A DNA stretch of 39,645 nt from Flavobacteriales bacterium (lineage in GTDB: Bacteria > Bacteroidota > Bacteroidia > Flavobacteriales_F > PHOS-HE28): positions 1 through 39,645 of the forward strand of contig JAHDVX010000029.1 of NCBI GenBank assembly GCA_023382455.1. Direction: 5' to 3'. Each line of letters begins with the position of its first letter. The first letter of the stretch is position 1. Below, piece by piece: positions 1 to 39,645 of this stretch. Both the position numbers and the translations under genes were made by a program. The notes under the pieces were generated by a model. It had not been told where the DNA came from. It saw only the letters and a list, made by a program, of their open reading frames with translations, and made no database searches.

Positions 1-132
1 TTCCCGAACGTGGACAAGAGCTTGGGGCCGGAGATGAAGAGCACCGGCGAGGCCATTTACTTCATCCGGGATCTGAGGGATCCGTTCTTCAGGCAGGTGT
101 ATGGGGAGCGGTCGATGTACCTAAGCCGGTGA
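1..132 (+). CDS. carB: Carbamoyl-phosphate synthase large chain, C-terminal fragment
   Basis: Only the last 43 codons are in the window; the gene enters from the left edge in frame 1. CarB makes carbamoyl phosphate from bicarbonate, ammonia and two ATP for pyrimidine and arginine synthesis in the cytoplasm. The visible part carries the CarB signature LGPEMKSTGEA (residues 8-18 of the fragment), followed by a short tail ending RQVYGERSMYLSR and TGA. In E. coli the corresponding motif is followed by an allosteric MGS-like domain of well over 100 residues; here the protein stops about 25 residues later. From memory, many flavobacterial CarB proteins end this way, so I do not read this as a truncation. 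The last 14 codons are repeated twice downstream (173-214 and 268-309), which is highly unusual. Confidence 0.9.
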   Translation, partial: FPNVDKSLGPEMKSTGEAIYFIRDLRDPFFRQVYGERSMYLSR

Positions 133-139
133 ACGGTTT

Positions 140-179
140 CCTGCCTGTCACTCCGAGCGGAGCCGAGGAGTCAGGCAGG
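140..179. repeat. REP-like hairpin after carB
   Basis: Arms CCTGCCTG (140-147) and CAGGCAGG (172-179) pair perfectly, and ACTCC (150-154) pairs with GGAGT (167-171), leaving a two-base bulge and a 12-base loop. It starts 7 bases after the carB stop, so it could act as a transcript-end structure, but no T-run follows as in an intrinsic terminator. The 3' arm overlaps the first bases of the second carB tail copy. The core (GTCACTCCGAGCGG) resembles the small dispersed GTCA-nn-CCGAG repeats common in Bacteroidota genomes; that resemblance is from memory. Confidence 0.65.
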
Positions 180-214
180 TGTATGGGGAGCGGAGTATGT
201 ACTTGAGTCGATGA
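173..214 (+). repeat. Second copy of the carB 3'-terminal codons
   Basis: These 42 bases translate to RQVYGERSMYLSR plus stop, identical in protein to the true end of carB at 91-132. The first 21 bases are identical to copy 1. The rest differs at seven positions, all synonymous: Ser TCG to AGT, Leu CTA to TTG, Ser AGC to AGT, Arg CGG to CGA. The copy lies in a different reading frame from carB (offset 82 bases) and is not attached to any gene body, so it is a relic or an alternative end, not a gene. Confidence 0.9.
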
Positions 215-230
215 AGAATCTGGATCCGTT

Positions 231-267
231 CTGTCACTGCGAGGCCCGGCCCTGCGGGCCGTGGCAG
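231..267. repeat. Second hairpin, inside the third carB tail copy
   Basis: CTGTCAC (231-237) pairs with GTGGCAG (261-267) with one G-T wobble, and GGCCCG pairs with CGGGCC inside it. It begins CTGTCACTGCGAG, closely matching CTGTCACTCCGAG of the hairpin at 140-179, so the two are likely members of one element family. It interrupts a carB-like tail: bases 214-231 read KNLDPF, matching the DLRDPF region of carB, and the tail RQVYEERSMYLSR resumes in the same frame at 268. Confidence 0.65.
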
Positions 268-309
268 AGGCAGGTTTACGAGGAGCGGAGCATGTACTTG
301 AGCAGGTAG
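268..309 (+). repeat. Third copy of the carB 3'-terminal codons
   Basis: These bases translate to RQVYEERSMYLSR plus TAG. Against copy 2 they differ at GTG/GTT, TAT/TAC, AGT/AGC (twice), CGA/AGG and TGA/TAG, all silent, and at GGG/GAG, the only amino-acid change (Gly to Glu). Upstream homology to carB extends at least to GGATCCGTTC (222-231), before the hairpin insertion at 231-267. The copy is not linked to a gene body. Confidence 0.9.
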
Positions 310-596
310 GGTAGCGCCAGTTGTCCAACAAGCTGTTGGACAATTGATCGACGGGCAGCTGTTGCACAATTGGGCTGTTGCCTGTGCGCGGCTATCTTGG
401 TCACATGCCTGTGAAGAAGAGGTCGTCCTCGTTGCGCGCCCTCGTTGCCGCAAGTGTTCCAGCCTGCCAAAGCTTTGCATTCCTGCCGGGCTGGGTCACT
501 TGTGGCAACGGGTCCATCAGGTCTTTTCGGTGATCATCGGTGAAGTCTTCAAGCTTCGAACCCATGGAACGAACACAGGCCCATAGGATGCAGCGG
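310..596. other. Intergenic stretch with inverted and direct repeats
   Basis: I see no convincing gene here. A perfect 10-base inverted repeat TTGTCCAACA / TGTTGGACAA with a three-base loop lies at 321-343. The 16-mer AGCTGTTGGACAATTG (331-346) recurs with one mismatch at 357-372. These could be a protein-binding site or remains of the events that repeated the carB tail. The rest, to the toxin gene end at 597, shows no coding signature I recognise. Confidence 0.5.
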
Positions 597-899
597 TCAA
601 ACGTTCTTCCTCTTCACCTTCTTCTTCGGGTCTTGGCTGGTATGGAATACGCGCAGCACGGCGATGTGGTCTTTCATCGGCCGGTACAGGATCACGAAAG
701 GGAAGCGGGACAAGGGCAACTGCCGCACGAGCCCGTGTACCCTGACAGCGCCATTAGGGAATTGCCCGATCCGCTGGTAGCAGGAATACACTTCATCGAT
801 GAAAGCGTCAGCCACACACAGGCTGCGCGCGGCATACCACCGTGCGGCACCGTTCACGTCCTCTACAGCCTCATCGGTGACCAGCACCGGCCTTGTCAT
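597..899 (-). CDS. ParE/RelE-family type II toxin
   Basis: A 100-residue protein with the ParE/RelE fold pattern: an N-terminal helix region (DEAVEDVNGAARWYAAR), a second helix (ADAFIDEVYSCYQRI), then the strands ending RFPFVILYRPMKDHIAVLRV and a basic tail KKKVKRKN. Family members inhibit DNA gyrase (ParE) or cleave mRNA on ribosomes (RelE); the LYRPMKDHIAVLRVFH section fits ParE better, but the target cannot be settled from sequence. Its ATG overlaps the stop of the antitoxin gene by ATGA (896-899), so the two are translationally coupled. It sits close to the repeated carB tails, suggesting an accessory insertion beside carB. Confidence 0.85.
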   Translation of the reverse strand: MTRPVLVTDEAVEDVNGAARWYAARSLCVADAFIDEVYSCYQRIGQFPNGAVRVHGLVRQLPLSRFPFVILYRPMKDHIAVLRVFHTSQDPKKKVKRKNV

Positions 900-1129
900 C
901 CGCGTGCAGCTTTGCGTGCACGGGCCTTTGCTTGTTCAGGGGTGTGCGTTTTTGCCTCACCGCGCAGGTATCGTTCCAAGCTGGCATCCAATTGGCGCCG
1001 CTGTTCCCTGGTCAAGGCGTAGTGGGCATTCCCCGCCAACGTTTCTTCCACGGCGGCTACCACATGCTCATCATTCGTGGCCTCCAGTTGCGCGATCACG
1101 TGGGCCTTGCGTTGTTCCAAGCGGCTCAT
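896..1129 (-). CDS. Antitoxin of the ParE/RelE-type module
   Basis: A 77-residue, highly charged, helical protein (MSRLEQRKAHVIAQLEA at the start, basic C-terminus KARARKAARG). It is upstream of and overlaps the toxin gene by 4 bases, the usual order for these modules. The frame stays open to 1249, but the extra 40 residues are not antitoxin-like and a good -7 promoter element (TATCTTTG, 1154-1147) lies 17 bases before the ATG at 1129, so I chose this start. The family is probably the small addiction-module component type (COG/TIGR02574-like), which binds the toxin C-terminus and often its own promoter; that assignment is inferred from size, composition and context. Confidence 0.75.
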   Translation of the reverse strand: MSRLEQRKAHVIAQLEATNDEHVVAAVEETLAGNAHYALTREQRRQLDASLERYLRGEAKTHTPEQAKARARKAARG

Positions 1130-1146
1130 GGTGGGTGGTTCTTGAC

Positions 1147-1154
1147 CAAAGATA
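1147..1154 (-). promoter_or_regulatory. -7 element of the toxin-antitoxin operon
   Basis: TATCTTTG on the minus strand matches the Bacteroidota sigma-A -7 consensus TAnnTTTG exactly, 17 bases upstream of the antitoxin ATG. I see no clear -33 TTG. Confidence 0.55.
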
Positions 1155-1254
1155 AGGAAGGGGCGCAGGGGTCCAGGCGCGAGCCTTCTTGTCGCAAGCG
1201 TTCCGCGCAGGAGGATTTGGCGCGTGGGCAGGAGGACCACTTGTAACATCCCAA

Positions 1255-1280
1255 GATCACTACCGTGGTCACAAGTGATC
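1255..1280. repeat. Inverted repeat upstream of the NTF2-like gene
   Basis: GATCACT (1255-1261) and AGTGATC (1274-1280) form a perfect 7-base inverted repeat separated by 12 bases. It lies between the divergent antitoxin and NTF2-like genes and could be an operator, but nothing else supports this. Confidence 0.35.
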
Positions 1281-1396
1281 CCGCCTGTTCAGTGGGATCA
1301 GCGGCAGGGCGGGAACACTTGCAACAATGAGGGCGGATTCAGCCGTGCAGAGGTTCATCTTGCGTCTCCCGTCGGGCTTTCGGTTACCTTGCAAGC

Positions 1397-1855
1397 ATGC
1401 ACGTCCTGGAGCGGTTCTATGGCGCGTTTTCAAAGCGGGATCCCCTTGTCATGGGGGCATGCTATCATCGCGATGCCCATTTCAGCGACCCGGTGTTTCC
1501 CGACCTGAACCGGGCTGGTGTCCAGGCGATGTGGGCCATGCTGCTGAAAGGAGGCGGGGACCTGCGCATCGCGTACCGGGTGGTGGAGGCCGGCGAGGAT
1601 CGTGGCCGGGTGCAATGGGAGGCCTGGTATACGTTCAGCACTACGGGCCGGAAGGTGCACAACATCGTGGCCTCTGAGTTCACGTTGAAGGAAGGGCTGA
1701 TCCTGGTCCAACAGGACCGCTTTGACCTTTGGCGCTGGTCACGGCAAGCGCTGGGCCTGTCGGGCGTGCTCCTTGGATGGACGCCCTTGGTGCGGAACAA
1801 GGTGCGGGCCATGGCCGCCAAGCGATTGGAACGGGCCATGCAACCGGGGCCGTGA
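1397..1855 (+). CDS. SnoaL/NTF2-like protein
   Basis: A 152-residue protein of the nuclear-transport-factor-2-like superfamily. The N-terminal pattern of a helix with FYGAFSKRD followed by MGACYHRDAHFSDPVF, and the later strand section RVQWEAWYTFSTTGRKVHN, is typical of the SnoaL-like cone fold used by many small enzymes and binding proteins. The last 45 residues form a hydrophobic helix (ALGLSGVLLGWTPLV) with a basic end. The substrate is unknown. No Shine-Dalgarno is visible; TTACCTTGC lies about ten bases before the ATG and may be a degenerate -7 element. It converges on msrA with a 20-base gap. Confidence 0.75.
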   Translation: MHVLERFYGAFSKRDPLVMGACYHRDAHFSDPVFPDLNRAGVQAMWAMLLKGGGDLRIAYRVVEAGEDRGRVQWEAWYTFSTTGRKVHNIVASEFTLKEGLILVQQDRFDLWRWSRQALGLSGVLLGWTPLVRNKVRAMAAKRLERAMQPGP

Positions 1856-1875
1856 CCGCTCCGGCCTCAAGCCAC

Positions 1876-2535
1876 TTACGGAAGGGTGTCCTTGAGCACA
1901 TCCGGCATGCGCTCCCTGAAGCGCTCGAACCGGGGCTTGGAGACGCTGCGCACATACCCATGGTCCGGGTTGCGGTCAACGAAATCCTGGTGATGGTCCT
2001 CTGCCCGCCAAAACTTGATGAAGGGCGACACCTCGGTCACGATGGGTGCATCGTATTGGCCGGAAGCGTCCAACTGTTTGATGTAGCCATCGATGAAGGC
2101 CTTTTGTTCCGGCGTGTCATAGAAGGCGATGGAGCGGTACTGAGGCCCTGCGTCGGGTCCTTGGCGGCTGGGCGTGGTGGGGTCCTGGCTGGCGAAGAAC
2201 ACTTTCACCAAGGTCTCGAAGCTCACCACGGTGGGGTCGTAATAAACCTCCACGGTCTCGGCATGGCCCGTGGTGCCGGTGCATACCTGCTCGTAGGAGG
2301 GATTGTCCACATGGCCACCTGCGTAGCCGTTGATCACGGCCTTCACGCCGCGCACGTGCTGGAAGATCTCTTCGGAGCACCAGAAGCAACCTTCGGCGAA
2401 ATGGGCCACGCTCGTGCCGGAGAGGTCGGGCTGCTGGCCGGTGGATGGCAGTTGGGTGGGCATGGGGGCGGGCGCGGAATTGCTGCAGGCCGCAAGCATG
2501 AACAGGGGAAGACACAGGCGCATGAAGGGTTCCAT
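1876..2535 (-). CDS. msrA: Peptide methionine sulfoxide reductase MsrA, lipoprotein form
   Basis: MsrA reduces methionine-S-sulfoxide in proteins, restoring oxidised methionine. The catalytic motif EGCFWC is present around residue 47, followed by the family blocks GVKAVINGYAGG, GHAETVEVYYDP and FFASQDPTTPSRQGPDAGPQYRS. The N-terminus (MRLCLPLFMLAACSNS) is a short signal peptide with a lipobox LAAC, so the enzyme is probably anchored in the envelope facing the periplasm. The ATG at 2535 (219 residues) lies 18 bases after a -7 element; ATG at 2523 is equally possible and gives a cleaner signal peptide. The frame stays open further upstream, but that extension is compositionally unlike a protein. 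It is 58 bases downstream of the helicase on the same strand and has its own promoter. Confidence 0.93.
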   Translation of the reverse strand: MEPFMRLCLPLFMLAACSNSAPAPMPTQLPSTGQQPDLSGTSVAHFAEGCFWCSEEIFQHVRGVKAVINGYAGGHVDNPSYEQVCTGTTGHAETVEVYYDPTVVSFETLVKVFFASQDPTTPSRQGPDAGPQYRSIAFYDTPEQKAFIDGYIKQLDASGQYDAPIVTEVSPFIKFWRAEDHHQDFVDRNPDHGYVRSVSKPRFERFRERMPDVLKDTLP

Positions 2536-2553
2536 GGTATCCGCCTTCAGGTG

Positions 2554-2561
2554 CAAAGATA
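2554..2561 (-). promoter_or_regulatory. -7 element of msrA
   Basis: TATCTTTG on the minus strand is a perfect TAnnTTTG and is followed by GCACC, ending 18 bases before the ATG at 2535. Confidence 0.55.
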
Positions 2562-2593
2562 CCGCTGGCCGATGATGGGCCTTACCGGGCCGG

Positions 2594-4309
2594 TCACTGT
2601 CGCCGCGCCTTGTTGAAGCGCTTCTTGTCGGCCCTGAAGTCGCGCGCACCGGTGTTGCCGCCACCCTCGCCCTCATCCACCCGGATGCGCCGGCCCTTGT
2701 AGTTGGCCGCCTTGAATTGGCCCATCACCTGGTCGAACACGCTGCTTTCGATATCGATGAAGCTGAAAGCCTCCTTGAGCAGGATGCGGCCGAAGTGCGA
2801 ACCGTCGAGCCCGGAGATCCCGCAGAGGTAGCCAAGCATGCGGCCCTTGTCAAAGCCGTCCTTGGTGCCCAGGTTGATGAACATGGAACGCATGGTGCCG
2901 GCAGGGCGGGGGATGGGGTCACGGCGTTCGCCTTCCACGCGCGCGGGTGCGGCGGTCTTGCCCTTTCTGTCCTTGCTGGCGAGGTCCACGTTGAGGTCCC
3001 TGGCGTTCCTGTATTGCTTCAGGAAGCGGTTGAACTCGAGGGAGACCACGCGTTTGATGAGCTCCTCGCGGGAGAGGTCGGCCAGGTCCAGGTTCACGGC
3101 ATCCATGAACCGTTCGATGGCTTCGTGGTCCACTTCCACCTGTTTGATCTTGCCGATGAGCGTAAGGAGCTGGCGCTCGCAGATCTCGGCGGCATCGGGC
3201 ACGCGCACATAGGCGAAGTGGACCTTGAGCTGGCGCTCGAGGCTGCGCACCTTGAACACGTCGCGCACGCCGATGATGGAGAGCGAGATGCCGGTCTTGC
3301 CGGCGCGGCCGGTGCGGCCGCTGCGGTGGGTGTAGCTCTCCACCTCCCCGGGGAGGTCGAAGTGGATCACGTGGCTCACGTTGCTCACGTCGATGCCGCG
3401 GGCGGCCACATCGGTGGCCACCAGCAGTTGGAGGTTTTTGCCGCGGTAGCGCGCCATCACCCTGTCGCGCTGCTGTTGGCTGAGGTCGCCGTGAATGGCA
3501 TCGGCGTTGTATCCGTCCCGGGTAAGGGCTTCGGCGAGTTCCTGCGTCTCCTGCTTGGTGCGGCAGAAGACGATGGCGAACATGCCCGGCTCCGCATCCA
3601 CGAAGCGCTTCAGGGCCAGGAAGCGGTCGCGGGCCATCACCACGGCATAGCGGTGCTGGATGGCCTCATTGGCCTTGTTGCCTCCGCCCAGGCTCACCTC
3701 CTCGGCCTCGTTCATGTAGCCCTTGGCGATGCGCCTCACCTCGGGGCTCATGGTGGCGCTGAACAGCCAGGTGCGCTTGGTCGGGGGGGTACGCTCGAGG
3801 ATGGTGGTGAGGTCCTCCTGGAAGCCCATGTTGAGCATTTCGTCGGCCTCGTCCAGCACGGCGGTATGCACCTGGCCCAGGTCCACAGCGCCGCGCTCCA
3901 GCAGGTCGATGAGCCGGCCCGGGGTGGCCACCACCACGTTGGCACCCCGTTGGATACCCCGGACCTGGTCGCGAATGCTGGCGCCACCGTAAACGGCGAC
4001 CACCTTGATGCCGGGCAGGTGCGCGGCGAAGTTCTCCAGGTCCTTGCTGATCTGCACGCACAATTCCCGCGTGGGGGCGAGCACCAAGGCCTGCACCTGG
4101 TGTACGGCGGTATCGATGCGCTCCAGCAGGGGAATACCGAAAGCGGCGGTCTTGCCGGTGCCGGTCTGCGCCAGCGCAGCCATGTCGCCCTTCCCGGTGA
4201 GCAGGGTGGGGATCGTGCGTTCCTGCACGGGGGTTGGCTTCTCGAAGCCGAGGTCGGAAAGTGCGCGGAGGATCTCGGCGCGGATGCCGAGCGATTCGAA
4301 GGAGGACAT
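2594..4309 (-). CDS. DEAD-box RNA helicase with DbpA-type RNA-binding domain
   Basis: A 571-residue ATP-dependent RNA helicase. All core motifs are visible: Q motif GFEKPTPVQ (21-29), Walker A AQTGTGKT (47-54), PTREL, TPGR, DEAD (153-156), SAT (184-186), then in the second RecA-like domain VATDVAARGID and HRSGRTGRAGKTG. After a charged linker a DbpA/CsdA-type RRM-like domain follows (SMFINLGTKDGFDKGRMLGYLCG ... RRIRVDEG, split here for length), and the tail is basic. Proteins of this DeaD/CsdA type help ribosome assembly and mRNA unwinding, particularly in the cold. The ATG at 4309 begins MSSFESLG, the normal DEAD-box start; the open frame reaches 4627 but the extra part overlaps the divergent promoter region. 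Confidence 0.95.
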   Translation of the reverse strand: MSSFESLGIRAEILRALSDLGFEKPTPVQERTIPTLLTGKGDMAALAQTGTGKTAAFGIPLLERIDTAVHQVQALVLAPTRELCVQISKDLENFAAHLPGIKVVAVYGGASIRDQVRGIQRGANVVVATPGRLIDLLERGAVDLGQVHTAVLDEADEMLNMGFQEDLTTILERTPPTKRTWLFSATMSPEVRRIAKGYMNEAEEVSLGGGNKANEAIQHRYAVVMARDRFLALKRFVDAEPGMFAIVFCRTKQETQELAEALTRDGYNADAIHGDLSQQQRDRVMARYRGKNLQLLVATDVAARGIDVSNVSHVIHFDLPGEVESYTHRSGRTGRAGKTGISLSIIGVRDVFKVRSLERQLKVHFAYVRVPDAAEICERQLLTLIGKIKQVEVDHEAIERFMDAVNLDLADLSREELIKRVVSLEFNRFLKQYRNARDLNVDLASKDRKGKTAAPARVEGERRDPIPRPAGTMRSMFINLGTKDGFDKGRMLGYLCGISGLDGSHFGRILLKEAFSFIDIESSVFDQVMGQFKAANYKGRRIRVDEGEGGGNTGARDFRADKKRFNKARRQ

Positions 4310-4345
4310 CGTGGAAACCCTGAACGGGTTTGCCGAAAAGGGGTG

Positions 4346-4353
4346 CAAAGGTA
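4346..4353 (-). promoter_or_regulatory. -7 element of the DEAD-box helicase gene
   Basis: TACCTTTG on the minus strand fits TAnnTTTG, 36 bases upstream of the helicase ATG. This supports the start at 4309 over longer versions. Confidence 0.5.
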
Positions 4354-4404
4354 ATCTTTTGGGAATGAACGGGGTTGTGATGGAAGCCAAGAGTACATGG
4401 GGTG

Positions 4405-4436
4405 AAGTAGGGGTGAGCCATGGCTCGCCCCTACTT
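4405..4436. repeat. 32-base near-perfect palindrome in the divergent promoter region
   Basis: The left half AAGTAGGGGTGAGCCA and the right half TGGCTCGCCCCTACTT are reverse complements except for one position (T4414 opposite G4427, which can wobble-pair). The right arm overlaps the putative -7 element of the DUF4834 gene (4432-4439). It may be an operator, a hairpin in the leader, or a dispersed REP-like palindrome; the GTAGGGG...CCCCTAC ends resemble REP families in several phyla, which favours the last. Confidence 0.75.
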
Positions 4437-4439
4437 TCG
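4432..4439 (+). promoter_or_regulatory. -7-like element of the DUF4834-yfhO operon
   Basis: TACTTTCG, a TAnnTTCG variant of the Bacteroidota -7 box, ends 5 bases before the ATG at 4445. If used as drawn the transcript would have almost no leader. Confidence 0.4.
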
Positions 4440-4444
4440 CGCCG

Positions 4445-4696
4445 ATGTACCTGCTTTCGGCCAACGGCACCCTGCGCACCATCCTCATCCTGCTGATCAT
4501 CTGGCAGCTGCTGCGCCTGTGGATGAGAATGCGGCAGGCGAACAGACCGGGCGCCGGTGAACGATGGAGCGACGAGCCTCCGCGCCCCAAGGGAGACATA
4601 CGGATCGAGCGGGTGGACGGGCTGCACGGACCTTCGCGGCCGACACAGGCGGAGGATGCCGATTTTGAAGTGATCAAGGACGAACCGAAGAACTGA
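4445..4696 (+). CDS. Small membrane protein, DUF4834-like
   Basis: An 83-residue protein with one N-terminal membrane helix (TLRTILILLIIWQLLRLW, about residues 9-26), a basic stop-transfer stretch, and a hydrophilic tail containing GDIRIERVDG and ending ADFEVIKDEP. Size, order and the acidic DFEVI end match the Bacteroidota DUF4834 family, which from memory often precedes a yfhO gene as here. Its function is not known. Its TGA overlaps the ATG of the next gene by one base, so the two are coupled. Confidence 0.75.
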   Translation: MYLLSANGTLRTILILLIIWQLLRLWMRMRQANRPGAGERWSDEPPRPKGDIRIERVDGLHGPSRPTQAEDADFEVIKDEPKN

Positions 4697-7533
4697 TGAA
4701 CCAACCTGCCTGGAAGACGTGGCTGCCCGTGCTGGCGGCCATTGCCGCGTTCTACATCGCCACCCTGGGCTACTTCAGCCCCGTACTGGAAGGCAAGCAC
4801 CTGAAGCAGCACGACATCATGCAGTACAAAGGCATGGCGCAGGAGATGGTGGAGCACCGCGAAGCCTACGACGGGGATGAACCCCTGTGGACCGGCAGCA
4901 TGTTCGGCGGCATGCCGGCCTACCAGATCGGGGTGGTGTGGCCTGCCAATGCGATGAACTGGGTGGATAGCGTGCTGCACGGTTTCCTGCCGCGGCCGGC
5001 CTCCTTCCTGTTCCTGTACATGGCCGGCATGTTCATCCTGCTGCTCTGTTTGCGGGTGGATGCGTGGTTGGCGCTGGTGGGTGCATTGGCGTACGCCTTC
5101 AGTTCCTACTTCCTCATCATCATCGAGGCCGGGCACAACAGCAAGGCCACGGCGGTGGGCTACATGCCCATGGTGCTGGGCGGCCTGTACGTGCTGCTGC
5201 GCGGCCGCAAGTTCCTCGGGGCCGCGCTCTTCGCCCTGTTCCTGGCCATGCAGGTCCATGCCAACCACCTGCAGGTGACCTACTACCTGGCGATGATGCT
5301 GGCCCTGTTCGGGTTGGCCGAGCTGTGGCGGGCCATCCAGGGCAAGCAGCTGGCCAACTTTGCCGGGCGGGCGGCGTTGGGCGTGGCGGGCATCGCGGTG
5401 GCGCTGCTGTGCAACCTGGGCCTGCTGTGGAGCACGTGGGAGTATGGTGCGCACACCACGCGCGGCAAGAGCGAGCTCACCATCGACCCGCAAGGCAATC
5501 CCGACCTGGCCAATAAGACCGACGGCCTGGACCGCGACTATGTGACGCATTGGAGCTACGGCAAGCAGGAGAGCCTTTCCCTGCTCGTGCCCGATGTGAA
5601 GGGAGGTGCCTCGGGCTCGCTGGTCCAGTCCCAGGAAGACCTGGCGGCCATCCAGGACCCCGCCTTCCGCAAGGCTGTGCTGGACATCTACCAAGGTGGC
5701 GGCTACGTGAACAACTACTGGGGCGACCAGGACTTCACCAGCGGCCCGGTGTACGTGGGGGCCATCGTCTTGTTGTTGATGCTGCTGATGCTGGCCGGCG
5801 CTGAGGGGCGGGCGGGCTGGTGGATGCTTTCAGCCGTTCCGCTCGCCATCGTACTGGGCGGCATCGGCAGCCCGGTGCTGGCGGGCCTGTTGCTGATCGC
5901 CTACCTGCTGGCGGGCCTGTTCCTCTGGAAGGACACCCTGGGCTATGCGCTGTTCGCCTCCTTGGTGCTCACCCTGCTGCTCAGCTGGGGCCACCACCTG
6001 ATGCCGCTCACCGATTTCTTCCTGGACCATGTGCCGGGCTACAACAAGTTCCGCGCGGTCACCATCATCCTGGTGATCGTGGAGCTGGCGGTGCCCGTGC
6101 TGGGCGTGCTGTACCTGCAACGCATCACGCGTGAGGGCGGCTGGGATGCCGCGGTGCGCAAGCGCTTCCTGATCACCTCGGGCATACTGGCCGGCGTGCT
6201 GCTGCTGCTGGCCGTGATGCCGGGCAGCTTCCTCAGCTTCTTCAGCGGGAAGGAAATGGCCGAGCTGAACGGTCGCATGGCCACCGATGGTGCCGGCACG
6301 CAGCGCTACATCGACGGGCTGAAGGCGCTGCGCACGGGCGTGGTGAGCGCCGATGCATTGCGCAGCCTGCTCTTCATCCTGCTGGGCGGAGGCCTGCTCT
6401 TCGCCTATGGCCGCAAGTGGATCGGCAAGGGCCTGCTCTATGCGGGCATCGGGGTGCTGGTGCTGGTGGACCTGTGGGGCGTTGACCGCCGCTACGTGAA
6501 CAACGAGAAGGACGCCAAGGGGCAGTACCTCAGCTGGGAGGATGAGGCGGCCAGCGAACACCCCTACAAGCCGCAACCCGTGGACATGGCCATCCTGCAG
6601 GCGGAAAGCAACGCCGCCACGGAGGCCGACCTCGAGCAGGGCCTGCTCAGACTGAAGGAGCGCAAGGCCAAGCTGGGCGGTACCGGCCGCCTGGTGAGCA
6701 AGGAGGATGAGCTGGAGGAACGCTTCGCCAGCCTGCGCCGGACCTCGGATTTCCGGGTGCTTGCCTTGCGCAATCCGTTCCAGAGCACACGCGAGAGCTA
6801 CTTCCATCGCAGCCTCGGCGGCTACCACGGCGCGAAGCTCAAGCGCTACCAGGAATTGATCGAGTTCCACACCTCACCGGAGATCGGCCGCGTGATCGGT
6901 GCCTTCGGCGAGGGCGCCACCATGCAGCGGATCGACAGCGTCCTGGCCGGGCAACCCGTGTTGAACATGCTCAACACCCGCTACGTGATCTATGCGGATG
7001 ACCAACCGCCGATCCGGAACTCGCATGCCTTGGGCTCGGCATGGTTCGTGGATGAGGTGCGGGAGGTGAAGAACGCCGACGAGGAGATCACCGGGCTGGG
7101 CAAGATCGACCCCAGGCACACGGCCTTGGTGGATGCACGCTTCTTCAAGGACGTGGCCGGTGCGGCCCATTCGGACAACACGGCCAGCGTGAAGTTGAAC
7201 AGCTACCGCTCAAACGAGCTCGTCTACACGGTGAAGAGCGCCAACGGCGGCGTGGTGGTGTTCAGCGAGATCTGGTATGGCCCGGATTGGGTGGCGGAGA
7301 TTGACGGCAAGCCCGCCCCGTACGTCCGCGCGGACTACGTGCTGCGGGCCATGAAGGTGCCGGCCGGCGAGCACACCGTGCGCTTCCACGTGGTGAGCAA
7401 GGCGTACAACGTCGGAGGCCGCCTTGCGGCGGTGAGTTCCTTCGTGCTGCTGGCATTGGTATTGCTGGCCTTGGGCCTGGAGTGGCGAGCAAGCCGCCAG
7501 CGGACGACCGGTGAACAAGGCAACGAAAGCTGA
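4696..7533 (+). CDS. YfhO-family multispanning membrane protein
   Basis: A 945-residue polytopic protein of the YfhO family. The first hydrophobic segment (LPVLAAIAAFYIATLGYF) is followed by a large external loop with EGKHLKQHDIMQYKGMAQE, about a dozen membrane segments up to residue ~610, a soluble region of roughly 270 residues, and a final helix (FVLLALVLLALGLEW). YfhO proteins resemble GT-C glycosyltransferases; Gram-positive members take part in glycosylating lipoteichoic acid and listerial wall polymers, while the Bacteroidota members are mostly uncharacterised. The loop FWGS... is absent, but the acidic first-loop pattern seen in GT-C enzymes is present. Length fits the family. The start overlaps the preceding stop (TGATG). 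Confidence 0.85.
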   Translation: MNQPAWKTWLPVLAAIAAFYIATLGYFSPVLEGKHLKQHDIMQYKGMAQEMVEHREAYDGDEPLWTGSMFGGMPAYQIGVVWPANAMNWVDSVLHGFLPRPASFLFLYMAGMFILLLCLRVDAWLALVGALAYAFSSYFLIIIEAGHNSKATAVGYMPMVLGGLYVLLRGRKFLGAALFALFLAMQVHANHLQVTYYLAMMLALFGLAELWRAIQGKQLANFAGRAALGVAGIAVALLCNLGLLWSTWEYGAHTTRGKSELTIDPQGNPDLANKTDGLDRDYVTHWSYGKQESLSLLVPDVKGGASGSLVQSQEDLAAIQDPAFRKAVLDIYQGGGYVNNYWGDQDFTSGPVYVGAIVLLLMLLMLAGAEGRAGWWMLSAVPLAIVLGGIGSPVLAGLLLIAYLLAGLFLWKDTLGYALFASLVLTLLLSWGHHLMPLTDFFLDHVPGYNKFRAVTIILVIVELAVPVLGVLYLQRITREGGWDAAVRKRFLITSGILAGVLLLLAVMPGSFLSFFSGKEMAELNGRMATDGAGTQRYIDGLKALRTGVVSADALRSLLFILLGGGLLFAYGRKWIGKGLLYAGIGVLVLVDLWGVDRRYVNNEKDAKGQYLSWEDEAASEHPYKPQPVDMAILQAESNAATEADLEQGLLRLKERKAKLGGTGRLVSKEDELEERFASLRRTSDFRVLALRNPFQSTRESYFHRSLGGYHGAKLKRYQELIEFHTSPEIGRVIGAFGEGATMQRIDSVLAGQPVLNMLNTRYVIYADDQPPIRNSHALGSAWFVDEVREVKNADEEITGLGKIDPRHTALVDARFFKDVAGAAHSDNTASVKLNSYRSNELVYTVKSANGGVVVFSEIWYGPDWVAEIDGKPAPYVRADYVLRAMKVPAGEHTVRFHVVSKAYNVGGRLAAVSSFVLLALVLLALGLEWRASRQRTTGEQGNES

Positions 7534-7565
7534 ACCGGAGGCTCCGATGATCGAACCCTCATCTT

Positions 7566-7597
7566 CTGATCTTCTGATCATCTGATCGCCTGATCGT
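7566..7597 (+). repeat. Four tandem 8-base repeats across a translation start
   Basis: Four consecutive units of CTGATCNN (NN = TT, AT, GC, GT) run without interruption from 7566 to 7597. The GTG start of the following glycosyltransferase (7596) begins inside the last unit, so repeat number sets the distance between start codon and any upstream signal. Confidence 0.85.
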
Positions 7598-8867
7598 GAA
7601 ACGCGTCCTCATCATCACCTACTACTGGCCGCCCAACGGCGGTGCAGGCGTGTACCGGTGGCTGAAGCTCAGCAAGCTGTTGCCGGAGCATGGATGGCAG
7701 CCGGTGATCTATACGCCGGAGAATCCGGAGGTGGTGGCCGATGATCCGGGATTGCTCAAGGACATCCGCGCGGACATCGAGGTGGTGAAGCGGCCGATCA
7801 CCGAGCCGTTCAACCTGTATAAGCGCTTTACCGGCAGAAGCACCAAGGAAAAGGTGCAGGTGGGCTTTCTCAATGAGCAAAAGCAAGGCGGCTGGAAGGA
7901 GGATTTCGCGCTATGGGTTCGCAGCAACTTCTTCATTCCGGATGCCCGGGTGTGGTGGGTGCGTCCTTCGGTGAAGTTCCTGAAGCAATGGTTGCGGAAG
8001 AATCCTGTGGACGCCATCATCAGCACGGGGCCGCCACACAGCATGCACCTGATAGCCCTGGGGCTGAAGCGTGCGCTTGGCGTGAAGTGGGTGGCCGACT
8101 TCCGCGACCCCTGGACGGACATTGATTTCTATGCCCAACTGAAGCTCACCGCGTGGGCCGATGCCAAGCACAAGCGTTTGGAGGGGGCGGTATTGCGTGA
8201 GGCGGACCGGGTGGTGACGGTGAGCTGGCATTGGGCGCAGGACCTGCAGAAGCTGGGGGCGAAGGACGTCGCCGTGATCACCAACGGCTATGACCCCGAT
8301 GATCTTCCAGCGGCGGCGGTGCCGGTTGACGAGGACTACAGCCTGGTGCACATCGGCTCGTTGTCGCCCACGCGCAATGCGCCGGAGCTGTGGAAGGCGT
8401 TGAGGGTGCTGTGCGACGAGGCCCCGGATTTCGCGGCGAAGTTCAAGCTCCGCTTCGTCGGTCCGGTGGACCATACGATCGCGGAAAGCGTGTCCGCCGC
8501 GGGGCTTGGCGCCCACCTGGAGCGCACGGGCCGCGTAACGCACGGCGAGGCCATGCGCCACATGCAGCGTGCGCGGGTGTTGCTCCTGCTGGTGAACGAC
8601 ACCCCGAACCTGTTGGGTATCCTGCCGGGCAAGCTCTTCGAGTATGTGGGTGCGGGCCGGCCCATTTTGGGAGTGGGCCCGGTGGCCGGTGATGCGGCCC
8701 GCGTCCTGGATCGTGCCCCGCATGCCGTGATCGACCGCGGCGGCCTGGTGGAGAACCGCGGGCGGATAAAGGCCATGTTCACCGCGCCCGCCGGGGCTCC
8801 CGACCCACGCTGGTCACGGGCGGCCACCTGTGTGCAAATGGCGGAGGTGCTGAACACCTTGGCGTGA
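7596..8867 (+). CDS. GT-B glycosyltransferase (GT4-like)
   Basis: A 423-residue glycosyltransferase. The N-terminus MKRVLIITYYWPPNGGAGV is the typical GT4 opening with glycine-rich loop; DFRDPWTD lies at the end of the first Rossmann domain, HIGSLSPTRN opens the second, and LFEYVGAGRPILGVGP matches the nucleotide-sugar binding region. It probably acts on the cytoplasmic side of the membrane in surface-glycan assembly. The start is GTG, inside a tandem repeat; no other start in frame keeps the glycine-rich loop. It is followed 67 bases later by a flippase on the same strand. Donor and acceptor are unknown. Confidence 0.88.
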   Translation: MKRVLIITYYWPPNGGAGVYRWLKLSKLLPEHGWQPVIYTPENPEVVADDPGLLKDIRADIEVVKRPITEPFNLYKRFTGRSTKEKVQVGFLNEQKQGGWKEDFALWVRSNFFIPDARVWWVRPSVKFLKQWLRKNPVDAIISTGPPHSMHLIALGLKRALGVKWVADFRDPWTDIDFYAQLKLTAWADAKHKRLEGAVLREADRVVTVSWHWAQDLQKLGAKDVAVITNGYDPDDLPAAAVPVDEDYSLVHIGSLSPTRNAPELWKALRVLCDEAPDFAAKFKLRFVGPVDHTIAESVSAAGLGAHLERTGRVTHGEAMRHMQRARVLLLLVNDTPNLLGILPGKLFEYVGAGRPILGVGPVAGDAARVLDRAPHAVIDRGGLVENRGRIKAMFTAPAGAPDPRWSRAATCVQMAEVLNTLA

Positions 8868-8934
8868 TGGACGCTGGAGCGGACCTCATCCGTGCAACCG
8901 CACTTCACCCGGCGATGTGCAACTTGCATGCGGC

Positions 8935-10425
8935 ATGGGCATCGTAGCACGGCAAGCCAGCTGGAACACCCTGCTCACCGTGGTGGGCATGGGGATGGGC
9001 TTTGTGAACATGGCCCTGCTCTTTCCACGCTTCCTCAGCCCGGATGAATTCGGCCTCACGCGCCTGCTGGTGAGCATCGCGGTGGTGGCGGCGCAGATCG
9101 CGCACTTCGGCGGAGAGGCCACGGTGATCCGCTACTTCCCCTGGTTCCGCGACAAGGAATCGGGCCACCGCGGTTTGTTCGGCCTGGCACTCGCCGTGGC
9201 CACGGCCGGTGCCTTCGCCGCGTGCCTGGTGCTCTGGTCGGGGCATGGCCGCTTCACCGAATGGTTCAGCGACAGCAGCGGGCTCTACCGCCGCTACGGC
9301 CTGCTGGTGCTGCCCTTGGTGTTGGCCGAGACCTACTTGATGGTGTTGCGCGGCATCAGCCGGTCGGTGAACCGGAGCATCGCGCCGGTGTTCGTGCGCG
9401 AGTTCCTCATGCGGCTTTTGCAAACGCTGCTGATCGCCGCGTACGCCCTGTGGGGCCTGAATCTGGAGCTTTTCCTCGTGCTCTATGTCGGCACCTTCGT
9501 GCTCACCACGGTGGCCCTGCTGTGGGACCTCCGGCGTTCCGGCGAGCTGCGGCTGGGCCTGGGCCGGATCGGCAAGGGCCGGCGCATGCACCGGAGCATG
9601 ATGCGCTATAGCCTGTTCACCCTGGGCAGTGGGCTGGCCTACATCGCTGTCGGCAACATCGACCAGGTGATGGTGGGGGCCATGCTGCATGACGGGCTGT
9701 CCTACGTGGCCTATTACGCCGTGGCCGTTTTCCTGGCCAGTGTGATCATGATCCCCGCGCGCGCCCTGCTGCAACCCGTGGTGCCCTTGCTGGCCGAGGC
9801 CTGGAAGCGGCGCGACCGTGGGCAGATCCAGGTGCTGTACCAGCGCACGGCCATCATCCAGCTGGTGGTCTGCGCCTTCATCCTGCTCGGCCTGTGGACC
9901 AATGTGGATGCCCTGTTCTCCCTGCTGGACCCGGCCTATGCCCTGGCCAAACCGGCCATGGTCATCCTGGGCATCACCAATGTGGTCAACCTTTCCACGG
10001 GCCTCAGCGGCGGCATCGTGAGCACCTCGCGCAGCTATTGGTTCGACGCCCTCAGCGGGGCGGTGCTGCTGGTGCTGAACGTGGTGCTGGATTATGTGTT
10101 CATCCTGCACTGGGGCATGGTGGGCGCGGCCTGGAGCTCCTTCGTTTCGGTGCTGCTCATCGTGGCCTGGCGCGTGGCCTTCCTGTACCGCAAGTACGGG
10201 TTCTGGCCCTTCGATGGCATGACGTTGCGCGCCTTGGCCATGATCGCGGCGGTGGCCGCGCTGTTCACCGTGATCCCGCACTACGGGCCGGCCTGGGCGG
10301 ACATGCTCTGGCGTTCCGCGCTGCTGGCCGTGGTCTACGGTACGCTGGTCCACTTCTTGCGGCTGGCGCCCGAGCTGGGCGTGCAGGGGGCCAAGCTGAT
10401 GCGGAATGTGGTGGGGAAGGCCTGA
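8935..10425 (+). CDS. MOP-family polysaccharide flippase (Wzx-like)
   Basis: A 496-residue protein with 12-14 predicted membrane helices. The opening MGIVARQASWNTLLTVVGMG followed by FPRFLSPDEFGLTRLLVS is characteristic of oligosaccharide flippases of the MOP superfamily, which move lipid-linked glycans across the inner membrane. The conserved middle part MMRYSLFTLGSGLAYIAVGNIDQVMVG also fits. A GTG at 8917 would add six residues; I prefer the ATG at 8935. It converges on a methyltransferase with only 8 bases between stops and no terminator. Confidence 0.87.
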   Translation: MGIVARQASWNTLLTVVGMGMGFVNMALLFPRFLSPDEFGLTRLLVSIAVVAAQIAHFGGEATVIRYFPWFRDKESGHRGLFGLALAVATAGAFAACLVLWSGHGRFTEWFSDSSGLYRRYGLLVLPLVLAETYLMVLRGISRSVNRSIAPVFVREFLMRLLQTLLIAAYALWGLNLELFLVLYVGTFVLTTVALLWDLRRSGELRLGLGRIGKGRRMHRSMMRYSLFTLGSGLAYIAVGNIDQVMVGAMLHDGLSYVAYYAVAVFLASVIMIPARALLQPVVPLLAEAWKRRDRGQIQVLYQRTAIIQLVVCAFILLGLWTNVDALFSLLDPAYALAKPAMVILGITNVVNLSTGLSGGIVSTSRSYWFDALSGAVLLVLNVVLDYVFILHWGMVGAAWSSFVSVLLIVAWRVAFLYRKYGFWPFDGMTLRALAMIAAVAALFTVIPHYGPAWADMLWRSALLAVVYGTLVHFLRLAPELGVQGAKLMRNVVGKA

Positions 10426-10433
10426 GGCCTGAA

Positions 10434-11105
10434 TCACGCCCCGATCTCCCGGATAGCGAAGCTCAGGTGGCGGTCGGTCTCGTGGGTCAGCAATACCAGC
10501 TCCCAGCCGTACTTCACGCAGAACTCATGCACGGCCTCCACCACGCCGTAGCGCACGCCGCCGTCCCAATTGCCCGTCACGTAATCATGGCCGGCGATGA
10601 TGCCGCCCTTTCTCACCTTGGTGCGCGCCAGCTCCAACTCGGCCGCGGTCACCGGGTAGCCATGGTCGGTGTCGATGTACAGCCAGTCGAAGAGCCCGTC
10701 GGCAAAGCGGGGCAGCACGTCCGTGGAGAGACCGAGGTCGATCACCACCTTGCCCGCCGCCAGTTCCTGCCGGAAGCGTTGCTCCACGCGGGCACGCCCC
10801 GGGGCATAGCGGTCGCTCCCCCAGAAGTCCACCAGGTGCAGCACATCCGGCCGGCTGACCTCCAGGATCATGGCCGTGAAATCACCGGAAGCCACGCCGA
10901 TCTCCGCCACGGTGCCGCCCTTTGGCAGGTGTTGCAGGAAGGCGCGCCGGTCGGTCACCACCTTCAGGTGCGCCAGGTGCCGTTCCTGCAATTCCACCAC
11001 GGGGATGGCCTTGCTCTGCCGTACGCGCGCCTTGCCCAGCAAGCCGTTCAGCAGGCGGTATGCCGGCTTGGCCAGTCCTTGGGGCAGCATGTTCATCCAC
11101 GACAT
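10434..11105 (-). CDS. Class I SAM methyltransferase (Methyltransf_24-like)
   Basis: A 223-residue cytoplasmic methyltransferase. The SAM-binding motif I is TVAEIGVASGDFTAMIL, followed by LHLVDFWG, the motif FDWLYIDTDHGYP and GGIIAGHDYV, the order found in Methyltransf_24 enzymes that methylate sugars or small molecules. It lies among glycan genes and is divergent from a TylF-type methyltransferase, so a role in decorating the glycan is likely but inferred. ATG at 11105 is chosen because a -7-like TACTTTCG lies 18 bases upstream; ATGs at 11096 and 11090 are alternatives. A longer open frame to 11612 is antisense to the neighbour and is not coding. Confidence 0.83.
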   Translation of the reverse strand: MSWMNMLPQGLAKPAYRLLNGLLGKARVRQSKAIPVVELQERHLAHLKVVTDRRAFLQHLPKGGTVAEIGVASGDFTAMILEVSRPDVLHLVDFWGSDRYAPGRARVEQRFRQELAAGKVVIDLGLSTDVLPRFADGLFDWLYIDTDHGYPVTAAELELARTKVRKGGIIAGHDYVTGNWDGGVRYGVVEAVHEFCVKYGWELVLLTHETDRHLSFAIREIGA

Positions 11106-11123
11106 CGGGGAGGGGCGGGGCGG

Positions 11124-11131
11124 CGAAAGTA
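11124..11131 (-). promoter_or_regulatory. -7-like element of the methyltransferase gene
   Basis: TACTTTCG on the minus strand, followed by CCGCC, 18 bases before the ATG at 11105. It is identical to the octamer before the DUF4834 gene. Confidence 0.4.
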
Positions 11132-11148
11132 GTTTCCCGGGCGCAGTG

Positions 11149-11156
11149 TAACCTTG
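11149..11156 (+). promoter_or_regulatory. Degenerate -7-like element before the TylF-type gene
   Basis: TAACCTTG matches TAnnTTTG at seven of eight positions and lies 37 bases before the ATG at 11194. Weak on its own. Confidence 0.25.
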
Positions 11157-11193
11157 CAGCCCTCCCCGGGCGCGGCGATCCGCCGGCCTGCGG

Positions 11194-11988
11194 ATGGGCA
11201 ACACGGAAGAGATGGCTGCAAGTTTCGCCGGAAAAGTGGCAAGGACCCTGGGCAATTGGTTGTTGGATGCCAGCGGCACACGGGTGAAGGACCCCGCGTT
11301 GACCGGTGATCCGCGCTTCGTGGACCTGCGCACCCGGTGTGCGCCCTTCACCATGACCTCCACGGAACGCCTGTATGCGCTGTACGCGGCATGCAACCAC
11401 GTGGTGGATGCCGGGCTGCCCGGCGCCTTCGTGGAATGCGGGGTGTGGAGGGGCGGCAGCGCCATGATGATGGCGTTGTGCCTGAAGGATCGCGGCATCA
11501 TCGACCGCGACATCTTCCTTTTCGACACCTTCGAGGGCATGCCGGTCCCGGAGGGCGTGGACCGTAGCTTCGCCGGGGAGGACGCCCGGGGCACGTTCGA
11601 GGCCACGCGCACCGGCGATGATGCTTCCGACTGGTGCTATTCCCCGCTGGACGAGGTGAAGCGCAACATGCTGTCCACGGGCTATCCCGCGGATCGGATC
11701 CATCTGGTGAAGGGGAAGGTGGAGGACACGCTGCCCGGCGGATTCCCCGGAAGCACCATCGCACTGCTGCGGCTGGACACCGACTGGTACGCCTCCACGC
11801 GCCACGAATTGATCCACCTCTACCCGAAGCTGGTGGAGGGCGGGGTGCTCATCATCGATGACTTCGGGCACTGGGAAGGTGCCAAGAAAGCCGTGATCGA
11901 GTATTTCGACGAGCACCGGCCGGGCATCCTGCTGAACCGGATCGACTACACGGGCCGCATCGGGGTGAAGGTTGGCGCGGCGCGCTGA
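11194..11988 (+). CDS. TylF/MycF-type O-methyltransferase
   Basis: A 264-residue SAM-dependent O-methyltransferase of the macrocin O-methyltransferase family, which methylates sugar hydroxyls in a metal-dependent manner. Seen in order: FVECGVWRGGSAMMM (SAM binding), LFDTFEGMPVP, and near the C-terminus LLRLDTDWYASTRHEL and GGVLIIDDFGHWEGAKKA, which carry the acidic metal ligands of the family. Length is normal. The neighbours are glycan genes, so the acceptor is probably a deoxysugar or sugar residue of the surface polymer. ATG at 11212 (MAASF) is a possible shorter start. Confidence 0.9.
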   Translation: MGNTEEMAASFAGKVARTLGNWLLDASGTRVKDPALTGDPRFVDLRTRCAPFTMTSTERLYALYAACNHVVDAGLPGAFVECGVWRGGSAMMMALCLKDRGIIDRDIFLFDTFEGMPVPEGVDRSFAGEDARGTFEATRTGDDASDWCYSPLDEVKRNMLSTGYPADRIHLVKGKVEDTLPGGFPGSTIALLRLDTDWYASTRHELIHLYPKLVEGGVLIIDDFGHWEGAKKAVIEYFDEHRPGILLNRIDYTGRIGVKVGAAR

Positions 11989-12038
11989 TCAACCGGACGT
12001 GCCGAGGAATTGGAAGTCTGGCCCGGAAGGGTGCTTGG

Positions 12039-12743
12039 CTATTCGGTTCCGGAGGTGCCGCCGTAATACTTGCGAAGCACGTCCACCCATTGGTCGGGGC
12101 CGGGCCAAGGCAAGCCTGCATGGGCCGACCACGCCTGTTTGAACGCGGTGTTGTCCACGTGGTAGCAGGAGCCGGCCTCGATCTCCGTCGTTACCGCATG
12201 CCGGTCCAGCAGCTGCTCCATGGCCTTTACCAGTTGCGGCACGGGAACGGGCTTGTCCAGGCACGCGTCAATTGTCGTTCCCCGATATTCGGGCCGGGTC
12301 ATCATCGGCGGGCAGGCGAGGGCCACGGTATCCACGTCCATCAGGTACCTGCAAGCCTTGGCCTGCACGTGGAACGGCTCGCCGGCCATGATCCGGTCCC
12401 GCAGGAAGTTGGTGAGCGTGTACGGGTTTGGCGTATGGCCCACCACGTTGGGCAGGCGGATGATGAGGTGGTCGGCGAACTGTTCGCGGATCAGGTCCTC
12501 CATCAACCGTTTGTGCCGGATGTAGCCCGCCGCATGCAGGGTGGGGTCGTGCAGGCTGCACGTGCTGAAATAGACCAACCGGGCCGATGTACCTTCCTGG
12601 GCGAGCAGCAGCTCCTTCTCCCGGGCGTAGTCCGCGGGCGTGGCGGAGGAGGAGTTGGATACGCCGGAGGCGAAGACCAGCACACGATCGTCGTGAAGAA
12701 AGGAGTTGAAGGCGCGTGCGATCAAGCCGGAGCCGAGGACCAT
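12039..12743 (-). CDS. NAD-dependent epimerase/dehydratase-like SDR protein
   Basis: A 234-residue short-chain dehydrogenase-type protein, shorter than typical extended SDR enzymes (about 300-350). The N-terminus MVLGSGLIARAFNSF keeps a GxGxxA nucleotide-binding loop; VYFSTCSLHDP and GYIRHKRLMEDLI give the serine and the YxxxK catalytic pair; LIIRLPNVVG matches the epimerase family. It probably modifies a nucleotide sugar. The start at 12743 is supported by TTTCTTTGCGCC just upstream; the frame is open far beyond but that part is antisense to the divergent glycosyltransferase. The gene ends 50 bases from the convergent methyltransferase gene. Confidence 0.8.
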   Translation of the reverse strand: MVLGSGLIARAFNSFLHDDRVLVFASGVSNSSSATPADYAREKELLLAQEGTSARLVYFSTCSLHDPTLHAAGYIRHKRLMEDLIREQFADHLIIRLPNVVGHTPNPYTLTNFLRDRIMAGEPFHVQAKACRYLMDVDTVALACPPMMTRPEYRGTTIDACLDKPVPVPQLVKAMEQLLDRHAVTTEIEAGSCYHVDNTAFKQAWSAHAGLPWPGPDQWVDVLRKYYGGTSGTE

Positions 12744-12749
12744 GGGGCG

Positions 12750-12757
12750 CAAAGAAA
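12750..12757 (-). promoter_or_regulatory. Possible -7 element of the SDR gene
   Basis: TTTCTTTG on the minus strand, one mismatch from TAnnTTTG, 6 bases before the ATG at 12743. A similar TTCTTTG precedes the DUF4783 and FkbM genes. Confidence 0.3.
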
Positions 12758-12782
12758 GGGGTTGCGCATGAACCGCCGCCCG

Positions 12783-12790
12783 TAGTTTCG
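12783..12790 (+). promoter_or_regulatory. -7-like element of the GT4 gene at 12795
   Basis: TAGTTTCG followed by CCGC ends 4 bases before the ATG, the same arrangement as at 4432-4445. Confidence 0.4.
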
Positions 12791-12794
12791 CCGC

Positions 12795-13883
12795 ATGGTG
12801 AAGCCTGCCGGTGCCCGGCCCAAGCTGGTTTACTGCACACCCGTGCTGGTGTCCTTCGCAGCCAATGACATCAAACTGTTGGATGAAAGTTTTGATGTGA
12901 AGGTTTTTCACTTCAAACCCCGGCGGAAGTGGCATACCCCGTTCACCTTGCTGCACCAGTTGTTTTTCCTGCTGCGCCACCTGCCGTCCAGCTCGGTGGC
13001 CGTGTGCCAGTTTGCCGGCTACCACTCCTTGCTGCCGGCCTTGCTGGGCCGCCTGATGGGGAAGCCTGTGCTGCTGGTGCTCGGGGGAACGGACTGCGTG
13101 AAGTTCCCCTCCATCGGCTATGGCAATTTCACGCGCTGGCCGCTGGGGCCGATCACGAAGTGGTCGTTGCAGTTGGCGGCCCACCTGGCACCGGTGGATG
13201 AGGCCTTGGTGGAAAGCCGGCACACCTATACCTCGGACCCGCAGGACCCCCCGGCCCAGGGCTATCGCGGGTTGTTCCCGCAGATCCGTACGCCATACAC
13301 GGTGATCGCCTACGGGTACGACCCTGCTCGGTTCCGTTGCGATGTGGACAAGCAGCCGATGAGCTTCATTACGGCGGCCCAGATGAACGCACCGAATTTC
13401 CACCGCAAGGGCATCGACCTGATCTTTGAAATGGCCGACCGGTTTCCGCAGTGTACGTTCACCATTTTAGGGAATACGCCGGCCATGAAGTATGACCGCG
13501 TTCCGCCGAACGTGGAGCTGCATGGGTTCATTCCGTACGGCGAGCTGCCCGCATTCTACGCGCGGCACCGGTTCTACCTGCAGCTCAGCATTTGGGAGGG
13601 CTTCCCCAGCGCCCCCTGCGAGGCCATGCTCTGCGAATGCGTCCCCATCGCCAGTTCGGTGGCCGCGCTGCCGCGTATCGTGGGTGATACGGGCTTCATC
13701 CTGCGGAAGAAGGACGAGGACGCGCTGGAAGCCTTGATCCACGAAGCCTTGGGCGCGGACCTTGATGCCTTGGGCCGGAAGGCCAGGCAACGGATCATGG
13801 AGCACTTCCCGCCGACCGAGCGTTTGAAATTCCTGCGCCTGGTGGAGCGCATGGCCGGCGTGGAAGGCGGTACGGCCGGCTGA
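12795..13883 (+). CDS. GT-B glycosyltransferase (GT4/GT1-like)
   Basis: A 362-residue glycosyltransferase. GGTDCVKFPSIGYGNF lies in the acceptor half, NFHRKGIDLIFEMADRFP and FTILGNTP in the donor-binding half, and WEGFPSAPCEAMLCECVPI carries the E-x7-E motif typical of retaining GT4 enzymes. It starts divergently 51 bases from the SDR gene, so the two share a promoter region and may serve the same glycan. It converges on the DUF2147 gene with a 42-base gap that contains the palindrome CTGGCGCCAG but no T-run. Substrate unknown. Confidence 0.87.
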   Translation: MVKPAGARPKLVYCTPVLVSFAANDIKLLDESFDVKVFHFKPRRKWHTPFTLLHQLFFLLRHLPSSSVAVCQFAGYHSLLPALLGRLMGKPVLLVLGGTDCVKFPSIGYGNFTRWPLGPITKWSLQLAAHLAPVDEALVESRHTYTSDPQDPPAQGYRGLFPQIRTPYTVIAYGYDPARFRCDVDKQPMSFITAAQMNAPNFHRKGIDLIFEMADRFPQCTFTILGNTPAMKYDRVPPNVELHGFIPYGELPAFYARHRFYLQLSIWEGFPSAPCEAMLCECVPIASSVAALPRIVGDTGFILRKKDEDALEALIHEALGADLDALGRKARQRIMEHFPPTERLKFLRLVERMAGVEGGTAG

Positions 13884-13925
13884 TGCCTGGCGCCAGCGCC
13901 CTGTGGGTGCGGGGAGGCTTCGCCG

Positions 13926-14342
13926 TCAATGATCCGTCCTCAACCACGTTTGTGTCCGGAAGAAGAAGGCGATGTAGCCGCGCACCTTCAGCTTGTCGCC
14001 CTCCACCCAGAGCTTGCAGTCGTACACCTTGCCGTTGTCCGGGTCCAGGATGGTGCCGTCGTTCCATTCCTCGCCGTCGCGTACCATGCCGCGGATGATC
14101 TCCATGCCCAGCACGGGTTTACCCTTGCGGTCATCGGTGCAGGCCTGGCAGGTCTTGCCCTCCTTGCTCTTGTCGAAAATCTCCCGGATATGCCCGGAAG
14201 CCACGCCGTTCTTCACGGTGATCTCCACCATGGAGCGTTGCTTGCCGGTGTTGTCGTCCACGGTGATCCACCGTCCCGCGATATCCTGTGCGCAGGCAGC
14301 GGTGGTCAGCGAGAGTGCGAGGATGGTGGCCGTGTATCGCAT
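13926..14342 (-). CDS. Secreted DUF2147 protein
   Basis: A 138-residue protein with a signal peptide (MRYTATILALSLTTAACAQ; cleavage probably after A-C-A). The mature start GRWITVDDNTGKQRSMVEI matches DUF2147, a small envelope family found widely in Bacteroidota and Proteobacteria. The conserved middle CQACTDDRKGKPVLGMEIIRG (with two cysteines) and WNDGTILDPDNGKVYDC also fit. These proteins are lipocalin-like in fold and lack an established function. The AAC before QD could instead be read as a lipobox, but the position fits a normal signal peptide as well. It follows the M1 peptidase gene by 15 bases and is likely co-transcribed. Confidence 0.85.
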   Translation of the reverse strand: MRYTATILALSLTTAACAQDIAGRWITVDDNTGKQRSMVEITVKNGVASGHIREIFDKSKEGKTCQACTDDRKGKPVLGMEIIRGMVRDGEEWNDGTILDPDNGKVYDCKLWVEGDKLKVRGYIAFFFRTQTWLRTDH

Positions 14343-14357
14343 GTTGCAGTGGGGTGT

Positions 14358-17300
14358 TCAGAAGCTCCTTCCCACGCCCACCACCCAGCGGAAGGCGACG
14401 TGGTCGGTCTCCCCGGCCGGGAGGTTGGAGAGCACCAAGGGCATGTCAAAGCGGAAGGTGAGCGGCTTGATGTCGTCCAAGGGTCCGAATTTCTTGATGG
14501 TGAAGGCGGCGCCCACACCGGCATCGGCGCGGGGCGGCGCCAGCTTTATCTGCGGTGTGCCCAGGTCGGTCACCGTTCGGTAGCCCATGGTGCCTACGTC
14601 GCCGAAGAGGTACACATCGAGGTCCAGGTAGTCCGCGATCTTGCCGGGGGCGAAGCGTACCAGCCCGTCCAGGTCGAGCTCGCCGTTGAGTGCGGCGCCG
14701 GTGTTGCCCGCGTAGATGAGGATGAGGTGGCCGTCCGGCGTTCGTTCCGGGGCCAGGTAGCCCGCGTAGCCGCGCAGGCCGAGGCCGCCGCCGTGGTGCA
14801 AGTGGTTGGTCCCTGCGCCGTAGCCCATCCAATGGAGGGGCATGAAACCGATGCTGCGCACGTACTTGTCGTCCATCATGTCCTCGGGGGAAGCGCCGGC
14901 GAGGTAGAGGCGGCTTTCCCGCGGGGTATGGCCGGTGCCGTACTGGGCGAACGCACGCGTGCGCAGCTGCAAGGGGCCGAGCGGAATCCGGTTGATGGCC
15001 GTGGCCGCCACCTGGGCGAAGGCATGCACGGCGCCCACGCCGGCGTTGCGCACCTCCAGGCGGAGGCTGCCGTCGCCCTTTCCGAGGTCATAGGTATGCA
15101 GCACGCCGGTGGTCAAGGTGCTGTTGAGCGCACCGGGCTCCCATTGGTCGGGTTGGATCAGGTAGAGCAGGTCCGTGCTGTCCCGGCGGATCATGAACTT
15201 GGCGTTGGTGTACAGGCTGGTGCCGGAGAAAGGGATGTTCCAGTTGAAGCCGCCCTCGTACTGCTCGAGCCCGTCCAGGAGCTTCGCGGCCACCGTGACC
15301 GACGAGCCGTTCAGGAGCCGTCCGGTGCCGTTCCGGTAGCGGAAGTTGAAGCTGAACGGGTCGTAGGCGGTGTTCACCGCGCCTCCGGGCAGGCTTTGGC
15401 CGAAGCCGGTGTTCAGCCAGGCGGAGAAGTGGACCTGGTGTTTGTAGCGGAGGTAGCTGCCGTTGAAGTGCACGCCCACCTTGGCGCCGTCGAATCCGTT
15501 GTACCAGATGTCGGGCCGCACGAATCCTTCATAGGTGCGCCGGTCGGGCCAGTTGCGGATGTGGCTGTCGAAGGTGCTGGTGAAGGGGAAGCGCAGGCTG
15601 TTGTTCAGCCAGTTGGCATCGCCGAGGCGGTAGGTGGTGTCAAGCCTCACATCGGCAATTCCCGAGGGGATGTCCACTTGGGCGAAGTAGTCGCGTTGCA
15701 CCTCATCGAAGCCGATCCAGCGGGGCAGCACGGTGGCATCGGTCCGTTTCACGTACCAGTTGTTGGGGATGTGGAAGTTGTACTGCCTGCCGTCGTTGGC
15801 GGTCACGGCCATGTCGATCGGCATCTGCATGTCGCCGATGCGGCGAAGGTGGATGCGTTGGCCCGCATCGGCATTGCGGCGCTTCACGCCCTTGATGGCA
15901 TAATCGAGCTGCTTGCCGGTTTCGATCCACTGGTCGAAGAACCAGTTGAGGTCCACCTTGGTATAGTCCATGATGCTCTGGCGGAAATCCTCGGCATAGG
16001 GGTGCTTGAACTTCCACTGGTGGAAGTAGTGGCGCATGGCGTTGAGCATAAGGGAATCGCCCAGCACGTACTGCAGGTTGAAGAGCATGACGGCCGTCTT
16101 GTAGTACACCATGCGGTAGCCGGTGGGCAGGCGGGAGAATTCATCGCTGTGGGTGTTGATGGGCGGCAGTTCATCGCGCACGGCGGCGCTTTGGAAGCTG
16201 TTGTAGGCCAGCCTGTCCCGCGCCAATGAGGGCTGCGTGAACCGCCGCTCGTAGGCGGTGGCGGCGGGTTCCTGCACCAGGGTGTCGCCGTCCTCATCCT
16301 CGATGCCGATGGTTTCGATGAACTGGGTGAAGCCCTCGTCCAGGAATGCGCGGTAGGTCTCGTTGCTGCCCACCATGCCGTAGAACCAGTTGTGGGCGAT
16401 CTCATGCATGAACAGCGACCGGTAGTTGGGCTCATTGCCGCTGTCGAGCGTGAGCATGGGGTATTCCATGCCGTCCCGCGCATCGGCCACCACCATTTTG
16501 GGATAGGCGTACATGCCGATGTTCAGGCTGTGGGCGCGGATGCATTGGGCCGCGTAGTCGGCGGCATTCTGCCATTTGGAGGCGTGCGGCTCCTGTGCCA
16601 CGGCGATGCATTTCACGCCGTTCCATTCCGCCTCGCCGATGCGGTAGGTGGGGTCGGCCGTCCAGGCCACGTCATGCACGTTCTCGGCGTGGAAGCGCCA
16701 CACCTTGCGCACGCCGGGCTCGTATGGCGTGATCACGGACGGGGCCTCGTTCCATGGCTTGTCCTTGAAGTTGGCGATATCCAGCTTCCGGCGCAGGTCC
16801 GGCGGCAGTACCTCCCCAGGGTTCTGCAGCCACCCGGTGGCCTCCACCACCATGTCGTTGGGCATGTCCAGGTTGAGGTCGAACGTGCCGAAATCGCCAT
16901 AGAACTCATGGCCCAGGTGCTGCTGGGTGTCCCAGCCGAACTTGCGGTCGTACACACCGATGCGCGGGTACCATTGGGTGGCATCGAAGTGCTTATGGCC
17001 CCAGGCCTTGAAGAGCTTCATCCGGCCCATACCCCCCCAGTAGGTGGTGAAGGTGTAGTTGAACACGGTGCTGCCGCCGGGAGGGATCGGCTTGTGCAGT
17101 TGCACCCGCATCACGGTGTTGTCCGTTTCGCGCACGAGCTCCTGTCCGTCCACGGTCATGGAGGTCACCTCGGTGCCGCGCTTGGCGCCCTCCGGGGCTT
17201 CCCGGCCGTACAGGTCGGCCATGTAGCTGCCGCTCTTGGCGGCATTCGCGTACAGATGGAAAAAGGCCTCGCGCAGGGTGTCCGGTGAGTTGTTCCAGTA

Positions 17301-17525
17301 GGTGAGCCGCACGGTGCCGGTGGCCAGGTTGTCCACCTCGTCCAGCCGCACGTTCATCACGTAGTGCACATCCTGCTGCCAATAGCCCGGGTAGGGCGGG
17401 TCATTCTTCCAGTAATGGGGGTTGTCCGCCTGGCGGAAAGTGTTCGGTGGATGAAGGGGGTCGTGGGGTTGCGCCACTGCGCTCTGGGCCAACAGGAAGG
17501 CGAACGGCAATAAGGTTCTTCTCAT
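14358..17525 (-). CDS. M1 metallopeptidase with C-terminal barrel-like domain
   Basis: A 1055-residue exported zinc aminopeptidase-like protein. It begins with a signal peptide (MRRTLLPFAFLLAQSAVAQ). The zinc site is HEIAHNW (374-380) with the third ligand in DEGFT, Glu397, exactly 18 residues after the second His as in family M1; DGMEYPM (351-357) stands where the GxMEN exopeptidase motif is found. After the catalytic and helical domains (to about 660) the last ~390 residues change to alternating polar/hydrophobic strands with many aromatics, ending in VVGVGRSF. A terminal Phe after such a strand is the mark of outer-membrane barrels. I infer a peptidase tethered to the outer membrane; typical M1 enzymes are about 600-900 residues without this part. 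TAATTTGC about 39 bases before the ATG may be its promoter. Confidence 0.9.
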   Translation of the reverse strand: MRRTLLPFAFLLAQSAVAQPHDPLHPPNTFRQADNPHYWKNDPPYPGYWQQDVHYVMNVRLDEVDNLATGTVRLTYWNNSPDTLREAFFHLYANAAKSGSYMADLYGREAPEGAKRGTEVTSMTVDGQELVRETDNTVMRVQLHKPIPPGGSTVFNYTFTTYWGGMGRMKLFKAWGHKHFDATQWYPRIGVYDRKFGWDTQQHLGHEFYGDFGTFDLNLDMPNDMVVEATGWLQNPGEVLPPDLRRKLDIANFKDKPWNEAPSVITPYEPGVRKVWRFHAENVHDVAWTADPTYRIGEAEWNGVKCIAVAQEPHASKWQNAADYAAQCIRAHSLNIGMYAYPKMVVADARDGMEYPMLTLDSGNEPNYRSLFMHEIAHNWFYGMVGSNETYRAFLDEGFTQFIETIGIEDEDGDTLVQEPAATAYERRFTQPSLARDRLAYNSFQSAAVRDELPPINTHSDEFSRLPTGYRMVYYKTAVMLFNLQYVLGDSLMLNAMRHYFHQWKFKHPYAEDFRQSIMDYTKVDLNWFFDQWIETGKQLDYAIKGVKRRNADAGQRIHLRRIGDMQMPIDMAVTANDGRQYNFHIPNNWYVKRTDATVLPRWIGFDEVQRDYFAQVDIPSGIADVRLDTTYRLGDANWLNNSLRFPFTSTFDSHIRNWPDRRTYEGFVRPDIWYNGFDGAKVGVHFNGSYLRYKHQVHFSAWLNTGFGQSLPGGAVNTAYDPFSFNFRYRNGTGRLLNGSSVTVAAKLLDGLEQYEGGFNWNIPFSGTSLYTNAKFMIRRDSTDLLYLIQPDQWEPGALNSTLTTGVLHTYDLGKGDGSLRLEVRNAGVGAVHAFAQVAATAINRIPLGPLQLRTRAFAQYGTGHTPRESRLYLAGASPEDMMDDKYVRSIGFMPLHWMGYGAGTNHLHHGGGLGLRGYAGYLAPERTPDGHLILIYAGNTGAALNGELDLDGLVRFAPGKIADYLDLDVYLFGDVGTMGYRTVTDLGTPQIKLAPPRADAGVGAAFTIKKFGPLDDIKPLTFRFDMPLVLSNLPAGETDHVAFRWVVGVGRSF

Positions 17526-17601
17526 GGTGCCACACCCGGGTGCGGTTCCGGGCGCGTGGGGTGCAAATTATCCCACACGGGGGATAGTGGCGCGGCGGCA
17601 C

Positions 17602-18552
17602 CTATGCTTGGCGCAACTTGAGCTTCCGGCTGTGGTCGGTGCGGGCCTTGGCGATGCTGGTGTTCAGCTCGTAGCCGATCAGCAGTACCAGCATGTTGAA
17701 ATAGAGCCAGAGCTGCACGGCGAGGATCACGCCGATGGACCCGTAAAGCGCGTTGTAATTGGTGATGTTGCCGAAGAAATAGCCCAGTGCACGGGAGAGC
17801 AGGAAGATGAGGAGGATGGCCAGCACGGCTCCGGGGGTCACCAGTTGGAAGCGCTTCTTGCCCGGGCTGCCGGCGTGGTAAAGCAGGGAAACGGCCACGA
17901 GGACCAACATTACGGAAGTGGCCCATCGCATGGTGCTGAAGCCGATCCCCTCCAGGAAGTGGAGATGGTCACCATGGTCGTGGATCAGCGAGCGCCCCCA
18001 GGAGGTGATGGTGAGCACGGCGATGGCGGCCACCAGCAGCACGGTGAGCAGCAGCATCAGCAGCAGGCTGATCAGGCGCTGCTTCCACGGGCGGTACCAC
18101 TCGGTGACGAACGTACTGTGGCGGAATCCCTGCAGGATGGCATTGATGCTGTTGCTGGCCAGGTAGAGGCCGAAGACGAAGCTCAGGCTGAGCAGGGTGC
18201 TGTGCTTGCGCAGCACCAGGTCGTGCAGCATGCCCTCGATAAAGCGGTACACCTCGCCGGGAAGCATGCTGCGGAAGGTGCCCAGCAGCTTCACCTGGAA
18301 ATCCTGGATGGGGATGAAGGGGATCAGGGTGAGCAGCACGATCAGCGCCGGGAAGAGCGCCAGGAAGAGCCGGAAGGCGATGGCTGCCGCGCGGTTCTCG
18401 AGGTTGCCCTTGAAGAGGGCATGGAAGAAAAACCGGGAGACGTGGTAGACGCTGAAGCCGCCGAAGCCGGGCAACACCACGCCTTGCGCAAAGCGGATGA
18501 CCCTCCTCACCGGCCGGGAGTAAAGCAGCTTGCGGACCAGTCGGCCGGCCAT
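17602..18552 (-). CDS. YihY/BrkB family inner-membrane protein
   Basis: A 316-residue protein with six predicted membrane segments and the YihY pattern NRAAAIAFRLFLALFPALIVLL (split: NRAAAIAFRLF then LALFPALIVLL), where the family has AAALAYYTLLSLFPLL, and near the end YGSIGVILAVQLWLYFNM and GYELN. Once thought to be RNase BN, the family is now regarded as a membrane protein, possibly a transporter, of unknown substrate. Its ATG overlaps the nadC stop by one base (TAATG), so it is the third gene of the DUF4783-nadC-yihY operon. I see no terminator between it and the M1 gene 76 bases downstream. Confidence 0.9.
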   Translation of the reverse strand: MAGRLVRKLLYSRPVRRVIRFAQGVVLPGFGGFSVYHVSRFFFHALFKGNLENRAAAIAFRLFLALFPALIVLLTLIPFIPIQDFQVKLLGTFRSMLPGEVYRFIEGMLHDLVLRKHSTLLSLSFVFGLYLASNSINAILQGFRHSTFVTEWYRPWKQRLISLLLMLLLTVLLVAAIAVLTITSWGRSLIHDHGDHLHFLEGIGFSTMRWATSVMLVLVAVSLLYHAGSPGKKRFQLVTPGAVLAILLIFLLSRALGYFFGNITNYNALYGSIGVILAVQLWLYFNMLVLLIGYELNTSIAKARTDHSRKLKLRQA

Positions 18553-19397
18553 TATCCCATGGCTTTCAGGCTGAGGTCCATGCTTCCGGCCGAGTGCGTC
18601 AAGGCACCCACGGAGATGAAGTCCACGCCGGTGTCGGCATACTCCCGTGCGGTGGCCAGGGTGATGCCGCCGCTGGCCTCGGTCTCGGTACGCCGCTTGA
18701 TCAGGTGCACGGCGGCCCGCAGGTCGGCAGGCTTGAAATTGTCCAGCATGATGCGCTGCACGCCTCCCGTGGCGAGCACTTGCTCCACTTCGCGCAGGTT
18801 GCGGGTCTCCACCTCGATGGGGACCTTCAGGTTCCGATCTTTCAGGTAGGCTTGGGCGCGGAGGATGGCCTGGGGGATGCCGCCGGCGAAATCAGCATGG
18901 TTGTCCTTGATCATCACCATGTCGTACAGGCCCATGCGGTGGTTCACCCCGCCGCCGATGCGCACGGCCCATTTCTCGATGATGCGCAGGCCGGGCGTGG
19001 TTTTTCGGGTATCCAGTACCCGGCAACCGGTTCCTTCCACGGCATCCACGAAAGCGGTGGTGAGCGTGGCAATGGCGCTCATGCGCTGCATGAAATTCAG
19101 CAGCACGCGCTCCACCAGCAGGATGCTCCGCGAAGGGCCGTTCAGCGTGAAGGCCACGTCACCGGGGTCCACACGGGCGCCGTCGTGCAGCATGGGCCGC
19201 AGGTTCAGGGCGGGGTCCATGAAGGCGCAAACGGCCTGGGCCATCTCCACGCCGGCCAAGGTGCCCTTGCCCTTCACCAATAAATGGGCCGCCCCCTTGG
19301 CGCTGGCGGGAATGGTTGAAAGCGAAGTATGGTCCCCGTCGCCCACGTCCTCCTCGAATGCCCGGCGGATGATCTCCTCGGTTCCCAGTGGTACCAT
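18552..19397 (-). CDS. nadC: Nicotinate-nucleotide pyrophosphorylase (carboxylating)
   Basis: A 281-residue quinolinate phosphoribosyltransferase, the last step of de novo nicotinate mononucleotide synthesis: quinolinate plus PRPP gives nicotinate mononucleotide, CO2 and pyrophosphate. The family blocks are all present: EDVGDGDHTS near the N-terminus, VERVLLNFMQRMSAIAT, DTRKTTPGLRIIEKWAV, GGGVNHRMGLYDMVMIKDNH (lysine and arginine residues of the active site), IEVETRNLREV, IMLDNFKPADL and DFISVGALTHSAGSMDLSL. Length is normal. One base separates its ATG from the DUF4783 stop. No nadA or nadB is in the window. Confidence 0.96.
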   Translation of the reverse strand: MVPLGTEEIIRRAFEEDVGDGDHTSLSTIPASAKGAAHLLVKGKGTLAGVEMAQAVCAFMDPALNLRPMLHDGARVDPGDVAFTLNGPSRSILLVERVLLNFMQRMSAIATLTTAFVDAVEGTGCRVLDTRKTTPGLRIIEKWAVRIGGGVNHRMGLYDMVMIKDNHADFAGGIPQAILRAQAYLKDRNLKVPIEVETRNLREVEQVLATGGVQRIMLDNFKPADLRAAVHLIKRRTETEASGGITLATAREYADTGVDFISVGALTHSAGSMDLSLKAMG

Positions 19398-19398
19398 A

Positions 19399-19812
19399 CT
19401 AACGATCCGTTCTGCCCGGCTCGATGCGCAATTGTTTGACTTGGAAGACCTGGCCCGCCTTTTTCAGGAAGAAGGTGACCCGGAAATCACCCTTGCCGGT
19501 GGGCATGTTGCCAATGTAGTAACTGTCGCCCGAACGGTTGGTGCCCTCATGCACGATGGTCAACCCCTTGGGCGGGTGCTCATCGAAGAACTTGCGCAGG
19601 ATCTGCTCGGCCTGGGCCTTGCTGTAGTAATCGCTGGCCGAGGGCAGGGCCATGTCCACATTGGCCACCATGTGCCTGGCCACGGCGGTGGCGTCACCGG
19701 CCCCGAGGGCGGCGACCACCTGGTCCTTCACACCGCCTTGGGCGTGTAGCCCGATCCCGGCCAGGAGCAAAATCCCGGCCAGCACCGAACGGAAGAGATC
19801 GCGGAGTTGCAT
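19399..19812 (-). CDS. Secreted DUF4783 protein
   Basis: A 137-residue protein starting MQLRDLFRSVLAGILLLAG with a signal peptide ending near GLHAQG. The body (DQVVAALGAGDATAVARHMV, SDYYSKAQAEQILRKFFDEHPP, FRVTFFLKKAGQVFQVKQLRIE) matches Bacteroidota DUF4783, an NTF2-like small exported protein of unknown role, which from memory is often encoded beside nadC and rlmH as it is here. An upstream in-frame ATG at 19842 would spoil the signal peptide, so 19812 was chosen. TTCTTTG (19832-19826) may be part of its promoter. Confidence 0.82.
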   Translation of the reverse strand: MQLRDLFRSVLAGILLLAGIGLHAQGGVKDQVVAALGAGDATAVARHMVANVDMALPSASDYYSKAQAEQILRKFFDEHPPKGLTIVHEGTNRSGDSYYIGNMPTGKGDFRVTFFLKKAGQVFQVKQLRIEPGRTDR

Positions 19813-19884
19813 GTTGGCAATTTTGCAAAGAACGGGCCACATTTGCCCCAGTCAAGGCATGGAGTTACCAACAGCGGAAGGCGC

Positions 19885-20349
19885 ATGGGCTTTCGACTGA
19901 TCCTCGTGGGGCGCACCGAGCGCGGGCATGTGGCCGACGGGCTGGACTACTACCTCGCGCGTATCCGCCGCATGGAACCGGTGGACGAGATGGTGGTGGC
20001 CGAGGCCGGCCGCGGCGACCCGGCTTGGCAGCGGCGCACGGAATGTGAACGGATCCTGGCCGCGCTGAGGCCCGGCGAAAAGGTGGTGGCGCTGGACGAG
20101 CGCGGCAGCCTGCTCTCCAGCCCGGACTTCGCGGCGCAACTGGGCAAATGGCGCGACCAAGGCACGCGGCACACGGCCTTCATCATCGGCGGGGCCTACG
20201 GGCTCACCGATGAGGTGCGCCAACGCGCCGACCTCGTGCTATCGCTCTCGCCCATGGTGTTCCCCCACCAGCTGGTCCGCGTGCTGTTTGCGGAGCAGTT
20301 GTACCGGGCGCTCAGCATTTTGAAGGGGAGTGGGTATCACCATGGGTGA
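19885..20349 (+). CDS. rlmH: 23S rRNA (pseudouridine1915-N3)-methyltransferase
   Basis: A 154-residue SPOUT methyltransferase that methylates pseudouridine 1915 in helix 69 of 23S rRNA on assembled ribosomes. The C-terminal knot region is clear: FIIGGAYGLTDEV, LSLSPMVFPHQLVRVLFAEQLYRA and the ending GSGYHHG, which contributes to SAM and RNA binding. The mid-section VVALDERGSLLSSPDFA is also standard. The start at 19885 gives the family length; an earlier in-frame ATG adds 26 unrelated residues. It is divergent from the DUF4783-nadC operon and its stop is 5 bases from that of the convergent formyltransferase. Confidence 0.97.
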   Translation: MGFRLILVGRTERGHVADGLDYYLARIRRMEPVDEMVVAEAGRGDPAWQRRTECERILAALRPGEKVVALDERGSLLSSPDFAAQLGKWRDQGTRHTAFIIGGAYGLTDEVRQRADLVLSLSPMVFPHQLVRVLFAEQLYRALSILKGSGYHHG

Positions 20350-20354
20350 GGGCA

Positions 20355-21119
20355 TCACCGGACACCCTTTCTGATCCGGTTGTGGAGGTAGTCCCAAAGG
20401 GTGGGGTGGAACCACCGGTGGCTGCCGGGCGGTCCGGCAAGAACACGCGTCTTCCCATCCATGCATTCCTGCACGGCTTCGCAAAGCGGTGACAGTGCAG
20501 CCGCCAGTTGCAGGTAAGGGTAGGTGGCGAAGTTGTCCTTGGGCCCGGGGTGGATCAACGCCTGCTTGAGGATGCCGCCGGTGTCCACGCCCTCATCCAC
20601 CAGATGGACGGTGACGCCGCAGTTCTCACGGTCATTGTTCACCAGGGCCCAATAGGCGCCATGCACCCCGCGATACCTCGGTGTGATGCCCGCATGGACA
20701 TTGATCACAGGCACCTTGATGGCGTCCAGGGTGTGCCGGGTCAGGATGCGGGTACCGTTGATCACCACCACGGCAGGGGACAAGGTCTTGATCCGGTCCA
20801 GGCAATCCTTGCTGTTCACTGAAGGCGTGGTGGCCGCCATAGTGGACGGGATTGATCCATGCGGTCCGTGCCAGGACAGGATTTCCCTCCTGCGGCGGGC
20901 TGATCCGCCCAGCAGGAACATCACCTCGAACAAGCGGAACAAGAACTGGCCGCCAACTGTGATGAAGCCGGATCGCCGGATGCGCCATTGGAGAAGTTTC
21001 CAAAGGGAAGGAGGCTGCTCAAAAATGACATGGACACGATACCGGGTTGCCAGGACGTGGTAGATCGAATCCGCCGACCAGCCCTTGCGTGCCACGAGCA
21101 CCACCTCCTTAGCGGTCAT
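20355..21119 (-). CDS. Formyltransferase-family protein, likely sugar N-formyltransferase
   Basis: A 254-residue protein with the formyl-transferase core. VINVHAGITPRYRGVHGAYW carries the catalytic Asn and His, and GVTVHLVDEGVDTGGIL carries the Asp, the N-H-D triad of enzymes using N10-formyltetrahydrofolate. It is shorter than methionyl-tRNA formyltransferase (about 310) and lacks its C-terminal tRNA-binding domain, so a sugar amine is the more likely acceptor. The ATG at 21119 lies inside the end of the upstream deacetylase gene (11-base overlap), so the two are translated together. A housekeeping fmt is not otherwise seen. The exact acceptor is inferred, not shown. Confidence 0.78.
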   Translation of the reverse strand: MTAKEVVLVARKGWSADSIYHVLATRYRVHVIFEQPPSLWKLLQWRIRRSGFITVGGQFLFRLFEVMFLLGGSARRRREILSWHGPHGSIPSTMAATTPSVNSKDCLDRIKTLSPAVVVINGTRILTRHTLDAIKVPVINVHAGITPRYRGVHGAYWALVNNDRENCGVTVHLVDEGVDTGGILKQALIHPGPKDNFATYPYLQLAAALSPLCEAVQECMDGKTRVLAGPPGSHRWFHPTLWDYLHNRIRKGVR

Positions 21120-22194
21120 CGGCATACACCATCCCGGCCAATTCACCCATGGTGTGGTTCTCCATGCCGTGCCGGTCGCGAAGCGAGTTGTAATGGTCCA
21201 GGACCCGGTCCAGGAAGGCCAGGTTCTTCCCGATGTTCAGCCCGAAATTGTGCGGGTGCCACCACAAATGGAAAATGGTGCCCGTGTGTGCCGCATGGTC
21301 CATGGCTTTGGTGATCCGATGCAGGCGCAAGCCGTCGAAGGCAGCCCAATGCTTGCTCCAGGGGCGCAGGAACCGGCTTGCCGGGATATCCACGGGTTGG
21401 CCCTCACGTGGAACGGGATAGGGATGGCAATGGTGGCCGCTGATGTTCACCCAGGCGTCCACCAGCCGCAGCCCCCGGCGCAGCAAAGTCTCCTTCACAT
21501 AGGGCCGGGGTTCCTGTAGCCAGCTGTTGCCGGTGCCGCGGAAAGCCCGGATACCGTGTGCTCGGCAAATGGCCAGGTAGGCGGGGTTGCACTGGTTGGC
21601 GGGGAAAACAAAGCTCTGGAGCTGGATGCCCATGGCTGCCGCAGAGGCCTTTGCCGCCACCAGGTCCGCCTCGAACTGCTCCTTGGTCTGCCCTTCTTCC
21701 ATGCAGTAATAATGGGAGAACGTATGGCACCCGATCTCGTGCTCAGGATGTGACTGGATCAACCGGACGAGCTTGCTCCCGAAATGGTATTTGTCCTGAA
21801 GCACGTCCTCGCCGATCGTTTCCAGATAACCATTGTACAAGGAGAAGCGCTGGTCGGAATAGGTCGGCTTGATCGTTGGCAGGCCGGCCAGAAGTTGGGC
21901 CTTGGTATCAAAGAAAAGTAGGCCCACCGTGGCGAAGGTGGCCCTTACCCCGTGGTTTCCGAAGCTGTCCAGCATCTTGGGCAGTGCTTCGTGCACGCCC
22001 TCGATTGCTGCTGCACATGCCTGCAGGCTGAATTTGTCCCGCATGCCCCACATCAGCTCGAAGTCCAAGGAGATCACGAATGTGCCGGGGCGAGGCGGCC
22101 GCTCATTCGATGGCCTACGGGCCGCAGGTGTCGACCGGAGGGTTTTACCCGACGCTGGTTGTCCGGTCCGTAGCGGTGCTTGTAGCATGGGCAC
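21109..22194 (-). CDS. Polysaccharide deacetylase (CE4, NodB-like)
   Basis: A 361-residue protein of the carbohydrate esterase 4 superfamily. Motif 1 reads TFVISLDFELMWG, the SLDFE form seen in O-antigen-associated deacetylases in place of TFDDG; motif 2 is EIGCHTFSHYYC, giving the two metal-binding histidines (HTFSH). FVFPANQCNPAYL and HLWWHPHNFGLN are later family blocks. These enzymes remove N- or O-acetyl groups from sugars. The coupling to a formyltransferase suggests that an acetamido sugar is deacetylated and then formylated. No signal peptide is seen, so it probably acts in the cytoplasm. Its first ~36 residues are low-complexity and basic, and the true start might be internal. Confidence 0.82.
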   Translation of the reverse strand: MPMLQAPLRTGQPASGKTLRSTPAARRPSNERPPRPGTFVISLDFELMWGMRDKFSLQACAAAIEGVHEALPKMLDSFGNHGVRATFATVGLLFFDTKAQLLAGLPTIKPTYSDQRFSLYNGYLETIGEDVLQDKYHFGSKLVRLIQSHPEHEIGCHTFSHYYCMEEGQTKEQFEADLVAAKASAAAMGIQLQSFVFPANQCNPAYLAICRAHGIRAFRGTGNSWLQEPRPYVKETLLRRGLRLVDAWVNISGHHCHPYPVPREGQPVDIPASRFLRPWSKHWAAFDGLRLHRITKAMDHAAHTGTIFHLWWHPHNFGLNIGKNLAFLDRVLDHYNSLRDRHGMENHTMGELAGMVYADDR

Positions 22195-22296
22195 TCAGAT
22201 CAACAGGGGTCCAACCCGGAATGTCATGGGGCTATTCAAGCGAAGGAGCTGCCGTTGAAGGACAGGCGTAGGCATTGTTGGCCGCCGCATGGGTTG

Positions 22297-22304
22297 CGAA
22301 AGTA
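22297..22304 (-). promoter_or_regulatory. -7-like element upstream of the deacetylase gene
   Basis: TACTTTCG followed by CAACC on the minus strand, 102 bases before the ATG at 22194. It is the same octamer as at 4432 and 11131, so it may drive the deacetylase-formyltransferase pair with a longer leader. Confidence 0.3.
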
Positions 22305-22375
22305 GGCATGATGGAGGCAGCTCCCGTTCGAAGGAGCTTCCCCGCCATGACAGTCCTGTCGTGGAATTGTACGGG

Positions 22376-23893
22376 ATGACCGAAATTCGCGGCATGCCGT
22401 TGATCATAGTGCCATACTACGGGGAGCAAGGCCTTGCCGCCTGGGAATGGCTGCTCGGGTTCGTTTATTTCATTGGCTTGTACCTCTACTTCAGTAGGAA
22501 GAAACGGCTTGGGTTGAAGACCCGTCCGGAATATCGCCATCTGCTTTGGGGGTTGTTTGCCAAGGTGGTCGGAGGGGTTGCTTTTGCCTTGATCTACTTT
22601 TTCTACTATGGTGGGGGGGATACCATCGCATACTTCTACTCGGCACTCGCTTTAGGCGACCTTGCCTTGGCCGATCCCCTAGCGTATTTCCGGGTGCTTT
22701 TTGGCCCGAACGACCTCGCTCACATTAGTCTATTCAGTGGGTTGGATGTGAAGCCATTGGATTATATATATTATGATGATCGTTCGTTCATGGTTGTTAG
22801 GATCGTGTCTGTATTCATTCTTATTTCATTCAAGAGTTATTTGTTGACCACCATATTGTTGTCAAGTGTCTGTTATGCGGGGATATGGAAATGCTATCAA
22901 ATGTTTTCGGAATACTTCCCATCCTTGATCGATCGATTTGCAGTGGGATTCCTTTATATGCCTTCCGTGTTCTTTTGGGGGTCCGGAATTTTGAAGGATA
23001 CGGTCACGCTTAGTGCAGCCTGTTGGTGGGTTTATTGTTTCAATGGTATCTTTTTCAAGCATGACCATATATTGAAGAATGCCGTGGGTTTGGCCGTCTC
23101 AGCTGCGTTGATGGTCGCTTTGAAGCCTTATATCCTGATGGCGCTTCTGCCCATGACGGTGATCTGGCTGGCCTACTTCAGGGTTGCCGCCATGCGGAAT
23201 ACGTTGATGCGAATAGTGATCCTTCCCTTGGCATTGGGGGTGATGATGGCGGTGTCATACTTGATTTTGGTCCAGCTTGGGGATGAGCTGGGCAAATTCA
23301 GCCTGGATGAGGCCGTGGAGACCACCATGGTCATCCAGCAGGATATGACAAGGTCGGAGCAGTACGGTGGGAACTATTTCAATGTCGGGGAAATGGACGG
23401 TACGGTGATCGGCCTTCTGGAAAAAGCGCCGATAGCCATTAATGCCGCGCTGTTCCGGCCGTATCTCTGGGAGTCGGACAGTGCAGTGATGGTGATCAGC
23501 GGCCTGGAGAATACATTCCTGCTCGGATTGGCCCTGTTGATCCTTGCCCGTTCCGGCTTGTTGTTCTTCATCCGTTGCGTCACGGGAAACCCGATCGTGC
23601 TGCTGTGCATTGCATACTCCGTTTTGTTCGGTTTCATGATCGGCATCACAACACCGAATTTCGGCGCCTTGGTGCGATTCAAGATCCCGATGCTTCCATT
23701 TCTCGTCAGTGGATTGTTCATCATCGACTTTTTGCGCCAACAGAAGCACTTGTGCCGCACCAGGGGCTTCAAGTTCGACCTGGCGGTCTTCCGTAAAGGG
23801 GAGCCGAGGTATCCCGTGTCCGAACAAGTGGACAGGCACACAGCAGGCCGGAAGGCCCCGGGGATGGCTACGCCCGGACTAGCTCGAGCATGA
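22376..23893 (+). CDS. Polytopic membrane protein, possible glycan polymerase
   Basis: A 505-residue protein with about ten membrane segments; the long loop DELGKFSLDEAVETTMVIQQDM (split for length at GKF) followed by RSEQYGGNYFNVGEMDG is extracytoplasmic if the usual topology holds. I recognise no exact family; the size, hydrophobicity and position next to glycosyltransferases, flippase and deacetylase suggest a Wzy-like O-antigen/EPS polymerase. MTEIRGMPLIIVPYYGE at 22376 is the likely start; ATG at 22394 is an alternative, and a longer frame from 22289 has no membrane character. The central stretch (about 22740-23100) is markedly richer in A+T and rare codons (ATA, TTA) than its surroundings, a possible sign of transfer. 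It overlaps the next gene by ATGA. Confidence 0.7.
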   Translation: MTEIRGMPLIIVPYYGEQGLAAWEWLLGFVYFIGLYLYFSRKKRLGLKTRPEYRHLLWGLFAKVVGGVAFALIYFFYYGGGDTIAYFYSALALGDLALADPLAYFRVLFGPNDLAHISLFSGLDVKPLDYIYYDDRSFMVVRIVSVFILISFKSYLLTTILLSSVCYAGIWKCYQMFSEYFPSLIDRFAVGFLYMPSVFFWGSGILKDTVTLSAACWWVYCFNGIFFKHDHILKNAVGLAVSAALMVALKPYILMALLPMTVIWLAYFRVAAMRNTLMRIVILPLALGVMMAVSYLILVQLGDELGKFSLDEAVETTMVIQQDMTRSEQYGGNYFNVGEMDGTVIGLLEKAPIAINAALFRPYLWESDSAVMVISGLENTFLLGLALLILARSGLLFFIRCVTGNPIVLLCIAYSVLFGFMIGITTPNFGALVRFKIPMLPFLVSGLFIIDFLRQQKHLCRTRGFKFDLAVFRKGEPRYPVSEQVDRHTAGRKAPGMATPGLARA

Positions 23894-25110
23894 CGCACAA
23901 GGCGGGTGTTCAGATCCTGGTGGTGACCTATTGGGCACGGCGCGATCCGTTGGTGGTGAACTATGTATTGCCTTATGTGGAGCGGATGCGCAAGGTGGCA
24001 CCTGCCGGTAGCCGGGTCCACCTGGTGACCCTGGAACCCGGATCGGCCACCACCCGGCACGGGGAAGGAGGGGGATTCATCCACCACCCCTTCGCGTACA
24101 AGGCCTTCGGTTTGTCGGGCTTCCTTATGTTGCTGAAGGTGGTGTGGCGGTTATCCCGGTTGGTCAGGCAGGAGCAGATCGATGTGATCCACGCTTGGTG
24201 CATGCCGGCTGGGATGATCGGCTATTTGCTCGCCAAATTGTCCGGCAAGAAGTTGATCCTGGACAGCTATGAGCCGCACGCGGAAGCCATGGTGGAGAAT
24301 GGTACATGGCGGAAGGGCGGACTCGCGTTCCGGATCCTTTTTCACTTCGAGAAACGGCAGACGCGAAGAGCATGGGCTGTCGTTTCAGCGACGGAGGGCA
24401 TGCGTACCTATGCGTTGCAACGCTATGGGATGGTACCAGCCCGGTTTGCCGTGAAGCCGGCATGCGTGGACCTCGAACGCTTTACGCTGGGCAGGGGCAA
24501 GAATGCCGAATTGCTGGCGGACTTGGGGTTACAGGACAAACTGGTCGCGGTCTATGCCGGGAAATTCGGAGGTATTTACCTGGCCCAGGAAGTGTTCGAC
24601 CTGTTCCGGGCTGCGCGTGATCATTGGGGAGAGCGGTTGCATGTAGTCCTGCTTACAAGCCATGGGCAGGAGGAGTTGGGTCCCTATATCACGAAGGCAG
24701 GTCTTCCGCCTGGCATGTTCACCATCCGGCACGTACAGCCGGAGGAAGTTCCCGATTGGATGGGATTGGCGGATTGGGCGCTAACCCCCGTGAAGCCGGT
24801 ACCGACCAAACGCTACTGCACCCCGATCAAGGATGGGGAGTACTGGGCCATGGGGCTGCCAGTTATGATCACGCGGGACATCTCGGATGATTCGGCGATC
24901 ATCGAACAAGAGCAGATCGGTTGCGTCATCCCCTCGTTGGACCGGGCGGGTTACACGCAGGCCGTGTCGGCCATGGATGAACTCTTGCGCAGCCAGGACC
25001 GGGAAGGTCTGCGGACGAGGATCCGGCGGGTGGCGGAACGCTATCGCAATTTCAGCATTGCGGATGCGGTGTATCGTGATCTCTATGGCCAGGGCGCGGA
25101 TCACACTTGA
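23890..25110 (+). CDS. GT-B glycosyltransferase (GT4-like)
   Basis: A 406-residue glycosyltransferase. ILVVTYWARRDPLVVNYVLPY opens the first domain (with DVIHAWCMPAGMIGYLLAKLSGKKLILDSYEPHAE, here cited in parts: DVIHAWCMPAGMIGY and LILDSYEPHAE); VAVYAGKFGG opens the donor domain; the C-terminal part IKDGEYWAMGLPVMITRDIS occupies the place of the usual E-x7-E segment. The ATGA overlap with the membrane protein (23890-23893) shows the two are coupled. It converges on the GT2 gene and the two coding regions overlap by 10 bases at their 3' ends (25101-25110). Substrate unknown. Confidence 0.83.
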   Translation: MTHKAGVQILVVTYWARRDPLVVNYVLPYVERMRKVAPAGSRVHLVTLEPGSATTRHGEGGGFIHHPFAYKAFGLSGFLMLLKVVWRLSRLVRQEQIDVIHAWCMPAGMIGYLLAKLSGKKLILDSYEPHAEAMVENGTWRKGGLAFRILFHFEKRQTRRAWAVVSATEGMRTYALQRYGMVPARFAVKPACVDLERFTLGRGKNAELLADLGLQDKLVAVYAGKFGGIYLAQEVFDLFRAARDHWGERLHVVLLTSHGQEELGPYITKAGLPPGMFTIRHVQPEEVPDWMGLADWALTPVKPVPTKRYCTPIKDGEYWAMGLPVMITRDISDDSAIIEQEQIGCVIPSLDRAGYTQAVSAMDELLRSQDREGLRTRIRRVAERYRNFSIADAVYRDLYGQGADHT

Positions 25111-25982
25111 TCCGGAGAGGAGGCACCGAACCTTTTGCGAAGGGGGCGCAAGACCACACCAGGCCAGGTGATGAATGCCCGAATGAGCCAGGGCAGGCCT
25201 CGCATGGGGCGTTGGGCCAGCAACCACCAACTGCCGCCGATGGCCCAATACACCCTGGCCATGCACCTGCGCCGGAACCGGTGGTCGGCCAAGTGCCCGT
25301 TCCTGCGGGCCTTACGGAACATGCGCAGGTGATCCCGCTCGAAGAGAGCGACGTTCGTGCTCATGCTACCGGGGGATGTCCGATACAGCACCAACGCTTC
25401 GGGCACGTGGCACCAAGGAAACCGGGCCGCCAATTGGATCGCCATGTCCTGGTCGGCGGCGTTGGAAAGTTCCTCGTCAAACCGCACGCCGTCTTCAAAG
25501 CATTGCCGGTGTACCAGGAAGTTGCTGCCGGTGACCGGTTGGTTGCCGAGCAGGATGGCGCGCAACACATCCTGGCCCGTGCACCGCAAAATAACCCCGG
25601 TAGCGGCCAGGGACGGATCACAGGCCGCCAGGTCGGAAAAGCTCCACAGCGCCCCCTGTTGCTTCATGCAGGCCAGCTTGGCCTCCAGGTTCCGGGGCAG
25701 CATGGCGTCATCCGCATCCAGAAAGGCGATAAAGGTGCCCTTGGCTTCAGCAATGCCCCGGTTCCGTGCGGCGCTCACACCGGCGTTGGCCTGGCTCACC
25801 GGTCGGATACGAGGGTCGTCCATGCCCATCACCAGGTCCAACGTCGCATCGGTGGAACCGTCATTCACCACGATGAGCTCGAGGTCGCGGTGGCTTTGGT
25901 GCAGCACGGAATCCACTGCCTCCCGTATCCAGGACGCTGCATTGTACGCCGGTATGACTACGGACACTTCAGGCTTGTTCAT
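25101..25982 (-). CDS. Family 2 glycosyltransferase
   Basis: A 293-residue GT-A enzyme with a full GT2 pattern: VSVVIPAYNAASWIREAVDS at the start, LELIVVNDGSTDAT (UDP-sugar binding), NAGVSAARNRGIAEAKGTFI, then the DxD-type FLDADDAML, and AADQDMAIQLAARFP with the probable catalytic base region. A basic C-terminal part with WWLLAQRPMRGLPWLIRAF is probably membrane-associated. ATG at 25982 is chosen because the protein then begins directly before the first strand; the frame is open to 26057 without sensible sequence. Likely adds a sugar to the lipid-linked glycan. Confidence 0.9.
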   Translation of the reverse strand: MNKPEVSVVIPAYNAASWIREAVDSVLHQSHRDLELIVVNDGSTDATLDLVMGMDDPRIRPVSQANAGVSAARNRGIAEAKGTFIAFLDADDAMLPRNLEAKLACMKQQGALWSFSDLAACDPSLAATGVILRCTGQDVLRAILLGNQPVTGSNFLVHRQCFEDGVRFDEELSNAADQDMAIQLAARFPWCHVPEALVLYRTSPGSMSTNVALFERDHLRMFRKARRNGHLADHRFRRRCMARVYWAIGGSWWLLAQRPMRGLPWLIRAFITWPGVVLRPLRKRFGASSPDQV

Positions 25983-26322
25983 GGCCGGGATTTCATCGCA
26001 TGCCCAAGAAGCGGTGCGGGTTGGTCGCCCTGCCCACCAAAGGCCGGATCCGCTCAAACAACTTCATCACGGTCACGCTGGAGTGCGAAAGGTATCTGTC
26101 GATAGCGGTAATAATCCCTACAAGGCCCCACCTTGCATGGACCTGCCTTTTCGAACCGGAGCATGTTCCTCATGCCTGGCCATGGGTGCTCGCATGGTTC
26201 AAGTGGACCACGATGTGCTGCATGCGGAATGCCACGGGGAGGGGAAATTGGGCTGCCACTTCATCTTGTGGGAGCGCAATGGGGGATCGTCTTCCTGAAC
26301 CTGCCTGATGCATTTGGAGGGT
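25983..26322. other. 340-base stretch without a recognisable gene
   Basis: It lies between two minus-strand genes. Open frames exist on the plus strand, the longest about 100 codons, but their translations show no domain, signal peptide or sensible composition. I found no tRNA, long inverted repeat or clear -7 element. It may be a decayed gene or spacer. Confidence 0.4.
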
Positions 26323-27666
26323 TCAGTTGCCACGGGTGATTGCCAAGCGCTCCTGTGCAAGCTGCCGGAGCCGGGCAAAGTCGGACAGGTGCAGGATGAA
26401 CATGTCATGCAGGGAGATCTTCAGCCTGTTGCGCACCACCGCTCCCTGCACCACCAGGTTGGTGAGATAGGCAAGCGAGCTGGCCACGGCCGCTCCCGTG
26501 ATCCCCCACCGGGGCACCAGCAGGAAATCCAAGCCGATCGTGACGACGGCTGCCGCCGCGGCACCGTACAAGTTGAACCGGATCATGTTGCCCTGGATGA
26601 CCAGCAGACCGAGCAACTTGGAGGCGCAAACGAAAATGATGCCCGGCAACAGCCACCACAAGGCGCTGATCGAATCACGGAAAACACTGCCGAAGAGCCC
26701 GGGCACCAGCCACGGGGCCGCCAATCCCAAGCAGGCGGCTAGGATGGCCACCGTGGTGCAGCTCAAACGCATGATGAACTTGAACTTGGCCAGCAGTGCC
26801 GGACTCATCTCCCCGAACAGGTAGGGCTGGATGACCTTGGCAAATGGATCGGGGATATAGAAGAACATTTGCCCCAAGCTGACGGCCACCGTGTACAATC
26901 CCAATTGGGCGGTGCCGGCGTAGCTCCCCACCACCCACACATCGAACCGGTAATTGATCAGGTGGATAAAGTTGCCCAAATAACTGATCATGACGAACGT
27001 GAACACCGGGCGGATCAATGTCATGTCCCAGGTCGGCACGGGGGGGATGCCCACCATGCGCACGTAGATCGCCACCCAAAGCAAGGCGATGATCAGGGTG
27101 ATCCCCAAGAGGATCCCCAGGACCCAAGGCAGTACGCGTTCGGGGGCGATGTGGCCGCGGACCAGGTACAGCACGAGGAAGGCTACCGCGTTGAGGGCGG
27201 CGCCGGCAATGCTCATCTGGTTCAAGGCCCGGAACTTCTTCAGGCCAAGCAGGATACTGCTGATGAAGGAAGTGAGTTGGGTCAGGATCACCGTGAGCAC
27301 CAGGTAGGCCAGGTAGGCCCAATGGGTGGCTTTGGCGGGAATGAACACGTTGCGCAAATGCGCATGGCCGAAGACCAACAGGAAGGTGGCGGGTACCAGG
27401 ACCATGTTGATGAGCAGCAAGCTCGCACAGATCCGGACGATCCGCGTGGGATCACCATGGTCCTTGGCCGTGAAGTACGTGGAGCCGAACCCAAGCCCAA
27501 AGCCCATGACCAGTACCATGAAACTGACCTGATTCTGCAAAAGTGCGAACGCTCCCCTTCCCTCGTCGCCCAGGATGCGTGTCATCAGGGTGCTGGCAAC
27601 GAAGTACAGCACCAAGGTGGGTGCCTGGGTGAGGAAGGTGTAAAGGGTGTCGCGCTTGAGGCTCAC
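26323..27666 (-). CDS. MOP-family oligosaccharide flippase
   Basis: A 447-residue protein with about 12 membrane helices. The opening MSLKRDTLYTFLTQAPTLV and the segment MTRILGDEGRGAFALLQNQ are the usual first and second helices of polysaccharide transporters of the MOP/Wzx superfamily. It starts with GTG at 27666; no ATG nearby keeps the first helix. It is the second flippase in the window and probably exports the glycan of the 20-34 kb block. Codon use matches its neighbours. Its sequence differs widely from the flippase at 8935. Confidence 0.87.
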   Translation of the reverse strand: MSLKRDTLYTFLTQAPTLVLYFVASTLMTRILGDEGRGAFALLQNQVSFMVLVMGFGLGFGSTYFTAKDHGDPTRIVRICASLLLINMVLVPATFLLVFGHAHLRNVFIPAKATHWAYLAYLVLTVILTQLTSFISSILLGLKKFRALNQMSIAGAALNAVAFLVLYLVRGHIAPERVLPWVLGILLGITLIIALLWVAIYVRMVGIPPVPTWDMTLIRPVFTFVMISYLGNFIHLINYRFDVWVVGSYAGTAQLGLYTVAVSLGQMFFYIPDPFAKVIQPYLFGEMSPALLAKFKFIMRLSCTTVAILAACLGLAAPWLVPGLFGSVFRDSISALWWLLPGIIFVCASKLLGLLVIQGNMIRFNLYGAAAAAVVTIGLDFLLVPRWGITGAAVASSLAYLTNLVVQGAVVRNRLKISLHDMFILHLSDFARLRQLAQERLAITRGN

Positions 27667-27718
27667 GGATTCCGGGGAAACAGAGTGGGTGAGAGGTTGG
27701 CAGGTGGAGCCGAGGCAT

Positions 27719-27742
27719 GCCCGGGCCTCTTTTTACCCGGGC
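27719..27742. repeat. Hairpin between the flippase and GT4 genes
   Basis: GCCCGGG (27719-27725) and CCCGGGC (27736-27742) pair perfectly around a 10-base loop containing five T. There is no T-run after either arm, so it is not a typical intrinsic terminator. It lies 53 bases upstream of the flippase start and 163 bases past the GT4 stop. The palindrome CACCCGGGTG is nearby at 27776-27785. Confidence 0.5.
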
Positions 27743-27904
27743 CTGTGAAGTGACAGGTGGCGGGGAGGGAGTGTACACCCGGGTGGTTGGAAGCCATGCC
27801 TGCCGGACCGTTGGTCGTTCTGAACCTTTGTGATGCCAATGCCCTCCTTGCCCGGTGCGCCATGTGGCCGGCTGGATCGGCTGACGGGGTTTTGGTGGTG
27901 CTCA

Positions 27905-29032
27905 TCAGTGGCGTGCGAGGGCTTTGCGATACAGGTTCATGGTGCCGTCCCACATACGCTCGAAGGGGAACAAGGACAGGGCGGTCTTTCGCCCGGCTTC
28001 CCCGATCGCTCGCCGGTCCGAACGCAACATGCGCTCAATCCCCTCAGCCAAGGATCGCCCGTTCCGTTCATCGACCAGTATGCCATTGCTCCCATCCTCA
28101 ATGGCGTCCTTTGCAGCACCCGTCTGGGTGCTGACCACGGGAATCCCATTGAGCAGGGCCTCCGCATAAACAAAGCCGAAAGGTTCCAGCGCGGCAGCGT
28201 GAAGGTAGATGTCCAGCATGCCGTAGAAGGACGGGATCTCGGCGCGATCCACCCATCCGGTGAGCTTTACATGGTCTTCTAGACCCGCTTCCTTCACCTG
28301 CCGGAGGATGGCCTGCTCCTGGTCTCCCTGTCCGCAGAACAGGAACAGGGCTTTAGGATGGTTGCGCACCACCTCACGGGCTGCGTCGACGATATGCCGG
28401 TGGCCCTTCCATTCGATCAGCCGGGCTACCGTGCCGATCACAGGGAACCTGTCGATCGCCCCAAAGCGCCGCCTCAGGGCTTCCGAGACCGACGGGTCCT
28501 GTGCGGTGATGTCGGCCACCTGGACACCATGGTGCACCACGGTGATCTTGGAAGACGGGGCCTTTTCCTTTTCCAGGAGGAACTGTCGGCATTCGCCGGA
28601 AACAGCGAGCAGGTCCGTTGCCATACGGTTGGTGAACCGGTCCACCCATACCCATCGCGGGGCATGCATCCAATGGAATCCCGTTACCTGCTTGGTCACC
28701 ACTCGGGCCTTCACACCGGCGAGCCGAGCTGCCAGCATGCCGGCCATTGAATCGTCCATCAGGTGGCTATGGACCACGTCCGGGCGAAGCCTTGCCATGT
28801 GCCACCACATCAGAAACAGGGCTTTGAGCAATCCCCGCTTCCGGTGCTGGTCACTGAACTTGATCCAGATGCACTTGAACCCATACGCTTTCATTTCATC
28901 GATCATCCGTGGCCGCTCCGGGTGCATGAGGATGAATGTGAAGCGCGGTGCGCCCTCGCGGTGGGCCCGCTCGGCAAACCAGCTCAGGTAGGGCACGCTG
29001 GAGTTATTGGAGAACGTGTGCAGCACGTGCAT
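27905..29032 (-). CDS. GT4 glycosyltransferase
   Basis: A 375-residue glycosyltransferase. PDVVHSHLMDDSMAGMLAA lies in the first domain; VIGTVARLIEWKGHRHIVDA, FLFCGQGDQEQAI and LTGWVDRAEIPSFYGMLDI follow, and AALEPFGFVYAEALLNGIPVV gives the E-x7-E motif of retaining GT4 enzymes. Of all the transferases here this is the most canonical. ATG at 29032 gives MHVLHTFSNNSS; the only upstream alternative is TTG. A weak TATCCTTG (29113-29106) may be part of its promoter. It is 91 bases from the next gene upstream on the same strand. Confidence 0.93.
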   Translation of the reverse strand: MHVLHTFSNNSSVPYLSWFAERAHREGAPRFTFILMHPERPRMIDEMKAYGFKCIWIKFSDQHRKRGLLKALFLMWWHMARLRPDVVHSHLMDDSMAGMLAARLAGVKARVVTKQVTGFHWMHAPRWVWVDRFTNRMATDLLAVSGECRQFLLEKEKAPSSKITVVHHGVQVADITAQDPSVSEALRRRFGAIDRFPVIGTVARLIEWKGHRHIVDAAREVVRNHPKALFLFCGQGDQEQAILRQVKEAGLEDHVKLTGWVDRAEIPSFYGMLDIYLHAAALEPFGFVYAEALLNGIPVVSTQTGAAKDAIEDGSNGILVDERNGRSLAEGIERMLRSDRRAIGEAGRKTALSLFPFERMWDGTMNLYRKALARH

Positions 29033-29123
29033 GGCGGTCAAGGACGGGGCGCGATCCGGAAGGGGAGCGGCATGAATCGATGGTCGATCAAGGATGTCCG
29101 GGAACCAAGGATACTACAATTCC

Positions 29124-30263
29124 CTATTTATTTGGGGCAGTGACCGGTTCAGCGGCCGGCCCCGGCCGTAGGCCGGGGGATATGTTCGCCAGGAAATCGC
29201 CGATGCGCCCTAGGATGGAATCGTAGCTATGCTCGCGGGCGACGGCGATCCGCGCGGGTGGCAATGCAGCATCCTCCCCGGAGGAGAGGAAAGCGGACAG
29301 GTTGTTCACCAGGGTTGCCGGGTCGTTGTTCATGTACAGAAGGTCGGCGATGCCGGTGTATTCGGAGAATTCCGTGGAGAACACAGGTTTGCCCATGGCC
29401 AGGTACTGGAAGACCTTATGATGGGAGATGTCATTGCCCGGGTAGGAGATGTCCATGGGAGCCAGGCAGAACCTCGCGCCTGCGATGAACGATTTGAGTT
29501 GCTTGAAGGGTTTGGCCCCAAGGAAATGGACATTGGGGAAGGTTCCTGGGGAAAACAAGGCCTTCGCTTGGGGGTGGTCATGCAGTTTGAAATGGCCGAT
29601 GAACACGAAAGGGACTTCCGGATGGGCCTCCACCATGCGGCGGACCAGGGGAATGTCCACCCGCTGGTCGATGGTGCCTACATACAGGCCATAGTCACGC
29701 ACGTTCAATACCGTGGGCACGGCGCTGAATTCCTCCGAGGAAATACCATGCCCGATGGTCAGGATGGGCTTGTTGAAGGGGGCATGCAGTTGGTTGAAGG
29801 ATCGGCTGATCGTTACAACGCCGTCCACATTGGCATACAGATGCCGCTCACCGGGCAGGGTCAGGCGGTACTTGTCAACGGCGATGAACAGGGAGGCTTT
29901 CGCGCCCAAAAGCCTTGGGGCGTATAGCCGGGCCGGGTCGAAGCTGATGAAGAGGTCTGTTGGTCGCCGCGACCTTTCCAGGAAATCGCCTATCGCCCGG
30001 GAGACGAGCGTGTTGTTTGCGTGGTAGTTGAACCCGGGCCTGGCAGGGAGCACGTTGTTGTAGTGGAGCACGGCAAGGTGGTTCGCAACGTATCCGCAGG
30101 ACACGTTGCATCCCTTAAGGAATCGGGGCCTCCATCTTTCGGGGGGGCCTACGAAGGTGACGTGATTGTCCTTTGCCAGTTCATAGGCGTAGTTGTGCTT
30201 GGAATACCACACGTCCCCCCAAGGCTCGTTGGAGACCAGGAGAATGTTCAATCCCCTCAGCAT
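29124..30263 (-). CDS. GT-B glycosyltransferase
   Basis: A 379-residue protein. LNILLVSNEPWGDVWYSKHN starts the first domain and DLFISFDPARLYAPRLLGA follows; YGLYVGTIDQRVDIPLVRRM, VPFVFIGHFKL and VHFLGAKPFKQLKSFIAGAR fill the donor domain, and ISHHKVFQYLAMGKPVFST corresponds to the nucleotide-sugar binding segment (K.FEY.A.GKPV in relatives). It resembles the UDP-galactopyranose- or teichuronic-acid-type GT1/GT4 branch. A GC-rich 8-base inverted repeat (29160-29178) sits within its last codons and is explained by the coding sequence (SPGLRPGPA). Substrate unknown. Confidence 0.85.
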   Translation of the reverse strand: MLRGLNILLVSNEPWGDVWYSKHNYAYELAKDNHVTFVGPPERWRPRFLKGCNVSCGYVANHLAVLHYNNVLPARPGFNYHANNTLVSRAIGDFLERSRRPTDLFISFDPARLYAPRLLGAKASLFIAVDKYRLTLPGERHLYANVDGVVTISRSFNQLHAPFNKPILTIGHGISSEEFSAVPTVLNVRDYGLYVGTIDQRVDIPLVRRMVEAHPEVPFVFIGHFKLHDHPQAKALFSPGTFPNVHFLGAKPFKQLKSFIAGARFCLAPMDISYPGNDISHHKVFQYLAMGKPVFSTEFSEYTGIADLLYMNNDPATLVNNLSAFLSSGEDAALPPARIAVAREHSYDSILGRIGDFLANISPGLRPGPAAEPVTAPNK

Positions 30264-30384
30264 CGTGGCGGTGAAGTTTCAGTCGGCATGGCCGGGAGGG
30301 CAGGTGTATGCATCGTGGCGTGTGCTCGCAGGATAAGGCCGGCTCATCCGTTGGTGTTCCGACGGGGACAGCGGCTGGCGCAGG

Positions 30385-31494
30385 TCAAAAGGGCAATTGC
30401 TCCCTGATCTTTTCCGCAGTAAAGTTGTTGGAGTTCTCCCGGGCTCTTTCCTTCCACTGCCGCAGGGTGTCGGGGTGGTCCAGCAGCTGTTGCAGGCGAT
30501 CCCGGAGGTCGGATGCCGAGGTGTAGTTGAACACCGAACCGGCCAGGTTCCTGGGTACGTTGAGGTGTGCCGGCAACAGGCCCGGCAATTGAAAGGAGTT
30601 CATGTCCTGTATGGCACCTGTCGGCTTCGTGCTGCCGATGTGCTCCGTCGTCCCCAGGGCCCGGAAACGTGTTGTACTGGTGGAGAGCACCAGGTCGGAG
30701 GTTTCCATTTCGTGCAGGAACATCTCCGGGGTTGCCGGTTCATTCGGCGGGTAGAACCTGGCGATGCCTGGCCAGGTGTCATTGGCCTTATCCAGTTCAC
30801 GCACCACATGGAGGCCATAATCGCCGATCGCTTTTCCGGCGAAGGAAAAGGTGATGGGTGCTTTCTGCCGGGCAAAGTACCGGATGACCTCGAGAACGGT
30901 TTCGTATCGGCGCCTTTCCCAGTGGATGGAGCCGGGCAACACCACCTGCAGCCGGGAATGGTCCTGGCGATGAAACCGGATCTCCCGGCCTGGCTTGAAC
31001 AAGGTGAAGGGGATGTAGATGAACTTGAATTGGTTGCCCAGCTTTCTGTCGTGCCGTGTGACATGCTCATAGAGGAAGTCCTCCACCGCGATATAGTCGC
31101 ATCGGCGCGCAATCGCCTGCTTCAGCTTCCGCTCCTTGTAATACTTCCATGTGCGGAACCTGGAGCGGAACCAGAAATTGATGTTGTGCGTGGTGAGCAC
31201 CTTGGTGCACTCCAACTGGCTGACGACCTTGTACAGCCCCGTAAAATCCTTGAAGATGGGACTTATCAACAGGAGGTCCACGCCGTGTTGGCGGCAGGTC
31301 CGGGTGATCAGGTCTGCCGCCTCCTCCACGTCCGGGATGATGATGAACTCGCCAACACAGGATGAGGCGTCGTACGCGTGCATGCTGTCATGGATGTCCC
31401 GGGTGACGAAAAAGACCTTGTCCGCCTCCTTGAAAATGGCGGAAAGGGTCAAGCCGTACTGATAATGCACGGTCTCGATAATGGCGACTTTCAT
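30385..31494 (-). CDS. Glycosyltransferase-like protein (GT-B)
   Basis: A 369-residue protein. MKVAIIETVHYQYGLTLSAIF and DLLLISPIFKDFTGLYK form the first domain; LQVVLPGSIHWERRRYETVL and ITFSFAGKAIGDYG form the second, with GTTEHIGSTKPTGAIQDM as the likely sugar-nucleotide segment. It lacks an obvious E-x7-E pair, so family placement is less firm than for the neighbours. The ATG at 31494 lies 31 bases after a perfect TAnnTTTG element. A 121-base gap separates it from the gene at 29124 downstream. Confidence 0.72.
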   Translation of the reverse strand: MKVAIIETVHYQYGLTLSAIFKEADKVFFVTRDIHDSMHAYDASSCVGEFIIIPDVEEAADLITRTCRQHGVDLLLISPIFKDFTGLYKVVSQLECTKVLTTHNINFWFRSRFRTWKYYKERKLKQAIARRCDYIAVEDFLYEHVTRHDRKLGNQFKFIYIPFTLFKPGREIRFHRQDHSRLQVVLPGSIHWERRRYETVLEVIRYFARQKAPITFSFAGKAIGDYGLHVVRELDKANDTWPGIARFYPPNEPATPEMFLHEMETSDLVLSTSTTRFRALGTTEHIGSTKPTGAIQDMNSFQLPGLLPAHLNVPRNLAGSVFNYTSASDLRDRLQQLLDHPDTLRQWKERARENSNNFTAEKIREQLPF

Positions 31495-31525
31495 AAACAG
31501 ACGAATGCGATGTTGGCGCCCATGG

Positions 31526-31533
31526 CAAAGCTA
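31526..31533 (-). promoter_or_regulatory. -7 element of the glycosyltransferase at 30385
   Basis: TAGCTTTG on the minus strand fits TAnnTTTG exactly and lies 31 bases upstream of the ATG at 31494. No clear -33 element is seen. Confidence 0.5.
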
Positions 31534-31560
31534 TGGCCTGGCCCTGCACCGGCAGGAGCG

Positions 31561-31653
31561 GATCCTTACGGGTGGTTCGGTGAAGGATCAGGGAGACCGG
31601 TACTGGGCTCGCGGATCGGCGCGTGGTGCCCTGCGGATCCAGGGCCCGATCCG
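31561..31653. repeat. Two adjacent hairpins between FkbM and glycosyltransferase genes
   Basis: The first pairs GATCCTT (31561-31567) with AAGGATC (31583-31589). The second is a two-step stem: CGGATCGG (31612-31619) with CCGATCCG (31646-31653), and inside it GCCCTG (31628-31633) with CAGGGC (31640-31645), with an eight-base bulge on one side. In the minus direction they follow the FkbM stop at 31684, so they could end or protect that transcript, but neither has a T-run. Confidence 0.5.
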
Positions 31654-31683
31654 GAAGAGGAAGCCGCGGTGTCCGGTCGGTCG

Positions 31684-32568
31684 TCAGATACCGATGGCCT
31701 GGGCCACTTCAGGCATGCATACCAGGAAATTGTAATGGCCACTTCGGGAAAGACGGCCGGTCTTCACCGGGGGCCAGGTCACGTCATCGATGTTGTAGTA
31801 CTCGTATCCCAGACCGTCCAAAAGGGGGGTTACCTCTGCTGCCACTTGGTCATTCAGGATTTCGATCAGCATGGAAGGCCGGTCGCGCACCAGGATATCC
31901 TTGAAGCCCCGCAGTACCGCTGGTTCATGGGTCTCCACATCGATCTTCAGAAGGTCGATACGTTCGCATCCCATCCGTTGCGCGAGGTCCTTGACCGTGA
32001 TGCAGGGGACCTCCACGGGCCTCAGCCGGGTGCTTGCTTGGTTCCACTTCTGCTCCAAGGAGACCGAAAGCACATGGTCGCTGTCCGGCAGGTCGTAAAG
32101 CACGGCTGTCCCGGTGTGGTCGCTGACGGCGGCATGCACTGCCAGGATGCTGCCATCGTTCAGGTTGATGTTTTCCTGAAGTCTGCGATGGATACGTTCC
32201 ACGGGCTCCACCGCCGCGATCTTGGCCTGGGGATTGACGGCATGGGCCACCAAGGCATAGACCCCCGTGTTGGCGCCGATGTCCATGATCACGTTCGACC
32301 TTCGGCACAGGCGGATCCAGAGCTCCATCGAAATGGGTTCCCAGCCAGTGATCCCCTTCCAGAACAGTTCATTCTCGATCATCTGGCCGAAATGTGTGAT
32401 CCGAAAGCTTTCCTTCTTGGAGACGGGCACCTTGATCACACCCCTGAAATGCAGGTGTCGGTAGATCGGCTCGGGCACTTTGGCCATGGAGCGCACGACG
32501 GTATAAACAGGCTGTTTGAAAGGCAGCAGGTCATAGGCCTTCTTCAGCAGCTTCTTGGCACCACTCAT
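31684..32568 (-). CDS. FkbM-family methyltransferase
   Basis: A 294-residue SAM-dependent methyltransferase. VIMDIGANTGVYALVAHAV is the SAM-binding motif, IAAVEPVERIHRRLQENI follows, and IDLLKIDVETHEPAVLRGFK is the diagnostic FkbM motif. The family methylates hydroxyl groups, often on sugars of glycans, which fits the location. ATG at 32568 begins MSGAKKLLKKAYDLLPF; a longer frame from 32604 adds 12 unlikely residues. TTCTTTG (32579-32573) just upstream may be its -7 element. It is divergent from the methyltransferase at 32875. Confidence 0.9.
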   Translation of the reverse strand: MSGAKKLLKKAYDLLPFKQPVYTVVRSMAKVPEPIYRHLHFRGVIKVPVSKKESFRITHFGQMIENELFWKGITGWEPISMELWIRLCRRSNVIMDIGANTGVYALVAHAVNPQAKIAAVEPVERIHRRLQENINLNDGSILAVHAAVSDHTGTAVLYDLPDSDHVLSVSLEQKWNQASTRLRPVEVPCITVKDLAQRMGCERIDLLKIDVETHEPAVLRGFKDILVRDRPSMLIEILNDQVAAEVTPLLDGLGYEYYNIDDVTWPPVKTGRLSRSGHYNFLVCMPEVAQAIGI

Positions 32569-32740
32569 GCCCCAAAGAACGGTAGCATGCTGGTGGATTG
32601 CCAACCAGTACGGCGAGGATGGCCGGGGAGACCTTCCGACAAGCCATGCGCCAAACCGCGATCCGCGACCGATGGTATGGGCTGGATGCGAGTTGCCCTA
32701 GGGGTACGGATGGCCGGTGTCCGGGTGTGTTGGCATGGCG

Positions 32741-32748
32741 TATCTTTG
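32741..32748 (+). promoter_or_regulatory. -7 element of the methyltransferase at 32875
   Basis: TATCTTTG is a perfect TAnnTTTG, 126 bases before the ATG at 32875. The transcript would have a leader of about 120 bases that includes the hairpin at 32775-32810. Confidence 0.5.
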
Positions 32749-32774
32749 CATGGTGCCGATCAGGGTCTGCGGCC

Positions 32775-32810
32775 GGGTGGCAATGGAGACTTCAATGGAT
32801 GTTGCCACCC
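32775..32810 (+). promoter_or_regulatory. Hairpin in the leader of the methyltransferase gene
   Basis: GGGTGGCAA (32775-32783) and TTGCCACCC (32802-32810) form a perfect 9-base stem with an 18-base loop that contains a second copy of CAATGGA (32781-32787 and 32793-32799). It lies between the likely promoter and the start, so it could affect translation or stability. No riboswitch class is recognised. Confidence 0.5.
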
Positions 32811-32874
32811 TGTCGAAGATGCTGGGTCGAGTCTGTTCTGCTCATCCGATGAGGCAATCAATCACGCGGATTCC

Positions 32875-33933
32875 ATGGATTCTGTGAAAGAAAAGGTCCA
32901 AAAGCTCTGTGAGATCTATTCACTCCCCTTCGTACTTGGATGGAAGAAGGATACGAGGACTGATTCCTACACGGCCTATCACTATTGGAAGGCCCTCGAA
33001 CTGCTGAACGAAGATCAGGTCGAGGAGATATTCCGTGACGGGGTTGTACGCCCCAATCAATTGCTGATCCGCTTTTTCCGGAGCATGCAGGCCTTGTTCC
33101 CACCGGCGCAGTACCGGGGAGGGGAGGTTGCGGACGTTGGAAGCGGGTTCGGCTTCATGACCTTTTGGGCGGTCCTCAATGATGCGGCCAAGGTTCACAC
33201 GATCGGTGATCCGGAACGGATCGGATTCATACGCAGATTGTACGATGCGGCGGTGGAGCGAAACATGCTTCCTTCGGGAAGGTTGGCGTATAGACCTGAA
33301 TTTGTCGGGGTCGGGGACACTACACTTTCCCGCACGATCAAACCAGGTACGCTTAGCTTGGTGCTACTCACCGATACGCTTGAACATATCACGCCCCGGC
33401 GATTGCCTTCCTTGGCCTTGTCGGCTTACAATGACCTGCGTCCCGGGGGGATATTCAAATCCAAGCAGCAAAACACGGATTCGCTCAGCATGAGGAAGAA
33501 ACTGTTTTCCGTTTGGGAGCATTGGGAGCGATCCACGGGATTGGCGCAGCGGGCCGCGATCTGCCGGGCCAAATGTCCAGGTACGGATGATCGGGCGGTG
33601 GAAGAATTTGCAACCCGAACAAGAGGTCTCGACCAAGTGGATTTTCACAACGCCTTGGAGCGTTTCGTGCAAGATGGGACCGTGCCGGACCATCGGCCGG
33701 ATCTTCCGCCGATCGACGTGGAGACCGACGTGCCGGTGGAAGGAGATACGGGCATTGCACGCGTGTTGGCCGAGTTTGGGAAAGCAGGGTTTAAGAAAAG
33801 GGCCGCCTATCCTTATCTGTTGTACTCCAGGCGTTATGTTTTTTTTCAACCTTTGGCGCGCTGGGTTCCCAGCTTGTTTTTCAAGACCGGCACATGGGAT
33901 GCAACCTCCGTGTTCTTGATGAAGAAGGTATAA
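32875..33933 (+). CDS. Class I SAM-dependent methyltransferase
   Basis: A 352-residue protein. GGEVADVGSGFGFMTFWAVL is motif I of class I methyltransferases; SLVLLTDTLEHITPRRLPSL and LRPGGIFKSKQQ follow as motifs II and III. The C-terminal part after residue ~210 is not recognised and ends in an aromatic segment YVFFQPLARWVPSLFF. Likely acts on the glycan or its lipid carrier; the substrate is unknown. ATG at 32875 was chosen because the frame upstream is antisense to FkbM. Codon use is less GC-biased than in the housekeeping genes, as in the membrane protein at 22376. Confidence 0.75.
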   Translation: MDSVKEKVQKLCEIYSLPFVLGWKKDTRTDSYTAYHYWKALELLNEDQVEEIFRDGVVRPNQLLIRFFRSMQALFPPAQYRGGEVADVGSGFGFMTFWAVLNDAAKVHTIGDPERIGFIRRLYDAAVERNMLPSGRLAYRPEFVGVGDTTLSRTIKPGTLSLVLLTDTLEHITPRRLPSLALSAYNDLRPGGIFKSKQQNTDSLSMRKKLFSVWEHWERSTGLAQRAAICRAKCPGTDDRAVEEFATRTRGLDQVDFHNALERFVQDGTVPDHRPDLPPIDVETDVPVEGDTGIARVLAEFGKAGFKKRAAYPYLLYSRRYVFFQPLARWVPSLFFKTGTWDATSVFLMKKV

Positions 33934-33991
33934 CGGAGTGGTTGAAAAGATTCGTGGATTCGAGCGTGTGCCGCAGAAAATTCCTTAGCCA

Positions 33992-34579
33992 ATGCCCCCC
34001 ATGCTTTACCTCCTCTGCACCGGCAACCCCGGCAAGGCCAAGGAACTCCGCGCGTTGCTTCCGCCGGGCATCGAGCTGGCCACCTTGGCCGACTTCAACT
34101 TGCCCAAGGACCTGCCCGAGACCGGGCGGACCTTCACTGAGAACGCCTTGCAGAAGGCGCGCTTGGGGCACTTGAAGAGCGGGCTGCCGGCCATTGCCGA
34201 CGATTCCGGCCTGGAGGTGGAAGCGTTGGATGGTGCGCCTGGCGTGGATACGGCCTTTTATGCCGGTCCGGAAAAGGACGACAAGGCCAACGTGGCCAAG
34301 CTGCTTGGAGCACTGCGCGGGGAAGCCGATCGACGGGCGCGTTTCCGCACCGTGATCGCCCTGGTTGATGAAGATGGTGAGCACCTGTTCGAAGGGGAGG
34401 TGCAGGGCCGGATCGCCATGGAAGCGCGGGGCACCAACGGCTTCGGTTACGACCCGGTCTTCATGCCGGAGTCCAGTGAATTCACCTTCGGGGAGCTGCC
34501 GGCGGAGACGAAGAATGCCATCAGCCACCGCAGCCATGCGGTGTGGAAGCTGGCGCGGTTCCTAGCGGAGCGGGAATAG
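33992..34579 (+). CDS. rdgB: XTP/dITP diphosphohydrolase, RdgB/HAM1 family
   Basis: A 195-residue pyrophosphatase that hydrolyses deaminated purine triphosphates (dITP, XTP) and so keeps them out of DNA. LLCTGNPGKAKEL is the family start (usually ATxNxGK), ADDSGLEVEALDGAPGVDTAFYAG the central motif, TNGFGYDPVFMP and ISHRSHAV the substrate-binding motifs near the end. Length is normal. ATG at 34001 (MLYLLC) is an equally plausible start. It is 58 bases after the methyltransferase and converges on ddl with a 10-base gap. Confidence 0.95.
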   Translation: MPPMLYLLCTGNPGKAKELRALLPPGIELATLADFNLPKDLPETGRTFTENALQKARLGHLKSGLPAIADDSGLEVEALDGAPGVDTAFYAGPEKDDKANVAKLLGALRGEADRRARFRTVIALVDEDGEHLFEGEVQGRIAMEARGTNGFGYDPVFMPESSEFTFGELPAETKNAISHRSHAVWKLARFLAERE

Positions 34580-34589
34580 GATCGACCGG

Positions 34590-35585
34590 TTACTTCAGCA
34601 GCCCCGCCACCATGCCGTTCACCACTTGGCCGGGGCTGATGCCGGCCGCCTTGAGCATGCGCGGGTAGATGCTGGCTGCGGTAAAGCCGGGCACGGTATT
34701 GATCTCGATGGTCACCACCTGCTTGCCGTCGCCTTGGCCTTCCAGCCAAAAGTTGTCGATACGCACCATGCCGTTGCAGTTCATGGCGGTGTAGATGGCC
34801 TCGCAGCGGCGCTGGATGAGTTGGGCGATCTCGTCCGGAATGGGGGCGGGCACCAGTTCCTGCGTATCGGCCGCGTGGTACTTGGCCTGGTAGTCGAAGA
34901 ACTCATGCGTGGTGCGGATCTCGCACACGGGCAGGGCCTGCACTTTTCCGGCCATGCGCAGCACCCCGCAGGTGAGTTCCCGGCCGTGGACGGCCTTCTC
35001 GCACATGATGATGGCATCCTCGGCGAAGGCTTTTTCCAGGGCGGCGGGCAGTTCCTCGGCGAGCTTCACCTTGCTCATGCCCAGGCTGCTGCCGCTGGTA
35101 TCGGGCTTCACGAAGCAGGGGAAGCCGATCTCACGGGCCACCTGGCCGGCCGCATCGGGCATGCCCTTGTGCAGGCGCAAGGAGGGGGCCACGGGGAAAC
35201 CCATTTGGCGCAGCAGGCTCACCGTGCTGAATTTGCTCATGGTGAGCGCCATGTTGAGCACGCCGCCAGTCTGGTAGGGCACGCCCAGCATGTCCAGGTA
35301 GCCCTGCAGCTTGCCGTCCTCGCCGGGGGTGCCGTGCACGGCGATCAGGGCTGCGGCGAAGCGCTCGTGGCCGCGGCCACGGTCGGCGGTGAAATGGCCG
35401 CGGTCAAACGGAAGCGCCGTGCCATCGGTGCGGGTGCAGGTCCAGGCATCGCGGCCCACCGTTAGGAACACGGCCTCGAAACGGTCCGTGTCGATGGCGG
35501 CCATCATATTGTCGGCGCTTTGCATGCTGATCACGGATTCGCCGGTGAATCCGCCGCGCAGGATGGCGATGAAGGGCAGGGGCAT
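34590..35585 (-). CDS. ddl: D-alanine--D-alanine ligase
   Basis: A 331-residue ATP-grasp ligase joining two D-alanines for peptidoglycan precursors in the cytoplasm. The N-terminal loop is LRGGFTGESVISMQSA (the ESVIS equivalent of the EhevS motif); FAALIAVHGTPGEDGKLQGYL, the ATP-grasp segment FPCFVKPDTSGSSLGMSKV, and near the end VRIDNFWL and EINTVPGFTAASIYP are all present, the last carrying the metal-binding Asn and Glu. ATG at 35585 starts MPLPFIAILRGG; the longer frame to 35681 is not protein-like. Divergent from the PASTA gene, a pairing seen in other flavobacteria from memory. Confidence 0.94.
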   Translation of the reverse strand: MPLPFIAILRGGFTGESVISMQSADNMMAAIDTDRFEAVFLTVGRDAWTCTRTDGTALPFDRGHFTADRGRGHERFAAALIAVHGTPGEDGKLQGYLDMLGVPYQTGGVLNMALTMSKFSTVSLLRQMGFPVAPSLRLHKGMPDAAGQVAREIGFPCFVKPDTSGSSLGMSKVKLAEELPAALEKAFAEDAIIMCEKAVHGRELTCGVLRMAGKVQALPVCEIRTTHEFFDYQAKYHAADTQELVPAPIPDEIAQLIQRRCEAIYTAMNCNGMVRIDNFWLEGQGDGKQVVTIEINTVPGFTAASIYPRMLKAAGISPGQVVNGMVAGLLK

Positions 35586-35688
35586 GGCGTGGTGCTGTGG
35601 TTCCCAAAGGTTGGGCGGCGGGTGTCCCCGGCCGGCGAGGTGGTGGTGGAAGTGCCAACGTGCCCCTGTTGATGCCTGCATGCCGACC

Positions 35689-35696
35689 TATATTCG
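35689..35696 (+). promoter_or_regulatory. -7-like element of the PASTA gene
   Basis: TATATTCG followed by CGCC, 41 bases before the ATG at 35738, fits the TAnnTTCG form found elsewhere in the window. Confidence 0.4.
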
Positions 35697-35737
35697 CGCC
35701 TCGCCGGATACTGGTCCTTTGGCCCCGGCAGTCCGCC

Positions 35738-36514
35738 ATGACGGCCAAGAAACGGCTCCTGCTGATCCTCGCCCCCGTGCTTATTGCAGCCACCTTGCTG
35801 GGGGGGGCATGGTGGTGGCTGGGGGCCTACACCCGGCACGATGAACAGGTGAAGGTGCCGGCCCTGGAGCGGATGAACTTCACCGAGGCGGCCAAGGCCT
35901 TGGAGGCGCTCGGCCTACGTGCCGAGGTGATCGATTCGGTGTACAGCGACGATGTGCCCAAAGGCACGGTGGTGGACCAGGACCCGGACAGCGGTCGCTT
36001 TGTGAAACCGGACCGCACGGTGTACGTGGTGATGAACGCCAGCCAGCCGAAGATGCTGAACATGCCGGACCTGGTGAACCTGAGCAAGCGCCAGGCCATC
36101 AGCGTGATGGAGATCATCGGCCTGAAGGTGGAGGCCTTGCAGTACCGGCCCGACCCCTGCCTGGACTGTGTGCTGGCCCAACTGTACAAGGGGCAGCCCA
36201 TTGCGCCGGAAAGCCGCATCCGCAAAGGGGAATCCATCACCTTGGTGCTGGGCGAGGGCCAGAAGGGCGAGCAGGTGCCCGTGCCGGACCTGGTGGGCAT
36301 GGGCTTCGCCGAGATGAAGGCCGTGCTGACCATGGCCTCGCTGAACCTCGGGCTGGTGGTGGAGGTGAAAGGCTGCGGCAATACCGGCTGCGATACCGCG
36401 TTGGCGAAGGTGGCCCGCCAATTCCCGGCGGCCGGTCCGGAGAACCTGATCAGCCCGGGCGGCCTGGTGGATGTATGGCTGACCATGGACACCACCGCCA
36501 CCCCCGTGCCGTAA
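35738..36514 (+). CDS. PASTA-domain membrane protein
   Basis: A 258-residue protein with an N-terminal membrane anchor (RLLLILAPVLIAATLLGGAWWW, about 6-27) and three PASTA repeats outside: VKVPALERMNFTEAAKALEA, LNMPDLVNLSKRQAISVMEI and VPVPDLVGMGFAEMKAVLTM mark their starts. PASTA domains bind muropeptides or beta-lactam-like ligands; here there is no kinase or transpeptidase domain, so it is a stand-alone sensor or scaffold, common in Bacteroidota. The start is MTAKKRLLL at 35738; upstream codons are out of character. The T9SS gene begins one base after its stop. Confidence 0.9.
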   Translation: MTAKKRLLLILAPVLIAATLLGGAWWWLGAYTRHDEQVKVPALERMNFTEAAKALEALGLRAEVIDSVYSDDVPKGTVVDQDPDSGRFVKPDRTVYVVMNASQPKMLNMPDLVNLSKRQAISVMEIIGLKVEALQYRPDPCLDCVLAQLYKGQPIAPESRIRKGESITLVLGEGQKGEQVPVPDLVGMGFAEMKAVLTMASLNLGLVVEVKGCGNTGCDTALAKVARQFPAAGPENLISPGGLVDVWLTMDTTATPVP

Positions 36515-36515
36515 C

Positions 36516-38792
36516 ATGACGCATGCGATGAACGGAACCTTCGGCCTTCGTGCGCTGAGCCTGTTGACCCTCGGCCTGCTGGCCGGCGTTCTTTCGGCCC
36601 AGGAGATCATCACTCCCTTGGGGGCGGTGCCCAGGCCCGGCCGTACCGCGCCCCCCGCCAAGGCCGGAGGCCTCAACGAGGTCTTCCTGTACGACAACGC
36701 CACGCAGACGCTGCCCGTGGTGGATGATTTCTCGGTGGACCGTACCCGCTACCTGAACGCACAGGCCGGTGATGCCAATGTGAGCCTCACGGAAACGATC
36801 TTCCTGATCGAGGTGGGCGGCATCAGCACACCGGACATGGCCTTTCTCACCGACACGAGTTTCCACTACACCATCGACGGGGATGCGGACACCCTGGTCT
36901 CCAAGGTCGCGAACCCCGCGCAGGTGGCCATCGTCCGCGATTTCAGCGTGTATCCCGTCACCGAGCAGAGCCTCTTCGTGTGGCCGCCCTACACCGTGTT
37001 CGACACCACCGGCACCACCACCACCGATACCCTGGCCCTGGACCCCGACCTGGTGCAGGACTCGCTGCTGGTGTACACCGTGGCGGCCGATCCGCGCACC
37101 TACACCAATCCGGACAACACGCCCCGGCCGTGGATCCTCTGGGCCGATGATGACGCCTACGTGAACAACAGCTTCCCCATTGCGCCGCCCACCATCGGCG
37201 TGGCCACGCTGGATGGCATGGACCGCACGGGCTACCCGTATGATCCATTGAACCCCAACGTGAACGGCCTGGCGGACAAGCTGACCTCGGTGCCCATCAA
37301 CCTGGCGTACCCGGCAAGCGACAGCATCTACCTCAGCTTCTTCTGCGAGCCCATCGGCCGCAGCGGCGACCAGCTGGCCCACCACGAGGACAGCCTGCGC
37401 CTGGAGCTCTACGCCCCGGACGAAGGGACCTGGTACCGCGCCTGGAGCAGCGCGGGCACGGCCGCCCCGGACGTGTTCCGGCAGGTGATGGTGCCCATCA
37501 CCGACCCGAAGTTCCTGAAGAACGGCTTCAAGATGCGCTTCAGCAACGAGGCCACCCTCGGCGGCATGGTGGACCAGTGGCACATCGACTACGTGCGCCT
37601 GGACCGCAACCGCAACCACGCCGATACCGTGCTGCAGGACGTGGCCTTCGTCTATGAGCAGCCCGGCCTGCTCCAGGGCTTCACCGCCGTGCCCTATGCC
37701 AAGTTCGTGCAGAACCCGGCCAGCTACATGGCCCCGCAGGTGGACATCGAGCAGCGCAACAACGACCTGGTGGACAAATTCATCACCTGGGGCTACGGCG
37801 TCACCTCGGATTGCGGATGGGGCGCCACGCGCGACAGCTACGGCAACAACATCAGCAACAACGCCTACTCCAATTTCAACAGCACGCACCCGGTGAACAG
37901 CGGCGCCAACCCGCTGGTGTACGACGTTTCCGGATGCACCGGCGCCGCCTACCTCACCAGCAAGTTCTGGACCAACGCCACGCCCGACGTTTGCGCCTAC
38001 AACGACACCATGCGGTGGGTGCAGGAACTCAGCAACTTCTACAGCCATGACGACGGCAGCGCCGAGGCGGGCTACAGCCTGAATGCCGCCGGGGCCATGC
38101 AGGCCTACCGGTTCGACACCCAGGGCACGGACTCGTTGCGCGCCCTGCGCATGTACTTCGCGCCCATCTTCACCTACGATCCGCCGCCGGTGAACAACCC
38201 GCCACAGGGCTCCTTCATCATCACCGTGTGGAGCAGCCTCGCGCCGGAGAACATCCTCTTCCAGAACATCTCCTTCAGCAGCCCCGAGTACCACACCTGG
38301 GGCCCGGACCATTTCGTGGAATACCCGCTGGACAGCACCATCGCCGTGAGCGGCACCTTCTACGTGGGCTGGGTGCAGACCAACGACACGCGCATGAACC
38401 TGGGGCTGGACAAGAACCGTAACAACCAGGACAAGATGTTCTACAAGGTGGGCCAAAGCTGGGCGGTGTCCAGCCAACAAGCCTCCTGGATGATCCGGCC
38501 GGTGATGGTCTCCGATGTGGATCCCTACGTCGGGGTGGAGGAGGTGGAAGCGCCGGCCCCCGTGCTCTATCCCAATCCCGCCGCAAATGCCTTCCACCTG
38601 CGGGGAAGCGACCGCCTGCCGCATGACGGCACCGTGCAGCTGCTGGATGCCATGGGCCGCTGCGTGCGCACCTGGGCCATGGCCGATGGCACCTTCTCCG
38701 TGCAAGGCATCGCGCCAGGCGCGTATATCGCGCGGATCACGGACCGTGCAGGCGTACCACTCGGCCAATGCCGCCTGATCGTACAGCAGTGA
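36516..38792 (+). CDS. Secreted protein with type IX secretion C-terminal domain
   Basis: A 758-residue exported protein. A signal peptide (LRALSLLTLGLLAGVLSAQ) is followed by a long region of unknown function without recognised domains, with features of beta-sandwich folds (RLRLELYAPDEGTWYRAWSS type strands). The last ~75 residues are a T9SS type A sorting domain: VLYPNPAANAFHL, GTVQLLDAMGRCVRTW and GAYIARIT. It is therefore exported through the outer membrane by the T9SS and anchored or released at the surface. ATG at 36528 (MNGTFGL) is an equally good start. The gene is tightly packed between the PASTA gene and the rluD-like gene. Confidence 0.85.
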   Translation: MTHAMNGTFGLRALSLLTLGLLAGVLSAQEIITPLGAVPRPGRTAPPAKAGGLNEVFLYDNATQTLPVVDDFSVDRTRYLNAQAGDANVSLTETIFLIEVGGISTPDMAFLTDTSFHYTIDGDADTLVSKVANPAQVAIVRDFSVYPVTEQSLFVWPPYTVFDTTGTTTTDTLALDPDLVQDSLLVYTVAADPRTYTNPDNTPRPWILWADDDAYVNNSFPIAPPTIGVATLDGMDRTGYPYDPLNPNVNGLADKLTSVPINLAYPASDSIYLSFFCEPIGRSGDQLAHHEDSLRLELYAPDEGTWYRAWSSAGTAAPDVFRQVMVPITDPKFLKNGFKMRFSNEATLGGMVDQWHIDYVRLDRNRNHADTVLQDVAFVYEQPGLLQGFTAVPYAKFVQNPASYMAPQVDIEQRNNDLVDKFITWGYGVTSDCGWGATRDSYGNNISNNAYSNFNSTHPVNSGANPLVYDVSGCTGAAYLTSKFWTNATPDVCAYNDTMRWVQELSNFYSHDDGSAEAGYSLNAAGAMQAYRFDTQGTDSLRALRMYFAPIFTYDPPPVNNPPQGSFIITVWSSLAPENILFQNISFSSPEYHTWGPDHFVEYPLDSTIAVSGTFYVGWVQTNDTRMNLGLDKNRNNQDKMFYKVGQSWAVSSQQASWMIRPVMVSDVDPYVGVEEVEAPAPVLYPNPAANAFHLRGSDRLPHDGTVQLLDAMGRCVRTWAMADGTFSVQGIAPGAYIARITDRAGVPLGQCRLIVQQ

Positions 38793-39645
38793 TGGTCACC
38801 GGTCCGGACAAGGAGGAGCCAGGGGAGGACGCCGGCGACGAGCAGGAGCTGTATGAGCACCATCGCATAACGGCCGACCCGCGCCAAGGCCTGTTGCGCC
38901 TGGACAAGTTTCTCTTCGAGCGCATCGGCGGCGCATCACGTTCGCGCATCGCCGCCGCGGCGCGCAACGGCAATGTGCTGGTGAACGGCAAGCCCGAGAA
39001 GCCCAGTTACAAGGTGAAGCCCCGGGATGTGGTGAGCCTGGTGCTGCCACATCCCGTGCGCGAGGTGGAGCTGGCGCCGGAGGACATCCCGCTGAACGTG
39101 CTATACGAGGACAAGGAGATCCTGGTGCTGGACAAGCAGCCCGGCCTGGTGGTGCATCCCGGCCACGGCAATTGGACGGGCACGCTGGTGAACGCCCTGC
39201 TGTTCCATTTCGGGAAACTGCCCTCCGCGCCCAACCAGCCCGTGCCGCGCCCCGGGCTGGTGCACCGGCTGGACAAGGACACCAGCGGTGTGATGGTGAT
39301 CGGCAAGACCGATGATGCCCTGGCCCACCTGGCGAACCAGTTCTTCACGCGCAGCAACGACCGCCGCTACCGCGCCTTGGTCTGGGGCGATTTCGCCGAG
39401 GACGAAGGCACCATCGACGCACCGCTGGCCCGCTCACCCAAGGACCGCACGGTGATGGCCGTGCCACTCGACCCCGCGCAGGGCAAAACGGCCGTCACGC
39501 ACTGGAAGGTGATCGAGCGCTTCACCTACGTCACCCTGGTGGAGTGCAAGCTGGAGACGGGCCGCACGCACCAGATCCGTGCGCACATGAAGTACATCGG
39601 CCACCCGCTCTTCAACGACGCGCAGTACGGCGGCGACCGCGTGCT
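38792..39645 (+). CDS. rluD: RluD-family 23S rRNA pseudouridine synthase, 5' part
   Basis: 284 codons are visible before the window ends. After an acidic start, an S4 RNA-binding domain covers about residues 36-85 (LRLDKFLFERIGGASRSRIAA ... VNGKPEKPSYKVKPRD). The catalytic domain follows: ILVLDKQPGLVVHPG, then GLVHRLDKDTSGVMV with the catalytic Asp161, and LETGRTHQIRAHMKYIGHPL near the edge. RluD makes pseudouridines 1911, 1915 and 1917 in helix 69 of 23S rRNA; RluA/RluC relatives are similar, so the exact member is tentative. rlmH, also in this window, methylates pseudouridine 1915 made by RluD. The ATG overlaps the preceding stop by one base (TGATG). Confidence 0.9.
   Translation, partial: MVTGPDKEEPGEDAGDEQELYEHHRITADPRQGLLRLDKFLFERIGGASRSRIAAAARNGNVLVNGKPEKPSYKVKPRDVVSLVLPHPVREVELAPEDIPLNVLYEDKEILVLDKQPGLVVHPGHGNWTGTLVNALLFHFGKLPSAPNQPVPRPGLVHRLDKDTSGVMVIGKTDDALAHLANQFFTRSNDRRYRALVWGDFAEDEGTIDAPLARSPKDRTVMAVPLDPAQGKTAVTHWKVIERFTYVTLVECKLETGRTHQIRAHMKYIGHPLFNDAQYGGDRV

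Follow-up and report, generated by a model that had tools for sequence, protein, structure and literature searches.

The DNA analysed here (the window) is the whole of contig C29 of genome G000, 39,645 bases long, and it opens at the contig edge inside carB. Positions 1-132 of the forward strand carry codons 894-936 and the stop codon of this gene (numbering from the 936-aa CarB of G033); the remainder of carB stops at codon 843 of contig C9, and codons ~844-893 are absent from the G000 assembly. The C-terminal codons occur three times on the forward strand, at 91-132 (copy 1), 173-214 (copy 2), and 268-309 (copy 3), with coordinates and peptides exactly as a preliminary description of this DNA had given them. 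Copy 1 is very probably the working carB end in G000. It belongs to a 99-nt terminal unit from Met905 to the stop (34-132, forward strand), and this unit is the segment that recurs in relatives as orphan ends, i.e., carB ends displaced downstream of the gene. A spacer follows (133-172, forward strand), with a dispersed repeat at about 143-173 that has matches on contigs C1 (29 nt, exact) and C27 (28 nt, 93%) and in other same-genus genomes. Copy 2 consists of the 3' half only. Copy 3 is longer than first reported: it spans 211-309 of the forward strand, with an ATGAAGA start lying over the copy 2 stop, it is split by a hairpin (hairpin B, 233-267, forward strand) ahead of its 3' half, and most of its 5' half is missing. 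The repeats appear to start at codon 924 because of the inserts directly before them, the dispersed repeat ahead of copy 2 and the hairpin within copy 3.

Between copies 1 and 2, 7 bases in 4 codons are different, each change being silent; between copies 2 and 3 there are 9 base differences, which alter a single residue (G to E), and the stop varies between TGA and TAG. In rough simulations of random substitution (40,000 draws each), P was ~2.5e-5 for no residue change with 7 substitutions and ~5e-5 for at most one with 9. These results bear out two earlier proposals, that the tail copies differ almost only silently and that free neutral decay would not leave silent changes only. The serine codons TCG and AGT are more than one silent step apart, which suggests that the copies come from separate lineages. 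In a comparison of 29 ends, the nearest to each copy was a working carB end of other genomes: for copy 1 those of G004 and G033 (4 differences), for copy 2 that of G003 (2 differences), and for copy 3 those of G018 and G034 (3 differences).

Copy 3 is followed by a remnant of a YhcG/DUF1016 gene, namely its leader and first codons (310-437, forward strand), which runs collinearly with the sequence behind the G041 working carB end. Positions 268-440 of the window align with G041 through its working carB end, a palindromic leader, and the DUF1016 gene (194 columns, mean identity 90%), and the DUF1016 frame in G000 stops after 42 codons. Judging from this alignment, copy 3 is a former carB end with a decayed neighbour gene. 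The alignment across both the carB end and DUF1016 implies that what is the current arrangement in G041 survives in G000 as a fossil behind two other ends, and it is the strongest single support for displacement.

Downstream of this stack of ends lies a ParE-type toxin gene (597-899, reverse strand; PF05016), which may possibly be further cargo of the stack. The same stretch just behind the stack (597-1129) also holds a small frame upstream of the toxin gene. This frame has no Pfam match and is likely an antitoxin.

Orphan carB ends across the genus

We compared 45 genomes of a single genus, G000 among them; searches at family and order level gave the same 45. The named counterparts were mostly uncultured Flavobacteriales and Bacteroidota MAGs. 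Window positions 1-315 matched 40 of the 45 genomes, in some cases through the dispersed repeat only, and many of the matched contigs carry several carB ends each. In translated comparisons of these loci, carB is followed by unrelated genes and then by a carB end fragment. Relatives have from one to four displaced ends with foreign genes between carB and these ends; G004 has four orphan ends in alternation with single genes. Genes enclosed by two tail copies are found within the genus; the preliminary description had named genomes with an element in this position as support for its reading.

Of the 35 genomes in which a carB-type end was present, 23 had an orphan end, usually separated from carB by unrelated genes, and the other 12 showed none within the sequence examined. 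A uniform test, which compared the 99-nt end with as much as 10 kb of downstream sequence (E 1e-3 or lower), returned an orphan end in 17 of 34 genomes; G035 was dropped for its short sequence, and G010 and G029 were scored as lacking an orphan though their own end is one. Six further genomes were assigned by other evidence: the orphan lies beyond 10 kb in G024 and on another contig in G003, takes other forms in G021 and G038, and is itself the sole end found in G010 and G029.

Outside the genus, an orphan end was seen at 1 of 40 Bacteroidota carB ends with at least 1 kb downstream, in a set of lower identity (77-85%; 41 loci, L147-L187) that omits L146, which is on the same contig as G018 C282, and L145. 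The sole case is at 10312-10356 of L179, from a Bacteroidetes MAG (LacPavin record). L145 bears the label Planctomycetota; its orphan carB pieces resemble those of G030, and the contig probably belongs to the genus. When gene ends were used in a protein search (E 0.001), 16 of 35 genomes had second copies of the carB end, vs. 4 of 41 for a metalloprotease (G036, with a partial end, and G030, with two full ends on different contigs, uncounted) and 0 of 40 for the neighbouring YfhO (G038, with two long matches on different contigs, uncounted). The metalloprotease has two such end copies in G033.

The process is not unique to carB, as ~10 other genes of G033 keep an orphan end. Among 738 open frames (200 codons or longer) from a 1.2-Mb stretch of G033, 32 downstream matches to gene ends were found vs. 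9 to mid-gene sequence, and these ~10 genes, among them HisS-, UvrB-, and PepD-like genes (named by eye), were left after paralogs and shared sorting domains had been set aside by eye. On G033 contig C1, orphan 3' ends of other genes occur near 721657, 761663, 1568049, 1402165, 166022, 1658242, 614589, and 685427; they lie 0.1-4 kb downstream, and several are similar past the stop codon. A symmetry test on 836 open frames of G033, with genes having a mid-gene match removed, gave 21 end copies downstream and 20 start copies upstream (controls, 7 and 9), i.e., raw counts with no asymmetry between ends and starts; by eye, many of the gene-start matches resemble spurious frames. The symmetry scan, run on 28 window frames other than the cut carB, found nothing. 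The first 18-25 codons of carB itself are copied just upstream of the gene at L048 1868-1942 (G043) and L037 2418-2471 (G040), which may be the 5' mirror image of the orphan ends.

We noted that a hairpin splits many orphan ends at one point. Hairpin B occurs at the same place and in similar form in orphan ends of G008, G015, G018, G020, G033, and G043, and as a variant at that place in G024. Surveyed with hand-made patterns that miss some ends, it was absent, as was any other hairpin, from all 20 first carB ends and present in the last end found on all nine contigs that have it, of which only those of G000 and G024 have more than one orphan end. This distribution fits the order proposed earlier for the window, from copy 1 as the newest to copy 3 as the oldest. 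Window copy 3 and the third end of G024 both retain ATGAAG, after which most of the 5' half is missing. The likeliest reading is that a hairpin-bearing end is an old orphan end, inherited and recombined, on the far side of the stack; as it now stands, such an end may never have served as the working one.

In 24 orphan 3' halves compared with the nearest working end, a set that leaves out some long orphan ends classed as intact, there were 57 silent and 34 replacement differences, and the usual peptide was kept in 8. Hence, orphan ends do decay, and the window copies are unusually clean among them. The preliminary description had suggested that each copy once served as the real end of carB. For copy 3, which with its leader matches the working end of G041, this is supported; it does not extend to all orphans of relatives, some of which contain a hairpin or frameshift incompatible with a working carB.

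Exchanged ends, the Met905 boundary, and cargo

Among 18 full-length genes, the last 165 nt of carB correlated with the rest of the gene at r 0.09, against a mean of 0.65 (sd 0.09, minimum 0.47) for 156 other carB blocks. With 45-nt windows, terminal values ranged from -0.16 to about 0.4, and those of the interior averaged 0.46 and went down to -0.04 (the minimum of 256). The 15 pairs that are closest upstream (2.4-3.3% apart) are 8-18% different in the carB end, and the G017 orphan end equals the G042 working end over 42 nt, including the rare peptide RETYGK. By these sequence comparisons, the carB end has been exchanged between lineages. The exchanged sequence reaches ~165-250 nt from the stop, i.e., upstream of Met905; a decoupled zone beginning there is expected if crossovers fall at varied points of carB, and homologous recombination fits it better than a fixed crossover does.

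A scan for the motif at Met905 (ATGAAGAGC) found 19 orphan ends that begin there or within a base, so that their share among all orphans is not an unbiased figure. Upstream of these ends, the sequence mostly differs; G030, G039, and G043 share theirs and are not independent. In 10 of these, the ATG lies within 4 nt of the stop of an upstream frame 100-268 residues long; the remaining units of this type contain several frames, antisense frames, or no clear frame. Other orphan ends start near codons 849-892, and at 427 in G024; second junctions fall in many cases at the ATGA of Met905 and in others elsewhere. The setting of cargo stops at the Met905 ATG in 10 of 19 ends looks site-specific, and the recurrent start counts against random illegitimate joints, since such joints would scatter.

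Long displaced carB fragments starting near codons 415-427 or 518-525 follow a dispersed repeat in L115, L117, L133, L125, and L145, and most of them have a new ATG. A ~190-nt GC-rich dispersed repeat lies at L133 8571-8817 and 1403-1592, L117 19292-19533, and L125 8560-8800, with an Rfam DUF805b match beside it at L133 8518-8552. In inverted orientation, this repeat flanks the large inserts of G024, G025, G003, and G030; it was considered as marking element ends and dropped as a boundary marker because it matched in 38 of the 45 genomes, many times elsewhere. HEARO/IscB elements have a target preference that fits the ATGA site; we rejected insertion of such an element there, as no HEARO Rfam match reached the gathering threshold in 12 loci and the window. 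For IsrB, an NTGA motif is reported (PMC9581776).

In G018, a SacI-like restriction enzyme and a cytosine methylase are encoded between carB and an orphan end; YhcG/DUF1016 nucleases take this position in G033 and G041, and Fic, Imm40, and DUF4926 proteins do so in G025, G015, and G021, respectively. An Eco29kI-like enzyme with a methylase (G003) and, in G020, a further DUF1016 and a DUF5615 come immediately after an orphan end. In G002, for which we found no orphan end, carB is followed by a PIN_12 protein. The 11.7-kb insert of G024 has efflux-like genes by eye, and many other cargo proteins are lipoprotein-like by eye or have no match. At 19 of 40 ends (a list including three orphan ends without carB upstream, in G010, G021 C71, and G029), a frame on the same strand begins no more than 25 nt from the stop; several of these frames overlap the stop, and several are short or repeat-derived. 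Cargo may be expressed with carB.

Gut Bacteroidales carry acquired interbacterial defence arrays. The carB arrays, likewise in Bacteroidota, include immunity-type genes; unlike the gut arrays, they have mixed cargo (a restriction-modification pair, nucleases, lipoprotein-like and adhesin-like proteins) and no recombinase seen beside them.

How carB ends may be displaced

Serial displacement of carB ends is close to certain. Orphan ends with other genes between them, exchange of the carB end, and copy 3 as a former end with its neighbour are all shown by the sequence comparisons. Homologous recombination anchored in carB is the best-supported mechanism and a moderately likely one, and we lean, by a modest measure, towards reading the stack as the footprint of serial insertions at the carB 3' end through such recombination. 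DNA from a related lineage, with a carB end followed by other genes, would arrive and recombine by homology in the last ~100-250 nt of carB. The donor end would become the working end, with the donor's next gene behind carB (its start codon overlapping the carB stop in several genomes), and the old end would be pushed downstream as an orphan, its former neighbour being kept for a while before decay. Later deletions between repeats would then leave bare ends like those in the window. We infer both the inserting agent, which would be carB-anchored homologous recombination with no dedicated recombinase, and the way in which the second junction at Met905 forms. Several observations speak against this reading: the recurrent Met905 start and the cargo stops set close to it, the 12 of 35 genomes without an orphan end in the sequence examined, the single interior 45-nt stretches of carB whose correlations likewise come near 0, and the longer orphan copies with other starting points.

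Integrons are cassette arrays with an integrase and attC sites. About half of the Met905-type units are similar in having one frame and one ~100-nt site, in the same orientation, beside a fixed gene; unlike integrons, the carB stack has no adjacent integrase among the matches listed and no attC-like fold, and its site is the end of a protein gene. A recombinase encoded elsewhere might use the 99-nt carB end as an attachment site and move single-gene cassettes in trans. The Met905 start recurring in 19 orphan ends argues for such an enzyme, as does the cassette-like layout of 10 of them, where one frame fills the interval and stops at the site. The genus also encodes XerA/IntI-like recombinases (TIGR02249, 211 bits in G033 and 185 bits in G000), but these score below the 265-bit cut-off, and the genes are more than 1 Mb from carB in G033 and on another contig in G000. 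No unusual single-strand fold was found at the carB end (z -1.23 to 0.50 on six strands), the exchanged sequence goes upstream of Met905, and the left edges of inserts have, by eye, no one common sequence, several sharing a dispersed repeat. On balance, we regard a recombinase acting in trans as unlikely. Similarly doubtful is the wider claim that the last 32 carB codons and the stop are the recombination site of a dedicated trans-acting cassette system, an integron-like platform on a housekeeping gene; single genes, including defence and immunity genes, would then have their stop set on the Met905 ATGA, go in behind carB, be coupled to carB translation, and be stacked by arrival.

The XerA/IntI-like recombinases are located at L279 1453-2790 (reverse strand) and L283 675-1952 (forward strand), and their N-terminal extension bears a weak resemblance to DUF5710.

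At some protein genes, dusA and trmE among them, integrative elements replace the gene end, and gene-end replacement with displaced ends is their classic footprint. At carB, too, the end is replaced and the old end displaced beyond the insert; unlike at dusA and trmE, no integrase was seen in or near the inserts, the exchange goes upstream of a fixed core, and the inserts are serial and often of a single gene. Among the tyrosine recombinase (PF00589) matches listed for the 45 genomes, many of whose contigs are short, none lies near a carB end; a carB-end contig is shared only in G002, G023, G033, and G037, at distances of at least 140 kb. The 28 scanned proteins of carB loci, a part of the cargo, included no recombinase. 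The carB end had no match at E 1e-5 in 50,697 phage and 72,556 plasmid records and, as an exact pattern, none in IMG/VR, where one stretch encodes a relative with no locus returned for it. A phage or ICE that integrated at the carB end, its integrase since lost or unsampled, is improbable. The preliminary description had proposed an element repeatedly integrating at the carB 3' end and advised a look for recombinases near any distant tail copy: the serial displaced ends in relatives agree with it, but the element's own recombinase did not appear among the matches listed or the scanned proteins. A weak literature search, whose term also matches words like carbapenem, found no report of carB as an insertion site.

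Two further readings we consider very improbable. Tandem duplication of the carB end within one lineage followed by decay, or an assembly artefact, could be suspected from a window that starts at a contig edge inside carB and from the duplicated 3' ends downstream of ~10 other genes in 1.2 Mb of G033 (picked by eye), but the copies are closer to other genomes' ends than to each other, the changes between them are silent, and in relatives, G024 (9 contigs) and G033 (4 contigs) among them, kilobases of unrelated genes separate the ends. That orphan ends are hairpin (REP-like) mobile elements carrying a carB fragment would accord with hairpins at one point in many orphans and with the dispersed repeat before copy 2, but the exact hairpin A pattern has just three matches in 45 genomes, all in carB orphan ends, 15 of the 16 hairpin B matches in 1.2 Mb of G033 lie in one tandem array and the other in a carB orphan end, hairpin-free orphan ends exist, and no hairpin with a carB end was seen at unrelated loci.

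Displacement through homologous recombination, the reading that we favour, has counterparts elsewhere; rhs genes, for instance, undergo C-terminal displacement. For the T6SS arrays of Vibrio cholerae, a conserved sequence serves as the homology anchor, a new module is added at its 3' side, and the old one is pushed downstream, by a proposed mechanism akin to homology-facilitated illegitimate recombination; the same paper also mentions rhs C-terminal displacement alongside these arrays and compares them with integron cassette arrays (PMC5361080). This displacement model fits most of the carB data. As in T6SS and rhs arrays, the carB anchor is exchanged between lineages, and displaced anchor fragments lie downstream of the new module. 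Unlike in those arrays, a housekeeping biosynthetic gene serves as anchor and its protein stays the same, the cargo consists of separate genes of many kinds, and many orphans start at one codon. The recurrent Met905 junction at cargo stops is the part that a T6SS-type displacement model leaves unexplained, and it gives the cassette-system reading its opening.

In this uncultured Flavobacteriales genus, genes have been acquired one after another at the end of carB, a biosynthetic gene of essential type, and we saw no recombinase next to the inserts. Since the orphans preserve earlier ends in order, past horizontal transfers can be read from the locus. To our knowledge, displacement by homologous recombination is known mainly from toxin loci. 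If a dedicated enzyme makes the Met905 junction, carB would reveal a new cassette-capture system; otherwise, it would be a clean natural case of homologous-recombination displacement at a housekeeping gene.
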